Below are positions 1 to 64,000 of a stretch of 64,000 bases of DNA, piece after piece (the first letter of the stretch is position 1; every line of letters begins with the position of its first letter). The stretch spans positions 4,695,501 through 4,759,500 of the forward strand of contig NZ_CP029190.1 of assembly GCF_008642295.1 (NCBI RefSeq). Direction: 5' to 3'. The translations under genes were made by a program, and so were the position numbers. Source of the DNA: Streptomyces venezuelae (lineage in GTDB: Bacteria; Actinomycetota; Actinomycetes; Streptomycetales; Streptomycetaceae). The notes under the pieces are model-generated. The model saw nothing but the letters and a program-made list of their open reading frames with translations. It did not search any database and was not told where the DNA came from.

Positions 1-497
1 GCGATCAGCGCCGCGATCAGCGTCCCGGCGTACAGCCAGCCGGCCTGCAACGACAGGGCGGTGACGACTCCCATCAGCTGCCCGCCGAGCCCGCCCGACC
101 CGCCGGCGATCGGCCATACGCCGAAGGCGAAGGCGATCGGCACCGAGACCGGCGCGGTGACCAGATCGGCGGGCCGCACCCAGAGGGCCGTCGCCGCGGC
201 CACCGGCAGGAACAGCACCCCGTACCCGGTGAGCGAGGCATCGAAGAGCAGCCAGACGATCCCGCCCGCCAGCACCATGGCGGCACTGGCGAACAGCCCG
301 CCGCCGAGACCCGTCAGCCGCGGCCGGGGCAGCCGGCGCGGGACACCGGACGGCCCGGACGGCCCGGACGGCCCGGCCGTCCGCGGGCGGGTCATCCCCG
401 GGCGCGGGCGGGCCACGGCCCCGGTCGGGCGCCGCTGGGCCGGAGGTCGCTGCTGCTGCGCGGGGTGATGATCTGACTGCACCCTGTATTGCTCCAC
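1..497 (-). CDS. DUF6542-type membrane protein (partial)
   Basis: The gene reads leftward off the window, so its C-terminus is missing. From a GTG at 497 the frame begins V-E-Q-Y-R and runs through about 45 Pro/Arg/Gln-rich, probably disordered residues that include a GPS triplet repeat. Hydrophobic stretches follow (around LASLTGYGVLFLP and TALWVRPADLVTAPVSVPI), which I recognise as the DUF6542 pattern found beside ychF in streptomycetes. A membrane location is inferred from these segments. An ATG at 395 is an alternative start, but it would cut off the basic N-terminal region. It is divergent from ychF with a gap of about 110 bp. Function is unknown. Confidence 0.7.
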   Translation of the reverse strand, partial: MEQYRVQSDHHPAQQQRPPAQRRPTGAVARPRPGMTRPRTAGPSGPSGPSGVPRRLPRPRLTGLGGGLFASAAMVLAGGIVWLLFDASLTGYGVLFLPVAAATALWVRPADLVTAPVSVPIAFAFGVWPIAGGSGGLGGQLMGVVTALSLQAGWLYAGTLIAALI

Positions 498-606
498 CCC
501 ACGAGGCTAGGTGCCGCACCCCGGATCGGGGGCCCGGGACACGCGTAAACTGTCTGATGGCCCATGCCCGGGCCGTACCCTCCAGCAGCTACGGGAAGTC
601 GCCAAC

Positions 607-1695
<1,089 letters not shown>

Positions 1696-1740
1696 TCGAT
1701 TCGTTACTGCATGTTAGCTAGTTTCGTCAAACGTGCAGGT

Positions 1741-1778
1741 CAGAAGGGGTCGGACTCGTCAGAGTCCGACCCCTTCTG
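1741..1778. terminator. ychF terminator hairpin
   Basis: A perfect 17-bp stem (1741-1757 with 1762-1778) and a 4-nt loop, 45 bp after the ychF stop. A related hairpin, also preceded by GCAGGTCAGA, sits downstream of the third attachment-core copy at 15029. This suggests one of the two was brought in or displaced during integration. It lies between convergent genes and may act in both directions. Confidence 0.8.
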
Positions 1779-1785
1779 CAGTCCC

Positions 1786-1806
1786 GTGCTGACTTGGTGC
1801 TGACTT
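1786..1806 (+). repeat. Paired direct repeat GTGCTGACTTG / GTGCTGACTT
   Basis: Two adjacent near-identical 10-11 bp units directly after the ychF hairpin. Similar pairs lie at 3267-3288, 15068-15087 (degenerate) and 15730-15751 (perfect), always near a GCAGGTCAG motif. They could be arm-type integrase sites, but that is inference only. Confidence 0.5.
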
Positions 1807-1807
1807 T

Positions 1808-2389
1808 TCAGCCGCTTCGGGGCGGCGTGAGCTTGTCGAGGTCCAGGCTGATCGCGAAGGGCACCGGGCGCTTGAGGGTGCCCCGGAAGATGCCGGCGGG
1901 CGCGTAGACGCCGGTCGGTTCGTCGAGCTCGTAGACGTGGACGACGGGTGCCCCGTCCTCATCCTCGATGCACCAGTAGTGCGGGATGCCGGCCTCCGCG
2001 TACTTGCGGAGCTTTACTGTGCGATCGCGATGGGCGGACTCGGGTGAGACCGCCTCCACGACGAGCTTCACGTCCTCCGGGGCGTACCAGGTGCGGTCGG
2101 GGTCGTAAGGCAGGTTCGTCAGCAAGAGGTCCGGCTCGGGACGGTTGCGGGCATCGAGGCGGATCGTCATCTCCCGCTCGACCTCGAAGTCGGCCGGCGC
2201 CTGCGCCATGAGCGTGGTGGTCAGGGCGGTTACGAGGCGGCCGTGCCAGGACCGCTGGGGCGACATCATGAAGACGAGGGCTCCGTCGATCAGCTCGGTG
2301 TGGCGGGGTGCCTCGGGGAGGCGGTCGAGGTCCTCCGCGAACCAGCCTTCCGCGCGCGGCGGGCGCATCCAGTCGGGCAGTGCGGTCAT
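1808..2389 (-). CDS. Uma2 family endonuclease-like protein
   Basis: A 193-aa single-domain member of the Uma2/DUF820 family, which has a PD-(D/E)xK restriction-endonuclease fold and is greatly expanded in streptomycetes. Visible family features are the ELIDGALV segment near the N-terminus, RPEPDLLL (first acidic active-site position), LVVEAVSPES (E of the core), and KLRKYAEAGIPHYWCI towards the end. Biological roles are unproven, although several family members sit on mobile DNA. It lies convergently behind ychF inside the first segment bounded by attachment cores, so it is probably cargo. No methyltransferase partner is adjacent, which argues against a classical restriction-modification pair. 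Confidence 0.88.
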   Translation of the reverse strand: MTALPDWMRPPRAEGWFAEDLDRLPEAPRHTELIDGALVFMMSPQRSWHGRLVTALTTTLMAQAPADFEVEREMTIRLDARNRPEPDLLLTNLPYDPDRTWYAPEDVKLVVEAVSPESAHRDRTVKLRKYAEAGIPHYWCIEDEDGAPVVHVYELDEPTGVYAPAGIFRGTLKRPVPFAISLDLDKLTPPRSG

Positions 2390-2497
2390 GTCTTCACGGT
2401 AGCGGCCCGCAGCTCAGGCTGGAGAGCCAACGATCCCGGCCAGAGGTTTTTCGGCAACTTGCCGCATCGCAACCAGCCACGCACCTAACATCCGGCC

Positions 2498-3250
2498 ATG
2501 AGCGACTCGTCGGTCCAGATCACCACGGTGGTCATCTCCGTGGCGGCTCTCGTCTTCTCAACGACGGCCGCGTTTTGGGCCCTCGTCTACAACCGGCGTC
2601 AGGCGAGAGCGGTTGCGCAAGCCAACGCCCTCGCGGAGAAGGCGCAACGCGAGCAGGCTGAGCCGTACGTCATCGTCGACATCAAGCCTCGTATCCCTGG
2701 ATCATCGCTGCTCGTGCTGGTGATCGAGAACATCGGTCAGACCCTGGCCCGCAACGTACGCATCTCGGTGAGCCCTCCGCTGCAGACCACTCTGGGGGCG
2801 GAGCGGGCCGCGACTCTTCATCGTGTTGTCGGTCGCCCTATCGCCACCCTGCCTCCGACGCGCCGCATTCCCTTCGTCATGGACTTAGGCCATCAGCTGT
2901 TCTCCTCGGAGCTGCCCAAGGTCTATGAGTTCCGGGTGGAGTCGGACGGCCCCTTCGGCCGCGTGGACCCGCTCGTCTACACGGTGGATCTCGAAGCTCT
3001 CAGGGACAGTGCCCTTGAGACCGATTCGACGGAGTGGAGCGCGCACCAGATCGCCAAGCACCTCAAGAGGAGTGCGGATGCGCAAGAGGGGCAGTCGCGC
3101 TCCGTGGAAGCACTGAGCCGCCAGATTCAGGAGGCACTGGAACGTCAGAACCCAGAACGCAGGGCGGACATTGGGGGCCTCAGCTCGGTCGAGTCCGCCG
3201 TCCAGCAGATCCCCATGGAGCCGCTGGGTGATGGCGAGGCTCTCGCGTGA
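2498..3250 (+). CDS. Membrane-anchored hypothetical protein
   Basis: 250 aa. One N-terminal transmembrane helix (about residues 7-30, VVISVAALVFSTTAAFWALVY) is followed by basic residues and a short Ala/Glu-rich helix (about 35-55). A globular part then reads like a beta-sandwich (LVLVIENIGQTLARNV...), and the tail is helical and polar with Gln/Glu. This helix-plus-sandwich architecture is common among uncharacterised actinobacterial phage or island proteins. I do not recognise the family. It is divergent from the Uma2 gene and, with it, fills the segment between attachment-core copies 1 and 2. Confidence 0.75.
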   Translation: MSDSSVQITTVVISVAALVFSTTAAFWALVYNRRQARAVAQANALAEKAQREQAEPYVIVDIKPRIPGSSLLVLVIENIGQTLARNVRISVSPPLQTTLGAERAATLHRVVGRPIATLPPTRRIPFVMDLGHQLFSSELPKVYEFRVESDGPFGRVDPLVYTVDLEALRDSALETDSTEWSAHQIAKHLKRSADAQEGQSRSVEALSRQIQEALERQNPERRADIGGLSSVESAVQQIPMEPLGDGEALA

Positions 3251-3266
3251 TGGATGACGTAATCCC

Positions 3267-3288
3267 GTGCTGATTCTGTGCTGACTTG
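3267..3288 (+). repeat. Paired direct repeat GTGCTGATTCT / GTGCTGACTTG
   Basis: Two contiguous 11-bp units sharing GTGCTGA. The site is followed by GCAGGTCAG (3311-3319) and attachment-core copy 2 (3336). Same family as the pair at 1786. Confidence 0.5.
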
Positions 3289-3335
3289 TCCCGCTTGGAA
3301 CCACGTTTACGCAGGTCAGAGCTCTATGCGACACG

Positions 3336-3349
3336 TTCCGCTTCAACGT
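3336..3349 (+). repeat. Candidate attachment core, copy 2
   Basis: TTCCGCTTCAACGT followed by CTAA, so the ychF ending F-R-F-N-V-stop is preserved although no ychF gene is present. A GCAGGTCAG motif lies at 3311 and its inverse at 3374-3382. The truncated integrase begins about 110 bp further on, as expected for the integrase end of an element. Confidence 0.65.
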
Positions 3350-3364
3350 CTAATGCGTTCGGCG

Positions 3365-3406
3365 AAAGGCCGTCTGACCTGCGACGGAGCGGGTCGGGCG
3401 GCCTTT
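3365..3406. terminator. Imperfect hairpin downstream of integrase remnant
   Basis: AAAGGCCG (3365-3372) pairs with CGGCCTTT (3399-3406). Inner GACC/GGTC pairing continues the stem. It lies 3' of the minus-strand integrase remnant and is a plausible terminator for it. Confidence 0.45.
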
Positions 3407-3461
3407 GCGGTCCGCGCGGAGTCCGCAGCGTGCTGACTTCGGTCAGCGCGCGGGGGAGCGG

Positions 3462-3683
3462 CTACGCCGCTTCGTCGACCTGCTGCTTGGCATCGGCGGA
3501 CTGGTCCGCGTACGCCTTGTCGACGGCGGCCCGGGTCCGCTCCTCGGAGTCGGGCCACAGGTGGGTGTAGATGTTCAGCGTCATGGCCGCGTTGGTGTGG
3601 CCGAGGCGCTCGGAGACGGTCTTCACCGACTCGCCGTGCTTGCCTGACCCGCCGATCAGCAGCAAGCTGGAGCGAACGAGCCT
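3462..3683 (-). pseudogene. Tyrosine recombinase (integrase), C-terminal remnant
   Basis: Only the last 70 or so residues of a phage/ICE-type tyrosine integrase remain. VSERLGHTNAAMTLNIYTHL carries the conserved R-LGH region and the catalytic Tyr (in NIYTHLW), followed by the usual WPDSEERTRAAVDKAY tail. The match extends upstream to about S-S-L-L-L-I-G-G, then a TAG codon at 3684-3686 closes the frame. The catalytic domain's first Arg and the whole DNA-binding half are gone. The 5' break abuts, head to head, the broken 5' end of the helicase gene at about 3690-3711, so one deletion probably removed both N-termini. The remnant cannot catalyse integration. Confidence 0.88.
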
Positions 3684-3779
3684 CTAACGAGGCTTCGTCC
3701 GCAGCCGCAGTATTACTGGCAAGGCTGTGGCCGTCTCTCGGGGCTGAAACTGCAGTATGGCTGCATCCCGTTCGACACT

Positions 3780-5393
3780 ATGCCGCTCTGCACCTCACTA
3801 CCGGGGCATAACCCGCGGTATTGGGATCTCGTCGAGAGTCTCGGTGTGACCGAACGAAGCCATGAACTGCTCGCTCGGCGCGTAAAGAACAATGTGGAGC
3901 GTCACGGAATCCTCTACACGCCCGAGACCGATCTCGCGGAGCTCGGGGATGTTAACGAGTTGATCGAGGCATACAACAACAAGCTCTACTACAAGCACAA
4001 GGAGCGCCGTCTCGTACGGGACAAGGGGCACGTCTTTATCTGTGGTTACGAAGACGACACCGTCGCCATCGTCGAGAAGCTGCAAGAGCGCGCTTCGTCC
4101 GGAATCGACGGCTACAGCCAAGCCGTCGAACGCTGGCTCGACGAGACACCTCGCGGCATCGACGACGAGAGCAAGAGGGACGCGCTCAAGCTGTTGTTCA
4201 GCCAGTCGCACGTTGCGTTGATCTACGGCGCAGCCGGCACTGGAAAGTCGACGATGGTGGACCACATCGCGAACTACTTCAACGATAAAGAGAAACTCTT
4301 TCTCGCGCATACCAACCCGGCGATCGACAACCTCAAGCGCAAGGTGACTGCGCAGAACTCGACCTTCCGGACGATCAGTAGCCAGCTCTACAGAAGCGCC
4401 GCGGATCCAGAGTACGACCTTCTGGTTATCGATGAGTGCAGCACGGTCAGCAACACTGACCTACTCAAGGTGCTAGAAAAGACGTCTTTCAAGTTGCTCG
4501 TGCTTGTTGGCGACGTCTACCAGATCGAGTCCATCCAGTTCGGAAACTGGTTTGGCATCATCCGCTCCTTCCTCCCGAACACCTCGGTATTCGAACTGAA
4601 AAAGCCCTTCAGGACCAAGAGCGAATCACTCCTAGATTTCTGGGAAAAGGTCCGGAACACTGACGATGCCATCGCCGAGGCCATGGCTCGCAACGGATAC
4701 TCGACCGTGCTCGACAAGACGCTTTTCGAAGCCCAAAGCAACGACGAGATCATCCTGTGCCTGAACTACGACGGTCTCTACGGCATCAATAACATCAACC
4801 GCTTCCTCCAGAGCAGCAACACCGGCGCTGAGACCACTTGGCGCGTCTCCACGTACAAAGTCGGCGATCCGATCCTCTTCAACGAGGCTGAGCGATTCCG
4901 GCCACTGATCTACAATAACCCGAAGGGTCGAATTGTCGATATCGAGCGCTTCCCTGGCCGGATCCAGTTCGACGTCGAACTCGATCGATCGGTCAGCGAA
5001 TTCGACGTTGAAGGCGATGAGCTCGAATGGATGGGGGACGCGACTGTGCGATTCTCCGTCTACGAGCACGACATCAGTGACGAGGACGACGACTCACTGA
5101 ACACCAGCGTGCCGTTCCAGGTGGCCTACGCAGTTTCGATCCATACGGCGCAGGGTCTCGAGTACGACTCCGTTAAGATCGTCATTACCGATGCCAACGA
5201 AGACGACATCACACACAGCATCTTCTACACGGCCGTCACTCGGGCGCGTGAGCGTCTGCGAATCTTCTGGACGCCAGAGACCCAACAAGCTGTCCTCAAG
5301 GGGCTGCACCGGAGCTCCAACCCGAAGGACGTCGCTCTTCTGTCTAGCCGTCGTGGCCTTACTCCGGTCGCTGGAACTCGACGATCCGCCTGA
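3780..5393 (+). CDS. SF1 DNA helicase / AAA ATPase, 5'-truncated
   Basis: A RecD/Pif1-like superfamily-1 helicase core. Walker A is GAAGTGKST (about residues 150-158). Walker B is LLVIDECST (about 213-221). A GD-x-YQI motif III follows. HTAQGLEYDSVKI (about 455-467) and FYTAVTRARERLRI (about 480-493) are late helicase motifs (V/VI). The ATG at 3780 gives 537 aa, but the same frame stays open upstream and reads protein-like (YYWQGCGRLSGL from about 3711), so the native gene was longer and its N-terminal domain is lost at the junction with the integrase remnant. Base composition is visibly less GC-rich than in neighbouring genes, which supports foreign origin. Whether the residual protein is functional is unknown. 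Confidence 0.8.
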   Translation: MPLCTSLPGHNPRYWDLVESLGVTERSHELLARRVKNNVERHGILYTPETDLAELGDVNELIEAYNNKLYYKHKERRLVRDKGHVFICGYEDDTVAIVEKLQERASSGIDGYSQAVERWLDETPRGIDDESKRDALKLLFSQSHVALIYGAAGTGKSTMVDHIANYFNDKEKLFLAHTNPAIDNLKRKVTAQNSTFRTISSQLYRSAADPEYDLLVIDECSTVSNTDLLKVLEKTSFKLLVLVGDVYQIESIQFGNWFGIIRSFLPNTSVFELKKPFRTKSESLLDFWEKVRNTDDAIAEAMARNGYSTVLDKTLFEAQSNDEIILCLNYDGLYGINNINRFLQSSNTGAETTWRVSTYKVGDPILFNEAERFRPLIYNNPKGRIVDIERFPGRIQFDVELDRSVSEFDVEGDELEWMGDATVRFSVYEHDISDEDDDSLNTSVPFQVAYAVSIHTAQGLEYDSVKIVITDANEDDITHSIFYTAVTRARERLRIFWTPETQQAVLKGLHRSSNPKDVALLSSRRGLTPVAGTRRSA

Positions 5394-5517
5394 CCCACTC
5401 GGCGCGATGGATGCGCCGCTGTCTCTGATCCCCAAGTCCGGCAAGGCAGTGGGCCCCTCCTGAGTCGAGCCTCGACTCCTACCCGCACCCAGGTACTCGG
5501 GCCACACAGCAAAGCTT

Positions 5518-5550
5518 GGTGCCCTCGCTGCTCGTGGCAGCGAGGGCACC
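5518..5550. terminator. Bidirectional terminator
   Basis: A perfect 14-bp stem (5518-5531 with 5537-5550) and a 5-nt loop, between the convergent helicase and HAD genes. The roughly 160-bp gap shows no gene. Confidence 0.8.
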
Positions 5551-5555
5551 AGTCG

Positions 5556-6101
5556 TCAGGCGGCGCGGGCTGTGGGTAACTGCGAGACCCATATCGTGAG
5601 CTCGGTCAGGTGCTCGGGCTGTAGCCCGAGGTGCGGGTTGGGCTGCACGATGAGGGTCGGCGTTCCCCTGACGGTGCGCTCCGCCGCCCAGGCGTGGTCG
5701 AGGCCGGTGAAGTCGTCGTCGATCCAGATAGCCGGGGCGTCGCCCAGCCAGGCGTCGAGGTGGTCACGCTTCCACAGGTAGCCGTTGGGGTGACTGGTGG
5801 TGATCTGGGGACGCGGCAGGTCGATGTACGGCAGCGCCGGGAGGCCCAGGAGGGGCCCGATGAGGGTGGTGGCGTCCTGGCGCCAGCTCGTGCACCAGAC
5901 GGGGGTGACCAAGCCGGTGCGGATGACGTCCATGAGCAGGCGGCCGTGGTCGGGGTTGAGCCAGACCGTGACCGGGTTGTCGGCGCTGCGGCCGGCGGGG
6001 ACGACGTCGTGGCGGGTGTGAGTGGCCGGGGTCGAGCCGTGCTCGTCAGGGAAGGGTATGAGGACGCCGTCGATGTCGATGAGCAGGTAGGGCGGGCGCA
6101 T
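5556..6101 (-). CDS. HAD-superfamily protein (Swiss-army-knife RNA-repair HAD type)
   Basis: 181 aa. The N-terminus reads [11 protein letters not shown], the HAD nucleophile motif DxDG (D9, D11). A second acidic motif, WIDDDF, is around residue 125, and the CTSW segment fits HAD motif II. The pattern matches the HAD domain found in Swiss-army-knife RNA-repair proteins and in many stand-alone actinobacterial proteins, so a phosphatase activity on an unknown substrate is expected. GGAGG stands just before the ATG. It is the last gene of a four-gene minus-strand operon with the methyltransferase, the kinase-like gene and a hypothetical gene. Confidence 0.85.
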
Positions 6102-6134
6102 CGGTCCTCCAAGGGCCGGGGCGAGGGGCGGCGG

Positions 6135-6827
6135 TCAGAGCTTGCGAGCGCGGATCAGCAGGGTGGTGGGCCAGTGGCCCATGCGCGGGTCGTGGAACTC
6201 CTGGGCCGAGGTGAGCCAGAAGCCCGCCCGGCTGAGGTGCCTCTCCCAGCGGTCGGTGTCGAACTCCCAGCGGGCGATGGGGATCCGGGTGCGGTCGGGG
6301 AGGGTGACGTAGTCGCGGCGAGGCCGGTCGTCGCTGGAAGGGCTTCGGCCACCACGCTGCGGGTGGGGGACGGAGAAGGCGAGCACTCGTCCAGGCGTAA
6401 GGCGCTGGGCGATGGCCGGAAGCAGGAGCTCGGGAGCGACGAGACCGATGGCCCCGAAGACGGAGTAGATCGCGTCGAACTGCTCGTCGGAGGCGTGCAG
6501 GTAGTGCAGCGCGTGGCCGGCCACGAAGGTGAGGTTGTTCAGCCGTCCGTAATGGGAGCGGGCGCGGCGGACCTGGAGGCCGACCAGGTCGACGCCGGTG
6601 ACGTGGGCGCCGTGGCGGGTGGCGAGGTGGGCGGCGTTGTGGCCGGGGCCGCAGCCGAGTTCCAGGAGTCGCTTGCCGCGCAGGTCGGGGCCGAGGACGT
6701 CAGCCCCGGGCCCCTGGCCGGGTCTCGTGGTCCATTCCATCCGTGCGGGTACGGACAGGGGTTCGGCGAGTCCGGCGGCGGTGCGCTGAGCGGCGTGGGC
6801 GTGCCAGGGGGATGCCTGGGCGAGCAC
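6135..6827 (-). CDS. Class I SAM-dependent methyltransferase
   Basis: 230 aa. Motif I is LLELGCGPGHNAAHLA (about residues 54-69). The acidic end of strand beta-2 is GVDLVGLQV, and motif IV-like FDAIYSVFGAIGLV follows. The C-terminal half (FSVPHPQRGG, FDTDRWERHLSRAGF) resembles small-molecule methyltransferases. The substrate cannot be told from sequence. The GTG start (6827) lies 1 bp from the stop of the upstream kinase-like gene, so the two are almost certainly translationally coupled. It belongs to the HAD/APH operon. Confidence 0.9.
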   Translation of the reverse strand: MLAQASPWHAHAAQRTAAGLAEPLSVPARMEWTTRPGQGPGADVLGPDLRGKRLLELGCGPGHNAAHLATRHGAHVTGVDLVGLQVRRARSHYGRLNNLTFVAGHALHYLHASDEQFDAIYSVFGAIGLVAPELLLPAIAQRLTPGRVLAFSVPHPQRGGRSPSSDDRPRRDYVTLPDRTRIPIARWEFDTDRWERHLSRAGFWLTSAQEFHDPRMGHWPTTLLIRARKL

Positions 6828-6828
6828 G

Positions 6829-7740
6829 TCAGATCTCCAGGAGGTGGAGGACGTCGGTGAGGTGGCGGCGGACGGCCTTGATGTAGGCGGGGTCGGTGGC
6901 CGGGTCGTTGATCCAGCGGACGGCCTGCTCCATGAACCACTCGACGGCCCACATGCGGTGCCAGCCCAGGGCCCAGTGTTCGGCGGTGAGCCCGCCGCGC
7001 GGGGCGAGGGCGTCGGGGGTGCCGCCGGCGGTGACGTACTGCTCCAGGAAGACGCGGAGGCGGATGGGGTGCGGGGGCTCGATGGTGCCGTGCCAGCTGG
7101 CGAGGTCGAGCAGGCCGGGGCCGGTGAAGGAGCGGGCGAAGTCGAGCAGCCGCCAGCCGCGCTTGCCGATGTGGAGGCTGGTGGGGTGGAACTCGGAGTG
7201 CACCCATCCGAACGGTTCCAGCGTCGCTCCGGCCGAGCGGGCCTCGGCGGCCTGGGCGATACGGTCGAGCGCGTCCTCGACGTCGTCGGCGTCCTGCCAC
7301 CGGTCGGCCTTGCGCAGCCGTTCGAGATGCTCCAGCGCCCGGGCCGGGAGCGTCCGCAGCCGGTCCTGGTCGAGGACGGGCAAGGGCGGAGCCGTACGGG
7401 TGCCGTGCAGGACCACGGCCGCGGCGACGCCGTCGAGGTCGTCAGCCTCGCGTACGGAGGGTCCGAGGTCCTCCATGAGCATGCCGAGCCAGCCGTCCAG
7501 GACGGCGGAGGCGTGGACCTGGGGGACGGGTGCGCCGAGGGTGTGGGCCAGGCGGAGGGCCTGATCCTCGCTGTCGAAGGGCTTCTTGGCGTACTTGAAG
7601 ATGGCCGTGGAGCCGTCGGGGAAGGTCACGCGCTCAACGCCGGACATGGACCACACGCGTACCTCCTCCCGTACGGCGGTGGTCTGGCCGGTTGCGGTGA
7701 GCAGGTTGTCGAAGAGTTCGGCGCTGGGATTCGTGGTCAC
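6829..7740 (-). CDS. APH-fold phosphotransferase-like protein with altered catalytic loop
   Basis: 303 aa with the aminoglycoside-phosphotransferase fold. An N-terminal lobe (IFKYAKKPFDSEDQAL) is followed by a WVHSEFHPTSL catalytic-loop segment and LLDFARSF in the metal-binding position. The canonical Brenner loop is HGDxHxxN; here the catalytic Asp is replaced by Glu and the Asn by Ser. Kinase activity is therefore doubtful, and the protein may be a binding or regulatory pseudokinase. It sits between the hypothetical gene (79 bp upstream) and the methyltransferase (1 bp downstream). I would not call it a resistance gene. Confidence 0.82.
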   Translation of the reverse strand: MTTNPSAELFDNLLTATGQTTAVREEVRVWSMSGVERVTFPDGSTAIFKYAKKPFDSEDQALRLAHTLGAPVPQVHASAVLDGWLGMLMEDLGPSVREADDLDGVAAAVVLHGTRTAPPLPVLDQDRLRTLPARALEHLERLRKADRWQDADDVEDALDRIAQAAEARSAGATLEPFGWVHSEFHPTSLHIGKRGWRLLDFARSFTGPGLLDLASWHGTIEPPHPIRLRVFLEQYVTAGGTPDALAPRGGLTAEHWALGWHRMWAVEWFMEQAVRWINDPATDPAYIKAVRRHLTDVLHLLEI

Positions 7741-7819
7741 GTGAGAGCTCCGGGGAGGGGTGGTGGCGTCCGGGGCGGGCGAGGGATGCCAGCCCGCCCC
7801 GGAGCCTGATCGGGTGGGG

Positions 7820-8569
7820 TTACGCGGCGGGGTTCACGCGGTGGGCGTAGACCTGCTCGATCCAGGCCGCCTTGAAGGCCGCGAGGTCGTCGCGGAAGTT
7901 CGCCATCGAGGCACCGTAGGGCGCGACTACGCCGCCGGACTGGTCCGGCACGGACTGGCAGCCGTGCACGAGCCGGCCGCCGAGCGCGGCGTGGGCCTTG
8001 ATGGACTCGATCCGGCGGTGCTCGTTGAACCAGCCGCCGTGGTAGACCTCGTCGAGCATCCCGCCCATCTCGTCGTCCAGGTCGAAGACGACGGAGGTGG
8101 CGGCGGGGAAGAACCAGCACGGTCCGACGTTGGAGATGTGCCCATCCAGCTCGACCTTGTTGAGCGCCATGAGCGTGGCCGCCTCGCGCAGCATCCGCAG
8201 GTGGTCGGCGGTGATCTGCGGCAGGCCGAGGCCGGCCAGGTGCTCGTCGCGGAAGAGGTACGCGTACACCTCGTACGCGGTGGCCAGGACACGGGCCGCG
8301 TCGGACGTGGATTCGCCGTGCTGCTTGATGAAGTCGAGCGCGAGCTGCTCGACCGAGCTCTCGGTCGTCTCGTCCACACCGAGGAGCTGGGCCTTGACCA
8401 GCTCCCAGTCGGCGACGAGCCAGGTGTTCGACTCGAAGCGGAAGAAGTACTCGGCCGGGTCGATCGTGATGCGCCGGCCGTCGACCTGGATGCCGGGCAG
8501 GCGGCTCCAGCGCGGGTCGAACGCCTCGGGCAGCTCGACCGTGATGGCCGTGGTGTCGATGGTGGTCAC
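7820..8569 (-). CDS. Conserved hypothetical protein heading the HAD/MT/APH operon
   Basis: 249 aa from a GTG preceded by GAGACGGAGA. Longer in-frame starts add residues with no protein character. No signal peptide or transmembrane helix is visible. The composition is that of an ordinary soluble protein with Trp- and aromatic-rich patches (YFFRFESNTWLVADWELV; GPCWFFPAAT) and an alpha-helical middle. I do not recognise a domain. As first gene of a tight operon divergent from the XRE-TPR regulator, it may share that regulator's control. Confidence 0.7.
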   Translation of the reverse strand: MTTIDTTAITVELPEAFDPRWSRLPGIQVDGRRITIDPAEYFFRFESNTWLVADWELVKAQLLGVDETTESSVEQLALDFIKQHGESTSDAARVLATAYEVYAYLFRDEHLAGLGLPQITADHLRMLREAATLMALNKVELDGHISNVGPCWFFPAATSVVFDLDDEMGGMLDEVYHGGWFNEHRRIESIKAHAALGGRLVHGCQSVPDQSGGVVAPYGASMANFRDDLAAFKAAWIEQVYAHRVNPAA

Positions 8570-8590
8570 CGTGTCTCCGTCTCTGATCGG

Positions 8591-8622
8591 CCGGGTTCGG
8601 GCACAGGAATGCCCGAGCCCGG
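8591..8622. promoter_or_regulatory. Inverted repeat in the divergent promoter region
   Basis: A 13-bp stem (8591-8603 with 8610-8622, one G-U pair) and a 6-nt loop lie in the 223-bp gap between the divergent hypothetical gene (start 8569) and the XRE regulator (start 8793). It is a possible operator or 5'-UTR structure. Confidence 0.4.
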
Positions 8623-8792
8623 TGTGGGCGTACGGAACTTCGGGATGCCGCCCGGACCAAGGGGGAGCCTGGATCACGGTCGTGCCGTTCCGGGCGGCTG
8701 CTGATAAGTGAACCGTTGGTCACGCTCAGTGGGTACGGTGGAAGGCAGTTGAAGCGGTATACGCGGTTTACAGCTCCGGAGTGGAGGCGATC

Positions 8793-10148
8793 GTGGCGGC
8801 GCCGAGAGAACCCAACTCCCGTCTGCGCGACGTCATCGCGGCGGTCGACTGCACCTACGAGGCCCTCGCCAGAGACGTGCGGCGCATCGCGGCCGAGAAC
8901 GGCGAGATCCTCCAGACCAACAAGTCGGCCATCTCGCACTGGGTGAACGGCACCCGCGCCCCGTCGGGCCGGGTAGGTCAGTACCTGTCCGAGGCGCTGT
9001 CCCGCCGAGCGAGGCGCATGGTCACCCAGACCGAGATCGGCCTCCAGGCCAGCGATGACGAAGCACCGACGGCATCCGATCCTGTCCTCGCCGCCACCGA
9101 CCTGGGCCGTGCCGACGTCGAGCGCCGCCGCTTCCTCGCCATCGCGGCCTTCACCACCGCCGGCGTCGCCATGCCGCTCGGATACGACCACGAAGCCACT
9201 GCCCGCATGCTCCGCGCCCGCACCGGCACGTCCGTGGTCGGGGCAGAGGACGTGGACGTCGTACGGCAGATCACCGCGGCCTTCAGCGCCGCCGACGAGC
9301 GCCTCGGCGGCGGGCACGGCCTGACCACCGTCACCGCGTACCTCGCCGACACAGCCGCCCCCATGCTCCGCGGACGCTTCCCCAGCGAAGCCTTACGTCG
9401 GGCGGCCTTTGGTGCCGTCGCCGAACTCGCCTACCTCGCGGGGTGGAAGCACCACGACCTCGGCGAGGAAGGCGCCGCCCAGCGCTACTACCAGGTCGGC
9501 TACAAGCTCGCTTGCGAAGCCGACCCCCACGGCCACGCCGGGTGGATGATGCGCGCTCTCGCCCACCAGGCTCTGAGCCTCAAGCAGCCGCACCACTGCG
9601 TCGACCTCGTCGAAGGCGCCCTGAAGCGCGGCCTCGGCCACGTCGATGGCCAGACCGAGGCCCTCCTCCACATCACCCACGCCCGCGCCTACGCCGCCAT
9701 AAACGAGAACCCGTCGGCCGCACGCGCCCTGCTCGCCGCCGAGGACGCCCTCCTACGGGACGACGGCCCCCAGCCCAGCTACTCCCGTGTGAGCGGCCCC
9801 GCCGCCGGCACCGTGGCCAGCCATACCGCCCGCACCCTCACCGACCTCGCCGACCACATCGGCACCGAGCAGCAGCACCGCGACGCCCTCACCCGTTGGG
9901 ACCCCGAGAAGTACAAGCGCGTCCACGCCCTCACTCACGCCGACCTCGGTGACAGCCTCGCCGCTCAGGCCCGCGCCGACGAGGCCGTCGCCGCCTGGAC
10001 CCAGGCCCTGGTCCTCATGGAGGGCATGACTTCCGACCGAGCCCGCAAGGCGATCACATCAATCCGCTCCACCCTCGCGGTCTACCAGCGCCGCCGCGTT
10101 CCCGGCGCCGCCGATCTCGCCCGCCGCGCTCGCGAGGCCCTCGCCTAA
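8793..10148 (+). CDS. XRE-family regulator with C-terminal TPR-like region
   Basis: 451 aa from the GTG at 8793, which has GGAGG five bases upstream; a GTG at 8781 overlaps that Shine-Dalgarno. The N-terminal helix-turn-helix (about residues 10-75) contains TNKSAISHWVNGTRAPSG, typical of XRE repressors in actinomycetes. After a hydrophobic linker (RRRFLAIAAFTTAGVAMPL) the rest is a solenoid of TPR-like helix pairs (YYQVGYKLACEADPHG, AWTQALVLMEG). Such proteins are commonly peptide- or ligand-sensing regulators. The Nudix gene follows within 34 bp and probably shares its mRNA. It is divergent from the HAD/methyltransferase operon, a likely target. Confidence 0.88.
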   Translation: MAAPREPNSRLRDVIAAVDCTYEALARDVRRIAAENGEILQTNKSAISHWVNGTRAPSGRVGQYLSEALSRRARRMVTQTEIGLQASDDEAPTASDPVLAATDLGRADVERRRFLAIAAFTTAGVAMPLGYDHEATARMLRARTGTSVVGAEDVDVVRQITAAFSAADERLGGGHGLTTVTAYLADTAAPMLRGRFPSEALRRAAFGAVAELAYLAGWKHHDLGEEGAAQRYYQVGYKLACEADPHGHAGWMMRALAHQALSLKQPHHCVDLVEGALKRGLGHVDGQTEALLHITHARAYAAINENPSAARALLAAEDALLRDDGPQPSYSRVSGPAAGTVASHTARTLTDLADHIGTEQQHRDALTRWDPEKYKRVHALTHADLGDSLAAQARADEAVAAWTQALVLMEGMTSDRARKAITSIRSTLAVYQRRRVPGAADLARRAREALA

Positions 10149-10182
10149 CATGCCCAACAACCCGCCCGACGAAGGGAACACC

Positions 10183-10677
10183 GTGACCCAGCAGACCGAC
10201 GATCAGCCGAAGGCCCTCAAGCCGGCGCTCGAATCGATGACCCTGCTGGTCGCCGCAGTCATCGTCCACGACAAGGCCACCAACCGCGTCGTCCTCCTCC
10301 AGCGCAGCGAGGACGCGAAGTTCGCCCAGGGCATGTGGGACCTCCCCGTCGGCAAGAGCGAGCCGGGCGAGCCGATCACCGAAACTGCGGTCCGCGAGCT
10401 CTACGAGGAGACGGGCCTCACCGTGAAGCCCGAGTCTCTCAAGGTCGCCCACATCATCCACGGAGCCTGGGGCGTCGAAGCCCCCAACGGCTTCCTCACG
10501 GTCGTGTTCGCCGCCCACGACTGGACGGGCGAACCCGAAAACCGCGAACCGCGCAAGCACTCCCAGGTCCGCTGGGTCGACGCAGACGCCATCCCCGATG
10601 CCTTTGTGGACACCACGGCAAGCGCTCTTCGCCAGTATTTGAACGATGGGGCGGCTGTCTCGTTGAATGGGTGGTGA
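10183..10677 (+). CDS. Nudix hydrolase
   Basis: 164 aa. The complete Nudix box is present: G-x5-E-x7-REL-x-EE-x-G-L, starting at GKSEPGE and ending RELYEETGL. The GTG at 10183 is preceded by GAAGGGA. An ATG at 10150 in the same frame would add 11 residues and overlaps the region just behind the regulator's stop. The protein hydrolyses a nucleoside diphosphate linked to some moiety X; the substrate is undetermined. Its position behind the XRE-TPR regulator suggests a nucleotide- or sugar-signal function rather than housekeeping. It is distinct from the MutT-like protein at 34626. Confidence 0.9.
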   Translation: MTQQTDDQPKALKPALESMTLLVAAVIVHDKATNRVVLLQRSEDAKFAQGMWDLPVGKSEPGEPITETAVRELYEETGLTVKPESLKVAHIIHGAWGVEAPNGFLTVVFAAHDWTGEPENREPRKHSQVRWVDADAIPDAFVDTTASALRQYLNDGAAVSLNGW

Positions 10678-10684
10678 ATCGGCC

Positions 10685-10700
10685 GGGATGTAGGCATCCC
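10685..10700. terminator. Short hairpin between convergent genes
   Basis: GGGATG (10685-10690) pairs with CATCCC (10695-10700) in the 22-bp gap between the Nudix and ImmA/IrrE genes. This is a weak stem and the only candidate terminator there. Confidence 0.4.
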
Positions 10701-11884
10701 TATTTGCCCGCCGAGCGAAAGAGCGAGATAACCCCGGATGGAAGATTCTCTTCGGGGTTAGGTTCCGTGGATTGAGGGCTGTCCCAGGTGGGGAAGCGTG
10801 ACGTTACCACCCGGAATAGATCCAGGGGAACTCTGGCTTCGCCAGCCAGAACTTCTTCTCCTATCCCAACCTTTCCCAGAATTTCCACGGCTTTCGGGAA
10901 AAGAGAAGGCTGCTCGGTCACTGGCATCACGCCCGGCTCGCGCCGCCGCCACCCTTTTGAGGAAAGATAAAGGACTGCATTTCTGTAGGTCACATCACTC
11001 ATTGCGCCCAGTTGTCGCGACCTGTAGAGCAGGGCCTGTAGGCTCACATTCCAGTCGGCCTTCAAAGCGCCGAGGGTTCTCCAGTCCGCTTTTGAGGGGA
11101 GTAGGTCTCGCATCTCGTCGGCAGGCATCAGGAACTCTGCGGCAAATCGATTGGCCTGGTTTTCCGTGATGCGATCTCCGGGCTCCGAGTCTACGTGCAT
11201 GACCAAGTGTCCGAGCTCGTGTGCAACATCGAAGCGTTGGCGGAAGTAGTCGTTCTTGGTTGGATTCAGCACAACCGTTGGCCGATTGTCTGTTTCAAAG
11301 GAATATGCGTCAACCGCCGCCGTTTGGCTGGGGCTGTAGACGACAAGGACGCCACGATTCTCGGCCATCCTGACCAGGTGGCCGATCGGTCCAATCGGGA
11401 TGTCCCAGTGCTTACGGAGGAGTCTCGCAGCTTGCTCGGGGAGATCGGTCTGCTCGTCCTCGACGTCGACACTCAGGCGCGGGATGTCGGGATTGGGAAA
11501 CTCGACATGCCTCTCCAGGGCGGCGCCTACATCAGTAGCGACGAGCCCATAGGCGAACGCTTGGTCGCGAACCAGTTGTGATGTGGACCGCAGCGACCTG
11601 AAGTGCGGAACTGAGGATCCGGCTTCAGGACGCTGGGCCCCAGGGAGAAAGAACGAAGGGTCAACGCCGAGAGTCAAGCACAACTGGGCCACGGTGGCCG
11701 GAGCCGGCCGCTTGGAGTTGCTTTCGTAAGCCGCTACGGCAGTTGGGCTCTTGTCGATTTGAGCTGCCAGCGCATTCTTGCGAAGCCCCGCGAGTTGGCG
11801 AGCCAGCGTTAGTCGACGCCCGTCGAAAAGTCGCGAGGCGTCGCTTACGCGAACCTCCGCAGGACGACTATGCTCCATGACCAT
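10700..11884 (-). CDS. XRE HTH domain fused to ImmA/IrrE metallopeptidase
   Basis: 394 aa. The N-terminal HTH (about residues 25-75) includes NALAAQIDKSPTAVAAYESN. The central peptidase domain has FDVAHELGHLVMH, the HExxH zinc site (HELGH, about residue 222), and ENQANRFAAEFLMP with the downstream Glu ligand. The C-terminus is helical. This architecture (COG2856-type) occurs in SOS/ICE regulators such as ImmA and in antitoxins that are cleaved or cleave. It starts 15 bp behind an unrecognised gene, giving a two-gene operon that looks like a stress or toxin-antitoxin module. The DNA is markedly less GC-rich than average here, supporting lateral acquisition. Confidence 0.9.
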   Translation of the reverse strand: MVMEHSRPAEVRVSDASRLFDGRRLTLARQLAGLRKNALAAQIDKSPTAVAAYESNSKRPAPATVAQLCLTLGVDPSFFLPGAQRPEAGSSVPHFRSLRSTSQLVRDQAFAYGLVATDVGAALERHVEFPNPDIPRLSVDVEDEQTDLPEQAARLLRKHWDIPIGPIGHLVRMAENRGVLVVYSPSQTAAVDAYSFETDNRPTVVLNPTKNDYFRQRFDVAHELGHLVMHVDSEPGDRITENQANRFAAEFLMPADEMRDLLPSKADWRTLGALKADWNVSLQALLYRSRQLGAMSDVTYRNAVLYLSSKGWRRREPGVMPVTEQPSLFPKAVEILGKVGIGEEVLAGEARVPLDLFRVVTSRFPTWDSPQSTEPNPEENLPSGVISLFRSAGK

Positions 11885-11899
11885 CCGCTCATTCCATGA

Positions 11900-12709
11900 T
11901 TACTTTCCGTCGCCCTCCAGTACGTGACGGCGGAGTCGAACGGCCGCGTCAGGTACGGCGTCAAAGCCGCCTGGCGGCTTGGGTGCGATCGGCTTTGCAC
12001 CCCTGCCGTAATCACCGAAGGGCGGCTTCAGTAGATCATGCTTCCAGTGCCACGCGGTGCCGCCCCCCTTGTTCAAACGAGAGCGCCCCAGGAAGAGTTC
12101 TCTTACGCCAAGCTCCTTCTGAACTGCGTGCGCGAGAACCAGCGTCGTAAGGTCGTCGGCGCTTTCATCGGCAGCTAGCAGAGTCGCCGCCATGACGTCC
12201 TGGAAGAGGTGGGCTTCATCCTCTTCCACGGGAAGCATCGGCTGATCCGTAGGACCCGGGAGGCGCTGGGCCGCGACGCGCCGCTTGGTGGGACTCTTCT
12301 GGGGCCATGGGATCGCGTTGCTCTCGCCGAAGGGAAAAGCTGCCTGGAGCCACCTCCAGTCGCCGAAGCGCCAGCCCGGAGAACCATTTAGGTTGGCTCG
12401 CCGAACCGCACCCGGAAGGAGTCGGGGCATACGCTCGAACTCTCCCGGGAGAAGGCCAGCTGCGACCGTATCGAGACCTGACAGCGCGTCGGCCGGCGAG
12501 CTGACGGAGTACTTGCCGCACGAGAAGACTCGATCCTGGCGGTCACGCAGAAACCCGTGGGCGGTGTATCCCACCCAACCTTGATCGTGCCCGGCGTCCG
12601 GGTCGTAGTCGCGCATGGTGCGCGCGTACGCAGACTCCGCCGCCCAGCTCATCGCTGCTAATACGCCAGCCTCTTCAAGGTCTTCCAGCGCATCCTGCTG
12701 CTCACTCAT
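11900..12709 (-). CDS. Hypothetical partner of the XRE-ImmA/IrrE protein
   Basis: 269 aa, no recognised family. An acidic helical N-terminus (EQQDALEDLEEAG) is followed by a Trp/Arg/Pro-rich centre (GWRFGDWRWLQAAFPFG). A C-terminal helical part contains LTTLVLAHAVQKELGVRELFLG and a Gly/Lys/Trp patch. No transmembrane segment or signal peptide is seen. It is the first gene of the pair, 15 bp before the XRE-ImmA/IrrE gene, so the latter probably controls it. That makes it a candidate toxin or effector by context only. It has the same lower-GC composition as its partner. Confidence 0.7.
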   Translation of the reverse strand: MSEQQDALEDLEEAGVLAAMSWAAESAYARTMRDYDPDAGHDQGWVGYTAHGFLRDRQDRVFSCGKYSVSSPADALSGLDTVAAGLLPGEFERMPRLLPGAVRRANLNGSPGWRFGDWRWLQAAFPFGESNAIPWPQKSPTKRRVAAQRLPGPTDQPMLPVEEDEAHLFQDVMAATLLAADESADDLTTLVLAHAVQKELGVRELFLGRSRLNKGGGTAWHWKHDLLKPPFGDYGRGAKPIAPKPPGGFDAVPDAAVRLRRHVLEGDGK

Positions 12710-12957
12710 GAGGGGACTCTACACGACTCCAGTATCTAGCGCTGAAAACTGAACCATTGGCACTACGTCGCGTCGCCAAGTGAATCGATCATACGTTCTA
12801 GCGGGTGGCCTGGCCAGAGGTGCGGGGTCGGAGTCTGGGGCAAGTTGGCTGCGCCGCAGGACGGTTGTGAGGCGGTACTGACACATGCACCAGGCTGACA
12901 TCCCGAGTGGCTGCATCGAAGGTGTGTGGCGGCCGGGCAGCTGCGGATACGACCAGT

Positions 12958-13653
12958 TCACAAGACTCCCTCACAGGTAGGCGGGTGCCCGACGCCGTGG
13001 CCAGGGGCCGCTGGTCCCGACTGCGTGCGGGACCAGCCGTTGGCGAAGTCGCATTGGAGGTCCGTCCAGCGGCGAAGCTCGGCGGGGGCGTAGGCGGGGT
13101 GGTCGCGGAGGTGGGTCAGGGCGTTGACCCACTGGTCCCAGAGGCCGCCGGGCGAGGTGAAGCGTTCGGCGTGGTGGGTGCCGAGGTGGGCGTCGAGGCG
13201 GAGGAGGGCGCCGAGGGCGGCGGACTGGTCGTAGCGGAGGTCGGTGCGGGGGAGGTAGCAGTCGAGGTAGGCGGTGAGGATCTCGGCGTCGACGTGTGTG
13301 CCGAAGCGGGCCAGGGCAAAGCAGTAGGCGCTGCCAGAGAAGCAGAACTCGCTGGCCAGGAGCAGGTCGCCGATGCGTTCGCGAAACGTGGCGCGTCGGC
13401 CTACGCCGATCAACCAGCCGGCGGTGAGGCGTGAGCGCCACTCGTAGCCGAGGAGGGCCTCCAGCTCGGCGTCGGTGATCGTGGCTGCGTCGTCGATGAG
13501 GTGGCGAGTGAAGCGTTCGGTGTGTGGCCACCCGGGCCGTAGGACGCGCCCGCTCTTCAGGTCGAAGTAGCGTGCGCGGCCCGAGTCCTTCCTTGCCACG
13601 TAGCGTTCGATCACGTAGCCGTAGCCGATCTCCTCGGGGTGCTGGAACGGCAT
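12958..13653 (-). CDS. DUF6000 family protein
   Basis: 231 aa. The central block matches the DUF6000 family as I know it: EWRSRLTAGWLIG, FRERIGDLLLASE, YCFALARFGTHVDAEIL and a leucine-rich LGALLRLDAHLG stretch, i.e. HEAT-like helices. No enzymatic motif is seen. Its ATG is 3 bp behind the stop of the HEAT-repeat gene, so it is the last gene of a CPCC-HEAT-DUF6000 operon. Genes of these families are frequent as small scattered cytoplasmic proteins in Streptomyces. A role as immunity proteins for polymorphic toxins is possible but unproven. Confidence 0.82.
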   Translation of the reverse strand: MPFQHPEEIGYGYVIERYVARKDSGRARYFDLKSGRVLRPGWPHTERFTRHLIDDAATITDAELEALLGYEWRSRLTAGWLIGVGRRATFRERIGDLLLASEFCFSGSAYCFALARFGTHVDAEILTAYLDCYLPRTDLRYDQSAALGALLRLDAHLGTHHAERFTSPGGLWDQWVNALTHLRDHPAYAPAELRRWTDLQCDFANGWSRTQSGPAAPGHGVGHPPTCEGVL

Positions 13654-13656
13654 CGG

Positions 13657-14388
13657 TCACCTCTCCGGGTGCAGGTCGGTGCGGTCGATCCAGGTGGGGG
13701 CGACGAAGATGTCGTCGCCGGCGGGGGTTTCGGAGGCTTCCAGGAGGGACCAGGTGCGGGACTCTTCGACCAGGTGCTCCCAGGGCGCGGTCCAGTCGAG
13801 TTCCCAGTCCAGGCCCGTGCCGGAGATGCCGTAGGTGCGGCCGGCGTCCACGCGCCAGAACTGGGAGTAGAGGATCACCTGTGCATGGTCGGCGAGGTCG
13901 TTGATGATTTCGGTGAAGTGGGCCGAGGGCCAGCCCGGGGCGTCGTCCGCAGCGGCGGCTCGTAGGCGCGCGGTGAGTGCTGGGACGACAGGCTTGCGGA
14001 CGCCGAGTTCGGTCAGCGCCCAGCGGATGCCGACAGGCTCGGTCCAGTCCGGTGGGGTCGCCCCTTCCAGGCAGGCGCGGTAGGCGCGGCGCAGGGGCTC
14101 GACGGCGCCGTCGGTCTCCAGGCTCGCCAGGGCCATGGCCGCCCATTCGCGGACGGTCGGGTTCTCGCTGTCCAGTAGGCCGATGAGAGCGGGGCCGCAA
14201 CGGGGATCGCCCACCTCCTCGAAGACCTCGATGGCGGTCAGCTGGCCGAAGCCGCCGAGGGAAGGCAGGCCGCTGATGATGCCGGGTATGGCGTCGGCGC
14301 CGATCCAGATCAGCTCCGCGCGGGCGTCGTAGGACTCGTCGGCCTTGCCGTCGAGCTGCTGGACGAGTGTCTCGATGGGGGAGGTCAT
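13657..14388 (-). CDS. HEAT-repeat protein
   Basis: 243 aa from the ATG at 14388, which overlaps the preceding CPCC gene's stop by 4 bp (ATGA). Residues 1-140 show HEAT-type helix pairs: ARAELIWIGADAIPGII, LTAIEVFEEVGDPRCGPALI, VREWAAMALASLE. The C-terminal part is Trp-rich (YSQFWRVDAGRTYG, DWELDWTAPWEHLVE). Such solenoids usually bind proteins, and no catalytic motif is visible. It is the middle gene of the CPCC-HEAT-DUF6000 operon, with coupled translation to both neighbours. A longer frame upstream of 14388 would overlap the CPCC gene deeply and is rejected. Confidence 0.83.
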   Translation of the reverse strand: MTSPIETLVQQLDGKADESYDARAELIWIGADAIPGIISGLPSLGGFGQLTAIEVFEEVGDPRCGPALIGLLDSENPTVREWAAMALASLETDGAVEPLRRAYRACLEGATPPDWTEPVGIRWALTELGVRKPVVPALTARLRAAAADDAPGWPSAHFTEIINDLADHAQVILYSQFWRVDAGRTYGISGTGLDWELDWTAPWEHLVEESRTWSLLEASETPAGDDIFVAPTWIDRTDLHPER

Positions 14389-14771
14389 GACGCGGAGTGG
14401 TCCCGGCGCCAGAAGGTGGGCAGCCACCAGCAGAGCGCCGAGCGGTCGTCGGGCCACGGGGCGCGGTCCTCGGCTGCCCAGTCCTCGAAGGAGTCCCGTG
14501 TCAGGTCGATGGGTCGCCAGGCGGGGTCGAGCGGCTCGTCCTCAGCCGGTGGGCGGACGTATCGGCGGCCGTGCTCGTCGCAAGCGCCGAAGTTCTGGTA
14601 GTTGCGCTGGGCCTCGATCAGGGAGACCTGGTTCGCTCCGCCGGGCATGGTCGGCCAGCGGAACTGGAGCCCGTCGTCCTCCCAGAAGCAGACAGGGCAG
14701 ATCTCGTACGAGCCGGGCATCGCGTCCAGCACGCGGTGCCCGCAGCACGGGCAGGGGTAGGAGTCGCTCAC
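14385..14771 (-). CDS. CPCC family cysteine-rich protein
   Basis: 128 aa from a GTG at 14771. The N-terminus carries YPCPCCGHRVLD followed by EICPVCFWEDDG, the paired CPxC knuckles that define the Cys-rich CPCC family and form a zinc-ribbon-like domain of about 65 residues. The conserved QRNYQNFGACDEHGRRYVR segment follows. Function is unknown across the family. It is the first gene of the three-gene operon and ends in a 4-bp overlap with the HEAT gene. Its promoter region abuts attachment-core copy 3, so it is the last cargo gene of the island. A longer frame to 14894 lacks family similarity. Confidence 0.88.
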   Translation of the reverse strand: MSDSYPCPCCGHRVLDAMPGSYEICPVCFWEDDGLQFRWPTMPGGANQVSLIEAQRNYQNFGACDEHGRRYVRPPAEDEPLDPAWRPIDLTRDSFEDWAAEDRAPWPDDRSALCWWLPTFWRRDHSAS

Positions 14772-14958
14772 CTGCGCAGTTTCGTTGCCGGTTCCGCCCG
14801 TGCGCCAGGGATTTCGCCGCCTCCGCCCCCCGGCCAGTCCGCAGCCAGTCCGCAGGACACCCGTAAACGGCCGTCGGGAGCCAACGCGTGCCAACCGGGA
14901 AACCCCAGGTCAGAGCCCTGGAGGAGGCTCCGCCGCAGGTCAGGATCTGGCCTCAGAC

Positions 14959-14973
14959 ATTCCGCTTCAACGT
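14959..14973 (+). repeat. Candidate attachment core, copy 3
   Basis: ATTCCGCTTCAACGT, identical over 15 bases to the end of ychF and again followed by an in-frame stop (CTGA after GT). The flanking GCAGGTCAG motifs (14935-14943, 15017-15025) and the hairpin at 15029 mirror the arrangement behind ychF itself. This is probably the right-hand junction of the island. Confidence 0.65.
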
Positions 14974-15028
14974 CTGAGCGGATGGAATAACACCACGTCG
15001 CTGACGTGGCAAACATGCAGGTCAGAAA

Positions 15029-15054
15029 GGGTCGACTCCTCCGGGAGTCGGCCC
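15029..15054. terminator. Second ychF-like terminator hairpin
   Basis: An 11-bp stem (15029-15039 with 15044-15054, one G-U pair) after GCAGGTCAGAAA. In layout and partial sequence it resembles the ychF hairpin at 1741-1778, so it may be the terminator that followed ychF before integration. Confidence 0.65.
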
Positions 15055-15134
15055 CTTGCTGTTTCGCGTGCTCGGATGATGCTGGGAGATCTGATTGCCC
15101 ATCAGTCAGTCGCACCCGCCGGAAGGGTGTCGAT

Positions 15135-15158
15135 AGTGGTACGTTATTAGGTACCACT
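15135..15158. promoter_or_regulatory. Palindromic operator of the yefM-yoeB operon
   Basis: AGTGGTAC (15135-15142) and GTACCACT (15151-15158) form a perfect 8-bp inverted repeat with an 8-bp spacer. It ends 19 bp before the antitoxin ATG. Autorepression by YefM and YefM-YoeB at such a palindrome is the known mode of control for this family. Confidence 0.7.
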
Positions 15159-15177
15159 TGACAGGTGAGGTCGGAGC

Positions 15178-15459
15178 ATGTCGATAACCGCGAGCGACGC
15201 CCGCAAGGCTCTCTTTCCGCTGATCAAGAAGGTCAACGAAAATCACGAGGCCATCGAGATCGTCTCCAAGCACGGCAATGCCGTACTCGTCTCGGCCGAG
15301 GACTATGCGGCGCTGCGCGAGGGCTCGTACCTGCTGCGCTCCCCGGCGAATGCGCGCCGCCTGCTCAAGGCGTACGAGAACGCCCTGGCGCACATCAACG
15401 TGTCGGAGCGGGAGCTGATCGATCCGGATTCGGCGGACGCGGGTGCGGGTGCCGCGTGA
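15178..15459 (+). CDS. yefM: Phd/YefM family antitoxin
   Basis: 93 aa. The N-terminal DNA-binding fold has SITASDARKALFPLIKKVNE and the beta-strand EIVSKHGNAVLVSAEDYAAL, and the C-terminal acidic helix that blocks the toxin follows (KAYENALAHINVSERELID). It neutralises the neighbouring YoeB-type RNase and represses the operon through the palindrome just upstream. Its TGA overlaps the toxin's GTG by 3 bp, ensuring coupled synthesis. All family parts are present, so it looks functional. It lies immediately outside the last ychF-derived attachment core. Confidence 0.93.
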   Translation: MSITASDARKALFPLIKKVNENHEAIEIVSKHGNAVLVSAEDYAALREGSYLLRSPANARRLLKAYENALAHINVSERELIDPDSADAGAGAA

Positions 15460-15710
15460 GGCTTGTCTTCGAGGGTCAGGGCTGGGATGACTACACATCC
15501 TGGCTCAAGAACGACCGCAAGATGCTCGCCCGGATCAACAAGCTGATCGAGGACGTCAGGCGCGACCCGTTCACCGGCATCGGTAAGCCCGAGCCGCTGA
15601 AGTACCACCTGCCTGGGGCATGGTTGCGGCGGATCGACGACGAACAACGTCTCGTCTATCTGGTGACGGACAAGGAGATCGTCATCCTCGCGGCCAGGTA
15701 CCACTACTGA
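15456..15710 (+). CDS. yoeB: Txe/YoeB family mRNA-interferase toxin
   Basis: 84 aa, the standard YoeB size. Diagnostic segments are the W-Y-W region near the start (GWDDYTSWLKNDRKML), GIGKPEPLKYHLPGAW, SRRID-like RRIDDEQRLVYLV, and the C-terminal RYHY with the catalytic His and terminal Tyr. It is a ribosome-dependent endoribonuclease that cuts mRNA during translation. The GTG start at 15456 overlaps the antitoxin stop. A 14-bp hairpin follows at 15769. Confidence 0.94.
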   Translation: MRLVFEGQGWDDYTSWLKNDRKMLARINKLIEDVRRDPFTGIGKPEPLKYHLPGAWLRRIDDEQRLVYLVTDKEIVILAARYHY

Positions 15711-15729
15711 CTGCCCGGGTGGGCCTCCC

Positions 15730-15751
15730 GTGCTGGGATGGTGCTGGGATG
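15730..15751 (+). repeat. Perfect tandem repeat GTGCTGGGATG x2
   Basis: Two identical 11-bp units 20 bp behind yoeB. They share the GTGCTG start and 11-bp phasing with the pairs at 1786 and 3267. A hairpin containing GCAGGTCAG follows. Confidence 0.55.
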
Positions 15752-15768
15752 GATTTCTGCGTGGACAA

Positions 15769-15802
15769 ACGGCCTGACCTGCGAGAAAGCAGGTCAGGCC
15801 GT
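15769..15802. terminator. Bidirectional terminator containing GCAGGTCAG
   Basis: A perfect 14-bp stem (15769-15782 with 15789-15802) and a 6-nt loop between yoeB and the convergent parE remnant. The right arm contains the GCAGGTCAG seen at the other island junctions. Confidence 0.8.
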
Positions 15803-15837
15803 TGCGTTGTCCGAAGAACCTGGAGCGGTTACGTGTC

Positions 15838-16091
15838 TTAGACCGTGGAACGGTGTCCGACGTGTACGACCCAGACCACGAGCTCCCCGTTGTCGATCGT
15901 GTAGACGACTCGGTAGTCGCCGACTCGCAGTCGGCGGCGTTCCGGCTGCGACACGAGCGCGGTCGTGTCGGAGCCGAGGGGGTCGCTCTCCAGCTCGGTC
16001 AGCTTGGCGAGGATGCGCAGTGCCATGTCGCGAGGGATCTTCCGAAGCTCGGCCTGCGCCTCGGTCGGAAGACGGTTCGGTACTCACTCAC
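15838..16091 (-). pseudogene. RelE/ParE-type toxin, frameshifted
   Basis: From a GTG at 16091 the frame reads V-S-E-Y-R-T-V-F-R-P, the expected ParE-like N-terminus. The rest of the toxin (EAQAELRKIPRDMALRILAK ... RRLRVGDYRVVYTIDNGELV ... HVGHRSTV, stop 15838) is in a different frame. One missing G near 16062 restores a continuous ParE/RelE protein of about 84 aa. The toxin start overlaps the antitoxin stop by 8 bp, the usual operon layout. A sequencing error or programmed shift is possible, but the partner antitoxin is damaged too, which favours decay. Confidence 0.8.
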
Positions 16092-16281
16092 CGCGCGCCA
16101 GCGTCTCCCGCATGATGTCCTCGATGGGGATGCCGGGTGCAGGGTTGGCCATGCGCTCGTCGATGAGCCGGTTGATCTCGCGCTCTTCCCACTCCTGGTC
16201 GTCGCGGTCCGCGCGCTCCACGACCTCCGCCAGGTGGGCGCGCACGTTGCGGATGGACTCTCTGGGCAGCGGCTGCGTCAT
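16084..16281 (-). CDS. Phd-like antitoxin with internal deletion
   Basis: 65 aa from the ATG at 16281. The beginning (LPRESIRNVRAHLAEVVERA) and the end (EWEEREINRLIDERMANP ... EDIMRETLARGE) look like a Phd/YefM-family antitoxin paired with RelE/ParE. The central strand segment that family members carry (an ITRRG-x-x-VAVVV type stretch of roughly 20-25 residues) is absent: the sequence jumps from ADRDD directly to QEWEE. The DNA-binding dimer fold is therefore probably broken. Normal relatives are around 85-90 aa. With the frameshifted toxin behind it, the pair looks like a decaying toxin-antitoxin operon. Confidence 0.7.
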   Translation of the reverse strand: MTQPLPRESIRNVRAHLAEVVERADRDDQEWEEREINRLIDERMANPAPGIPIEDIMRETLARGE

Positions 16282-16353
16282 GAGTTCAAACGTATCGAGT
16301 GTGCCATGTGTACCCGTTTCTTCGGCGTTGGACGAGTGCCACTGGCGACGGGG

Positions 16354-16383
16354 CCGGGAGGGAGGGGGCGGCCTCCCTCCCGG
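16354..16383. terminator. Terminator of the LmbU/PhyH operon
   Basis: A perfect 12-bp stem (16354-16365 with 16372-16383) and a 6-nt loop, 11 bp beyond the stop of the dioxygenase gene on the minus strand. Confidence 0.75.
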
Positions 16384-16394
16384 TGGGGGTGGGG

Positions 16395-17210
16395 TCAGGG
16401 GGTGGTTGCGGTTGAGTTGCGGATCTTGCGGATGTTTTCGTTCAGGCCGTGGTCGGCGCCCTGGGCGCGTTCGAGGTCGACCATGGCCGCCGGGCGGTAG
16501 TTGAGGATGTACGCGCGCCGGGCCCGGGCCGTTGTGTTGCCCCGGGAGGAGTGCAGGGTGCCGCCGGCGTGGGCGACGCCGTGGCCGGCCGGGAGGGGGA
16601 CCGGGGTGGCGCCGGGCTCGGTCTCCGAGCAGTCGCATTCGATGTTGCGGCCGTCGCTGGTGGGGCGGTGCGGGCGGAGCGGGAGCTCGTGGGAGCCGCG
16701 GACGTACCACATGCAGCCGTTGTCGACCGTGGCGTCGTCGAGGGCGATCCAGATCGAGACGGCGCGGGTGTCGGGGAGGTCGACCCAGTACGCCATGTCC
16801 TGGTGCCACGGCGTGGCCACGCCGGAGTACGGGTCCTTGTGGATCAGCATGTCGAAGTCGAGGACCGCGTCCTGGCCGATGAGCTCGCGGGCCGTCTCCA
16901 GGGCCCGCCGGTGCAGGGGCATCTCGCGCAGTGCCGGGTGGAGGGCGGACGGCCACATGATCTGGGTGATGTTCTCCCGGCCGCCGTCCCGCCCGCCGAC
17001 ATGGCTGCCGAGGTCGGAGCGCTTGTCGCCGCTTTCGATCGCACCGCTGAGGAACCGGTCGTAGATTTCGCGGTACGTCTCGATCTCGGCCGCAGTGAGA
17101 AGCCGGCCGACCTCTGCGAAACCGTCCTCCTTGAATACGCGTGCCAGATCGTTCCCGGTCTCCGTCGTCACTGCGCTGAACCTGCCCCTCGTGCGAGTGT
17201 GAAACGCCAT
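16395..17210 (-). CDS. Phytanoyl-CoA dioxygenase (PhyH) family Fe/2-oxoglutarate oxygenase
   Basis: 271 aa. The iron site is visible as ATPWHQDMAYW (H136, D138 of the H-x-D pair) with the distal His in GGTLHSSRGN (about H220) and an Arg shortly after. ALDDATVDNGCMWYVRGSH is the typical PhyH core strand. The enzyme should hydroxylate or otherwise oxidise a small molecule using Fe(II), O2 and 2-oxoglutarate. Last gene of the minus-strand operon that starts at 24500, 45 bp behind the LmbU-type regulator, so it is a likely tailoring enzyme for that cluster's product. It lacks an obvious ectoine-hydroxylase context, since no ect genes are nearby. Confidence 0.9.
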   Translation of the reverse strand: MAFHTRTRGRFSAVTTETGNDLARVFKEDGFAEVGRLLTAAEIETYREIYDRFLSGAIESGDKRSDLGSHVGGRDGGRENITQIMWPSALHPALREMPLHRRALETARELIGQDAVLDFDMLIHKDPYSGVATPWHQDMAYWVDLPDTRAVSIWIALDDATVDNGCMWYVRGSHELPLRPHRPTSDGRNIECDCSETEPGATPVPLPAGHGVAHAGGTLHSSRGNTTARARRAYILNYRPAAMVDLERAQGADHGLNENIRKIRNSTATTP

Positions 17211-17255
17211 TTCCCTTTCGAATGCAGCGAACGTAGTGAGAGGGGTTCGGGATGG

Positions 17256-17981
17256 TCAATGGTCTTGGGTCGGGGCCGAGTTGGGGGATGCTCCAGGACC
17301 TGCTGCGGAATCCAGGGCTTCGATGATCCAGTGGGATAAATCCCGGTCGGCGCGCCGGGCCGCGGCTTCCCAGCGGCGGTGGCGTTCCACGGAGACGGGG
17401 AGCCGCAATTCGGTGTCCGCCGGGGAGGTTGGGCCGGAGGGTGCGGAAGCGGCACCTGCCCTGATGCGGCGGCGCAGTTCGTTGCGGGACCAGCCCGCCG
17501 CCCCGGCGCGGTCCAGCCACATGTCCTGGAGGGCCGGCGGCATGGCGGCGACCTCCGCGTGGTGCTGCATGCTCAGGCCCGGCCGGCGGCGGTCCGGCGG
17601 GAACTTCCGGGCGATCCAGGCGTAGTTGCGCAGGGTCTGGTAGTCGAGGGAGGTGCCGTCGATGGCGTGGCGGTAGCGCTCCGGGAAGCGGTCCTGGCCG
17701 TAGACCAGCCAGTCGCCCAGCCACCAGACCGCGGAGTCGGCGGTCGCGGTGAGGGCCTGGCCGATGTTCAGCCAGTCGTCGATGTTCAGCCGGGCGGGGA
17801 GCCGCAGCGAGATCCGGTCCGTACGGGGGGCCGCCGGCGCCCCGCCCCGGGCCGCGCGGCCCGCGGGGGTCCAGGCGGGCGAGGGGCCCCTCTGCGTACT
17901 GCGCGGGACCGGCCCTGCCGCCCCCGCCGCCCCGACCACCCCGGCCGCCCCAACTGCTCTGAGATCAACAGGACTTCGCAT
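17256..17981 (-). CDS. LmbU family transcriptional regulator
   Basis: 241 aa, with AAGGAGG five bases before the ATG. The first 55 residues are Ala/Pro/Gly-rich and low complexity. The core RLPARLNIDDWLNIGQALT, AVWWLGDWLVYGQDRFPERY, TSLDYQTLRNYAWIARKFPP and DRAGAAGWSRNELRRRIR is the LmbU/NovE pattern with its C-terminal helix-turn-helix. LmbU-type proteins are cluster-situated activators of antibiotic operons (lincomycin, novobiocin, hormaomycin). Its presence inside this operon is the best indication that 16.4-24.5 kb makes a specialised metabolite. The C-terminal tail (ELRLPVSVERHRRWEAAARR) resembles a ribbon-helix-like addition. Confidence 0.9.
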   Translation of the reverse strand: MRSPVDLRAVGAAGVVGAAGAAGPVPRSTQRGPSPAWTPAGRAARGGAPAAPRTDRISLRLPARLNIDDWLNIGQALTATADSAVWWLGDWLVYGQDRFPERYRHAIDGTSLDYQTLRNYAWIARKFPPDRRRPGLSMQHHAEVAAMPPALQDMWLDRAGAAGWSRNELRRRIRAGAASAPSGPTSPADTELRLPVSVERHRRWEAAARRADRDLSHWIIEALDSAAGPGASPNSAPTQDH

Positions 17982-18067
17982 TGGCGCCTCCTTGATCGAT
18001 TCGCGTCGATCATGGTGGCCGGATCGTGCCCTGACAAGGTCCAGACCAATGGTTCGTCAGTACCGGC

Positions 18068-19390
18068 TCAGGGGCGGCCCATCGCCCGGTACTCCCAGCC
18101 CGCCGCACGCCACCGCGCCCCGTCGAGCGCATGCCGGGCGTCCACGATCCGCCGCTCGGCGACCTCCGCAGCGAGGTCCCCGGGCGCCAGCTCCGCGTAC
18201 TGCCGCCACTCCGTGAGCAGCAGCACCACCTGGGCGTCCTGCGCCGCCTCCGCCGCCGAATCGGCGCAGTTCAGCATGGGGTACGCCTTGCGTACGCGGT
18301 CGAGGGCGACCGGGTCGTGTACGGACACCACCGCGCCCTGCCGCTCCAGGGCCGCCGCCACGGCGAGCGCGGGCGAGTCCCGGATGTCGTCGGAATCCGG
18401 CTTGAACGCCGCCCCGAGCGCCGCCACCTTGCGTCCGGCGAGGCTGCCCCCGACCAGCTCCCGCGCCAGCTCCACCACCCGCTCCCGGCGGCGCAGATTG
18501 ATCGCGTCCACCTCGCGCAGGAAGCCCAGGGCCGGCCCGGCGCCCAGTTCCTCGGCGCGCGCCCACAGTGCCCGGATGTCCTTCGGCAGGCATCCCCCGC
18601 CGAACCCGAGGCCCGGGCGCAGGAACCGCCCGCCGATCCGCTCGTCGAGGCCGAGCGCCTCAGCCAGTTGGAGGACGTCCGCACCCGCGGATTCACAGAC
18701 CTCCGCCATGGCGTTGATGTACGAGATCTTTGTGGCGAGAAAGGCATTGGCGGCACTCTTGACCAGCTCCGCGGTCGCGAAATCCGTCACCACATAGGGG
18801 ATTTCCCCGCCGAGGGGTTCGTACACCTCGCGGAGAATCCGTTCGGCGCGTGCGCTCCGCACTCCGAGCACAATGCGGTCCGGGCGGAGCGTGTCCGCCA
18901 CCGCAAATCCCTCGCGCAGGAATTCCGGATTCCATGCGAGTTCCGCCCGGGCACCGGCCGGCGCCTGCCGCGTCATACGGGCGGCGAGCCTTTCCGCGGT
19001 GCCCACCGGAACGGTGGACTTCCCGACGACCAGGCAATCCCGTACGAGATGGGGGGCGAGGGAATCCACCGCCGCATCGAGCTGCCCGAGATCGGCCGCC
19101 AGTCCGTCGGGCCGCTGGGGGGTGCCCAGGCACAGGAAATGCACCTCGCCGAACGCCCCGGCCTCCTCATAGGAGGTGGTGAAGCGGAGCCGGCCCGACC
19201 GCACACCGCGGTGCAGCAGATCGCCCAGACCCTGCTCGTGGATGGGGAGTTCGGCCCGGTTGAGGCGGGCGACCTTCTCCGCATCGATGTCGAGGGCGAG
19301 GACCCGGTGGCCCGCCTCCGCCATACAGGCGGCGTGGGTGATGCCGAGGTACCCGCTCCCGATCACCGTCATGCGGTACCGCTTGGGCAT
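18068..19390 (-). CDS. UDP-glucose/GDP-mannose 6-dehydrogenase family
   Basis: 440 aa, full length. NAD-binding motif GSGYLG (residues 11-16), KSTVPVGT (125-131), NPEFLREG (154-161), KSAANAFLATKISYINAMAE (211-230), and the active-site Cys in GFGGGCLPKD (C267). A C-terminal UDP-binding domain is present (AFKPDSDDIRDSPAL). It oxidises the C6 of a nucleotide sugar to a uronic acid using two NAD+. In the operon it sits between the MFS exporter and the LmbU regulator, so it probably supplies a uronic-acid-type sugar for the cluster's product rather than wall polymer. The N-terminal GYLG replaces the more usual GYVG. Confidence 0.93.
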   Translation of the reverse strand: MPKRYRMTVIGSGYLGITHAACMAEAGHRVLALDIDAEKVARLNRAELPIHEQGLGDLLHRGVRSGRLRFTTSYEEAGAFGEVHFLCLGTPQRPDGLAADLGQLDAAVDSLAPHLVRDCLVVGKSTVPVGTAERLAARMTRQAPAGARAELAWNPEFLREGFAVADTLRPDRIVLGVRSARAERILREVYEPLGGEIPYVVTDFATAELVKSAANAFLATKISYINAMAEVCESAGADVLQLAEALGLDERIGGRFLRPGLGFGGGCLPKDIRALWARAEELGAGPALGFLREVDAINLRRRERVVELARELVGGSLAGRKVAALGAAFKPDSDDIRDSPALAVAAALERQGAVVSVHDPVALDRVRKAYPMLNCADSAAEAAQDAQVVLLLTEWRQYAELAPGDLAAEVAERRIVDARHALDGARWRAAGWEYRAMGRP

Positions 19391-19424
19391 GTTCCTGTCC
19401 TTCGGTGGGGTGTGGTGGGGGTGG

Positions 19425-20747
19425 TCATACGGATGCGGCGTCGCGGGCCGCCGCCGCCGGCGCTGCGCGCCGCAGTCGCCGGACCGGGGTCGTGACGATC
19501 AGCGCCGCCGCGCACCCGGTGCTGATCAGGGCCGCGAGCAGCAGCAGTTCACGGATGCCCGCGACCGAGCTGGCCGGGCCGGCGATCACCTGGCCGAGCG
19601 GAACGGCGAGGATCGAGCCCGCGATCTCGTACGCGGAGACCCGGTTGAGCCGGTCCTCGGGGATCTGGGTCTGTACGGTGGTCGCCCACTGCACGCCCCA
19701 GAAGGCCCAGCCGGTGCCGCTCACCGCGTACCCGAGCAGCAGCACCGGCAGCCCGAGGTCCGGGGCGAGGCCGGCGGCCAGCGGCATCATCGGGAACAGG
19801 AACATCGCCACCGCCCCGCCGAACAGCGGTCGCACCGGCCGGATCCGGATGGCGACCAGGCCGCCGATCACGCACCCGGCCCCGAACGCGCCCTCCGCAT
19901 AACCGAACGCGGCGCTCCCGTGCGCCCCGGTGACCGAGGCCGCGCCGAGCGGCACGATCGGGCCCCAGACGAAGACGCCGAGCACCCACCAGATCAGCAC
20001 GACCGCCCACAGCCAGGACCGCGACCGGAACTCGTGCCAGCCGGTCTTCAGGTTCTCCAGGGTGGACGCCGAACGGTCGACCTCGTACGCGCCGAGGCGC
20101 AGTGCGAGCAGGCTCAGCCCGCTGGCCGCGAAGGTGCCCGAGGTGGCCGCGAACGCCCAGGCCGGAGAGGCCGCCGCGACCAGGAGCCCGGCGAGCGCCG
20201 GCCCCGCCATGGTGGAGATGCCCTGAGCCACCCGCAGGACTCCGTTGGCCTTCTGCGGATCGGCGGCGACCTGGGGGACCAGGCCGTTCACCCCCGGCTG
20301 GAACATCGCGGTGGCGAGCCCGCCGAGAGCGGTCACGCCGATCAGGAACCACAGTCCGGGCCGCCCGGTCGCGAAGGCCACGGCCGTCGCGCCGATCAGA
20401 GCGCACCGCACCGCATCCGCCGCGATCATCAGCGGTCGCGGGTGGACCTGGTCCGCCAGTACGCCGCCGAACACCACGAACAGCGCGAACGCCCCCATCC
20501 AGGCACCCAGCGCGTACCCGACGGCACTCACCCCGTACCCGAGCGCCAGCATCGCCACCGAGAGGGCGACGGGCAGCATCGCATCGCCGAGCAGCGAGGC
20601 GATCCGGGCCGTGAAGTAGAGGGTGAAGTTGCGCGTCCACAGCGGCGCAGCGCCCGCGCCCGAGGCAGCGCCCGCGCCCGAGGCCGGGGCGGTGCCCGAG
20701 CCGGTGCCGGAGGCCGCGCCCGAGGCCGGGGCCGGGGAGTCGGTCAT
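19425..20747 (-). CDS. MFS transporter (probable product exporter)
   Basis: 440 aa with about 12 hydrophobic helices, e.g. FTLYFTARIASLLGDAMLPV, GALGAWMGAFALFVVFGG-type and ALGGLATAMFQPGVNGLVPQ. The LADQVHPRPLMI loop matches the MFS motif A position. The pattern is that of the MFS-3/enterobactin-exporter-like group common in actinomycete export. The N-terminus is a Ser/Ala/Gly-rich extension, with a repeated ASGAASG/AGAA element encoded by a short DNA repeat. The ATG begins 1 bp after the stop of the synthetase gene, so it is co-translated. Export or self-resistance for the cluster product is inferred. Confidence 0.9.
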   Translation of the reverse strand: MTDSPAPASGAASGTGSGTAPASGAGAASGAGAAPLWTRNFTLYFTARIASLLGDAMLPVALSVAMLALGYGVSAVGYALGAWMGAFALFVVFGGVLADQVHPRPLMIAADAVRCALIGATAVAFATGRPGLWFLIGVTALGGLATAMFQPGVNGLVPQVAADPQKANGVLRVAQGISTMAGPALAGLLVAAASPAWAFAATSGTFAASGLSLLALRLGAYEVDRSASTLENLKTGWHEFRSRSWLWAVVLIWWVLGVFVWGPIVPLGAASVTGAHGSAAFGYAEGAFGAGCVIGGLVAIRIRPVRPLFGGAVAMFLFPMMPLAAGLAPDLGLPVLLLGYAVSGTGWAFWGVQWATTVQTQIPEDRLNRVSAYEIAGSILAVPLGQVIAGPASSVAGIRELLLLAALISTGCAAALIVTTPVRRLRRAAPAAAARDAASV

Positions 20748-20748
20748 C

Positions 20749-22560
20749 TCAGAGCTCCACCCGGACGCCGTACGTCCGCAGCCAGTCGTCCAGTTGCAGC
20801 GCCGTCTCCAGCACCGCCCGGCCGACCCCCTCCAGGGCCGTCGCCTGCCGCAGGCCCTCCGCCAGCAGCGGCAGCACCGGGCTGTCCCCGGCGCGTACGA
20901 CCGCGGCGAGCCGCTCCCGCAGCACCCGGTCGTAGGCCTCGTCCCGCAGGTTCGGGTAGGGGGTCTTGACCCGCATCGCGACCTGCTCCGGCAGCACGTC
21001 GCGCAGCGCGGCGCGCAGCACGCTCTTCTCCCGGCCGTCGTGGGACTTCATCGACCAGGGGATGTCGAAGGTGTACGCCAGCAGGCGCGGGTCGGCGAAC
21101 GGAACCCGGATGTCCAGGCCGGCGGCCGTGCCCAGCCGGTCGAGCCGGTCGAAGAGCACCCGCGAGTGCCGGGTCAGCGCGAGATAGGTGACCTCCCGGT
21201 GCCGTGCCTCGGCCGGATCGGCGACGGCCGCCCGCGCGTCCACCTCGGCGATCGCATCGCGGTGGCAGTCGTGTTCGTACGCGGCGAGGTCCAGGGTCGC
21301 CAGCAGCCCCGCGTCGAAGACGGCGGCCATGCCGTCGAACCGGGCGCGGCCCTCCTCCACCCACGGGAAGGTGTCGGTGTGCACCCAGCGGTCGAAGCGC
21401 TGCCAGTTGTAGCCGCCGAACACGTCGTCGCCGAGCTCGCCGGAGAGCGCCACGGGAGCGTGCTCGCGGGCGGCCCGGAACAGGCTGAGCAGCGAGGCGT
21501 ACTGGTCGCCCTTGTTGATCGGGACGTCGTACGCGGCCAGCACGTCCGCCCGCAGCCGCGGGTCGAGGAGGTCGAGGCCGGCCAGGGAGATCTCGTGGTG
21601 GTGGGTCCCGGCGTGCCCGGCCATCAGGCGCGCGTACGCATGGTCCTCGTTGCCCGAGGTGCCGTCCGGGTCCTCGGCGTCCTGGTCGTTGACCGCGAGA
21701 CTGCGGACCGGGCCGGTTCCGAGCCCGCTCGCCGTCCGCGCGGCGAGGGCCGTCAGCGAGCTGGAGTCCAGGCCTCCGGACAGCAGCGAGGCGGGCGGCT
21801 CGCCGGCCGGCCCGAACTGCTCCGCGACCACCGTCTCCAGCAGCTCCCGCACGGTGGCGACGGTCTTGTCCAGGCCGTCCGGGTGCTCCCCGGCCCGCAG
21901 TGCCCAGTACCGCCGCTCGCTCGGCCGGTGCCCCCGCCCGACCCGCACCACGCACCCGGGCCGCACCTCGTACATGCCCCGGAACATCGCATGGCCCGGC
22001 ACCCGGGCGATGGAGAGGATGTCGCGGAGCCCGCCGGCGTCCACGGCCGGGGTGAAACCGGGGTGCGCCAGGATCGCCTTCGGCTCCGAGCCGAACAGGA
22101 CGCCGTGCTCCGTCGGCGCGTAGAACAGCGGCTTCACCCCCATCCGGTCGCGGACCAGGAACAGCTCCTCGCGGCGCTCGTCCCAGAGGGCGAAGGCGTA
22201 CGTGCCCTCGATCCGCTCGGCGCACTCCTCGCCCCACTGCTCGTACGCGCGCAGCACCACCTCCGCGTCGGCATCGGACCGGACGTCGCGGCCCAGCGAA
22301 CGCAGCCGGGCGCGCAGCGCCTGCGCATTGCCCAGACGGCCCGCGAAGGTGAGGACGGTGCGGCTGCCCGCGGCATTGCCGGTGGCCAGCGGCTGTACGT
22401 CGGAGGGCGAGGTGCTCCGGTGGCCGAGGGCGGCGTGGGCCGACCGCCAGAGCCCTTCGCCGGCCGGACCGCGCCCGGCGAGTGCCGAGGTCATGACGCC
22501 TATGGGGTCGAGGTTCCCGGAAGTGGGGGAGAAGTCGACCCAGCCGGCTGTCGCTGACAT
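20749..22560 (-). CDS. Asparagine-synthetase-like amidotransferase lacking the glutaminase Cys
   Basis: 603 aa, class II AsnB/beta-lactam-synthetase superfamily. The N-terminal Ntn domain (1-220) keeps AGWVDF, YAFALWDERREELFLVRDR and KPLFYA. Residue 2 is Ser (M-S-A-T-A-G-W-V-D) where AsnB has the catalytic Cys (M-C-G-I-A-G-W-V-D), so glutaminase activity should be lost. The synthetase domain has the PP-loop SGGLDSSSLTAL, the GELGDDVFGGYN segment, and DIRVPFADPRLLAYTFDIPW. Enzymes of this kind adenylate a carboxylate and couple it to an amine or close a lactam. It is the second gene of the LmbU-linked operon and probably forms the key amide bond. AAAGG precedes the ATG. Confidence 0.9.
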   Translation of the reverse strand: MSATAGWVDFSPTSGNLDPIGVMTSALAGRGPAGEGLWRSAHAALGHRSTSPSDVQPLATGNAAGSRTVLTFAGRLGNAQALRARLRSLGRDVRSDADAEVVLRAYEQWGEECAERIEGTYAFALWDERREELFLVRDRMGVKPLFYAPTEHGVLFGSEPKAILAHPGFTPAVDAGGLRDILSIARVPGHAMFRGMYEVRPGCVVRVGRGHRPSERRYWALRAGEHPDGLDKTVATVRELLETVVAEQFGPAGEPPASLLSGGLDSSSLTALAARTASGLGTGPVRSLAVNDQDAEDPDGTSGNEDHAYARLMAGHAGTHHHEISLAGLDLLDPRLRADVLAAYDVPINKGDQYASLLSLFRAAREHAPVALSGELGDDVFGGYNWQRFDRWVHTDTFPWVEEGRARFDGMAAVFDAGLLATLDLAAYEHDCHRDAIAEVDARAAVADPAEARHREVTYLALTRHSRVLFDRLDRLGTAAGLDIRVPFADPRLLAYTFDIPWSMKSHDGREKSVLRAALRDVLPEQVAMRVKTPYPNLRDEAYDRVLRERLAAVVRAGDSPVLPLLAEGLRQATALEGVGRAVLETALQLDDWLRTYGVRVEL

Positions 22561-22595
22561 GCGAGTGAACCTTTCTGCAGGCGGGTTGGGGCTGG

Positions 22596-24500
22596 TCAGG
22601 AGCCGGAGGCAGGGGCAGCGGGAGAGCCGGGGGCGGTCTCGTCGTAGTCGCCGTGGATGTCGCAGGCGTACCACTGGGCGAGCGCCCGCATCGCCTCCAT
22701 GACCGGGGCGGTGGGCCGCCAGCCGAGCTCGCGCTCGATCAGGCCGGTGGCCATGGACCAGCGCGGGGAGAGCGGGACCTGGCTCCACTCCCAGGGGGTG
22801 CGCCGTGAGACATCGGCGAGCAGCCCGGCGAGCTCCACCTCGCCGTGCCGGGCGGACGCCACGTTCAGGACCGGCCGGGCGGGCGGGGCGGCGAGCACGG
22901 CACGGATCGCGTCCGCGAGATCGCGGTGGTCCAGGATCTGGTGCACACCCTGTGGGTCGAGCAGCAGCGGCCGGCGCGTCCAGGCCAGGTCCACCCAGCG
23001 CACACAGGCGGTGGACGCGGGCGCGTGCGGGCCCACCGGGTCGGCGATCCGCAGCACCTGTACGGGGATCCCGGCCGTCTCGCCCCACTCCCGGCAGCGG
23101 CGTTCCTCCTCCCACCAGCCGCGGGCCACGTCGTCCTGCGGGGCGTCGGGGCCCACCGCCTCCTCGGCGAGCTCGCCGGGGGCGCTTCCGCGGTACACCG
23201 CGGCCGATCCCAGGTACACGAACCGCTCCGCCCCGGCGGTACGGGCGGCGTCCAGGGCCGCTGCGAGGCCGGCGCCGTCGCCGCTGCCGAGGTGGACGGC
23301 GGCACGGGCCCGGAGCCCCAGATCGCCGAGGGTTCCCGCCAGCTGCCGGCCGAACCCGCCGTCCCCGCCGGTCACCAGGACCGAGGGGACCGAGGAGCCG
23401 CCGCCGGCCGACCGGGTCCCACCGGCCAGGCCGGACGCATCGGCCCGGCGGCCCTCGTCCATGGCCGCGAGTGCCAGATCCCTGATCACGGGCGCCATCG
23501 CCAGGAGCTCCTCGGCGGTGTGCTCCTCGCACAGCCCGCCGGGACCCAGCGTCTCCATTACGGCAGCAGCGGTCCGCCGGTCGGGCTCCGGCGCCCCGGC
23601 ACCGGCGAGCACCACCCCGAGCGCGTACCCGGTCAGCCACACGGCACGGGCGACCCGCTCGCCGAGCTGCTGCCGGGCCGGGCCGGTCCCCGGGGCCCCG
23701 TACCCCGCGAGGCAGCCGTCCAGGGTTCCGGTCCGGCGCAGCCAGCGCTCGGTCTCCAGGTACTCCCAGCTGCCGGTGTCCGCATCCCGCACGGCACACC
23801 GGGCGTCCCCGTACTGGTAGAACGGCACGACCGCGAACCGGGGGCAGTCACCCGCCCCGGCGTCCTCGGGGGCCGTCCCCTCGAACCAGGTCGCCTGCCG
23901 GAACCCGTGGTAGCTGTTCCCCGCCAGGCTGGGCAGCGCGTCGTGCTGCACCGTGCTCGGCGTACAGAAGCGGACCGGCACCCCGCGCTCGTTCAGGAAC
24001 CGCTGCACGACCACGTCGTACGGCCAGCCGCCGCCGTGCCGCTCCTGGAACTCCCCGTACTCGCGGGCCAGTTCGGCGGGCAGCAGCAGCGCCTGGCACG
24101 GCACGTGCTCCTGCAGGGTGTACGCCCAGCCGGCACCGGTCAGCGCGGCGAGCCGGGCGACCGCTCCGTTACGGGCCTCCCAGCCGCCGTAGAAGGAGAT
24201 CGCCTCCCCGGCGGGCGCGGCGGCTGCCGCCCGCTCGACGTGCTCGTAGAACCCCTCGGCGAGCACCACATCGTCCTGGAGCACCAGGTGGTGCGTGGCG
24301 TCCGGTGCGACACAGCCCCAGGACACCAGTGCGGTGCGCAGCGCCGTCGGCCGCCCGTCCGGGTCCGGGTCGGTGGTCACCAGGATCCGCCCCTGCGGGT
24401 CGGCCTCGGCGAGCCGGCGGGCCTCCTCCATCCGCTTCGGGTGCGCCATCACGGCACCGCTCAGCCTGATCCCTGCCCCATCACGGCCCACGGGTCCCAC
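22596..24500 (-). CDS. Glycosyltransferase-like domain fused to SDR/epimerase-like domain
   Basis: Up to 634 aa. The N-terminal part (to about residue 260) resembles a GT-A glycosyltransferase: IRLSGAVMAHPKR, HHLVLQDDVVLAEGF with a DD metal motif, GWAYTLQEHVPCQALLLP, and STVQHDALPSLAGNSYHG. A helical linker follows. Then comes an extended-SDR domain with VLVTGGDGGFGRQLAG (nucleotide-binding Gly motif), RFVYLGSAAVYRGS and IPVQVLRIADPVGPH. The expected YxxxK catalytic pair is not evident: the position reads RGWWEEERR, so dehydratase or epimerase chemistry is uncertain. GTG 24500 has GGTGGAG close upstream; GTG 24491 or ATG 24449 are alternatives. First gene of the operon. Confidence 0.8.
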   Translation of the reverse strand: MGPVGRDGAGIRLSGAVMAHPKRMEEARRLAEADPQGRILVTTDPDPDGRPTALRTALVSWGCVAPDATHHLVLQDDVVLAEGFYEHVERAAAAAPAGEAISFYGGWEARNGAVARLAALTGAGWAYTLQEHVPCQALLLPAELAREYGEFQERHGGGWPYDVVVQRFLNERGVPVRFCTPSTVQHDALPSLAGNSYHGFRQATWFEGTAPEDAGAGDCPRFAVVPFYQYGDARCAVRDADTGSWEYLETERWLRRTGTLDGCLAGYGAPGTGPARQQLGERVARAVWLTGYALGVVLAGAGAPEPDRRTAAAVMETLGPGGLCEEHTAEELLAMAPVIRDLALAAMDEGRRADASGLAGGTRSAGGGSSVPSVLVTGGDGGFGRQLAGTLGDLGLRARAAVHLGSGDGAGLAAALDAARTAGAERFVYLGSAAVYRGSAPGELAEEAVGPDAPQDDVARGWWEEERRCREWGETAGIPVQVLRIADPVGPHAPASTACVRWVDLAWTRRPLLLDPQGVHQILDHRDLADAIRAVLAAPPARPVLNVASARHGEVELAGLLADVSRRTPWEWSQVPLSPRWSMATGLIERELGWRPTAPVMEAMRALAQWYACDIHGDYDETAPGSPAAPASGS

Positions 24501-24671
24501 GTCTCCACCTCAACACCAACGATCGACACGGCTCTCACCGAGCCCCGGCACCGCTCATGTTGACCATGCCCCCATCCCGCAGCAAGGTCTATACCACCGG
24601 GCCGAGTTGGCCGCGGCGGCTGTCCCGCCGGCGGGACGGTACGCCCACCCCGCATCCCCGAAGGAGCTCGT

Positions 24672-25355
24672 GTGACCACCCTTGCCCCCGCCCCGTTCGC
24701 CGAGGCCGTCTCCCCGGACGGCCTCACCGTCCGCGCCCGCCACCACCACAACCCCTACGGCTACCTGCTGCCGGACTCCGGCCTGGACGCCCTCCTCCTC
24801 GACCTCGGCCTGCGCCGCGCCGCGAGCATCCGGCACCACCACCAGGCCGCTCCCGCCGCCGCGCCCCGCGACCCGTACCCGCGGCCGGCCATGGGATTCG
24901 TCCTGCTCGACCCCACGGCCGACCCCTGGGTCCGGCACGAGGACGCGGTGCTCGGCGCGATCACCATCGGCGACGAGGGCCACCGCTTCCTGCCGAACGC
25001 CGCCGCCAAGGCCGCCGGCCACCGCCGCCTCGGCCGGAACTACGGCGAAGCCGTGCACACCGACCCGCACCTCTGCGGGGACGGCGCCTTCCGCTACGGC
25101 CACTCCGCCGAGGTCCGCGGCCTGATCGTCGGTGCCAGCGGGCAGACCCCCGACCAGGACCTGTACGAAGCGTCGCTGCTCGCCCAGGACTTCATCGCCG
25201 CGCTCGCCGACCGGCACAGCACCTGGGAGAACGCCACCGGCCCCACCGACTGGCTCGCAGCCGACGACAGCCCGGCGCCCGCGACCACCGCCATGACGGC
25301 GTTCTTCGCTGCAACGGCTGCCACCGCGGCTGCCACCGCGCCGGCCCGGGTGTGA
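24672..25355 (+). CDS. Hypothetical protein divergent from the LmbU-linked operon
   Basis: 227 aa from a GTG with AAGGAG five bases upstream. No family recognised. Features are a His cluster (RARHHHNPYGYLLPDSG, then RHHHQAA), a central acidic/His segment (LGAITIGDEGHRFLPN), GDGAFRYGHSAEVRGLIVGAS, and an Ala/Thr-rich C-terminus. There is no clear signal peptide or membrane helix. The His clusters hint at metal binding but no known site can be named. It shares a 171-bp divergent promoter region with the operon's first gene, so it may belong to the same pathway. Confidence 0.7.
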   Translation: MTTLAPAPFAEAVSPDGLTVRARHHHNPYGYLLPDSGLDALLLDLGLRRAASIRHHHQAAPAAAPRDPYPRPAMGFVLLDPTADPWVRHEDAVLGAITIGDEGHRFLPNAAAKAAGHRRLGRNYGEAVHTDPHLCGDGAFRYGHSAEVRGLIVGASGQTPDQDLYEASLLAQDFIAALADRHSTWENATGPTDWLAADDSPAPATTAMTAFFAATAATAAATAPARV

Positions 25356-25478
25356 CGAAGATCCGGTCAGCTCTTTGCCGGGATATGAAACCCGGCGCGG
25401 CATTGGTGCATCAGGAAGAGGGGGATGACCAGCCGTTCTGTCCCGTGGGGGCAGTCATGACCGTTCGGAGCGAAGTCC

Positions 25479-26708
25479 GTGCACCAGTACCCGCAGCGCC
25501 CGCGGCCTGATGACCAGCCGACCCAGGAGTACCCGCAGTACCGGCAGCCGCCGCAGTACGAGCAGGCCCCGCAGTACCAGCAGCAGTACCAGCAGGCCCC
25601 GCAGTACGCCGAGCCGCCCGCCCCGCCCGCACGGCGCTCCCGGAAGCGGGTCTGGATCGGCTCGGCGGTCGTGCTGGCGCTGCTGGCCGGCGGCGGTGTC
25701 GGCTGGGCGTACTGGAAGACCGACTGGTTCGACGGCAACGGCGAGACCGTGAGCTACGGCGTCCCGGCGGGCGGCCAGGGCCAGGGCCAGGGCCAGGGGC
25801 AGGGCAAGGGCAAGGGGGACGGCGGCGCCCCGGCGCCCGGCGGCGACCCCGACGTCTCCCTCCCGACCGGCCCCGCCGCCCAGTTCAAGCAGACCGGCAA
25901 GCTCGACGACGGCACCCGGATATCCAAGACCCGGCTGAAGGGCGCGAAATCCGGGTTCGAGGGCGACGTATGGGTGTGGACGCCCAAGGAATACGACGAC
26001 CCGAAGTACGCCAAGAGCGGGTTCCCGGTGCTCATCGCCCTCCCGGGCGGCAACGGCCATCCCAACAACTACTGGGCCGACCGCAGCCTCGGCCTCCAGA
26101 AGGCGATCAGCGAAGGCGTCAAGGCGGGCACCAGCCTGCCCTTCGTCCTGGTGATGCCGGTCCTCAACCCGGACAGCAAGTACTACTACGACGGCTCCGA
26201 CATACCCGGCCAGGCCAAGATGGGCACCTGGATGGCCGAGGACGTCCCCGCCTTCGCCAAGGCCAACTTCCGTACCTACAAGTCCCGGGACGGCTGGGCG
26301 TTCATGGGCAACTCCTCGGGTGCCTTCGTCGGACTCAAGCAGGTCATGCAGCACCCGGACCGGTTCAAGGCGGTGATCGCCAACGGCGGCGAGATCGTCC
26401 CGGACTCTCCGCTCTGGAAGGGCCACCAGAAGGAGATGGACGCCAACAACCCCGAGAAGCTCGCCCAGAAGCTGATCGACTCCAAGGGGCCCGAGGTGTA
26501 CGTCAACTTCCAGTACGGCACCAAGGAAGGCGGCCGGGCACGGCTGGAGAAGTTCCAGACGCAGTACGGCAAGGGCCCGGTCAAGGTGACCATCCACGAG
26601 ATCAAGGGCGGCGATCACAATGGCTGGGACTACGTCCGCGGGATGAAGGAGAGCGCCCTGGAGAAGACCAGCAAGGTGATGAAGGCGCCGAAGCCGGACG
26701 CGGGGTGA
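25479..26708 (+). CDS. Membrane-anchored alpha/beta-hydrolase (esterase D-like), paralogue 1
   Basis: 409 aa from a GTG with GGAG upstream. The cytoplasmic N-terminus is a Pro/Gln/Tyr-rich repeat (PQYEQAPQYQ type). One transmembrane helix (about 57-77, VWIGSAVVLALLAGGGVGWAY) follows, then a Gly/Gln linker encoded by a short DNA repeat, then an extracytoplasmic esterase domain. Catalytic features: FPVLIALPGGNGHPNNYW (oxyanion region), WAFMGNSSGAFVGL (nucleophile Ser in GNSSG), and GGDHNGWDY (His). The family includes mycolyltransferase- and esterase-like enzymes, so the likely substrate is an envelope or extracellular ester. Its stop overlaps the next gene's GTG by 3 bp. Confidence 0.9.
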   Translation: MHQYPQRPRPDDQPTQEYPQYRQPPQYEQAPQYQQQYQQAPQYAEPPAPPARRSRKRVWIGSAVVLALLAGGGVGWAYWKTDWFDGNGETVSYGVPAGGQGQGQGQGQGKGKGDGGAPAPGGDPDVSLPTGPAAQFKQTGKLDDGTRISKTRLKGAKSGFEGDVWVWTPKEYDDPKYAKSGFPVLIALPGGNGHPNNYWADRSLGLQKAISEGVKAGTSLPFVLVMPVLNPDSKYYYDGSDIPGQAKMGTWMAEDVPAFAKANFRTYKSRDGWAFMGNSSGAFVGLKQVMQHPDRFKAVIANGGEIVPDSPLWKGHQKEMDANNPEKLAQKLIDSKGPEVYVNFQYGTKEGGRARLEKFQTQYGKGPVKVTIHEIKGGDHNGWDYVRGMKESALEKTSKVMKAPKPDAG

Positions 26709-27940
26709 CGACCCCCGCCGCCGTGGTCCCGGTGGTCCCGGCCCGGCCGGCGAAACGCCTCACCGGCCTGGACGCCGCCCGTGGCCTGGCCGTCCTCGGC
26801 ATGTTCGTCGTACACATCGGCCCGCACCCCGCCGGCGGCCCGGCCGCCGGCGGTGCCGATCTGCTGCTGAGTGCCCCGCAGGGCCGGGCCTCGGCCGCCT
26901 TCGCGCTCATCGCCGGCCTGACGCTGGCGGTGGCGCGGGGCGGCACCCGGCCCCGCCCCCGGACCCCGGGAACCCTGCGCACCACCCTGGTCCGCTGCGG
27001 GATCCTGGCCGCCGTGGGGCTGTCCCTCGCCTCGCTGCACCCGCCGGTCTTCGTCATCCTCGGGTTCTACGCCGTGTACTTCCTGCTCGCCGAACCCTTC
27101 ACCCGGCTCCGGCCGCCCGCCCTGGTCGCCTCGGCCGCAGCCTCGGTGCTGCTCGGGCCGGTCCTCCTGTACGGAGTGGCACCCGCCTTCGGCCATCTCA
27201 CCGACGGCCGCGGCAGCGGCGCCCCCGAACTGCCCGACCTGATCACCCCGGACGGGCTCTGGCGCATCCTGGACCTGGTGCTGGTGAGCGGCGCCTACCC
27301 GGTCCTGGCCTATTTCCCGTACGTCCTGGCCGGCCTGGCCCTGGGCCGTACGGTCGACCTGCACCGCCGTACCGCCCCCTGGCTGACCGCGGCCGGCGGC
27401 ACCGCCGCCGCCCTGCTCGGCTACGGCTTCTCCCACCTCGCCCTGGAGAACTGGGGCGCCAGGGAGGCCCTGCTCACCGCCGTCCAGGACAGCCACCCCT
27501 GGGCAGCCGCCGCCGAGGACCCGCTGCAGGAGATCCTGGCCGGCCAGTTCGGCGCGATCCCGGCCACCGACTGGGGCTGGCTGCTGGTCTCCGACCCGTA
27601 CAGCCAGACCCCGCCCGAGATCCTCGGCAGCGCCGGGGTGGCGGTCGCGCTGGTCGGGCTCGCCGTGGCCGCCGGCCGGACCCGGCCGGGCCGGCGGCTG
27701 CTCACCCCGCTGACCGTGGTGGGCTCGATGGCCCTGACCGCGTACGTCGGCCATGTCCTGGCCCTCGTGGCGCTGACCCGGCTGGCCGGCTGGGAGGACA
27801 CCGGCTGGCGCGAGACCGTCTGGTTCGGCGCGGTCACGGTGGCCGGCTGCTGGACCTGGCAGCTGGTGTGGCGGGACTCGCCGGTGCGCCGCGGCCCGCT
27901 GGAGTACCTGATGCACACGGCGGTGGGCCGGGCGCGGTGA
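26705..27940 (+). CDS. Polytopic acyltransferase-like membrane protein (HGSNAT/DUF1624-DUF418 type)
   Basis: 411 aa with around ten hydrophobic helices. The start RLTGLDAARGLAVLGMFVVHIGPH is the signature of the heparan-alpha-glucosaminide N-acetyltransferase-like / DUF418 membrane families (L-D-x-x-RG-x-A-x-x-G-M-x-x-VH). LTAYVGHVLALVALTRL near the end is the matching C-terminal motif. Such proteins transfer acyl groups across or at the membrane. The GTG start overlaps the esterase-1 stop, and esterase 2 begins 90 bp downstream, suggesting an acyl-modification/de-modification set for an envelope polymer. The substrate is unknown. Confidence 0.86.
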   Translation: MTTPAAVVPVVPARPAKRLTGLDAARGLAVLGMFVVHIGPHPAGGPAAGGADLLLSAPQGRASAAFALIAGLTLAVARGGTRPRPRTPGTLRTTLVRCGILAAVGLSLASLHPPVFVILGFYAVYFLLAEPFTRLRPPALVASAAASVLLGPVLLYGVAPAFGHLTDGRGSGAPELPDLITPDGLWRILDLVLVSGAYPVLAYFPYVLAGLALGRTVDLHRRTAPWLTAAGGTAAALLGYGFSHLALENWGAREALLTAVQDSHPWAAAAEDPLQEILAGQFGAIPATDWGWLLVSDPYSQTPPEILGSAGVAVALVGLAVAAGRTRPGRRLLTPLTVVGSMALTAYVGHVLALVALTRLAGWEDTGWRETVWFGAVTVAGCWTWQLVWRDSPVRRGPLEYLMHTAVGRAR

Positions 27941-28030
27941 CTGCCCGGCCGGGCCAGGCAACCCGATCGGCCGTTTTGGGCTCTCTCATCTATGTAAAGG
28001 CGATCAGTCGGTAACGGTCGGAGATGTTCC

Positions 28031-29242
28031 GTGCAACAAGACCAGCAGGGCGACGACACCAGCGGCCCCGGCAGCCCGGGCGGCCCCGGCAGCCCCCGCG
28101 GCTCCCGCCGGCCGCGGCGCAGGCGCCTCTTCCTGATCTGCGGTGCGCTCGCGCTCGCCCTCGCCGCCGGGGGCGGCGTCGCCGCGTACCAGTTCGACGT
28201 GTTCAACGACCTGGGCGAGCCCGTCAGCTTCGGCCGGACCGACGGCGCGAAGGACCGGGCCGCGGACGGTTCCGGTGCGACGGCCGCCCCGCGGCCCGGG
28301 ACCCGGCTGCCGACCGGCCCGGCCGCCAAGTTCGTCCGTACCGCCCGGCTCCCCGACGGCACCGAGATCGGCAAGACCACCCTCAAGGGCGCCAAGTCTG
28401 GATTCACCGGAGATGTGTGGGTCTGGGTTCCCAAGGAGTATGACGACCCGGCCTATGCCCGCAGTGCCTTCCCGGTCCTGATCTCCCTGCCCGGCGGCCG
28501 TGGCTACCCGAACAACTACTGGGGGACGGGCCCCGGCCTCGGCCTCCAGCAGGCCGTGACCGACGGCGCCAAGGCCGGCCGGAGCCTGCCCTTCATCCTG
28601 GTCATGCCGGTGATCAATGCGGACACCAAGAACCACTTCGACGGCTCCGACATCCCGGGCCAGCCCAAGATGGGCACCTGGATGGCCGAAGACGTGCCGG
28701 ATTTCGCGAAGGCCAATTTCCGGACATTCACCTCCCGCGACGGCTGGGCCTTCATGGGCTCCTCCTCGGGCGGTTTCGGCGCCCTGAAGCACGTCCTGAA
28801 GCATCCGGACCGCTTCAAGGCGGCCATCGCCAGCGGGGTCGACACGGTCCCCGACTCCCCGCTGTGGAAGGGCGACCGGCGGGCGATGGACGCCGACAAC
28901 CCGGAGAAGCTCGCCCGCCGGCTCATCGAGACCAAGGGCCCCGAGGTCTACATCAACTTCCAGATCGGCACCAAGGAGAGCGGGCGCGCCCAGGCCGAGC
29001 GGTTCATGAAGGAATTCGGCCGGGGCCCCGTGCACACCCGGCTCCAGGTGATCCAGGATGGGGAACACAACGGCAAGTCGTACGTACGGGGTATGAGGGA
29101 GGGGTCACTGGAGTGGATCAGCAAGGTGCTCTTGGCACCCACCCCCGACCCTCTCCCGGACACGGCCCCGAAGACCGGCGCGACGACCGGTCCGACGACC
29201 GGCCCGCAGAAGGCCGCGGAGACCGCCCCCGCCGCCCGATGA
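28031..29242 (+). CDS. Membrane-anchored alpha/beta-hydrolase, paralogue 2
   Basis: 403 aa, a clear tandem paralogue of the gene at 25479. Shared blocks include KSGFTGDVWVWVPKEYDDPAYA, GGRGYPNNYW, the DGSDIPGQ-K-MGTWMAEDVP region, WAFMGSSSGGFGALKH (nucleophile in GSSSG) and GEHNGKSYVRGM (His). The N-terminus is a Gly/Pro/Ser/Arg-rich tail plus one transmembrane helix (LFLICGALALALAAGGGVAAY) without the Gln/Tyr repeat. A Thr-Gly-Pro-rich tail ends the protein. GGAG precedes the GTG. Its stop overlaps the protease ATG by 3 bp. Divergence around the nucleophile (GSSSG vs GNSSG) suggests different substrates. Confidence 0.9.
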   Translation: MQQDQQGDDTSGPGSPGGPGSPRGSRRPRRRRLFLICGALALALAAGGGVAAYQFDVFNDLGEPVSFGRTDGAKDRAADGSGATAAPRPGTRLPTGPAAKFVRTARLPDGTEIGKTTLKGAKSGFTGDVWVWVPKEYDDPAYARSAFPVLISLPGGRGYPNNYWGTGPGLGLQQAVTDGAKAGRSLPFILVMPVINADTKNHFDGSDIPGQPKMGTWMAEDVPDFAKANFRTFTSRDGWAFMGSSSGGFGALKHVLKHPDRFKAAIASGVDTVPDSPLWKGDRRAMDADNPEKLARRLIETKGPEVYINFQIGTKESGRAQAERFMKEFGRGPVHTRLQVIQDGEHNGKSYVRGMREGSLEWISKVLLAPTPDPLPDTAPKTGATTGPTTGPQKAAETAPAAR

Positions 29243-30045
29243 GCTCGACAGGCCCGCTGGCCAAGGGCATATCCGCGGCTGCGGCGGCGCTGGCGGTCTT
29301 CGGACTCGCCTTCTTCGACCTCGGCACCGGCGAGCCCGGCCGGGCCGGCCCCGCCACCCCGTTCCCCACGGTGGGCGTGCTCATGGCCGACGGCGAGCAC
29401 TGGTGCACGGCCAGCGTGGTGGACAGCCCGAAGGGCAACGTGGTCGCCACTGCCGCACACTGCGTGGCCCCCGAGGGCAAGGACGGACAGCCGGGCACGG
29501 TCGCCCACGACGGCCTCGCCATCGGCGACCTCTCCTTCGCCCCCGCCTTCTCCGGCGAGGGCTCCGGCCGGCAGCCCCTCGGCCGGTGGAAGGTCACCGC
29601 GGTCCATGTCGACGACCGCTGGACCAAATGGGGCGAGGACACCGCCGACTACGCCTTCCTGACCGTCGCACCGGACGGGGACGGCCGCAGCCTCCAGGAC
29701 GTGGTGGGCCGCGAGGAGGCCCCGGCGGCCGACTGGCACTCCGGGTACGAGCGGGACGTCACCGTGGTCGGCTATCCGGAGGAGGCGCGCAATCCGGAGA
29801 ACAAGCCGATCTCCTGCACCACCCAGACCGGCCACGACGAGGACGACCCCGACATGCTGTACATCAGCTGCGCCGGGTTCTGGACGGGCACCAGCGGCAG
29901 CCCCTGGGTCGCCGACCGGGGCGGCCCCGGCGAGCCGGGCCGGCTCATCGGAGTGCTCAGCGGCGGCGACACCGACGTGGACTCGACGGCCGCGCTCTTC
30001 GACGACCGGGCCAAGGCCCTGTACGACCGCGCTGCCCGCGGCTGA
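29239..30045 (+). CDS. Trypsin-like serine protease, exported
   Basis: 268 aa. An N-terminal hydrophobic signal/anchor (about 9-27, ISAAAAALAVFGLAFF) precedes an S1/chymotrypsin-fold domain. Catalytic triad: H74 in ATAAHC, D137 in TADYAFLTV, and S219 in GTSGSPW, with two Cys pairs likely (C56/C75, C193/C211). Starts with ATGA overlap to esterase 2, so it is translated with it. A role in processing envelope proteins or extracellular peptides is inferred. It completes the esterase-acyltransferase-esterase-protease operon. Confidence 0.9.
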   Translation: MSSTGPLAKGISAAAAALAVFGLAFFDLGTGEPGRAGPATPFPTVGVLMADGEHWCTASVVDSPKGNVVATAAHCVAPEGKDGQPGTVAHDGLAIGDLSFAPAFSGEGSGRQPLGRWKVTAVHVDDRWTKWGEDTADYAFLTVAPDGDGRSLQDVVGREEAPAADWHSGYERDVTVVGYPEEARNPENKPISCTTQTGHDEDDPDMLYISCAGFWTGTSGSPWVADRGGPGEPGRLIGVLSGGDTDVDSTAALFDDRAKALYDRAARG

Positions 30046-30084
30046 GCAGACCGCCCGGACAGTCCTCGGCCCCGGCCCCGGCCC

Positions 30085-31059
30085 TCAGCCCCGGCGCTCG
30101 GTGGACACGATCACGCCCACCGCCGCCACCACGATCGCGCCGCCGGCCAGGATCGGCCAGGTCAGTGCCTCGTTCAGAACCAGCGCACCGAGCAGCACCG
30201 CCACCACCGGATTGACGTACGCGTAGGTGGCGACCAGCGACAGCGGTGCGGACTGCAGCAGCCAGGCGTAGGCCGTGAACGCGACCAGCGACCCGATCAG
30301 GATCAGGCCCCCCAGCGCCACCCACGACCGCACCGACACGGCCGCCAGGTCCAGCCCCCGCTGCTCGCCCCGGGCCAGGGCCACCAGCAGCCCGCCCACG
30401 CCGCCCGCCAGCATCTCGTACGCACTGGCGGTGAACGGATTGGCCGGCATCGGCAGCTTTCCGGCCGAGAACGAGCCGAGCGACCACAGCACGCTCGCCG
30501 CCAGCACCAGCAGCACCCCCGACAGCCGTACCTCCCCGCTGATCCCGGGCACGGTCAGCACCGCGAGCCCGGTCATCCCCAGGAGTACGCCGCCCAGGGT
30601 GCGCGGAGCCGGCCGGTCCCCGGAGCCGGCCCGCAGCAGCACCACCCACATCGGCACCGCCGCGATCAGCAGCGCCGCCAGCCCGGACGGGACCTCGGTC
30701 TCGGCCAGCACCACCAGGCCGTTGCCGCCCAGGATCAGCAGCACGCCGACCAGGACGGCCGAGCCCAGCTGCGCTCGGGTCACCTTGAGCGCCGCCGGGC
30801 CCTGCCGCCAGGCCACCAGGGCGGTGAGCAGCAGCCCGGCGGTGACGAACCGGAAGCCGGCGGAGAGGAAGGGCGGGATGGTCTCGACGACGATCCGGAT
30901 GCCGAGGTAGGTGGAACCCCAGACCACGTAGACGATGGCGAGCGCGGCCCAGACCGCGCCACCGGCCTTCCGGACGGTCCCGGACCCGGTCCCCGACCCG
31001 GCGGCTACGGCGGCCCCCGCGGTCTCGTGGTTGCTCTTGGCGGCGTTCGATATGGGCAC
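30085..31059 (-). CDS. EamA-family (DMT) transporter
   Basis: 324 aa from a GTG. Ten hydrophobic helices form two EamA repeats. The first begins IVYVVWGSTYLGIRI and continues FLSAGFRFVTAGLLL. The second includes SLGSFSAGKLPMP and ends ATYAYVNPVVAVLLGALVLNE, both classic drug/metabolite transporter signatures. The similarity is to the YedA/RhaT-like exporter group, so efflux of a small metabolite is expected. Convergent to the protease operon and transcribed alone. Confidence 0.92.
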   Translation of the reverse strand: MPISNAAKSNHETAGAAVAAGSGTGSGTVRKAGGAVWAALAIVYVVWGSTYLGIRIVVETIPPFLSAGFRFVTAGLLLTALVAWRQGPAALKVTRAQLGSAVLVGVLLILGGNGLVVLAETEVPSGLAALLIAAVPMWVVLLRAGSGDRPAPRTLGGVLLGMTGLAVLTVPGISGEVRLSGVLLVLAASVLWSLGSFSAGKLPMPANPFTASAYEMLAGGVGGLLVALARGEQRGLDLAAVSVRSWVALGGLILIGSLVAFTAYAWLLQSAPLSLVATYAYVNPVVAVLLGALVLNEALTWPILAGGAIVVAAVGVIVSTERRG

Positions 31060-31591
31060 GGCCGGATCCTATGGTCGTTGGGCTGTACAGGCTTCTGCTT
31101 TTCAGTCCGTGAGCAGACCGTTGAGCTCCCCGTAGGCCAGAGGCGGCACACGGCCGGCGCTCCGCCCCGTCCGGCGGACCGGGCGCTCACGAAAAATGCA
31201 CAACTCGCTCCGGTACGGCGGCCCAGGGTGCCGGTCCGGCCGGAAGGGCACCGCGGTGGCGGGAATCAGACCCTGGAGCCGAGGGCCGGAGCGGATGCCT
31301 CCGCGCGCGCCACCCGGAGAGGTTCGCAGAGCGTGTCCGAGCGGCTCCGGCGGGCAGTGGAGCCCGGCTTGGCCGGAACCGGATCTGGGCATCCGGCGGC
31401 GGCTGTGAACCGGAGCTTTTCCGTTTCGTGGCCGCCGTATGGCACGGATGTTACGCATCCGTTCTCCTCTTGTGGGACGGCCTGATGGTGGGTCAGTCTT
31501 TCGGAGGCGACCGGCCCCTGGCCACAACGGATTGTCATGGGCATGTCGCTTAACCCCCCGCAACGCACCACCTATGAGGAGGACCCCTCAC
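31060..31591. other. Non-coding region upstream of the subtilase
   Basis: About 530 bp without a convincing gene. It should hold the promoters of the divergent EamA gene and of the protease. ACGGATG-TTACG-CATCCGT (31444-31462) is a 7-bp inverted repeat that could be an operator. GGAGG at about 31578 is the protease ribosome-binding site. Confidence 0.5.
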
Positions 31592-33169
31592 ATGTCCGTG
31601 ATGCGTCATCACCGCCGGAAGATCGCCGGCCTCAGTGCGACGGCCGCCGTCGCCCTCGTGCTCGGCGCGGCCTCGGCCCTCCCGGCCTCGGCCGCCGGCG
31701 GATCCGCCGCGGAAGGCCAGATCGTGAACGCCGGCGCCGCCGGCACGGTCGCCAACAGCTACATCGTGATCCTGAAGGACTCCGCCGCCCGGTCCACCCT
31801 CGCGAGCGGCAAGTCCGTCGCCGAGCGGCACGGTGCGAAGATCGACAAGGTCTACCGCGCGGCCCTCAACGGCTACTCCATCGAAGCCTCGGAGTCCCAG
31901 GCCAAGAAGATCGCCGCCGACCCGGCCGTCGCGTCCGTGGTCCAGAACCGGACGTTCACCGTCGACGGCACCCAGCCCAACCCGCCGTCCTGGGGCCTGG
32001 ACCGCGTCGACCAGCGGGCCCTCCCGCTGAACAGCAGCTACACCTACCCCGACAAGGCGGGCGAGGGCGTCACCGCGTACGTCATCGACACCGGCGTCCG
32101 GATCTCGCACAGCGACTTCGGCGGCCGTGCCTTCAACGGGTACGACGCCATCGACAACGACAACGTCGCCCAGGACGGCCACGGCCACGGCACGCACGTG
32201 GCCGGCACCGTCGGCGGCAACGCGTACGGCGTCGCCAAGAAGGCGAAGATCGTCGGCGTCCGGGTGCTCAACAACCAGGGCTCCGGCACCACCGCCCAGG
32301 TGGTCGCGGGCATCGACTGGGTGACCCAGAACGCGGTCAAGCCGGCCGTGGCCAACATGTCGCTCGGCGGTGGCGCCGACGCGGCGCTGGACACCGCGGT
32401 GCGGAACTCCATAGCCGCCGGCATCACGTACGCGGTCGCGGCGGGCAACGAGTCCACCAACGCCAACACCAAGTCCCCGGCCCGGGTCACCGAAGCCATC
32501 ACGGTCGGCGCCACCACCAGCACGGACGCCAAGGCCAGCTACTCCAACTTTGGTGCCGTCCTGGACCTGTTCGCGCCGGGTTCCTCCATCGTCTCGGCGT
32601 GGAACACCAGCGACACCGCCACCAACAACATCTCCGGTACGTCGATGGCCTCGCCGCACGTCGCGGGTGCCGCCGCCGTCTACCTCTCGCAGAACCCGTC
32701 GAGCACCCCGGCCCAGGTGAGCACGGCACTCGTGAACGCCGCCACGCCGAACGTGGTCGGCAGCCCCGGCACCGGCTCGCCCAACCGCCTGCTGTTCGTC
32801 GGCGACGGGGGCACCACCCCGCCGCCCGGGAAGAAGTTCGAGAACGCCACGGACTTCGCGATCAACGACCACACCACCGTCGAGTCCCCGGTCACCGTGA
32901 GCGGGGTCGCGGGCAACGCCCCGGCCGCGCTGAAGGTCGCGGTGGACATCAAGCACACCTACATCGGTGACCTCAAGGTGGACCTGATCGCCCCCGACGG
33001 CACCGCCTACACCCTGCACAACCGCAGCGGCGGCAGCACCGACAACATCAACCAGACCTACACGGTCAACGCCTCCAGCGAGGTGGCCAACGGCACCTGG
33101 AAGCTGCGGGTGAACGACAACGCCAACATCGACACCGGCAAGATCGACCTCTGGTCGGTGGAGTTCTGA
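31592..33169 (+). CDS. Secreted S8 subtilisin-like protease with I9 propeptide and P domain
   Basis: 525 aa. Signal peptide (residues 1-34, RRK then LSATAAVALVLGAASALPASA). Inhibitor-I9 propeptide begins SYIVILKDSAA and ends near VVQNRTF (about 56-125). The catalytic domain has D166 (VIDTGVRISH), H202 (GHGHGTHVAGT) and S351 (SGTSMASPHVAGA). A proprotein-convertase P domain follows (about 420-525, NATDFAINDHTTVESPV ... GTWKLRVNDNA). The layout matches extracellular Streptomyces proteases used for nutrition or processing in development. ATG 31592 is preceded by GAGGAGG. A perfectly phased 8-bp repeat tract follows the stop codon. Confidence 0.95.
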   Translation: MSVMRHHRRKIAGLSATAAVALVLGAASALPASAAGGSAAEGQIVNAGAAGTVANSYIVILKDSAARSTLASGKSVAERHGAKIDKVYRAALNGYSIEASESQAKKIAADPAVASVVQNRTFTVDGTQPNPPSWGLDRVDQRALPLNSSYTYPDKAGEGVTAYVIDTGVRISHSDFGGRAFNGYDAIDNDNVAQDGHGHGTHVAGTVGGNAYGVAKKAKIVGVRVLNNQGSGTTAQVVAGIDWVTQNAVKPAVANMSLGGGADAALDTAVRNSIAAGITYAVAAGNESTNANTKSPARVTEAITVGATTSTDAKASYSNFGAVLDLFAPGSSIVSAWNTSDTATNNISGTSMASPHVAGAAAVYLSQNPSSTPAQVSTALVNAATPNVVGSPGTGSPNRLLFVGDGGTTPPPGKKFENATDFAINDHTTVESPVTVSGVAGNAPAALKVAVDIKHTYIGDLKVDLIAPDGTAYTLHNRSGGSTDNINQTYTVNASSEVANGTWKLRVNDNANIDTGKIDLWSVEF

Positions 33170-33174
33170 CCAGC

Positions 33175-33222
33175 AGTGAACGAGTGAACGCGTGAGCGGA
33201 TGAACGCGTGAACGAGTGAAGG
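33175..33222 (+). repeat. Six 8-bp tandem repeats directly behind the subtilase
   Basis: Units at 33175, 33183, 33191, 33199, 33207 and 33215 read AGTGAACG, AGTGAACG, CGTGAGCG, GATGAACG, CGTGAACG, AGTGAAGG. The phase is exact. The tract starts 5 bp after the stop codon and ends before a terminator hairpin. Confidence 0.8.
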
Positions 33223-33229
33223 CACGGCG

Positions 33230-33261
33230 GCGGGGGCGACCGATTCGGCGGTCGCCCCCGC
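33230..33261. terminator. Subtilase terminator
   Basis: A perfect 12-bp GC-rich stem (33230-33241 with 33250-33261) and an 8-nt loop, 60 bp behind the protease stop. Confidence 0.8.
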
Positions 33262-33396
33262 TGCATGCTGTGACCGTGGGTAACGGGTTTGAGTGACCTC
33301 GCTTCATCACATCGAGTGAAACTCTGGCCCTTGCTTGCGGTGTACAACCGTCGGTTGCCAGGCTGTAGCTGTCTGTCAAGCTGATGGGAGTGGCCA

Positions 33397-34149
33397 GTGA
33401 CTTTCGGTGAGCAGCCGGCCTATCTGCGCGTCGCCGGGGACCTTCGGCGGAAGATCGTCGATGGGTCCCTGCCCCCGCATACCCGGCTGCCCTCGCAGGC
33501 GCGGATCCGGGAAGAGTACGGGGTCTCCGACACGGTCGCGCTGGAGGCCCGCAAGGTCCTGATGGCCGAGGGGCTGGTCGAGGGCCGGTCCGGCTCCGGC
33601 ACCTATGTCCGGGAGCAGCCCGTGCCGCGCCGGGTGTCCCGTACCGGATACCGCTCGTCCGCCGGCTCCACCCCCTTCCGGCAGGAGCAGGCGGAGGCCG
33701 GCGCCCGCGGCACCTGGGACTCCAGCAGCGAACAGACCGGCGCTCCGGCCGAGATCGCCGAACGGCTCGGCATCGCGCCGGGCGACCGGGTGATGCGCAC
33801 CCGGTACGTCTTCCGGGACGCGGGCGAGGCGATGATGCTGTCGACGTCCTGGGAGCCGCTCGCGGTGACCGGCCGCACCCCGGTGATGCTGCCCGAGGAG
33901 GGCCCGCTCGGCGGCTGCGGGGTGGTCGACCGGATGGCCGCGATCGACCTGGTGGTGGACAACGTGGTGGAGGAGGTCGGCGCCCGCCCCGGCCTGGCCG
34001 AGGAACTCCTGGCGCTCGGCGGGGTCCCCGGCCATGTGGTCCTGGTCGTCGGCCGGACGTACTTCGCCTCCGGCCGTGCCGTCGAAACGGCCGACGTGGT
34101 CATCCCGGCAGACCGCTACCGCCTCTCCTACCACCTCCCGGTCCGCTAG
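33397..34149 (+). CDS. GntR-family regulator with UTRA domain (HutC/FarR type)
   Basis: 250 aa from a GTG with GGGAG upstream. The N-terminal winged helix (residues 7-70) contains YLRVAGDLRRKIVDGSLPPH, LPSQARIREEYGVS and GLVEGRSGSGTYV. The C-terminal UTRA ligand-binding domain (about 105-245) has VMRTRYVFRDAGEAMMLSTSWEP and ends AVETADVVIPADRYRLSYHL. UTRA regulators sense sugars, amino-sugar phosphates or similar metabolites, and the ligand here is unknown. No linked transport operon is adjacent. It lies upstream of the SPOR gene on the same strand but with a 242-bp gap. Confidence 0.93.
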   Translation: MTFGEQPAYLRVAGDLRRKIVDGSLPPHTRLPSQARIREEYGVSDTVALEARKVLMAEGLVEGRSGSGTYVREQPVPRRVSRTGYRSSAGSTPFRQEQAEAGARGTWDSSSEQTGAPAEIAERLGIAPGDRVMRTRYVFRDAGEAMMLSTSWEPLAVTGRTPVMLPEEGPLGGCGVVDRMAAIDLVVDNVVEEVGARPGLAEELLALGGVPGHVVLVVGRTYFASGRAVETADVVIPADRYRLSYHLPVR

Positions 34150-34341
34150 CGGGGCGCGGTCGCGCCCCCTTCCCCGTCCCTTTCTGCGCAGCTCAACACC
34201 CGTTTCCCGGTGGGTTGTTCGCGCCCCGTGCACCGGCGCGCACGGCCCACTCGTACGCATGGCCGGATGCGTACGCCTGTGAGGTATCTCTTGGTGAAAA
34301 CACATATCCGCTGAGTAAAGGTCGGGCGTAAGCTCAGGCAT

Positions 34342-34395
34342 ATGCGCAATGCGGTTTCCTGGGCAGGTACGTCGGCGGAGGGTGAAGCGCGATGA
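34342..34395 (+). CDS. Possible 17-codon leader ORF coupled to the SPOR gene
   Basis: ATG at 34342 opens a 17-residue frame (MRNAVSWAGTSAEGEAR) whose TGA overlaps the ATG of the SPOR-domain gene in an ATGA arrangement. The Shine-Dalgarno before it is weak (CAGGCAT). It may be chance, or a translational-coupling leader. Confidence 0.3.
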   Translation: MRNAVSWAGTSAEGEAR

Positions 34396-34577
34396 ACGAC
34401 AGCGGTGCCCTGCTCCCGTGGCTGGTCATACGGCAGGACGACAACGGCAACCGCTACCGGGTGGGCCGGTACGCCACCCGGGCCGAGGCCCAGAAGGTCG
34501 TCGACAGCCTCGACGACCGCGGACACAAGCAGCTGTACTGGGTCGAGCGGATCGGACAGACCGCCACCGCAAACTGA
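34392..34577 (+). CDS. Small SPOR-domain-containing protein
   Basis: 61 aa. The whole protein is a compact alpha/beta unit: WLVIRQDDNGNRYRVGRYAT, RAEAQKVVDSLDDRGHKQ, LYWVERIG. This corresponds to the SPOR-like fold recognised in a short, widely conserved Streptomyces protein. Classical SPOR domains bind denuded peptidoglycan glycan, but there is no signal peptide or membrane anchor here, so a cytoplasmic role is as likely. GGAGGGTGAAG precedes the ATG. Confidence 0.82.
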   Translation: MNDSGALLPWLVIRQDDNGNRYRVGRYATRAEAQKVVDSLDDRGHKQLYWVERIGQTATAN

Positions 34578-34625
34578 GCACCAGCACCCAACGGGTCCGC
34601 ACCACCCGTGACATAGGCTCCGCCC

Positions 34626-35030
34626 ATGACTGTACGCGTGGTCGTGGGCGGAGCCCTTTGTCATGACGGGCGCCTGCTGGCCGCCCGGCGCAGTACCCCG
34701 CCGGAGCTGGCGGGCCGCTGGGAACTGCCCGGCGGCAAGGCCGAACCGGGGGAGAGCGTCCCCGAGGCGCTGGTGCGCGAACTGCGCGAGGAGCTCGGGG
34801 TGGAGACCGAGCCGCTGGAGCGGATCCCCGGGGAATGGCCCGTCAGGCCCGGGCTGGTCCTCCAGGTGTGGACCGCCCGGCTGCTGTCCGGTGAGCCCGA
34901 AGCGCTGACGGAGCACGACAAGGTGCGCTGGCTCGCCCCCGCGGAACTCGACTCGGTCGACTGGCTCGACCAGGACCGCCCGGCGGTCGCCGAGATCGGC
35001 CGCCGGCTGCGCGCCGCCGCGCCCCGGTAA
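34626..35030 (+). CDS. mutT: MutT-like Nudix hydrolase
   Basis: 134 aa. The Nudix box runs from GKAEPGES to RELREELGV (G-x5-E-x7-REL-x-EE-x-G-V), preceded by LAGRWELPGGK as in MutT/8-oxo-dGTP diphosphatases. The conserved N-terminal VGGALCHDGRLLAARRS and C-terminal VRWLAPAELDSVDWLDQDRP segments are the standard MutT layout. It sanitises oxidised nucleotide pools. The ATG lies 48 bp after the SPOR gene, so the two may share a transcript. Confidence 0.92.
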   Translation: MTVRVVVGGALCHDGRLLAARRSTPPELAGRWELPGGKAEPGESVPEALVRELREELGVETEPLERIPGEWPVRPGLVLQVWTARLLSGEPEALTEHDKVRWLAPAELDSVDWLDQDRPAVAEIGRRLRAAAPR

Positions 35031-35245
35031 CCGCCCCGCGCATCGCCCCGGGAGTCCGCACATCCGGAGTCCGGGGGTTCCCGGGGGCGCATGGGGGGCG
35101 CGCTGTAGGCCGTACGTGCCACAGTGCGCCGGTGGTCGCGGTTCCGGGCGGTAGAGGCACCCGATATCGGGTATGTCGTAATTGTCCCCATCTCGTCCCT
35201 GAAGAACCGCACTGGGGTCCGTTGCCGGCCCGGGAAGTGATCGGC

Positions 35246-35665
35246 GTGATCGAGACAGACGGCGACTCCGCCGAATGGGCCTTTCCCGCCGAACCGGGTG
35301 CCGTCCGCACCGCCCGTCACGCGGTGCTCGGAAAACTCCGCGCCTGGGGCCTGGACTCCGTCTGCGATGTGACCGTCCTGCTGGTCAGCGAGCTGGTCAC
35401 CAACTCCCTGCGGTACGCCTCCGGCCCCATCGGCGTCCGGCTGGTACGGCAGGATCAGGCCACCACGGCCCCCGCCGGCCGCCCCGCCCTGCTCGTGGAG
35501 GTTTCGGATCCGCTTCCGGATCCGCCCCGCGAGCGGGCCGCCGCCCCCGATGACGAAGGCGGCCGTGGACTCCACCTGGTGGCCGTCTCGGCACAGCGCT
35601 GGGGAACCCGGCACGGGAAGACGGGCAAGACAGTGTGGTTCGAATTGGCTCTTCCTGGTGAGTAA
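35246..35665 (+). CDS. RsbW-like ATP-binding regulator (HATPase_c_2)
   Basis: 139 aa from GTG 35246 (GGGAAG 8 bases upstream). Upstream in-frame starts at 35132 and 35237 give a Cys/Pro-rich extension without family character. The Bergerat-fold motifs are VTVLLVSELVTNSLRYA (N box), LVEVSDPLPDPP (G1) and DDEGGRGLHLVAVSAQRWG (G2), ending KTVWFELALPG. Such anti-sigma-factor-kinase-like proteins are very numerous in Streptomyces and act in partner-switching cascades. The downstream PAS-SpoIIE protein carries a closely similar C-terminal domain, so the two may share anti-anti-sigma partners. Confidence 0.9.
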   Translation: MIETDGDSAEWAFPAEPGAVRTARHAVLGKLRAWGLDSVCDVTVLLVSELVTNSLRYASGPIGVRLVRQDQATTAPAGRPALLVEVSDPLPDPPRERAAAPDDEGGRGLHLVAVSAQRWGTRHGKTGKTVWFELALPGE

Positions 35666-35840
35666 CAAGAGGAAGGGCGGCAGGGGATCCCCTCGGACGC
35701 GGTCCGGGGGACAGCGCACAGGCTGGCTCAAAACGACCGAGACCTTGCTGTGATCGTGAACGCCGTGCGAGCCATGCCCGTGGTGCTGAATACTTCGGTC
35801 ATGGCCGGTCCGGTTGCGGTGAGCTGGAGGGGACGGTCGC

Positions 35841-38453
35841 GTGAGCGAAATACCTGCGCAGGCACATCAGGCCCGAGTGCCCCGGGAGACCTGGCACGAC
35901 TCCCTGTGGCACAGCAGTCCGCCTGGCTCGATCTATGACTACATAAAGGTCGCGTCCTTCTCGATCGGCCCCGACGGGCTCATCGACCAGTGGAGCCTGC
36001 GCGCCGAGGAACTCTTCGGGCTGACCGCCGCCCAGGCCGTGGGCCGCGACCCGGTCGACGCCTTCATGCCCCCCGAACTGAGGGCAGGCGGCCACCGCAA
36101 GGTGGCCGAGATCCTCGACGGCAAGGAATGGACCGGTCTCATCCCCTTCCGCATCCCCGGTGGGAAGGGCGCCCACGGCGTGGCCGAGATCTATGTGATG
36201 CCCACCGAGACCGAGACAGCCGAGCGGGCCGCACTCTGCGTGGTGGTCGACGTCCGCGCGCTCCGGCGGATCGAATCCGATCTCGCCGCGTCACAGGCGA
36301 TATTCGGTCAATCTCCCTTCGGCTTCCTGCTCTTCGGCACGGACCTCACCGTCCAGCGGGCCAACCGCCGCTTCGCCACCGTCTTCGGCGGAGCCGTCGA
36401 GGACCACCGCGGGCGTACCGTCCACGACTACCTGCCCCCGCGCGAGGCCGACCGGATGACCAGCGCCCTCCGGCGGGTCCTGGAGACCGGCGAAGCCGTC
36501 ACCGACCTCCAGATCAGCGGCTCCGCCCCCGGCAGCCGCGAACACCGGCACTGGTCCATCAACCTCTACCGGGTCCACGGCGGCACCGGTCTTCCCATCG
36601 GCGTCGCCGGCCTCGGCACCGATGTCACCCGCCGCCACCTCGCCGCCCGCGAAGCCGCCGGCGTCCGCCGCAACCTCGCCCTCCTCAACGAGGCCGGCCA
36701 CCGCATCGGCAACTCCCTCGACCTGGAGACCACCGCCCGCGAACTCCTCGACGTCACCGTCCCCGGCTTCTGCGACCTCGCCTCCGTCGACCTCTACCAG
36801 GGGCTGCTCCTCGGCGACGACGACCGACCCGCCAGACCGCAGGGCCCCGGCCTCCCCAGCCTCCCCGGCTGCGGCTCCCGCCGCGCCCCGTCCGCGCCGC
36901 TCCGCCGCGTCGCCTTCGCCAGCGCCGTCTCCGACGCACCGCTCTCCGGCCCGCCGGTCGCCGTGGGCGAAACCCACCGCTACCCTGCCGCCTCACCCGG
37001 CGCCCTCGCCCTGCGCACCGCCCGCCCCCGGCTGATCGAAGCCGGCGGCGCCGAAGACCTCGTCCAGTCCACCCTCGTCGTCCCCCTGGTCGCCCACGAC
37101 ACCGTCGTCGGCCTCGCCCAGTTCTCCCGTACGAAGGGCAGCGAGCCCTTCGGCGAACGCGACCGGGCCGTCGCCGTGGAGCTCGCCGCCCGGGCCGCCG
37201 TCTGCATCGACAACGCCCGCCTCTACCGGCGCGAACACGAACGCGCCCTGATCCTCCAGCGCAGCCTGCTGCCCCCGGGAGACCCGGAGGCCGCCGGCCT
37301 CGACATCGCCTGCCGCTACCTGCCCGGCAACGCGGCCACCGAGGTCGGCGGCGACTGGTTCGACGTCATAGAACTCCCCGGCCACCGCACCGCCCTGGTC
37401 GTCGGCGACGTCATGGGCCGCGGCCTGCGCGCCGCCGTCGCCATGGGCGAACTCCGCACCGCCGTCCGCACCCTGGCCCTGCTGGACCTCGAACCGGCCG
37501 AGGTCCTCTCCGCCCTCGACGAGGTCGCCCGCGGCCTCGGCGCGCCCGGCGGCACCCAGCAGGCCTCCCGGGCCGCCCTGCACTCCCGGGACGCCGACCT
37601 CTCCGAGGTCTACCTCGCCACCTGCGTCTACGCCGTCTACGACCCGGTCACCCGGCGCTGCACCATCGCCAACGCCGGCCATATGCCCCCGGTCCTGGTG
37701 GAACCCGGTGAACCCGGCAGCGCACCCCGCCCCGGACTGCTCCTCGAAATCCCGCCCGGCATGCCGCTCGGCGTCGGCGGCGAACCCTTCGAGGAGGTCG
37801 AGGTGGAACTCCCCGAAGGCGCCCTGCTCGCCCTCTACACCGACGGACTCGTCGAATCCCGCGACCACCCGCTCGAAGAGGGCCTGCGCGGCCTGCGCGA
37901 AGCCCTCGCCGACCCGGTCCGCCCCCTGGAGGACGTCTGCGACCACGTCCTCGCCACCCTCGACACCCGGCACGGGGAGGACGACATCGCCCTGCTCATG
38001 GCCCGCGTCCAGGGCCTGCCCACGGACGCGGTCGGCGACTGGCAGCTGCCCCGCGAGGCCCGCTCGGTGGGCCGCGCCCGCGAACTCGCCCGCACCAAAC
38101 TCCCCGCCTGGGGCCTGGAAGGCCTCCTCGACACCACCGAACTGCTGGTCAGCGAACTGGTGACGAACGCCCTCCGCTACGGCGAGGGCGAGATCCGGCT
38201 CCGGTTGCTGCTGGACCGCACCCTGGTCTGCGAGGTCTGGGACGCCAACCTGGCCCAGCCGCGCCGCCGCCGCGCCCGCGACACCGACGAAGGAGGCCGC
38301 GGCCTCCAACTGGTCGGCCTCCTCTCGGCCGGCTGGGGCACCCGCCGCACCCACCGCGGCAAGACCGTCTGGTTCGAACTGCCCCTGCCCGGGGCCGGGA
38401 CGGAACCCGTCACGGAACTCTCGGCGGAGCAGCTGCTGAACATGTACGGCTGA
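35841..38453 (+). CDS. PAS-GAF-SpoIIE phosphatase-HATPase multidomain regulator
   Basis: 870 aa from a GTG. In order: PAS (about 30-130, FSIGPDGLIDQWSLRAEELFG), a second PAS (about 150-265, ANRRFATVFGG), GAF (about 275-465, VVPLVAHDTVVGLAQFSR), and a SpoIIE/PP2C phosphatase (about 470-714) with ALILQRSLLPP, GGDWFDVIELPGHRTALVVGDVMGRG-type strands split by metal-binding Asp residues, and LYTDGLVESRD. An RsbW-like HATPase follows (about 733-865, TELLVSELVTNALRY, DEGGRGLQLVGLL). It should both dephosphorylate an anti-anti-sigma factor and bind or kinase such a partner, coupling a sensed signal to sigma-factor control. A hairpin follows the stop. Confidence 0.94.
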   Translation: MSEIPAQAHQARVPRETWHDSLWHSSPPGSIYDYIKVASFSIGPDGLIDQWSLRAEELFGLTAAQAVGRDPVDAFMPPELRAGGHRKVAEILDGKEWTGLIPFRIPGGKGAHGVAEIYVMPTETETAERAALCVVVDVRALRRIESDLAASQAIFGQSPFGFLLFGTDLTVQRANRRFATVFGGAVEDHRGRTVHDYLPPREADRMTSALRRVLETGEAVTDLQISGSAPGSREHRHWSINLYRVHGGTGLPIGVAGLGTDVTRRHLAAREAAGVRRNLALLNEAGHRIGNSLDLETTARELLDVTVPGFCDLASVDLYQGLLLGDDDRPARPQGPGLPSLPGCGSRRAPSAPLRRVAFASAVSDAPLSGPPVAVGETHRYPAASPGALALRTARPRLIEAGGAEDLVQSTLVVPLVAHDTVVGLAQFSRTKGSEPFGERDRAVAVELAARAAVCIDNARLYRREHERALILQRSLLPPGDPEAAGLDIACRYLPGNAATEVGGDWFDVIELPGHRTALVVGDVMGRGLRAAVAMGELRTAVRTLALLDLEPAEVLSALDEVARGLGAPGGTQQASRAALHSRDADLSEVYLATCVYAVYDPVTRRCTIANAGHMPPVLVEPGEPGSAPRPGLLLEIPPGMPLGVGGEPFEEVEVELPEGALLALYTDGLVESRDHPLEEGLRGLREALADPVRPLEDVCDHVLATLDTRHGEDDIALLMARVQGLPTDAVGDWQLPREARSVGRARELARTKLPAWGLEGLLDTTELLVSELVTNALRYGEGEIRLRLLLDRTLVCEVWDANLAQPRRRRARDTDEGGRGLQLVGLLSAGWGTRRTHRGKTVWFELPLPGAGTEPVTELSAEQLLNMYG

Positions 38454-38482
38454 GCCCCCGGGCCCGCCGGCGTTCGAGGCGC

Positions 38483-38514
38483 GGGGTCCGGGGCGGAATC
38501 CCGCCCCGGACCCC
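38483..38514. terminator. Bidirectional terminator
   Basis: A perfect 14-bp stem (38483-38496 with 38501-38514) and a 4-nt loop, between the convergent SpoIIE-type and pspA genes. Confidence 0.85.
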
Positions 38515-38516
38515 GG

Positions 38517-39236
38517 CTACGCCGCGCGCCCGGACTTCAGCGCCGCCAGGCGAGCCTCGATCTCGGAGCTCCGCCCCAGATCGTCCAGCGACTCGAACTG
38601 GGCGTCCAGCGAGGACGCCGCCAGCTCGGACTTGCCCAGCGCAATGGCCTCCTCCCGGCGCACCTTCTCCTCGAACCGGTGCAGCTCACTGGTGGGATCC
38701 AGGACATCGATGTTCTTCACCGCGTCCATCATCGTGTTCTGCGCCCGCGCGGTCTGTGCACGCGCCACCAGCTCGTCCCGCTTCGCCTGGAGCTCGGTCA
38801 GCTTGTTCTTCATCGAGTCCAGGCCGGCCTTCAGCCGGTCGACCACCTCCGTCTGCGCGGCGATCACCGGCTCGGCGGACTCCGCCTCGTTCTCCGACTG
38901 CAACTGCCGCCCCAGCGCGACCTTCGCCAGGTTGTCGAACCGGTCCGCCTCCGCCGCCGAGCCGGAGGAGCGCAGCTCGTCCGCCTTCCGGCTGGCGGCC
39001 CTTGCCTTCTCGCCCCACTCGGCAGCCGCCTTCACATCCTCCTGGTGGTCCTGCTCCAGCATCCGCAGATTGCCGATCGTGGTCGCGACCGCCTGCTCCG
39101 CCTCCGAGATGTTGTTCGTGTAGTCCCGGATCAGCTGGTCCAGCATCTTCTGCGGGTCCTCCGCCTGGTCCAGCAGCGCGTTGATGTTGGCCTTGGCGAG
39201 CTGGGTGACCCGGCCGAGGATGGTCTGCTTGCTCAT
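38517..39236 (-). CDS. pspA: PspA/IM30 family phage-shock protein
   Basis: 239 aa. The whole protein is predicted coiled-coil: ILGRVTQLAKANINALLDQAEDPQKML at the N-terminus (membrane-binding helix), IRDYTNNISEAEQAVATTIGN, and long Ala/Glu/Lys heptads (LKAGLDSMKNKLTELQAKRDEL). PspA/Vipp1-like proteins are ESCRT-III relatives that protect and remodel stressed membranes. AAGGAGC lies before the ATG. It follows the TPM-domain membrane protein by 37 bp on the same strand, so the two are probably one operon responding to envelope stress. Confidence 0.94.
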   Translation of the reverse strand: MSKQTILGRVTQLAKANINALLDQAEDPQKMLDQLIRDYTNNISEAEQAVATTIGNLRMLEQDHQEDVKAAAEWGEKARAASRKADELRSSGSAAEADRFDNLAKVALGRQLQSENEAESAEPVIAAQTEVVDRLKAGLDSMKNKLTELQAKRDELVARAQTARAQNTMMDAVKNIDVLDPTSELHRFEEKVRREEAIALGKSELAASSLDAQFESLDDLGRSSEIEARLAALKSGRAA

Positions 39237-39273
39237 ACGTGCTGCTCCTTGCCCGATGACGATGAATGGAGAG

Positions 39274-41460
39274 TCAGAAACGGCCGCCGCCGCCCATCCG
39301 GCCCCGGGTGCCGCCGCCCCCGAAGGAGCCCGGACCGGGTCCGAAGCCGCCGCCCCCGAAACCCCCGCCGAACCCGCCGCCGGACCCGCCGCCGAAACCG
39401 CCCCCGCCCCGCCCGGCCCCGCGGAGGATCTCGCCGAGGATGATCCCGCCGAGCACCGCACCGCCCATCCCACCGCCCCCGCGCTGCCGGCCCGCGTACG
39501 GGTTCTCGTACGCCCTCACGTCCTGCTCGGCCAGCCGCTGCGCCTCCCGGGCCAGCGCATCGGCCCGCTGGGCCTCGGCCAGGGCGCCCGCCGCATCCGA
39601 CCCGGCCAGCGTCGTGGACCGCTCCAGATGCCGCTGCGCCTCCGCGAGCCGGGTGCGGGCCGTACTGCCCACCGCACCCCGGCTGGTGGTGATGTAGTCC
39701 GTGGCCGCCCCGATCGCACTGCGCGCCCCGAGCCACGCCTGGTCCAGCAGGGTCCGCGCCCGCCGGTCCGCCGTCTCCCGCTCCCGGGCCCCGGCCAGCG
39801 CCTCGTCCAGCGCCGCGTCCGCCTCCTCCACCCGGCGCAGCGCGTCGATCGGGTCGTACCGGCCGCCGCCTGCACCTGCACCTGCACCTCCGCCGCCGCC
39901 CGCCCGCTCCTGCCGTACGCCGGCAAGCACCGCCTCCGCCCGCCCGATCCGGCCGCGCAGATCCGCCGTCGACACCCCTTCCGGGGTGCCGGTGAGCAGC
40001 CCGCGGGCATCGGCCAGATCGGTCTCCGTCTCGGTCAGCGCACCGTCGAGCTTCCCGGCTGCCTCCGCCAGCTCCTGCGCCCGCCGCTCCACCGCATCCA
40101 CCAGCGTGGCCGCCTGGTCCACCGCACCCTCCGCGGCCCGCACGTGCACTGCCGCCCGGCCGTTGTCGCCCGCATCGAGCGCGGCCCGTGCCTCGGTGAG
40201 ACTGGTGGTGGCGAACAGCAGCCGGTCCTCGGCCTGCTCCGGGTTCGAGGCCACCGGTGCCGCCGCCGAATCGGCGTACCGGCCGGTCAGGGCCGTCAGT
40301 GTCGCCTTGGCTGTGGTGGTCCGGCCGGTCAGCGCCCGGAAGCGCGACTCGACCGTCGCCAGCGCCTGCGGGGCGTTCTGTTCCAGGGCGCGCAGCCGGT
40401 CGAACGCGTCGGACTCGGCGTCCAGCCGCCGGCTGCCCTCGGAGCAGCGGGCCACGATCTCGTCCAGCATCCGCCGCCGGGTCGCATCGTCCTCCGGGTA
40501 GGCGTCGTCGAGCTGCTGCCGCAGCCGGAAGGCATGGGTCAGCTCGTCCTTGGCGTAGGCCACGGCCTCCTCGAAGGGCTGCACGGCCTCCTCGCCGAAC
40601 TGCGCCGTGGCGAACCCCAGCTCCTCGGTGCTGGTGCGGACCGCGTCGTCCGTCTCCACCAGCAACGCCTTGGCCTTGGCGTCCAGCTCGGGCAGCGGCA
40701 GACCGCCGGCGGCCTGGGCACCCCAGCCGGCCGGGGCCGCACCGGGTCCGCCGTCGCCGCCGTCGGCCCGGCCCTTGCGGCGCTTGCTGCGGGTGTACGC
40801 GTACACGCCCAGCGCGCCGGCCGCCCCGACCGCGACCACCGGCAGGACGAAGTCCCCGGTCCCGTGCTCCCCGCCGGGCTGGTCACCGCCGGGGTTCGCC
40901 GGGCCGGGGGTGAGGGTGGGGACGGGGACCGGCTGTCCGCCGAGGACGGCGTTGTAGCCGTTCGCGGCACCGATCGCGGCGCCCGGCCAGTCGTTCTGCC
41001 GCAGAGCGGGCTCGATGGCGGTCCGGGCGACCGTGGCGAGCTGCTCCTCGGTGAAACCGGAGTCGACATCGGCCGAATAGGCGTACTGGCGGGCGCCGGT
41101 CGCGACGGCGAGCAGCACATCGTTCTGGCCGAGCCCGTTGCGCTGGGCCGTGGCGTCCGCCCAGCTCTGGGCGGACCGCCCGGAGAAATCGCGTACGTAG
41201 GCGACGAACAGCTGGATCCGCCGGTCGGCGTACAGCTTGTCCAGGGCTGCGGTGACGGCATCCTTCCGGTCGTCCAGCGCGCCGACCCGGTCGGTGATCT
41301 GGCCCTCGGAGGAGAGGGTGATGGGGTCGTCGGCCCGGGCCTGGGGCGCAACCGCCATCGCGACCGCCGCCGCCCAGGCGAGGAGCACCAGCAGCGCCGG
41401 CAGCGCCGGCAGGGCACGGAACGCCGCGGGGGCGGGCGTACGGCGCTTCGGCGGATTCAC
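39274..41460 (-). CDS. TPM-domain membrane protein with Gly-rich tail
   Basis: 728 aa from a GTG at 41460. A signal peptide (ALPALLVLLAWAAAVAMAVAPQARA) precedes a TPM/phosphatase-like domain (about 45-165, ITDRVGALDDRKDAVTAAL, NDVLLAVATGARQYAYSAD, ATVARTAIEPALRQNDWPGA). One transmembrane helix (FVLPVVAVGAAGALGVYAY) and a long Ala/Glu/Arg coiled-coil-like cytoplasmic region follow. The last 70 residues are almost pure Gly/Phe repeats (GGGFGGG type). TPM proteins are linked to photosystem repair in plants and to membrane proteins in bacteria. The operon with pspA supports a membrane-stress function. The Shine-Dalgarno is weak. Confidence 0.88.
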   Translation of the reverse strand: MNPPKRRTPAPAAFRALPALPALLVLLAWAAAVAMAVAPQARADDPITLSSEGQITDRVGALDDRKDAVTAALDKLYADRRIQLFVAYVRDFSGRSAQSWADATAQRNGLGQNDVLLAVATGARQYAYSADVDSGFTEEQLATVARTAIEPALRQNDWPGAAIGAANGYNAVLGGQPVPVPTLTPGPANPGGDQPGGEHGTGDFVLPVVAVGAAGALGVYAYTRSKRRKGRADGGDGGPGAAPAGWGAQAAGGLPLPELDAKAKALLVETDDAVRTSTEELGFATAQFGEEAVQPFEEAVAYAKDELTHAFRLRQQLDDAYPEDDATRRRMLDEIVARCSEGSRRLDAESDAFDRLRALEQNAPQALATVESRFRALTGRTTTAKATLTALTGRYADSAAAPVASNPEQAEDRLLFATTSLTEARAALDAGDNGRAAVHVRAAEGAVDQAATLVDAVERRAQELAEAAGKLDGALTETETDLADARGLLTGTPEGVSTADLRGRIGRAEAVLAGVRQERAGGGGGAGAGAGGGRYDPIDALRRVEEADAALDEALAGARERETADRRARTLLDQAWLGARSAIGAATDYITTSRGAVGSTARTRLAEAQRHLERSTTLAGSDAAGALAEAQRADALAREAQRLAEQDVRAYENPYAGRQRGGGGMGGAVLGGIILGEILRGAGRGGGGFGGGSGGGFGGGFGGGGFGPGPGSFGGGGTRGRMGGGGRF

Positions 41461-41523
41461 ATTTCGGAGAGTATGGGGGGTTTTGTGGCACCGCACCCGG
41501 AGGTGATCACGGGGTGTTACCGG

Positions 41524-41561
41524 GGGTGGGGTGGAGCGGGGAGGCCCGCCCCACCCCACCC
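41524..41561. terminator. Terminator of the sdh operon
   Basis: A 17-bp stem with one mismatch (41524-41540 with 41545-41561), 3 bp behind the sdhB stop on the minus strand. It separates sdhCAB from the TPM-pspA operon transcribed in the same direction. Confidence 0.8.
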
Positions 41562-41563
41562 GT

Positions 41564-42352
41564 TCAGGAAGATCGGCGCGGGATCTTGGAGCTCAGCCAG
41601 ACCAGGGGGTCGTACTTGCGGTCGACCGCGCGTTCCTTCAGGGGGATCAGCGCATTGTCGGTGATCTTGATGCCCTCCGGGCAGACCTCGGTGCAGCACT
41701 TGGTGATGTTGCAGTAGCCCAGGCCGTGTTCCTCCTGGGCCGTCCGCTTGCGGTCAAGGCCCGCTTGGGACGCGGCGTCGAGCGGGTGCATGTCCAGTTC
41801 GGCGACCCGCATCAGGAAGCGGGGGCCGGCGAAGGCCGGCTTGTTCTCCTCGTGGTCGCGCACCACATGGCAGGTGTCCTGGCACAGGAAGCACTCGATG
41901 CACTTCCGGAACTCCTGTGAGCGGTCGACGTCGACCTGCTGCATCCGGTACTCGCCCGGTGCCACCCCCTGCGGCGGCACGAAGGACGGGATCTCACGCG
42001 CCTTCTGGTAGTTGAAGGACACGTCCGTGACCAGGTCGCGGATGACCGGGAAGGCCCGCAGGGGGGTGATCGTCACCAGCTCGTCGCGGGAGAAGGTGGA
42101 CATGCGGGTCATGCACATCAGGCGCGGCCGGCCGTTGATCTCCGCGCTGCACGAACCGCACTTGCCCGCCTTGCAGTTCCAGCGGACCGCCAGGTCCGAG
42201 GCCTGGGTGGCCTGCAGCCGGTGGACGATGTCCAGGACCACCTCGCCCTCGTGCACCTCGACGGTGAAGTCCGTCAGCTCCCCGCCGTCCGCATCGCCCC
42301 GCCAGATCCGGAAGCGCGCGTCGTAGCCAGTGCCGGTACCGGTTGCAGTCAC
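41564..42352 (-). CDS. sdhB: Succinate dehydrogenase/fumarate reductase iron-sulfur subunit
   Basis: 262 aa from a GTG overlapping the sdhA stop by 3 bp. [2Fe-2S] ferredoxin motif WNCKAGKCGSC (with a later Cys in RLMCMTRM). The [4Fe-4S] and [3Fe-4S] clusters are ligated by CIECFLCQDTC and CNITKCCTEVCP. It carries electrons from the flavoprotein to quinone. The protein belongs to the non-classical Sdh/Frd group with a large single membrane anchor, of which actinomycetes carry one beside the canonical four-subunit enzyme. Last gene of the sdhC-A-B operon. Confidence 0.95.
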   Translation of the reverse strand: MTATGTGTGYDARFRIWRGDADGGELTDFTVEVHEGEVVLDIVHRLQATQASDLAVRWNCKAGKCGSCSAEINGRPRLMCMTRMSTFSRDELVTITPLRAFPVIRDLVTDVSFNYQKAREIPSFVPPQGVAPGEYRMQQVDVDRSQEFRKCIECFLCQDTCHVVRDHEENKPAFAGPRFLMRVAELDMHPLDAASQAGLDRKRTAQEEHGLGYCNITKCCTEVCPEGIKITDNALIPLKERAVDRKYDPLVWLSSKIPRRSS

Positions 42353-44259
42353 TCGTACAGCTCCTCTTCGGCGAGGTACTTGACCAGCTCTTCCTTCTCG
42401 AAGAGGGCCAGCAGGTCGGGGCGGATGGGCTCGGTACGGGTGCGGACCAGGCGGATGCGGTCGGCGGCCGGGTCGGCGGGGGTCGGGTCGACGGGGTGGC
42501 AGACCAGGTTGACCGGCCGCCAGTCGCGGTCCATCGCCGGGCAGTCCTCGCGGGTGTGGCCGCCGCGGCTCTCGGTGCGCTCCAGCGCGGCCCGGGCCAC
42601 GCATTCGCTGACCAGCAGCATGTTCCGCAGGTCCAGGGCCAGGTGCCAGCCCGGGTTGAACTGGCGGTGCCCCTCGACCCCGGCGCGGGCGGCACGGACC
42701 CGCAGGGCCCGCAGCCGGCCGAGGGCCTGCTGCATCTCGCCCTCCCGGCGGATGATGCCCACCAGGTCGTTCATGGTCTGCTGGAGCTCCTGGTGGAGGG
42801 TGTACGGGTTCTCCGCGCCCTCGTCCGCGTGGAAGGGGGCCAGGGCCTCGGCCGCCGCCTCGTCCACCTGGGACTGCGAGACCGCGGGCCGGGCGCGCTC
42901 CGCCGCGTGTTCCGTCGCGTACTCCGCCGCGTGCTGCCCCGCCCGGCGGCCGAAGACGAGCAGGTCGGAGAGGGAGTTGCCGCCCAGGCGGTTCGAGCCG
43001 TGCATGCCGCCGGCCACCTCCCCGGCCGCGAACAGGCCCGGTACGCCGACGGTGGCGGCGGTGTCGGAGTCGACCGCGATCCCGCCCATCACGTAGTGGC
43101 AGGTCGGGCCGACCTCCATGGGTTCGGCGGTGATGTCCACGTCCGCCAGTTCCTTGAACTGGTGGTACATCGACGGCAGCCGGCGCTTGATCTTCTCGGC
43201 CGGCATCCGGGTGGACACGTCCAGGTAGACGCCGCCGTGCGGGGTGCCCCGGCCCGCCTTGACCTCGGAGTTGATGGCGCGGGCCACCTCGTCGCGGGGG
43301 AGCAGTTCGGGGGGCCGCCGGTTGTTGTCCGGGTCCTCGTACCAGCGGTCGCCCTCGGCCTCCGACTCGGCGTACTTCTCCTTGAAGACGTCCGGGACGT
43401 AGTCGAACATGAACCGCCGGCCCTCGCTGTTGCGCAGGACGCCGCCGTCGCCGCGGACGGACTCCGTGACGAGGATGCCCTTGACCGACGGGGGCCAGAC
43501 CATGCCGGTCGGGTGGAACTGCACGAACTCCATGTTGAGGAGCGGCGCCCCGGCGAGGAGGGCCAGGGCGTGGCCGTCGCCGGTGTACTCCCAGGAGTTG
43601 GAGGTGGTCTTGAAGGACTTGCCGATGCCACCGGTGGCCAGCACGACGGCCGGGGCCTCCAGGACGAAGAAACGGCCGGATTCGCGTTCGTAGCAGAAGG
43701 TGCCCGAGACCTTCTCGCCGTCCTTCAAGACACGGGTGACCGTGCATTCCTGGAAGACCTTCAGGCGGGCCTCGTAGTCCCCGTACTCCGCGAAGTCCTG
43801 CTGCTGGAGCTGGACGATCTTCTGCTGGAGGGTGCGGATCAGCTCCAGGCCGGTCCGGTCGCCCACATGGGCCAGCCGCGGGTACTCGTGGCCGCCGAAG
43901 TTGCGCTGGGAGATCCTCCCGTCGGGCGTGCGGTCGAACAGCGCGCCCCAGGTCTCCAGTTCCCAGACCCGGTCCGGTGCCTCCTTCGCGTGCAGCTCGG
44001 CCATCCGCCACTGGTTGAGGAACTTCCCGCCGCGCATGGTGTCGCGGAAGTGGACCTGCCAGTTGTCGCCCTCGTTGACATTGCCCATGGAGGCGGCGAT
44101 GCCGCCCTCGGCCATCACCGTGTGGGCCTTGCCGAACAGGGACTTGCAGATCACCGCGGTACGGGCACCCCGCTCGCGGGCCTCGATCGCGGCACGCAGC
44201 CCGGCGCCTCCCGCGCCGACCACGACCACGTCCCACTGCTGCCGGTCGACTTGAGCCAT
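42349..44259 (-). CDS. sdhA: Succinate dehydrogenase/fumarate reductase flavoprotein
   Basis: 636 aa. FAD-binding DVVVVGAGGAGLRAAIEA at the N-terminus. GKAHTVMAEGGIAASMG carries the His that covalently binds FAD. The substrate-capping domain includes HPTGMVWPPSVKGILVTESVRGDGG. MGGIAVDSDTAATVGVPGLFAAGEVAGG is the second FAD region with the usual G-E motif, and SNRLGGNSLSDLLVFGRRAG is the conserved C-proximal stretch. It oxidises succinate in the TCA cycle or reduces fumarate. It follows sdhC by 1 bp and overlaps sdhB, giving tightly coupled subunit synthesis. Confidence 0.96.
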   Translation of the reverse strand: MAQVDRQQWDVVVVGAGGAGLRAAIEARERGARTAVICKSLFGKAHTVMAEGGIAASMGNVNEGDNWQVHFRDTMRGGKFLNQWRMAELHAKEAPDRVWELETWGALFDRTPDGRISQRNFGGHEYPRLAHVGDRTGLELIRTLQQKIVQLQQQDFAEYGDYEARLKVFQECTVTRVLKDGEKVSGTFCYERESGRFFVLEAPAVVLATGGIGKSFKTTSNSWEYTGDGHALALLAGAPLLNMEFVQFHPTGMVWPPSVKGILVTESVRGDGGVLRNSEGRRFMFDYVPDVFKEKYAESEAEGDRWYEDPDNNRRPPELLPRDEVARAINSEVKAGRGTPHGGVYLDVSTRMPAEKIKRRLPSMYHQFKELADVDITAEPMEVGPTCHYVMGGIAVDSDTAATVGVPGLFAAGEVAGGMHGSNRLGGNSLSDLLVFGRRAGQHAAEYATEHAAERARPAVSQSQVDEAAAEALAPFHADEGAENPYTLHQELQQTMNDLVGIIRREGEMQQALGRLRALRVRAARAGVEGHRQFNPGWHLALDLRNMLLVSECVARAALERTESRGGHTREDCPAMDRDWRPVNLVCHPVDPTPADPAADRIRLVRTRTEPIRPDLLALFEKEELVKYLAEEELYE

Positions 44260-44260
44260 G

Positions 44261-45082
44261 TCAGAAGATCCTCGGGTCGGTGATCGCGCCGGTGGCGAGC
44301 AGGTACACGTACAGGTCGCAGAGCGCCACGCTGACCAGTGAGGCCCAGGCCAGCTGTGCGTGACGGGAGTTGAGCTTCCCGGCCCATCCCCACATCCGGT
44401 AGCGCACCGGGTGCTTCGAGAAGTGCCGCAGCCGGCCGCCGATGATGTGCCGGCAGGAGTGGCAGGACAGGGTGTACGCCCAGATCAGCACGCTGTTGGC
44501 GAGGAAGATCAAGGTGCCGAGGCCCATGTGGCCCCACTCGTACTGATCGTTTCGGAAGGTCAGCACGGTGTCGTAGGTGAGGATGGCCGCGACCGGCACC
44601 GCCGCGTAGAAGAAGTAGCGGTGCATGTTCTGGAAGATCAGCGGGAAGCGGGTCTCACCGGTGTACTTCGCGTGCGGTTCGGCGACCGCGCAGGCCGGGG
44701 GCGAGGCCCAGAAGCCCCGGTAGTAGGCCTTGCGGTAGTAGTAGCAGGTCAGCCGGAAACCGAGCGGGAAGACCAGGATCAGCAGGGCGGGGGAGAGGAC
44801 CCACCAGCTGCCGAAGATCTCCCAGTTGGGGCCGTCCTTCATGGGGACGCAGTTCTCCGCCAGACAGGGCGAGTAGAACGGCGAGACGTACGGTGCCGCG
44901 TAGTAGTCGGCGTTCGCGAAGGCCCGCCAGGTCGAGTAGACGATGAAGGCGAGCAGTCCGGCCGCGGTGGCGGCGGGGGCCAGCCACCAGCGGTCGGTGC
45001 GAAGGTGCCGGGCCGCGATCGCGGCCCGGGAGGCGTCCTGGACGCCGGTCAGCTGACGGGGTGGTTCAGTGCCTGTGGCCAA
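44261..45082 (-). CDS. sdhC: Succinate dehydrogenase membrane anchor (cytochrome b-type)
   Basis: 273 aa from a TTG with GGAG upstream; no better start is seen. About five hydrophobic helices: WLAPAATAAGLLAFIVYSTW, WVLSPALLILVFPLGFRLTC, YFFYAAVPVAAILTYDTVLT, GLGTLIFLANSVLIWAYTLSC and AWASLVSVALCDLYVYLLAT. His residues near the second to fourth helices (HRYFF, SCHSCRHIIGG) are candidate haem ligands. A CPMKDG-type Cys-containing loop (SPCLAENCVPMKDG) lies between helices 1 and 2. It anchors SdhAB and passes electrons to menaquinone. First gene of the operon. Confidence 0.9.
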   Translation of the reverse strand: MATGTEPPRQLTGVQDASRAAIAARHLRTDRWWLAPAATAAGLLAFIVYSTWRAFANADYYAAPYVSPFYSPCLAENCVPMKDGPNWEIFGSWWVLSPALLILVFPLGFRLTCYYYRKAYYRGFWASPPACAVAEPHAKYTGETRFPLIFQNMHRYFFYAAVPVAAILTYDTVLTFRNDQYEWGHMGLGTLIFLANSVLIWAYTLSCHSCRHIIGGRLRHFSKHPVRYRMWGWAGKLNSRHAQLAWASLVSVALCDLYVYLLATGAITDPRIF

Positions 45083-45222
45083 AGGGAACTCCGGGAGGAG
45101 TGGTCAGGGGTGGCCCAGGAGACCCAGCCGCCGGTCGGTGGGCGGCTGGGCCTGATGGGGTGCGTGTGTTCGGTTGGTGATGCCGTGATGCTGTGAATCC
45201 GTGGTGCTCGGCGGGTGGCCGG

Positions 45223-45444
45223 TCAGGGTGCGCGGCGATCTCGGGCGCCGAGGCCCTCGTCGTCGGTGTCCGTCCACAGCGCGTTGTCGTACGGCGTGTC
45301 CGGGATGGAGACCATCCGGGACGCGTCCGGCGCCTTGGGGGCGGTCGGTGCTTGCCTGGCGACGTCCTGCTCCAGCCGCTCGACCGAGCGGATCAGATCG
45401 TTCAGGTTGCGCCGTACGGCCGTCAAATCGTCCTGCAGGGACAT
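45223..45444 (-). CDS. Small conserved hypothetical protein
   Basis: 73 aa. The first half is a basic/acidic amphipathic helix (LTAVRRNLNDLIRSVERLEQDV), the middle is Ala/Pro-rich, and the end (RMVSIPDTPYDNALWTDTDDEGLG) is acidic. No transmembrane or export signal. I recognise it as a short protein conserved beside the sdh operon in Streptomyces but know no function. GGGACATG sits at the start without a strong Shine-Dalgarno. Confidence 0.72.
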   Translation of the reverse strand: MSLQDDLTAVRRNLNDLIRSVERLEQDVARQAPTAPKAPDASRMVSIPDTPYDNALWTDTDDEGLGARDRRAP

Positions 45445-45798
45445 GACTTGCCCTCACTTCCGCAGGTTGCGGTGGCAACGCTCATGTGCGCCTGCGAGTG
45501 TTGCGCCTCACGTCCCCTGTTGTGAAGGGACGTGCAGCGATTACGGGCGCGCAGGCGCAATCTGTGCGCCCCTCCCCGCACCTATTTTCGTCCCTCTTCC
45601 GGAGGAATGCCCGTCCGCCCCGGTCGCGGGATTGGTCCGCACGGGTGGGGTTCGCGGCGTGGCGCGGGCCGGCTGCGGGAGCTGCGGGCGGCCGTGGATT
45701 TCAGTGGGTTTCGACATCAGTGTGATCAGCTCCATATACCGCCATACGTGATCACGTACGCGAACCCGTACGCCCCGCCCGCCCCGGAGGTACCACCC
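45445..45798. other. Promoter region of the peptide-binding lipoprotein gene
   Basis: 354 bp, no gene seen. CACGTCCC (45509-45516) and GGGACGTG (45527-45534) form an inverted repeat, and a 14-bp palindrome lies at 45745. Either could be an operator, and both lie within reach of the divergent small gene. Confidence 0.5.
45745..45758. promoter_or_regulatory. 14-bp perfect palindrome, possible operator
   Basis: TACGTGATCACGTA, 40 bp before the lipoprotein ATG. Perfect symmetry without a spacer suggests a dimeric repressor site. The regulator is unknown. Confidence 0.45.
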
Positions 45799-48486
45799 AT
45801 GTCCCAGAGCCAGAGAAGGCGTAGATCCATGGCTTCCATGGCGCTGCTGACCTCGGGCGTCCTGGCGCTGCCGCTGCTCGCCGGCTGCAGCTCCGGCGAG
45901 GACGAGGGCGGCGCCGTCGCCGCCGGCCCGGACATCGCGACCACCGCCCGGGAACTGGTGGCCGACGGGGGTGTGGTGCGCTGGGCGGTGGACTCGCTGC
46001 CGGAGACCCTGAACACCTTCCAGGCCGATGCCGACGCGACCACCTCCCGGATCGCAGGGGCGGTGCTGCCGCAGCTCTTCGTGCTGGACGAGAAGGGCCG
46101 GCCGGTGGCCAATCCGGACTACCTGGAGAAGGCGGAGATCGTCGAGCGCGAGCCCAAGCAGGTCGTGCTGTACAAGCTCAATCAGCAGGCGGTGTGGAGC
46201 GACGGCCGGGAGATCGGGGCGCCCGACTTCCTCGCCCAGTGGCGGGCGCTGAACGGCAAGGACTCGGCGTACTGGACGGCCCGCAACGCCGGCTACGACC
46301 GGATCGAGAAGATCGAGCGCGGCGCCAGCGACCTGGAGGTCAAGGTCACCTTCGGGAAGCCGTACGCCGACTGGCAGTCGCTGTTCACCCCGCTCTACCC
46401 GAAGCAGGTCACCGGGACCCCGGACGCCTTCAACGAGGGGGCCCGGGGAACGCTGAAGGTGACCGCCGGGCCCTTCACCCTCGGCACGATCGACAAGAAG
46501 ACCGGGACCGCGGCCCTGTCCCGGAACCCGCGCTGGTGGGGCCGGCCGGCCAAGCTGGACACGCTGGTCCTGACCGCCGTACCGAGGGCCGGCCGGCCGT
46601 CGGCGCTGGCGGCCGGGACGGTGGACCTGGCCGAGGTCGACCGGGCGGGCGCGGACCGGATCGCGAAGGCCCACCGGGAGGCCGCCCAGAAGGCCGCCCA
46701 GAAGACCGCCCCGGCCCACGGTCCCGCCGCCGACCTCACCGTGGCCCAGGCCACCCGCTCCTGGGCGCTGGCCCACGGGGCGGACCAGGAGAAGGCGGCG
46801 GAGGAGCAGGAGGCCCGGAGGAAGGCCGCCGCCGCGGTGCAGAAGTACGCCGACGAGCAGGTGGCGCTGCGCCGCTTCACGGTGCGCAAGTCCCTGGAGC
46901 CCGTGTACACGCAGCTGGCGCTGAACGGGGCGTCCGGGCCACTGGCCGACGAGCGGGTGCGGCGGGCGGTGGCCCGCGCCCTGGACCGGCAGGCGCTGGC
47001 CGAGATCGTGCTGAAGCCGCTGGGGCTGCCGGCGAAGCCGGTGGGCAGCCACCTGGCCCTGGCGGGCCAGCGGGCGTACGCCGACAACAGCGGCGCCCTG
47101 GGGGACCAGGACACCCAGGCGGCCCAGGCGCTGCTCGCGGACGCGGGCTGGCGCAAGGGCGGCAAGGTCACCGTGCCGGCGGGCACCAAGGCGGGCGGCG
47201 AGTCGGAGAAGAAGGACGACGAGAAGCGGCCCCCGGGGCCGGGCACCGGCAACGACGGCCTGTACATCGTGGGCCAGGACGACGAACGCAACGGCGACCT
47301 GCCGGCAGCGGCCCGCCGGGCGCCGCTGCCGGGCGGGCTGCGGGCCATGGGTGCGCCCGCGTGGCAGCGGACCGCCGCCGCGGCTCCGCGGGCCGTACCG
47401 GCCGCGCTGGCGCGGACCGCTCCGGCCTTCGGGTTCGCGGTCGCGGCGCCGGCACCGGCGGCGGCATGGGCCTGGGCGCCGGCCGCGGCGGCCGGCCGGG
47501 ACGACGGGGCCAACGGCGCCCGCCCGCCGAAGGCCCTCGCCAGGCCCGCGGAGCCCGGTGACCAGTCCGGGCCGGAGGGCAGCAGCGGGGAAGGCCTGCC
47601 GGTGGAGGAGGCGGTGCCCGAGGGCGGCCTGTACGCCCCCGACGGGGAGATCGTCGACGCCGACGGGTTCGCGGTGGGCACCGAGACCGCCGAGGAGCCG
47701 CCGGCCGGCCTCGCCCCGGCCCCGCTCGCCGATCAGCAGGACGCCCCGATGCTCACCCAGGCGGACGCCTTGGACGACGGCAAGCGCAATCCGGTCCGGG
47801 ACGGCCGGGCGCCGGAGGCCGCGGCGGGGGAGGCCGCGGCGGCGGACGGAGCGGAGACCAAGGCCAGCGGGGCACCCGCGGCTCCCGCCAAGCAGGCGGC
47901 GCAGAACTCCGCCGCGACCGTCCTCGCCAAGGACGGCAAGCCGCTGAATCTGCGGTTCGTGCTCCCCTCCGGCCCCGGCTCGGAGTCGCTGCGGGCGGTC
48001 GGCGAGCGGATCGCCGGGATGCTCCGCACCCTCGGCATCGGCACGGAGCTGACCAAGGTCGCCGACGAGAGCTTCTTCAAGGACCACATCGCCTCCGGCC
48101 AGTACGACCTGGCCCTGTACTCCTGGCCCGCCACCGCCTTCCCCGCCACCGACGCCCGGCCGATCTTCGCCAAGCCGGAGCCGGCCGCGGACGGCTCGCT
48201 GCTGGTCGAGCAGAACTACACCCGGGTCGGCACCGACCACATCGACCAGCTCTTCGACCAGGCGCTCGGCGAGCTCGACGAGGACCAGGCCCGGGAGCTG
48301 ATGAAGAAGGCCGACGCCCGGATCTGGGCGGCTGCCGGATCGATTCCTCTCTACCAGCGGCCCGAGCTGGTCGCCGCCAAGACCGGCCTGGTCAACGCCG
48401 GCGCCTTCGGCCTCGGCTCCCCCCGCTACCAGGACATCGGCTGGAAGAAGCCCGCCCCGGCCAAGGAAAAGAACGCGAAGAAGTAG
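45799..48486 (+). CDS. Family 5 peptide-binding lipoprotein with a large insertion
   Basis: 895 aa. Lipobox LPLLAGC (Cys30) after an Arg-rich n-region and hydrophobic core. SBP family 5 features: VRWAVDSLPETLNTF, YKLNQQAVWSDGREIGAPDFL and VRRAVARALDRQALAEIVLKP. Normal family members are 520-600 aa. Here about 250 residues (encoded roughly 47165-47920) interrupt the second lobe between LLADAGWRKGG and LAKDGKPLNLRFVLPSG; they are Ala/Pro/Gly-rich and low in complexity. It likely binds oligopeptides outside the cell. No permease gene is adjacent; the bldK and second Opp systems downstream may be partners. ATG 45799 has GGAGG upstream. Confidence 0.9.
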   Translation: MSQSQRRRRSMASMALLTSGVLALPLLAGCSSGEDEGGAVAAGPDIATTARELVADGGVVRWAVDSLPETLNTFQADADATTSRIAGAVLPQLFVLDEKGRPVANPDYLEKAEIVEREPKQVVLYKLNQQAVWSDGREIGAPDFLAQWRALNGKDSAYWTARNAGYDRIEKIERGASDLEVKVTFGKPYADWQSLFTPLYPKQVTGTPDAFNEGARGTLKVTAGPFTLGTIDKKTGTAALSRNPRWWGRPAKLDTLVLTAVPRAGRPSALAAGTVDLAEVDRAGADRIAKAHREAAQKAAQKTAPAHGPAADLTVAQATRSWALAHGADQEKAAEEQEARRKAAAAVQKYADEQVALRRFTVRKSLEPVYTQLALNGASGPLADERVRRAVARALDRQALAEIVLKPLGLPAKPVGSHLALAGQRAYADNSGALGDQDTQAAQALLADAGWRKGGKVTVPAGTKAGGESEKKDDEKRPPGPGTGNDGLYIVGQDDERNGDLPAAARRAPLPGGLRAMGAPAWQRTAAAAPRAVPAALARTAPAFGFAVAAPAPAAAWAWAPAAAAGRDDGANGARPPKALARPAEPGDQSGPEGSSGEGLPVEEAVPEGGLYAPDGEIVDADGFAVGTETAEEPPAGLAPAPLADQQDAPMLTQADALDDGKRNPVRDGRAPEAAAGEAAAADGAETKASGAPAAPAKQAAQNSAATVLAKDGKPLNLRFVLPSGPGSESLRAVGERIAGMLRTLGIGTELTKVADESFFKDHIASGQYDLALYSWPATAFPATDARPIFAKPEPAADGSLLVEQNYTRVGTDHIDQLFDQALGELDEDQARELMKKADARIWAAAGSIPLYQRPELVAAKTGLVNAGAFGLGSPRYQDIGWKKPAPAKEKNAKK

Positions 48487-48803
48487 TGGCGGCCCCGTGG
48501 AGACGGGGTGAACTCACGGGTCACTAGCTCAGATGTGACTCAATTCGCTTGCCCGCCGGATGCCCGGCGGGCAAGGTCGTACCTGCCCATTGACCCGGCA
48601 TTTCCCCGTGGTTCCCGGCCCCCGTCCCGGGCCCCCTCCCCACCCCGATCCTCATCCGTACGGCCTCTTGACAGACCCCCCGGCAGGCGGTTCCCGCCAC
48701 GCGACGTACCATGGGGTAAGGCCGTGGCAGGTTTTCCGCCCGGCAGAGGCTCGCGTACCAGGCCGTACGCGACGCCATCCACGATCCCGGGAGAAGCGCC
48801 GAA
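48487..48803. other. Intergenic region between lipoprotein gene and typA
   Basis: 317 bp. A terminator hairpin lies near 48548-48575. The remainder is C-rich and probably contains the typA promoter, which I cannot pin down. No gene seen. Confidence 0.5.
48548..48575. terminator. Terminator hairpin
   Basis: A perfect 12-bp stem (48548-48559 with 48564-48575) and a 4-nt loop, about 60 bp after the lipoprotein gene. Confidence 0.8.
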
Positions 48804-50708
48804 GTGCCCACGCGCCACGACATCCGTAACGTCGCCATCGTCGCCCACGTCGATCATGGCAAGACGACCATCGTCGATGCCATGCTCAAGCAGGCCGGTG
48901 CCTTCGCCGCCCACCAGCAGCTCGACGACCGCATGATGGACTCGAACGACCTGGAGCGTGAGAAGGGCATCACGATCCTCGCCAAGAACACGGCGGTGAA
49001 GTATCACCCCAAGGACGGCGGGGCCCCGATCACGATCAACATCATCGACACCCCCGGCCACGCCGACTTCGGTGGCGAGGTCGAGCGCGGTCTGTCGATG
49101 GTCGACGCCGTCGTTCTGCTGGTGGACGCCTCCGAGGGTCCGCTGCCCCAGACCCGCTTCGTCCTCCGCAAGGCGCTCCAGCAGCGGAAGCCGGTCATCC
49201 TCTGCATCAACAAGACGGACCGCCCGGACTCCCGGATCGACGAGGTCGTCAACGAGACCTACGACCTGTTCCTGGACCTGGACGCCGACGAGGACCAGAT
49301 CGAGTTCCCGATCGTCTACGCCTGCGGCCGTGACGGCATCGCCTCGCTGACCAAGCCGGAGGACGGCACCGTCCCCGCCGACAGCGAGAACCTGGAGCCG
49401 TTCTTCTCCACCATCCTGGAGCACGTCCCGGCCCCGGTGTACGACGAGGAGGCCCCCCTCCAGGCCCACGTCACCAACCTGGACGCCGACAACTTCCTCG
49501 GCCGTATCGCGCTGCTCCGCGTCGAGCAGGGCGAGCTCCGCAAGGGCCAGACGGTCGCGTGGATCAAGCGTGACGGCACCATCTCCAACGTCCGCATCAC
49601 CGAGCTGATGATGACCGAGGCGCTCACCCGCAAGCCGGCCGAGGTGGCCGGCCCCGGTGACATCTGCGCGGTCGCCGGTATCCCCGACATCATGATCGGC
49701 GAGACCCTGGCCGACCCGGAGAACCCGATCGCCCTGCCGCTGATCACGGTGGACGAGCCGGCCATCTCCATGGTCATCGGCACCAACACCTCCCCGATGG
49801 TCGGCCGTGGTGGCTCCGGCAAGGGCGCGGACGCCAAGGCCGCGGTCAAGGACCGCAAGGTCACCGCCCGCCAGGTCAAGGACCGCCTCGACCGCGAGCT
49901 CATCGGCAACGTCTCGCTGCGCGTGCTCGACACCGAGCGCCCGGACGCCTGGGAGGTGCAGGGCCGCGGTGAGCTGGCGCTGGCGATCCTGGTCGAGCAG
50001 ATGCGCCGCGAGGGCTTCGAGCTGACCATCGGCAAGCCGCAGGTCGTCACCAAGGAGGTCGACGGCAAGACGTACGAGCCGGTCGAGCGCATGACGATCG
50101 ACGTGCCCGAGGAGCACATGGGCGCCGTCACGCAGCTCATGGGCGTCCGCAAGGGCCGGATGGACAACATGTCCAACCACGGTTCGGGCTGGGTCCGCAT
50201 GGAGTTCGTGGTGCCGTCCCGCGGCCTCATCGGCTTCCGTACCGAGTTCCTGACCCAGACCCGCGGCACCGGCATCGGCCACTCGATCCACGAGGGTCAC
50301 GAGCCGTGGTTCGGCCAGCTGGTCACCCGCAACAACGGCTCCCTGGTCGCCGACCGCGCCGGCGCGGTCACCGCGTTCGCGATGACCAACCTGCAGGAGC
50401 GCGGCGTGCTGTTCACCGACCCCGGCACCGAGGTGTACGAGGGCATGATCGTCGGCGAGAACTCGCGCGCCGACGACATGGACGTGAACATCACCAAGGA
50501 GAAGAAGCTCACCAACATGCGCTCCTCCTCGGCCGACACCTTCGAGGCGATCGTCCCGCCGCGCAAGCTGTCGCTGGAGCAGTCCCTGGAGTTCTGCCGC
50601 GACGACGAGTGCGTCGAGGTGACCCCGGAGGCCGTCCGCATCCGCAAGGTCGTCCTGGACCAGAAGGAGCGCTCGCGCACGGCGTCGCGCGCCAAGTCCG
50701 CCAAGTAG
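48804..50708 (+). CDS. typA: Translational GTPase TypA/BipA
   Basis: 634 aa from a GTG. G domain: HVDHGKTT (residues 16-23), LEREKGITI (effector region), DTPGHADFGGEV and NKTDRPDSR. EF-G-like domains II, III and V follow, with the TypA-specific C-terminal domain (RSSSADTFEAIVPPRKLSLEQSLEF). It acts on the ribosome during stress or low temperature and in 50S assembly. It lies upstream of the bldK operon as in other streptomycetes; a strong terminator separates the two. Confidence 0.97.
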   Translation: MPTRHDIRNVAIVAHVDHGKTTIVDAMLKQAGAFAAHQQLDDRMMDSNDLEREKGITILAKNTAVKYHPKDGGAPITINIIDTPGHADFGGEVERGLSMVDAVVLLVDASEGPLPQTRFVLRKALQQRKPVILCINKTDRPDSRIDEVVNETYDLFLDLDADEDQIEFPIVYACGRDGIASLTKPEDGTVPADSENLEPFFSTILEHVPAPVYDEEAPLQAHVTNLDADNFLGRIALLRVEQGELRKGQTVAWIKRDGTISNVRITELMMTEALTRKPAEVAGPGDICAVAGIPDIMIGETLADPENPIALPLITVDEPAISMVIGTNTSPMVGRGGSGKGADAKAAVKDRKVTARQVKDRLDRELIGNVSLRVLDTERPDAWEVQGRGELALAILVEQMRREGFELTIGKPQVVTKEVDGKTYEPVERMTIDVPEEHMGAVTQLMGVRKGRMDNMSNHGSGWVRMEFVVPSRGLIGFRTEFLTQTRGTGIGHSIHEGHEPWFGQLVTRNNGSLVADRAGAVTAFAMTNLQERGVLFTDPGTEVYEGMIVGENSRADDMDVNITKEKKLTNMRSSSADTFEAIVPPRKLSLEQSLEFCRDDECVEVTPEAVRIRKVVLDQKERSRTASRAKSAK

Positions 50709-51126
50709 CCAGCAGCCGCTTGGTTTTACCGCGCGTTCACAGCCCCTCTGTCACGGTTCTCCGTGGCAGGGGGGCTGTTCGCATTTGTCAAACGGATTAT
50801 CTCGTTCAGGTGTCCGCATAGCGACCGTCACACTCCGGAAGGTGTGCTAACAGTCCGTTTCGGGTGTGTCTGTCTCTGCTCGCTTTGTCCGGATTTCGGT
50901 TTTCTGACCTGGGTCGATGTTGTGAAAACGAGACCACTTAGATGTGGTTTACGGTCAGGCCGTCCCTGAGGATGGCTCCAATGAGCTCGGGTCAATGGGT
51001 CATGCACTGTGGGGAGTGCCGACTCACGAGCACACTTGGGGTACTGGAGATCTAGCCGTCAGGGGTGTCGGCGATCCCTCTGAGTGCCCCTCACGTAGTG
51101 ACAAGTGAACTCATGAGGAGGACCCC
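50709..51126. other. Upstream region of the bldK operon
   Basis: About 420 bp. The typA terminator occupies 50739-50778. The remaining roughly 350 bp are less GC-rich than flanking genes, as expected of a regulated promoter region. Candidate -35/-10 elements are too ambiguous to name. Confidence 0.5.
50739..50778. terminator. typA terminator
   Basis: An 18-bp stem with two G-U pairs (50739-50756 with 50761-50778) and a 4-nt loop, about 30 bp behind typA. Confidence 0.85.
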
Positions 51127-51198
51127 ATGCGTGGTGCCAAAAGCGCCAACTGGGTCACGTGCGCGACTGTGATCGCTCTGGGGGCGACGCGATCGTGA
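51127..51198 (+). CDS. Signal-peptide-like leader ORF coupled to bldKA
   Basis: 23 codons from an ATG with a very strong Shine-Dalgarno (GAGGAGGA, 5 bases away). The product begins MRGAKSANWV and continues CATVIALGATRS. This closely resembles the lipoprotein signal peptide of the second Opp system's binding protein (MRGATHAKWA... ALAATACGG), and the frame stops exactly where the lipobox Cys would be. Its TGA overlaps the bldKA GTG (GTGA), so ribosomes should pass from one to the other. It is either the remnant of a deleted substrate-binding-protein gene or a functional leader peptide. Confidence 0.65.
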   Translation: MRGAKSANWVTCATVIALGATRS

Positions 51199-52220
51199 CC
51201 AGCCCTGCGCAGACTGAGGGTGCAGCAGCACCCAACGTCCTGGTCGAGGAGCCGTCCAAGGACGCCCCGAAGGCCAAGGACCCCGCCGGGCTGTCCCCTG
51301 GGCAGCTGATGTGGCGACGATTCAAGCGGGACAAGGCGGGAGTCATCTCCGCCTTCATCGTGATCTTCTTCTTCGCCGTTGCGCTGCTGGCTCCGCTGAT
51401 CGCCAAGGTGTACGGGAAGGATCCGTACACCCTCTACGGTCAGAAGAACCCTGAACTCCTCGACGAGTTCAGCATGCCGACCGGTGTCTTCGGCGGCATG
51501 TCCGGGGACCACTGGTTCGGCATCGAGCCCGAGCTGGGCCGCGACGTGTTCACGCAGCTGCTCTACGGCATGCGCACGTCGATCTTCACGGCTCTGGTCG
51601 CGACGATCGTCATGGTCGCCGTGGGCGTGGTGATCGGCCTGGTCGGCGGGTACTACGGCGGAAAGACGGACTACTGGCTCGGCCGGTTCACCGACTTCCT
51701 GCTGGGTATCCCCAGCCAGCTGTTCTTCATCGCCTCGATGCCGGTGGTGGTGGCCGCCTTCGTCAACCCGGAGGAGGAGACTCCCACCTGGCTGCGTGCG
51801 ACGGCGATCGTCACGGTCCTGTCGTTCCTCGGCTGGATGGGTCTGTCCCGTCTGATCCGGGCCGCGACGCTCACCCTGCGCGAGCGGGAGTTCGTCGAGG
51901 CAGCGAAGATCGCGGGCGCGTCTCCGTGGCGGATCATCCGCAAGGAGCTGCTGCCCAACCTTGTGACGCCGATTCTCGTGCAGGCAACGCTCATGCTGCC
52001 CGCCACGATTCTCTCGGTGGCCTTCCTCTCCTTCGTGGGTGTCGGCTATGTCGAGCCCACTCCGGACTGGGGCCGGATGTTCTCCATCGGCGCCGGTATT
52101 TACGAGCTGGACCCGGCGTACATGTTCTTCCCGGGTATTGCGATGGTCGTCTTCGTGGTGGCCTTCAACCTGCTCGGCGACTCGGTACGAGACGCCTTCG
52201 ACCCCAAGTCCGGACGCTGA
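51195..52220 (+). CDS. bldKA: Oligopeptide ABC transporter permease BldKA
   Basis: 341 aa. Opp permease-C type: an N-terminal cytoplasmic Pro/Ala/Lys stretch, FKRDKAGVISAFIVIFFFAVALLAPLI as helix 1, then a periplasmic segment (HWFGIEPELGRDVFTQLLYG, the OppC-typical LGTDxxGRD-like motif). The EAA loop is EFVEAAKIAGASPWRIIRKELLPN, and the C-terminus DSVRDAFDPK is typical. BldK imports a signalling oligopeptide needed for aerial mycelium formation. The GTG overlaps the stop of the signal-peptide-like leader ORF. The assignment as bldKA rests on order behind typA and on family pattern. Confidence 0.9.
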   Translation: MTSPAQTEGAAAPNVLVEEPSKDAPKAKDPAGLSPGQLMWRRFKRDKAGVISAFIVIFFFAVALLAPLIAKVYGKDPYTLYGQKNPELLDEFSMPTGVFGGMSGDHWFGIEPELGRDVFTQLLYGMRTSIFTALVATIVMVAVGVVIGLVGGYYGGKTDYWLGRFTDFLLGIPSQLFFIASMPVVVAAFVNPEEETPTWLRATAIVTVLSFLGWMGLSRLIRAATLTLREREFVEAAKIAGASPWRIIRKELLPNLVTPILVQATLMLPATILSVAFLSFVGVGYVEPTPDWGRMFSIGAGIYELDPAYMFFPGIAMVVFVVAFNLLGDSVRDAFDPKSGR

Positions 52221-52318
52221 CGTCACTGCAGCGGGACAGCTGCCGCCCCTACGCACAGAGCTGATCGTGCGGCAGGCAGCACAGTTGGATCACTACTGAC
52301 AGATAGGTACTCATCACC

Positions 52319-54121
52319 ATGAGCATCTTCGGCACGCGCAAGGCGCGCGCGATCGTCGTCGCTGTTGCGGCGGGCTCGCTTGCCCTCACCGCCTGCGGTG
52401 GCAACAACAACAACTCCGGTTCCAAGGACAAGGGCAAGACCAAGGACGACGCGGCCAAGCAGTCCGCCGCCGTTGTCCTCGGCGACGCCAAGGCGTCCAC
52501 GGGCCCGGCCGCCCCGGTTGAGGGTGCCCGCCCCGGCGGCACCATCTCCGTTTACCAGACGGACGACTTCTCCCACCTGGACCCGGCCCAGAGCTACGTC
52601 TCCGACGCCCGTCTCCTGGGCCGGCTGCTGCACCGCGGCCTGACCCAGTACCAGGAGGACGCGAGCGGCAAGCTCACCGTCGTCGGTGACATCGCCACCG
52701 ACTCCGGCAAGACCACCGATGGCGGCAAGACCTGGACCTACACGCTGAAGGACGGCGTGAAGGACCAGAACGGCAACGTCATCACCTCTGCCGACATTCG
52801 TCACACGGTCGAGCGCCTCTACACGCCGTTCGTCACCGACGGCCCGGTCTACCTCCAGAACTGGCTGTCCGGCGCCGGCACCGAGTACCGCAAGGCGCTC
52901 CCGGAGGGCCCGTACAACGGTCAGCACCTGCCGAACGACGTCCTGGAGACCCCGGACGAGAAGACCGTCATCTTCAAGTTCAAGGAGCCGCAGGTCGACC
53001 TGCCGCAGGCCCTTGCGATGACCGGTTACTCCGTGGTGCCCGCCAAGGGCGACACCAAGGAGAAGTACGACACCGCTCCGGTTGCCGTCGGCCCGTACAA
53101 GATCGCCGACTTCAAGCCCGGCAAGGAAATGAAGCTCGTCAAGAACGAGAACTGGGACCCGAAGACCGACTCGGTCCGTCACCAGTACGTCGACGGCTTC
53201 AACATCACGTTCAACCAGGACGACGAGGCGCAGACCAAGGCGATCCTGGCCGACCGTGACGACGCCAAGAACATGATCCAGATGACCGGCACGGTCGCCA
53301 CGACCCAGGTCCCGAACGTCGTCAACGACGCCGCGGCCAAGGCTCGTACGATCTCCGGCTACCAGCCCTACGTCTGGCAGCTGAACTTCAACCTTGACCG
53401 GATGAAGGACAAGAGGGTCCGTGACGCCATCGCCCTGGCGATGCCGAACCAGGCCGTCTTCCAGCCCGACGGCGGTGCCTACGGCGGTGAGGTCGCGACC
53501 GGCCTGATCGCCCCGACGGTTCCGGGCTTCGAGAAGGACTACGACCCCTTCGGCAAGGCGAAGAAGCCGCAGGGTGACATCGAGGCCGCCAAGAAGCTCA
53601 TCAAGGAGGCCGGCGCCGAGGGCCTGAAGCTCACGTACGCCTACGCCAACACCCCGAAGCGCCAGAAGCAGGCCGTGGTCATCGCGGACCGGCTGAAGGA
53701 AATCGGCATCGACGTCCAGAAGAAGGAAATCGACGGCGCCACCTGGTACGAGCAGGTCGGCAAGGTCAACAACGGTCTGGACCTCTACATGACCGGTTGG
53801 GGCCAGGACTGGTCCTCCGCCTCCACCGTCATCCCGCCGCTGTACGACGGCAAGCAGCTGCAGGACGGTTCTTCGGTCTACTCGCACATCAACGACCCGA
53901 AGGTCAACGACGAGATCGCTCGCATCAAGAAGATCGTCGACCCGGCCGAGGCCCAGAAGGCCTGGACCGCGCTGCACCACGACATCGTGGAGCGCATCAA
54001 CCCGGCTGCTCCGCTGTACTTCACCAAGTCGCTGCAGATCCAGGGCTCGAACGTCGGTGGCGCGCGCTACTCGAACGACCTGAGCGCGATCGACATCACC
54101 CGCGTGTTCCTGAAGAGCTAA
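52319..54121 (+). CDS. bldKB: Oligopeptide-binding lipoprotein BldKB
   Basis: 600 aa. Lipobox LALTACGG (Cys26), then a Lys/Asp/Ser linker and a family 5 SBP domain (GGTISVYQTDDFSHLDPAQSY, TWTYTLKDGVKDQNGNVIT, RVRDAIALAMPNQAVF). It delivers the extracellular morphogenetic peptide to BldKA/BldKC. A GC-rich hairpin lies directly behind the gene, inside the operon, which would raise its mRNA dosage relative to the permease and ATPase genes, as is common for binding proteins. Confidence 0.94.
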   Translation: MSIFGTRKARAIVVAVAAGSLALTACGGNNNNSGSKDKGKTKDDAAKQSAAVVLGDAKASTGPAAPVEGARPGGTISVYQTDDFSHLDPAQSYVSDARLLGRLLHRGLTQYQEDASGKLTVVGDIATDSGKTTDGGKTWTYTLKDGVKDQNGNVITSADIRHTVERLYTPFVTDGPVYLQNWLSGAGTEYRKALPEGPYNGQHLPNDVLETPDEKTVIFKFKEPQVDLPQALAMTGYSVVPAKGDTKEKYDTAPVAVGPYKIADFKPGKEMKLVKNENWDPKTDSVRHQYVDGFNITFNQDDEAQTKAILADRDDAKNMIQMTGTVATTQVPNVVNDAAAKARTISGYQPYVWQLNFNLDRMKDKRVRDAIALAMPNQAVFQPDGGAYGGEVATGLIAPTVPGFEKDYDPFGKAKKPQGDIEAAKKLIKEAGAEGLKLTYAYANTPKRQKQAVVIADRLKEIGIDVQKKEIDGATWYEQVGKVNNGLDLYMTGWGQDWSSASTVIPPLYDGKQLQDGSSVYSHINDPKVNDEIARIKKIVDPAEAQKAWTALHHDIVERINPAAPLYFTKSLQIQGSNVGGARYSNDLSAIDITRVFLKS

Positions 54122-54136
54122 CACTCTCAGGCCGAA

Positions 54137-54180
54137 GCCCCGGGGGCTGTGCAGACGGCGGTCTGCGCATCCCCCGGGGC
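54137..54180. terminator. Intra-operon hairpin behind bldKB (partial terminator)
   Basis: GCCCCGGGGG (54137-54146) pairs with CCCCCGGGGC (54171-54180), and GCAGAC/GTCTGC extends the inner stem. There is no T-run. It sits between bldKB and bldKC, so it may attenuate transcription or stabilise the upstream mRNA. Confidence 0.7.
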
Positions 54181-54235
54181 GCCGGTCCTCTCCCAACGAC
54201 CCCTCACGCCGCCGTCCTGAGAGCAGCGACCCGCC

Positions 54236-55213
54236 ATGCTTCAATTCCTTCTTCGCCGGACGTTCGGCGCAGTGCTGATCCTCTTCCTGATCAGCGCATT
54301 CACCTTCTTCATGTTCTTCGCCATCCCGCAGGACCCGGCTCTGCTGGCCTGTGGCAAGAACTGCACCCCGGACGCCCTCGCGGTGATCCACAAGAACATG
54401 GGCCTCGACAAGCCCGTTCCGGTGCAGTTCTGGGACTACATCGTCGGCATCTTCGCCGGACGTGACTTCTCCGTCGGCCGATGCGACGCCCCATGCTTCG
54501 GTGTTTCCTTCAACAACCAGCAGATGATCTGGGACACCCTCCTGGACCGTCTCCCGCTGACCATCTCGCTCTCCATCGGCGGCCTGATCGTCTTCCTGAT
54601 CGTCGGCCTCGGCCTCGGCATGATCGCCGCCGCCCGCAAGGGCACCTGGATCGACAAGGTCGTCACCAGCGCCTCGCTGGTCCTGTCCTCGCTCCAGATC
54701 TACTTCCTGGGCCCGGTGGTCCTCGGCATCTTCGTCTACAGCACCGGCTGGCTGGAGAAGCCCAAGTACGTGCCGTTCTCGGAGAGCTTCGGCGGCTGGT
54801 TCATGGGCCTGCTGATCCCGTGGATGGTCATGTCCGTCATCTTCACGGCCAACTACACGCGTATGGCCCGCTCGACGATGATCGAACAGCTCCAGGAGGA
54901 GCACGTCCGGGCGGCCCGTGCCAAGGGCATGAGCAACCGCTACGTCTTCTTCCGCTACGCCTGGCGCGGCTCGCTCATCCCGATCGTGACCATCCTCGGC
55001 ATCGACCTCGGCGCCCTGCTCGGCGGCGCGGTGGTCACCGAGTTCACCTTCGGTCTGGCCGGCATCGGCCGTCTGGCCGTGGACTCGGTCGTGGACAAGG
55101 ACCTGCCGATGACGATGGGCGTCATGGTGTTCAGCGCCGCGCTCATCCTCTTCTTCAACATCATTGTGGACGCGCTGTACGCCGTCATCGACCCGCGCGT
55201 GCGTCTGTCCTAG
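54236..55213 (+). CDS. bldKC: Oligopeptide ABC transporter permease BldKC
   Basis: 325 aa, OppB type. Helix 1 is LLRRTFGAVLILFLISAFTFFMFFAI. Two Cys pairs flank the first external loop (CGKNCTPD and GRCDAPCFG), possibly disulfide-bonded outside the membrane. The EAA loop is MIEQLQEEHVRAARAKGMSNRYV, and the end DALYAVIDPRVRLS is typical. It forms the transmembrane channel with BldKA. The next gene begins 10 bp after its stop. Confidence 0.92.
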   Translation: MLQFLLRRTFGAVLILFLISAFTFFMFFAIPQDPALLACGKNCTPDALAVIHKNMGLDKPVPVQFWDYIVGIFAGRDFSVGRCDAPCFGVSFNNQQMIWDTLLDRLPLTISLSIGGLIVFLIVGLGLGMIAAARKGTWIDKVVTSASLVLSSLQIYFLGPVVLGIFVYSTGWLEKPKYVPFSESFGGWFMGLLIPWMVMSVIFTANYTRMARSTMIEQLQEEHVRAARAKGMSNRYVFFRYAWRGSLIPIVTILGIDLGALLGGAVVTEFTFGLAGIGRLAVDSVVDKDLPMTMGVMVFSAALILFFNIIVDALYAVIDPRVRLS

Positions 55214-55223
55214 GAGAACGACC

Positions 55224-56285
55224 GTGACCACACTCACCAAGACCGAGGACGTGCCGGCTCCGACCGGGTCGGACGCCTTCCTGTCGGTGCGCGACCTGAG
55301 AGTCCGGTTCTCCACCGAGGACGGCATCGTCAAGGCGGTCGACGGCCTGTCCTTCGATCTCCAGCGCGGCCAGACCCTGGGCATCGTCGGCGAGTCGGGC
55401 TCCGGCAAGTCGGTGACCAACCTGACCATCCTGGGCCTGCACAACCGCCGTACGACCGACATCACCGGCTCCATCCGCCTCGACGGCCAGGAGCTGACCG
55501 ATGCGTCGGACAAGGAGCTCGAGAAGCTCCGCGGCGACAAGATGGCCATGATCTTCCAGGACGCGCTCACCGCGCTCTCGCCGTACTACACGGTGGGCCG
55601 GCAGATCTCCGAGCCGTTCCGCAAGCACACCGGCGCGAGCAAGAAGGAGGCCCGGGCCCGGGCCATCGAGATGCTCGGCAAGGTCGGCATCCCCGACCCC
55701 AAGCGCCGGGTGGACGACTACCCGCACCAGTTCTCCGGCGGTATGCGCCAGCGCGCCATGATCGCCATGTCGCTGGTCTGCAACCCGGAGCTGCTGATCG
55801 CGGACGAGCCCACCACGGCGCTCGACGTGACCGTCCAGGCGCAGATCCTCGACCTGCTCAAGGACCTCCAGCAGGAGTTCGGCTCCGCGATCATCATGAT
55901 CACCCACGACCTCGGTGTCGTCGCCAACATGGCCGACGACGTGCTCGTGATGTACGCGGGCCGGGCCGTGGAGCGCGGTACCGTCCGCGAGGTGCTCAAG
56001 GAGCCCTCGCACCCGTACACCGTGGGCCTGCTGAAGTCGATGCCGAGCCTGACCTCCGACGTCAACGAGCCGCTGACCCCGATCCCGGGTTCGCCGCCGA
56101 GCCTGCTCAACCCGCCGCCCGGCTGCGCCTTCAACGCCCGGTGCGCCCACGTGGACCTGGTGTCCGGCAGCCGGTGCACCTCCGAGCGTCCGCTGCTCGC
56201 CGACGGACGGGCGGCTGCCTGCCACCTGACGGAGGAGCAGAAGCGGCAGGCTTTCTTCCAGACCATCCAGCCCCGGCTGGGCTGA
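55224..56285 (+). CDS. bldKD: Oligopeptide ABC transporter ATPase BldKD (OppD type)
   Basis: 353 aa from GTG 55224, preceded by AGGAGAA. Walker A is GESGSGKS, the Q-loop sits in [14 protein letters not shown], the ABC signature is [12 protein letters not shown] and Walker B is [12 protein letters not shown]. The C-terminal Opp/Dpp extension contains the four-Cys iron-sulfur-like motif in [12 protein letters not shown] ... [10 protein letters not shown] ... AACHLTEEQ. It powers import together with BldKE. Starts inside the frame that overlaps bldKC's end are rejected. Confidence 0.94.
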
Positions 56286-56310
56286 CGGACCGGCGACTGA
56301 GGCTGAGACC

Positions 56311-57429
<1,119 letters not shown>

Positions 57430-57449
57430 CCCGCCGTCCCCGGACGACA

Positions 57450-57490
57450 CGCCGACGGGCCCCGCAGCGGAGCTGTGGGGCCCGTCGGCG
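57450..57490. terminator. bldK operon intrinsic terminator
   Basis: A 19-bp stem (57450-57468 with 57472-57490, one G-U pair), a 3-nt loop, then TTTTATT. It is the most canonical intrinsic terminator in the window. Confidence 0.92.
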
Positions 57491-57536
57491 TTTTATTCGG
57501 TTGTCCCGGTCCGTCCCGTCCCGCCACAGTGGACGG

Positions 57537-58463
57537 ATGCTGACTGTCCGGCCCGCGGGGCCCGGCGACGCGGGGGACATCTGTGCCCTGCTCAACGCCA
57601 TCGACACCATCGAGATCGGCCGCCCGGAGACCGACCTGCACGAGGTGGAGGCCGACCTCGGCCATCCCGACGTGGACCTCGCCACCGACTCCTGGCTCGC
57701 CCACGACGGCGGCGAGCTGGTCGCCTACGGCATGGTCTGGCCCGCCGGCGCACCCGGCCGGGTCGAGTGCGACCACTACGTACTGCCCGACCACCAGGCC
57801 GCCGGCCTGCGCCTGCTGGAGCTGATGGAGGCCCGCGCACAGGTCATGGCCGGCGGCACCCCCGGCTCGCTCCGGCTCCAGCTCAATGTGCAGCCCACCC
57901 TGGACACCGGCCTGCTGGCGGGCCACGGCTGGCAGGTCGTACGCCGCTACCAGGTGCTGGTCCGCGGCCTCGACCCGGCCGCCGACCTGCCGCCCGAGCC
58001 GCCCGCCGGGCTGACCCTGCGCCACTGCGGCACCGACGAGGCCGACCGGCGCCGTGCCCACGCCCTGATCGAGGACTCCTTCGCCGAGCACTTCGGCCAT
58101 GTGCACCGCGACTACGAGGTCTGGCTGGACCACTACTCCTTCCGCAGCCTCGACTGGTCCCTGGTGTGGATCGCCTCGCTGCCCGGCGAGGGCGACGTCG
58201 GCGTGGTCCTCACCCGGGACGACCGGACCAGCATGGCCTGGCTCAGCCACATCGGCGTCGTCAAGGGCTTCCGCGGCCGGGGCATCGGCGGGCACCTGCT
58301 GCGCCACGGCTTCGCCGTCTACGCCGGCCGCGGCCGGGACACAGTGGGCCTCGGCGTGGACACCCTGAACGCCACCGGCGCCCTCGCCCTCTACGAGGCG
58401 CACGGCATGCGCACGCACTACGGGGTGAACACCTGGGAGCTCCCGCTGCACCCCCAGGAGTGA
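57537..58463 (+). CDS. Tandem-GNAT acetyltransferase
   Basis: 308 aa from the ATG at 57537. Two GNAT-like halves. The N-terminal half (1-150) is divergent (RPAGPGDAGDICALLNAIDT, ECDHYVLPDHQAAGLRLLELM). The C-terminal half has the acetyl-CoA site IGVVKGFRGRGIGGHLLRHG and ends LNATGALALYEAHGMRTHYG. The two-domain arrangement recalls mycothiol synthase (MshD) but the sequence motifs are not specific enough to assign that. It lies between two peptide transport operons, starting less than 50 bp behind the bldK terminator. Confidence 0.88.
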   Translation: MLTVRPAGPGDAGDICALLNAIDTIEIGRPETDLHEVEADLGHPDVDLATDSWLAHDGGELVAYGMVWPAGAPGRVECDHYVLPDHQAAGLRLLELMEARAQVMAGGTPGSLRLQLNVQPTLDTGLLAGHGWQVVRRYQVLVRGLDPAADLPPEPPAGLTLRHCGTDEADRRRAHALIEDSFAEHFGHVHRDYEVWLDHYSFRSLDWSLVWIASLPGEGDVGVVLTRDDRTSMAWLSHIGVVKGFRGRGIGGHLLRHGFAVYAGRGRDTVGLGVDTLNATGALALYEAHGMRTHYGVNTWELPLHPQE

Positions 58464-58568
58464 CAGCCGGGTGGCGCACGGGTGCAATCGGGCCCACCTG
58501 GAGTGCAGGGCCGCCGCCATGGGGTGACATTGGCTCCCATTGGGATGCGTGAGCCAAGGAGGCACTCG

Positions 58569-60188
58569 ATGCGCGGAGCCACCCACGCCAAGTGGGCCGC
58601 AGGTGCAGTGGCCGTCGCCCTCGCGGCGACGGCCTGCGGCGGCGGCAGCGACAGCGGAGCCGGCGCCGGGATCGTCAGTTCCTCCTGGGGCGACCCGCAG
58701 AACCCCCTGGAGCCCGCCAACACCAATGAGGTGCAGGGCGGCAAGGTGCTCGACATGCTCTTCCGGGGTCTGAAGCGGTACGACCCGAAGACCGGCGAGG
58801 CCCAGGACATGGTCGCCGAGAAGATCGAGACCACCGACAGCCAGAACTTCACCGTCACCCTCAAGGACGGCTGGACGTTCAGCAACGGAGAGGCCGTCAC
58901 CGCCCAGTCCTTCGTGGACGCCTGGAACTATGCGGCCGACGTCCGGAACAAACAGAACAACGCGCCCTTCTTCTCCGACATCGTCGGCTACGACGACCTG
59001 CACCCGGCCTCCGGCGACCCCAGGACGAAGACCATGTCCGGCCTGGTGGTCAAGGACCCCAAGACCTTCACGGTCGCCCTGAAGGAGAAGTTCTCCACCT
59101 GGCCCGAGACCCTCGGCTACCAGGCCTTCTCCCCGCTGCCGAAGTCCTTCTTCACCGATCACGCCGGCTGGCTGGACAAGCCCGTCGGCAACGGCCCGTA
59201 CACGGTGGAGTCGTACACCAAGGGAACCGGCATGCAGCTGCGCGCCTGGGAGGGGTACCCCGGCCCGGACAAGGCGCAGAACAGCGGGGTGGACCTCAAG
59301 GTGTACACCGACAACAACACCGCCTACACCGACCTGATCTCCGGCAACCTCGACCTGGTCGACGACGTGCCGGCGCAGCAGCTGAAGAACGTCAAGAACG
59401 ACCTCGGCGACCGGTACATCAACCAGCCCGCCCTGATCATCCAGACTCTCACCTTCCCGCTGTACGTCCCGGCGTGGAACAAGCCCGGCATGGAGAAGGT
59501 CCGCCAGGGCATCTCCCGCGCCATCAACCGCGAGGAGATCACCAAGCAGATCTTCCAGGGCACCCGCAGCCCCGCCAAGGACTGGACCTCCTCCGCCCTC
59601 GGCGAGAAGGGCGGCTTCAAGGACATGTGCGGGGAGCTGTGCACCTACGACCCCGCCGCCGCCAAACAGCTCATCGAGGCGGGCGGCGGCCTGCCCGGCG
59701 GGAAGATGACTCTCACCTCGAACGTGGACACCGGCTCGCACCGCACCTGGATGGACGCCGTCTGCAACAGCATCAACAACGCGCTCGGCAGGGGCCCGGT
59801 CTGCACGGTCAACCCGATCGGGACCTTCGCGGACTTCCGCAACCAGACCACCGCCTTCAAACTGACCGGCCCGTTCCGCTCCGGCTGGCAGGGCGACTAC
59901 CCGCTGATCCAGAACTTCCTGGAGCCGCTGTACTACACCGGCGCCTCCTCCAACTACGGGAAGTTCTCCGACCCGGACTTCGACCGGCTGGTCGACGAGG
60001 CCAACCGCGACTCCGACACCGCCCGGGCCATCGGCACCTTCCAGGACTCCGAGAAGATCCTCGCCGAGCAGATGCCCTCGATCCCGCTCTGGTACCAGAA
60101 CGGCAGCGCCGGCTACGCGGAGCGGCTCTCGAACGTCGAGCTGAACCAGTTCAGCGTCCCCGTCTACGACCGGATCAAGGTCAACTGA
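58569..60188 (+). CDS. Second oligopeptide-binding lipoprotein (SBP family 5)
   Basis: 539 aa. AAGGAGG lies before the ATG. Signal peptide with lipobox LAATACGG (Cys23), then SSSWGDPQNPLEPANTNEVQGG and the family 5 SBP pattern (GWTFSNGEAVTAQSFVDAWNY, GMEKVRQGISRAINREEIT). The sequence is more DppA/OppA-like than BldKB. Two Cys in DMCGELCTYDP may form a disulfide. It starts a five-gene Opp operon (SBP, two permeases, two ATPases). The same N-terminal sequence family is echoed in the leader ORF before bldKA. Confidence 0.93.
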   Translation: MRGATHAKWAAGAVAVALAATACGGGSDSGAGAGIVSSSWGDPQNPLEPANTNEVQGGKVLDMLFRGLKRYDPKTGEAQDMVAEKIETTDSQNFTVTLKDGWTFSNGEAVTAQSFVDAWNYAADVRNKQNNAPFFSDIVGYDDLHPASGDPRTKTMSGLVVKDPKTFTVALKEKFSTWPETLGYQAFSPLPKSFFTDHAGWLDKPVGNGPYTVESYTKGTGMQLRAWEGYPGPDKAQNSGVDLKVYTDNNTAYTDLISGNLDLVDDVPAQQLKNVKNDLGDRYINQPALIIQTLTFPLYVPAWNKPGMEKVRQGISRAINREEITKQIFQGTRSPAKDWTSSALGEKGGFKDMCGELCTYDPAAAKQLIEAGGGLPGGKMTLTSNVDTGSHRTWMDAVCNSINNALGRGPVCTVNPIGTFADFRNQTTAFKLTGPFRSGWQGDYPLIQNFLEPLYYTGASSNYGKFSDPDFDRLVDEANRDSDTARAIGTFQDSEKILAEQMPSIPLWYQNGSAGYAERLSNVELNQFSVPVYDRIKVN

Positions 60189-60219
60189 GCGCTCTCCCCC
60201 CGCACACCCCGGAGCATTC

Positions 60220-61143
60220 ATGGGACGTTATGTGATCCGGCGGCTGCTCCAGATGATCCCGGTGTTCATCGGCAGCACCTTCCTGATCTTCTTCATGGTG
60301 TACGCGCTGGGCGACCCGGTGGCGGCGCTCTTCGGGGACAAGGCCCCCGACCCCGCCACCGCGGCGCGCATCCGCAAGGACCTCTACCTCGATCAGCCCC
60401 TCTGGAAGCAGTACCTCCACTACATGGGGCAGATCTTCCAGGGCGACTTCGGCACCGCCTTCAACGGGCAGTCGGTCACCGAGCTGATGGCCTCCGCCTT
60501 CCCGGTCACCCTCCGGCTGACCTGCGTGGCCATCGTGATCGAGATCGTCGTCGGCATCACCCTCGGGGTGATCAGCGGACTGCGCCGCGGCAAGGCCATC
60601 GACAGCAGCGTGCTGGTCCTCACCCTGGTGGTGATCTCGGTCCCCACCTTCGTCACCGGCTACCTGCTCCAGTACCTCTTCGGCGTGCAGTGGGGCTGGG
60701 TCCGGCCCACCGTCTCCGCGGACGCCCCCTTGAGCGAACTGATCCTGCCCGGCATCGTCCTCGCCCTGGTCTCCCTCGCCTACGTCACCCGGCTCTCCCG
60801 CACCTCCATCGCCGAGAACGCCAAGGCCGACTACGTCCGCACCGCCGTCGCCAAAGGACTGCCGCGCCGCCGCGTCGTCACCCGGCACCTGCTCCGGAAC
60901 TCGCTGATCCCGGTGGTCACCTTCATCGGCACCGACATCGGCGCCCTGATGGGCGGGGCCATCGTCACCGAGCGCATCTTCAACATCCACGGCGTCGGCT
61001 ACCAGCTCTACCAGGGCATCCTCCGCAACAACGCCCCCACCGTCGTCGGCTTCGTGACCATCCTCGTCATCGTCTTCCTGCTGGCCAACCTGCTCGTCGA
61101 CCTGCTCTACGCGGTCCTGGACCCGAGGATCCGGTATGCCTGA
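60220..61143 (+). CDS. Oligopeptide ABC transporter permease (OppB type)
   Basis: 307 aa. VIRRLLQMIPVFIGSTFLIFFMVYAL at the N-terminus. Six helices, EAA loop SIAENAKADYVRTAVAKGLPRRRVV, and end LLVDLLYAVLDPRIRYA. Its stop overlaps the next permease's ATG by 8 bp. It forms the channel of the second Opp system with the product of the next gene. Confidence 0.94.
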   Translation: MGRYVIRRLLQMIPVFIGSTFLIFFMVYALGDPVAALFGDKAPDPATAARIRKDLYLDQPLWKQYLHYMGQIFQGDFGTAFNGQSVTELMASAFPVTLRLTCVAIVIEIVVGITLGVISGLRRGKAIDSSVLVLTLVVISVPTFVTGYLLQYLFGVQWGWVRPTVSADAPLSELILPGIVLALVSLAYVTRLSRTSIAENAKADYVRTAVAKGLPRRRVVTRHLLRNSLIPVVTFIGTDIGALMGGAIVTERIFNIHGVGYQLYQGILRNNAPTVVGFVTILVIVFLLANLLVDLLYAVLDPRIRYA

Positions 61144-62182
61144 GCCCGAGCACCCCGAAGGCCCCGGCTACGATCCGGTGGGCCCCCGCCCCCGCGAGGC
61201 CGTCGCACCCACCGGAGCGGGCGGGCCCATGGACCTCGCACTGGACGAGGCCGAGAGCCTGGAGCGGACCCCGGGAGCGGCCCGGCGGAACGGACGGCTG
61301 CGCACCGCCGCAGGGCGGGTCGGCCGCCCCCAGGACAAGGCCCGCTCGCTCTGGTCCGACGCCTGGCACCAGCTCCGCCGGAACCCGGTCTTCGTCATCT
61401 CCGCCCTGCTGATCCTGTTCCTGGTCTTCATCTCGATCTGGCCGCAGGCCATCGCCTCCGGCGACCCCCTCCAGTGCGACCTGTCCAAATCACAGCAGGG
61501 CTCCGCCCCCGGCCACCCCTTCGGCTACGACACCCAGGGCTGCGACGTCTACACCCGCACCGTCTACGGCGCCCGCGCCTCCATCACCGTGGGCATCTGC
61601 GCCACCGTCGGCGCCGCCCTGCTCGGCTCCCTGCTCGGCGGCCTGGCCGGCTTCTTCGGCAGTTGGAGCGATGCCCTGCTCTCCCGGGTCGCCGACATCT
61701 TCTTCGGCATCCCCGTCGTCCTCGGCGGCCTGGTCTTCCTGTCCGTGGTCACCAGCACCACCGTCTGGCCGGTGGTCGGCTTCATCGTGCTGCTCGGCTG
61801 GCCCCAGATCGCCCGTATCGCCCGCGGCTCCGTCATCACCGCCAAACAGAACGACTACGTGCAGGCCGCCCGGGCCCTCGGCGCCGGCAACGGCCGGATG
61901 CTGCTGCGGCACGTCGCCCCCAACGCCGTCGCCCCGGTCATCGTGGTCGCCACCATCGCCCTGGGCACGTACATCGCCCTGGAAGCCACCCTGTCCTTCC
62001 TCGGCGTGGGCCTGCGCCCGCCCACCGTCTCCTGGGGCATCGACATCTCCAACGCCGCCCCGCAGATCCGCAACGCCCCGCACATGCTGCTCTGGCCCGC
62101 CGGAGCGCTCAGTGTGACCGTGCTGGCGTTCATCATGCTCGGCGACGCGGTGCGCGACGCCCTCGACCCCAAGCTGCGCTGA
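61136..62182 (+). CDS. Oligopeptide ABC transporter permease (OppC type)
   Basis: 348 aa. A long cytoplasmic N-terminus (about 85 Pro/Arg/Gly-rich residues) precedes FVISALLILFLVFISIW. The periplasmic CDVYTRTVYGARASITVGI corresponds to the OppC G-x-D-x-x-GRD region, here with Cys. EAA loop SVITAKQNDYVQAARALGAGNGRML. Two Cys (QCDLSK and QGCDVY) may form a disulfide in the first external loop. It starts within the end of the OppB gene. Confidence 0.93.
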   Translation: MPEPEHPEGPGYDPVGPRPREAVAPTGAGGPMDLALDEAESLERTPGAARRNGRLRTAAGRVGRPQDKARSLWSDAWHQLRRNPVFVISALLILFLVFISIWPQAIASGDPLQCDLSKSQQGSAPGHPFGYDTQGCDVYTRTVYGARASITVGICATVGAALLGSLLGGLAGFFGSWSDALLSRVADIFFGIPVVLGGLVFLSVVTSTTVWPVVGFIVLLGWPQIARIARGSVITAKQNDYVQAARALGAGNGRMLLRHVAPNAVAPVIVVATIALGTYIALEATLSFLGVGLRPPTVSWGIDISNAAPQIRNAPHMLLWPAGALSVTVLAFIMLGDAVRDALDPKLR

Positions 62183-62194
62183 GGAGCCCCGCAC

Positions 62195-63178
62195 ATGCTG
62201 CTCGAAGTCCGCGACCTCCAGGTGGAATTCACCACGCGGGACGGGGTCGCCAAGGCCGTCAACGGGGTCGACTACGCGGTGGACGCCGGCGAGACCCTGG
62301 CCGTGCTCGGCGAATCGGGCTCCGGCAAATCGGTCACCGCACAGGCCGTGATGGGCATCCTGGACAGCCCGCCCGGCCGGATCACCGGCGGCGAGATCCT
62401 CTTCAAGGGCCAGAACCTGCTCAAGCTCAAGGATGAGGAACGCCGGAAGATCCGCGGCGCCGAAATGGCGATGATCTTCCAGGACGCCCTGTCCTCCCTC
62501 AACCCGGTGCTCTCGGTGGGCAAACAGCTCGGTGAGATGTTCGAGGTCCACCGCGGCACCTCCCGCAGGGACGCCAGGCTCAAGGCCGTGGAACTGATGG
62601 ACCGGGTCGGCATCCCGGCTGCGAAACAGCGGGTCGGCGACTACCCCCACCAGTTCTCCGGGGGCATGCGCCAACGCATCATGATTGCGATGGCGCTGGC
62701 CCTGGAACCCTCGCTGATCATCGCCGACGAGCCCACCACCGCCCTCGACGTCACCGTCCAGGCCCAGGTCATGGACCTGCTCGCCGAGCTCCAGCGGGAA
62801 CTCCGGATGGGCCTGATCCTGATCACCCACGACCTCGGGGTGGTCGCCGACGTGGCCGACCGGATCGCCGTCATGTACGCCGGCCGGATCGTCGAATCGG
62901 CCCCCGTCCACCAGATCTACGCCGCCCCGGCCCACCCGTACACCCGCGGCCTGCTCGACTCCATCCCGCGCCTGGACCAGAAGGGCCAGGAGCTCTACGC
63001 GATCAAGGGACTGCCGCCCAACCTGCTGGCCATCCCGCCCGGCTGCGCCTTCAACCCGCGCTGCCCGATGGCCCGCGACCGCTGCCGTACAGACCTCCCG
63101 CCGCTGTACCCGGTCACCGAGTCCCCGGTGCCCAGGTCGAGCGCCTGCCACTTCTGGAAGGAGTGCCTCCATGCCTGA
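62195..63178 (+). CDS. Oligopeptide ABC transporter ATPase (OppD type)
   Basis: 327 aa. Walker [10 protein letters not shown]-loop [17 protein letters not shown], signature [15 protein letters not shown], Walker [13 protein letters not shown], and the C-terminal [17 protein letters not shown] tail. Starts 12 bp after the OppC gene and overlaps the next ATPase ATG by 8 bp. It energises uptake by the second peptide transporter. Confidence 0.94.
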
Positions 63179-64000
63179 GACCGAAGCCATCCTGGAAGTC
63201 CGCGGCCTGGTCAAGCACTACCCGCTCACCCGGGGCGTCCTCTTCAAGAAGCACGTCGGCGCGGTCAAGGCGGTCGACGGGGTCGACTTCACCCTCGGCG
63301 CCGGCGAAACCCTGGGCATCGTCGGCGAATCCGGCTGCGGCAAGTCCACCGTCGCCAGGATGCTGGTCCACCTGGAACGCCCGACCGCGGGCTCGATCGC
63401 GTACAAGGGCGAGGACGTCACCCGGCTGTCCGGCAAGGCCCTGCGCGCCGTCCGCCGGAACATCCAGATGGTCTTCCAGGACCCGTACACCTCCCTGAAC
63501 CCCCGGATGACGGTCGGCGACATCATCGGCGAGCCGTACGAGATCCACCCCGAGGCGGCCCCCAAGGGCGACCGGCGCCGGAAGGTGCAGGAACTCCTCG
63601 ACGTGGTCGGCCTCAACCCGGAGTACATCAACCGCTATCCGCACCAGTTCTCCGGAGGCCAGCGGCAGCGCATCGGCATCGCCCGGGGCCTCGCCCTCCG
63701 GCCCGAGATCATCGTCGCCGACGAGCCGGTCTCCGCCCTGGACGTCTCCGTCCAGGCCCAGGTGGTCAACCTGCTGGAACGCCTGCAGTCCGAGTTCCGG
63801 CTCTCCTACGTGTTCATCGCGCACGACCTCTCGATCGTCCGTCACATCTCCGACCGGGTCGGGGTGATGTACCTCGGGCGGATCGTGGAGCTCGGCACCG
63901 ACACCGAGATCTACGCCCACCCCACCCACCCCTACACCCAGGCGCTGCTCTCGGCCGTTCCGGTCCCCGACCCTCAGGCGCGCGCCCGCCGGGAGCGGAT
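63171..64000 (+). CDS. Oligopeptide ABC transporter ATPase (OppF type), partial
   Basis: At least 276 aa; the 3' end lies beyond the window. Walker [11 protein letters not shown]-loop [17 protein letters not shown], signature [15 protein letters not shown], Walker [13 protein letters not shown], and the H-loop FIAHDLSIV. The Opp-specific C-terminal tail would follow [17 protein letters not shown]. Last visible gene of the second Opp operon. Confidence 0.94.

Follow-up and report, generated by a model that had tools for sequence, protein, structure and literature searches.

Beta-lactam synthetase possesses an inactive glutaminase domain and uses an amine already present on its substrate, and the orthosomycin oxygenase EvdO2 acts on sugars. 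A third enzyme bearing on the locus described here is the hydroxyamidotransferase of trichostatin A biosynthesis, whose structure (7ylz) we take to be that of TsnB9. For SaHAT, a hydroxyamidotransferase homologue, the available part of the source describes ATP-dependent activation of a free carboxylate; it also describes TsnB6/7, the amidooxygenase partners (PMC13418202). The LmbU family of lincomycin biosynthesis has a published core motif, CGCCGGCG, given in the available part of PMC6510168, and an extended motif at lmbA, TCGCCGGCGA, given in the available part of PMC10763038. An initial annotation of the DNA studied here had assumed that LmbU-type regulators otherwise sit in antibiotic clusters, which is too narrow, since homologues outside such clusters are also known from the available part of PMC6510168.

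The window, a 64,000-nucleotide stretch of the 7.5-Mb single-contig genome of Streptomyces venezuelae, contains an operon of six co-directional genes on the minus strand in the order fusion protein, AsnB-like synthetase, major facilitator superfamily (MFS) protein, UDP-sugar dehydrogenase, LmbU and PhyH-family oxygenase. The recomputed intergenic gaps of 35, 1, 34, 86 and 45 bp, in that order, agree with the range of 1 to about 90 bp given initially, as does the placement of a divergent gene (24672–25355, plus strand) at the common promoter. Pfam scans of 20 ORFs of the window and of three flanking ORFs revealed no NRPS, PKS or terpene enzyme, which bears out the claimed absence of such a core gene. 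We consider it slightly favored that this is a self-contained specialized-metabolite operon of a two-form family, controlled by LmbU and yielding an oxidized, hexuronate-derived amide. We infer that the product would be glycosylated and bear a uronic amide, made by chemical steps whose nature and order are proposed below. No described pathway with this gene set was found in the openly licensed literature, in line with the initial annotation, although this is weak evidence of absence. What is new here is the two-form family, the AsnB clade with its seemingly dead glutaminase domain, the SDR half without a YxxxK motif, the steady association of the divergent gene with this system across the genomes searched, and the probable LmbU operator. 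If the reading is correct, it would put a name to an actinobacterial pathway that is conserved yet might escape detection by core-enzyme rules.

The proposal that the same gene set be sought in other genomes proved fruitful: a search for related loci gave six, in Streptomyces, Kitasatospora and Actinokineospora, in which the set recurs. Among 295 genomes of the same genus, the full-length fusion is present in six, including that of the window, and a further 25 give matches at E 1e-20 that are incomplete or more remote; class-wide, three of 394 genomes match at E 1e-60, and two of the three belong to the window's genus. In 11 genomes picked for a full-length fusion (L009 and L041 are one genome and counted once), all 11 have AsnB, ten each have PhyH and a sugar-nucleotide 6-dehydrogenase, and nine have the divergent gene. 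The absences are those of PhyH in L007, where the contig ends, of the divergent gene in L006 and L007, and of the dehydrogenase in L006, a 21.8-kb locus of Kitasatospora aureofaciens without a match to the window dehydrogenase. Fifteen loci with more distant glycosyltransferase relatives only (L045–L059) showed no AsnB, PhyH, dehydrogenase or divergent-gene match; L065 did not enter the analysis. Among the matches listed, 43 of the 64 contig-length values seen with fusion proteins also turn up with AsnB or divergent-gene proteins. The six of the 295 genomes with the full-length fusion are exactly those with the divergent gene, which indicates that the latter is part of the system. In model comparison, the predicted model of its product resembles GlcG/HbpS-like proteins; the matches, of which 2a2l carries the title DUF336, presumably belong to a GlcG/HbpS/PduO-C-like grouping.

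The family falls into two forms, which have the fusion, PhyH and the divergent gene in common. Form A (the window, L004, L005, L006, L007, L008 and L040) has a UDP-glucose-type dehydrogenase, and form B (L041, L042, L043 and L044) a dehydrogenase of another type. Identity between dehydrogenases is 69% or more for the six form-A loci that have one, 82% or more for the four of form B, and 25–32% between the forms. The MFS protein of the window has no match in the form-B loci, and L041 contains a different MFS gene. LmbU is missing at two of the seven form-A loci and all four form-B loci and is thus an add-on outside the core; the existence of the core operon at loci without LmbU is one difference from the lincomycin LmbU system. 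If the overall reading is correct, form A and form B would constitute a natural experiment.

The dehydrogenase of the window (18068–19390, minus strand) scores 409.7 bits against TIGR03026 (cut-off 189.8) and contains the GFGGGC motif with the active-site Cys as well as NPEFL. It matches the UDP-glucose equivalogs AglM and TuaD below cut-off, and its best solved relative is the UDP-glucose dehydrogenase 4a7p. We assign it as a TuaD/AglM-like UDP-glucose 6-dehydrogenase, which would convert UDP-glucose to UDP-glucuronic acid. For two form-B dehydrogenases, the best curated equivalogs are UDP-ManNAc/UDP-GlcNAc 6-dehydrogenases, all below cut-off; one of form B has a hypothetical UDP-ManNAc dehydrogenase and Cap5O as nearest structures in the PDB, with CalS8 third. 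Amidated uronic acids are known in polysaccharides and wall glycopolymers, and a TuaD/AglM-type enzyme would also suit an operon that decorates such a polymer with them. This is improbable, because the operon has a single glycosyltransferase half, an MFS exporter and a regulator of a cluster-associated family, and because the full-length fusion is confined to six of the 295 same-genus genomes. Neither a polysaccharide polymerase or flippase nor an ABC exporter was detected by Pfam among the operon genes or the 20 ORFs of the window scanned.

The sugar transferred in the favored pathway, most likely glucuronic acid from the dehydrogenase step, would be attached by the N-terminal half of the fusion protein (22596–24500, minus strand) to an acceptor made by none of the operon genes. 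As start codon we prefer GTG 24500, or a position just within it, to ATG 24449 because the LSGAV stretch upstream of MAHP is conserved. The glycosyltransferase label of this half is supported by a match to the PHROG 854 glucosyltransferase (5.1e-11, residues 1–176 of the fragment searched) and by fold matches to phage glycosyltransferases in a viral structure library. Pfam gave no match above cut-off for it and, at E up to 5, sub-cut-off matches only; a PDB search with a profile of 19 proteins of this half returned nothing credible. Foldseek with the fusion against the PDB gave sugar-nucleotide SDR enzymes among the 50 matches listed, which did not reach the glycosyltransferase half. The SDR-like half, about residues 355–600 of the 617-aa form, has the SDR fold and a scoring Pfam Epimerase domain. 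The catalytic Tyr and Lys of the YxxxK motif are absent from it: close full-length relatives contain a DxxAxxWWxEE segment in the alignment, and in the other aligned relatives the motif is likewise missing or falls in a gap. The initial description as a glycosyltransferase/SDR fusion thus stands for the two domains, but a classical SDR active site is lacking; this half might serve as a nucleotide or sugar-nucleotide binding domain or as a non-classical catalytic domain. The missing YxxxK motif also separates the operon from the uronamide steps of moenomycin (MoeE5 and MoeH5, the latter likened here by description only), as does the failure to identify a phosphoglycolipid gene. Elsewhere, relatives of the glycosyltransferase half adjoin a carbamoyltransferase (L047) or, in L045, have a radical SAM protein and an SDR in the vicinity, neighborhoods that do not reveal the acceptor.

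The second gene (20749–22560, minus strand) encodes an AsnB-like ATP-dependent amide synthetase matching PF00733 (5.1e-58), GATase_7 and, with 342.3 bits, TIGR01536 above its cut-off. The overlapping 497-aa ORF at 20744–22237 matched no family and was rejected as the AsnB gene. The PP-loop LLSGGLDSS is intact in 12 of 12 aligned rows, and in this respect the initial label of an AsnB-like synthetase is sound; the glutaminase domain is a different matter. The N-terminus reads MSxxAG in place of MCGIAG in the six form-A loci with a readable start (that of L007 is not readable in frame), whereas Cys2 is kept in all four form-B genomes. Position 2 is Ser in 28 and Cys in 92 of the 120 best AsnB homologues; one protein, P0234, counts as Ser2 only through an unusual annotated start, and the Ser2 set is 27 without it. 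The 28 form one clade with a support of 1.0 in a midpoint-rooted FastTree phylogeny of the 120. The pocket Arg, Glu and Asp, positions that we label on the assumption of correspondence with E. coli AsnB, are retained in 92/92, 92/92 and 92/92 of the Cys2 set and in 11/28, 10/28 and 19/28 of the Ser2 set. The window protein and its clade therefore lack the N-terminal Cys nucleophile that distinguishes glutamine-hydrolyzing asparagine synthases. Judging from these residues, the glutaminase of form A is probably inactive, and the pattern in the Ser2 clade looks like a loss of glutaminase followed by drift.

We propose that the AsnB-like enzyme would adenylate the carboxylate of the sugar and then amidate it with an amine or with free ammonia instead of glutamine-derived ammonia. 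Beta-lactam synthetase (1jgt) may serve as a working analogy for the probably dead glutaminase domain, not as a family claim: the chain is related to the window protein, but the similarity is weak (59.9 bits), and no beta-lactam pathway genes were identified in the operon. If this is right, the locus poses a chemical question, namely which nitrogen donor a glutaminase-dead AsnB would use.

The best solved relative of the synthetase is the trichostatin A hydroxyamidotransferase 7ylz, with 413.6 bits over nearly the full length. A hydroxyamidotransferase producing a hydroxamate, as in trichostatin A, is nevertheless very unlikely, since many proteins named asparagine synthase outscore 7ylz (about 553–577 bits, P0282–P0331), Cys2 is lost, and Pfam and NCBIfam show no amidooxygenase partner in the operon, TsnB6/7 being known here by description. 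A second alternative is possible, albeit doubtful: the form-A enzyme might make a primary uronamide from free ammonia, the dead glutaminase being a neutral loss and both forms leading to closely related carboxamides. The remaining core of fusion, PhyH and divergent gene is indeed common to form B, where Cys2 is kept, and MoeH5 of moenomycin alone can account for the carboxamide and other amides of the galacturonic unit, according to the available part of PMC8778134. At the loci examined, however, Cys2 is lost where the dehydrogenase family has also switched and the MFS protein differs, and this suggests that the substrate has changed, not that the domain decayed neutrally. Tentatively, we suggest that form A could represent a type of cluster without NRPS or PKS whose AsnB-like enzyme has permanently become independent of glutamine and joins a small amine to an activated sugar acid, or else forms a lactam on the sugar; such clusters would be controlled by LmbU through a 16-bp operator of the form GTCCYGYCGRCRGGAC (see below). 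Gougerotin also has a glucuronamide; its cytosylglucuronic acid type of chemistry was considered and is not claimed, as the openly licensed literature yielded no usable comparison and Pfam detected no aminotransferase domain in the operon proteins.

The last gene of the operon (16395–17210, minus strand) encodes a PhyH-family Fe(II)/2-oxoglutarate oxygenase (PF05721, 4.1e-35; 122.4 bits against a cut-off of 22 bits). The HxD...H iron ligands are present, with WHQD and the distal His conserved in the aligned relatives. EvdO2 is its best solved relative at 92.9 bits, followed by the next at 59.9; this similarity is moderate and does not fix the substrate of the oxygenase, which would oxidize the sugar part in the favored pathway. 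Export of the product may fall to the predicted MFS exporter (19425–20747, minus strand; PF07690, 2.1e-22), which scores 128 bits against the H+ antiporter model TIGR00900, under its cut-off of 319.6.

The regulator gene (17256–17981, minus strand) encodes an LmbU-family protein with 220.9 bits against NF038070 (cut-off 125), the match starting at residue 56 after a 55-residue N-terminal extension. As in the lincomycin LmbU family, the family cut-off is exceeded, an N-terminal extension is present, and the core CGCCGGCG occurs, here at 24626–24633; it forms part of GTCCCGCCGGCGGGAC (24622–24637), a perfectly palindromic sequence of the divergent promoter. The flanks of the palindrome are unlike the extended lmbA motif in the available part of PMC10763038. 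The core 8-mer by itself is no evidence, as 21 copies occur in the window against 14.1 expected. The palindrome occurs once in the window's genome. When the intergenic region was shuffled 5000 times, an equally long palindrome arose in 35 cases, and in bulk GTCCCGCCGGCGGGAC (69 sites in 42 of the 295 genomes) is not commoner than its reversed string of the same composition (47 sites in 43 genomes); only position and linkage thus carry the claim of an operator.

Within the family, GTCCCGCCGGCGGGAC is present at four of five LmbU-bearing loci, including the window, versus none of the six without LmbU (L005, L008, L041, L042, L043 and L044). In L004 and L040 it lies in the divergent promoter, and in L006 it is located upstream of LmbU; the fifth locus, L007, has no GTCCCGCCGGCGGGAC in the 300 bp upstream of the fusion, and its sequence before LmbU spans only 57 bp. 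In the form-B genome G019 (L042), an LmbU gene and a single exact GTCCCGCCGGCGGGAC are found elsewhere, 0.93 Mb from each other. Of the 24 LmbU genes found in 121 genomes, 10 lie within 20 kb of an exact GTCCCGCCGGCGGGAC (nine of 22 without the window's genome), where 0.026 are expected assuming 8.5 Mb per genome (0.025–0.028 for 9 to 8 Mb). At the genome level, 13 of 19 genomes with LmbU contain the site versus five of 102 without (Fisher p 1.8e-9; 8e-9 excluding the window's genome), while the reversed string is found in four of 19 and 16 of 102 (p 0.52); these tests assume the 121 genomes to be G000–G120.

From position and linkage, GTCCCGCCGGCGGGAC is probably the LmbU operator, and we infer that LmbU binds it and activates, governing both the operon and the divergent gene through the common promoter. 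The initial annotation was right to call the operon LmbU-linked, and the link is stronger than it claimed because of this probable operator. The 19-kb locus of the second LmbU gene of the window's genome lacks GTCCCGCCGGCGGGAC. An exact site is not found within 20 kb on the contig for 14 of the 24 LmbU genes, some contigs being short, and an LmbU match over cut-off is missing from five of the 18 site-bearing genomes with handles up to G120. These last two counts would fit a palindrome belonging to another regulator, with LmbU linked by neighborhood only. We regard this as unlikely given the published core within the palindrome, its absence from all six family loci without LmbU, and the association across genomes that the reversed string does not reproduce. 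If LmbU is indeed the regulator, the palindrome would provide a longer candidate operator for the family, beyond the 8-bp core and 10-bp extension in the available parts of PMC6510168 and PMC10763038.

A degenerate form, GTCCYGYCGRCRGGAC, is present at 12 of 23 LmbU loci, two of the 12 sites falling within called ORFs, compared with none of 24 control loci and none of 40 shuffled sets. Since GTCCYGYCGRCRGGAC was derived from the LmbU loci themselves, the count of 12 is not independent, and the exact palindrome is the more independent test. If it is a true operator, GTCCYGYCGRCRGGAC could serve as a search string for LmbU-controlled clusters of other genomes. The genome of the window has three GTCCYGYCGRCRGGAC sites, two of which lie outside the operon in an NRPS-like region with AMP-binding/KR/PP-binding, thioesterase and tryptophan halogenase genes, so that the palindrome, if the assignment holds, would tie the operon to this NRPS-like/halogenase cluster of the same genome.

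Besides the operon site, GTCCYGYCGRCRGGAC, a degenerate form of the promoter palindrome that probably serves as the LmbU operator and was derived from LmbU loci themselves, has only two further copies in the genome of the window, both located inside an NRPS-like region (locus L127). This region encodes an AMP-binding/KR/PP-binding protein, a thioesterase, a tryptophan halogenase, and a prolyl-oligopeptidase-like protein. The first copy (L127:12812-12827, genome position 2604812) lies within a predicted ORF, and the second (L127:15444-15459, genome position 2607444) is in the stretch from which the halogenase and peptidase genes diverge. The operon and the L127 NRPS-like cluster may both be under LmbU control. 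The same genome carries a second LmbU gene (L062/L064:8358-9176, genome position 4914496), neighbored by genes for a class-II DAHP synthase and a LuxR-type regulator and by two dynamin-like genes; no operator-like site was found in its 19-kb locus.

As for the AsnB-like proteins, the metagenomic relative P0269 bears Ser2 in place of the glutaminase cysteine, yet retains the pocket Arg, Glu, and Asp intact. In the tree, it is sister to the remaining 27 Ser2 proteins. Both its intact pocket and its position are expected if the loss of Cys2 preceded the drift of the pocket.

Two esterase-family genes (window 25479-26708 and 28031-29242) adjoin the operon, and relatives of them are found about 7 kb past the divergent gene in L004, a locus with a related operon. 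More distant relatives of the glycosyltransferase half of the fusion occur as a tandem pair adjoining a carbamoyltransferase (L047:8924-12972), and two loci, L045 and L046, each contain two of them about 15 kb apart, separated in L045 by genes for a radical SAM protein, an SDR, and solute-binding/ABC transport.
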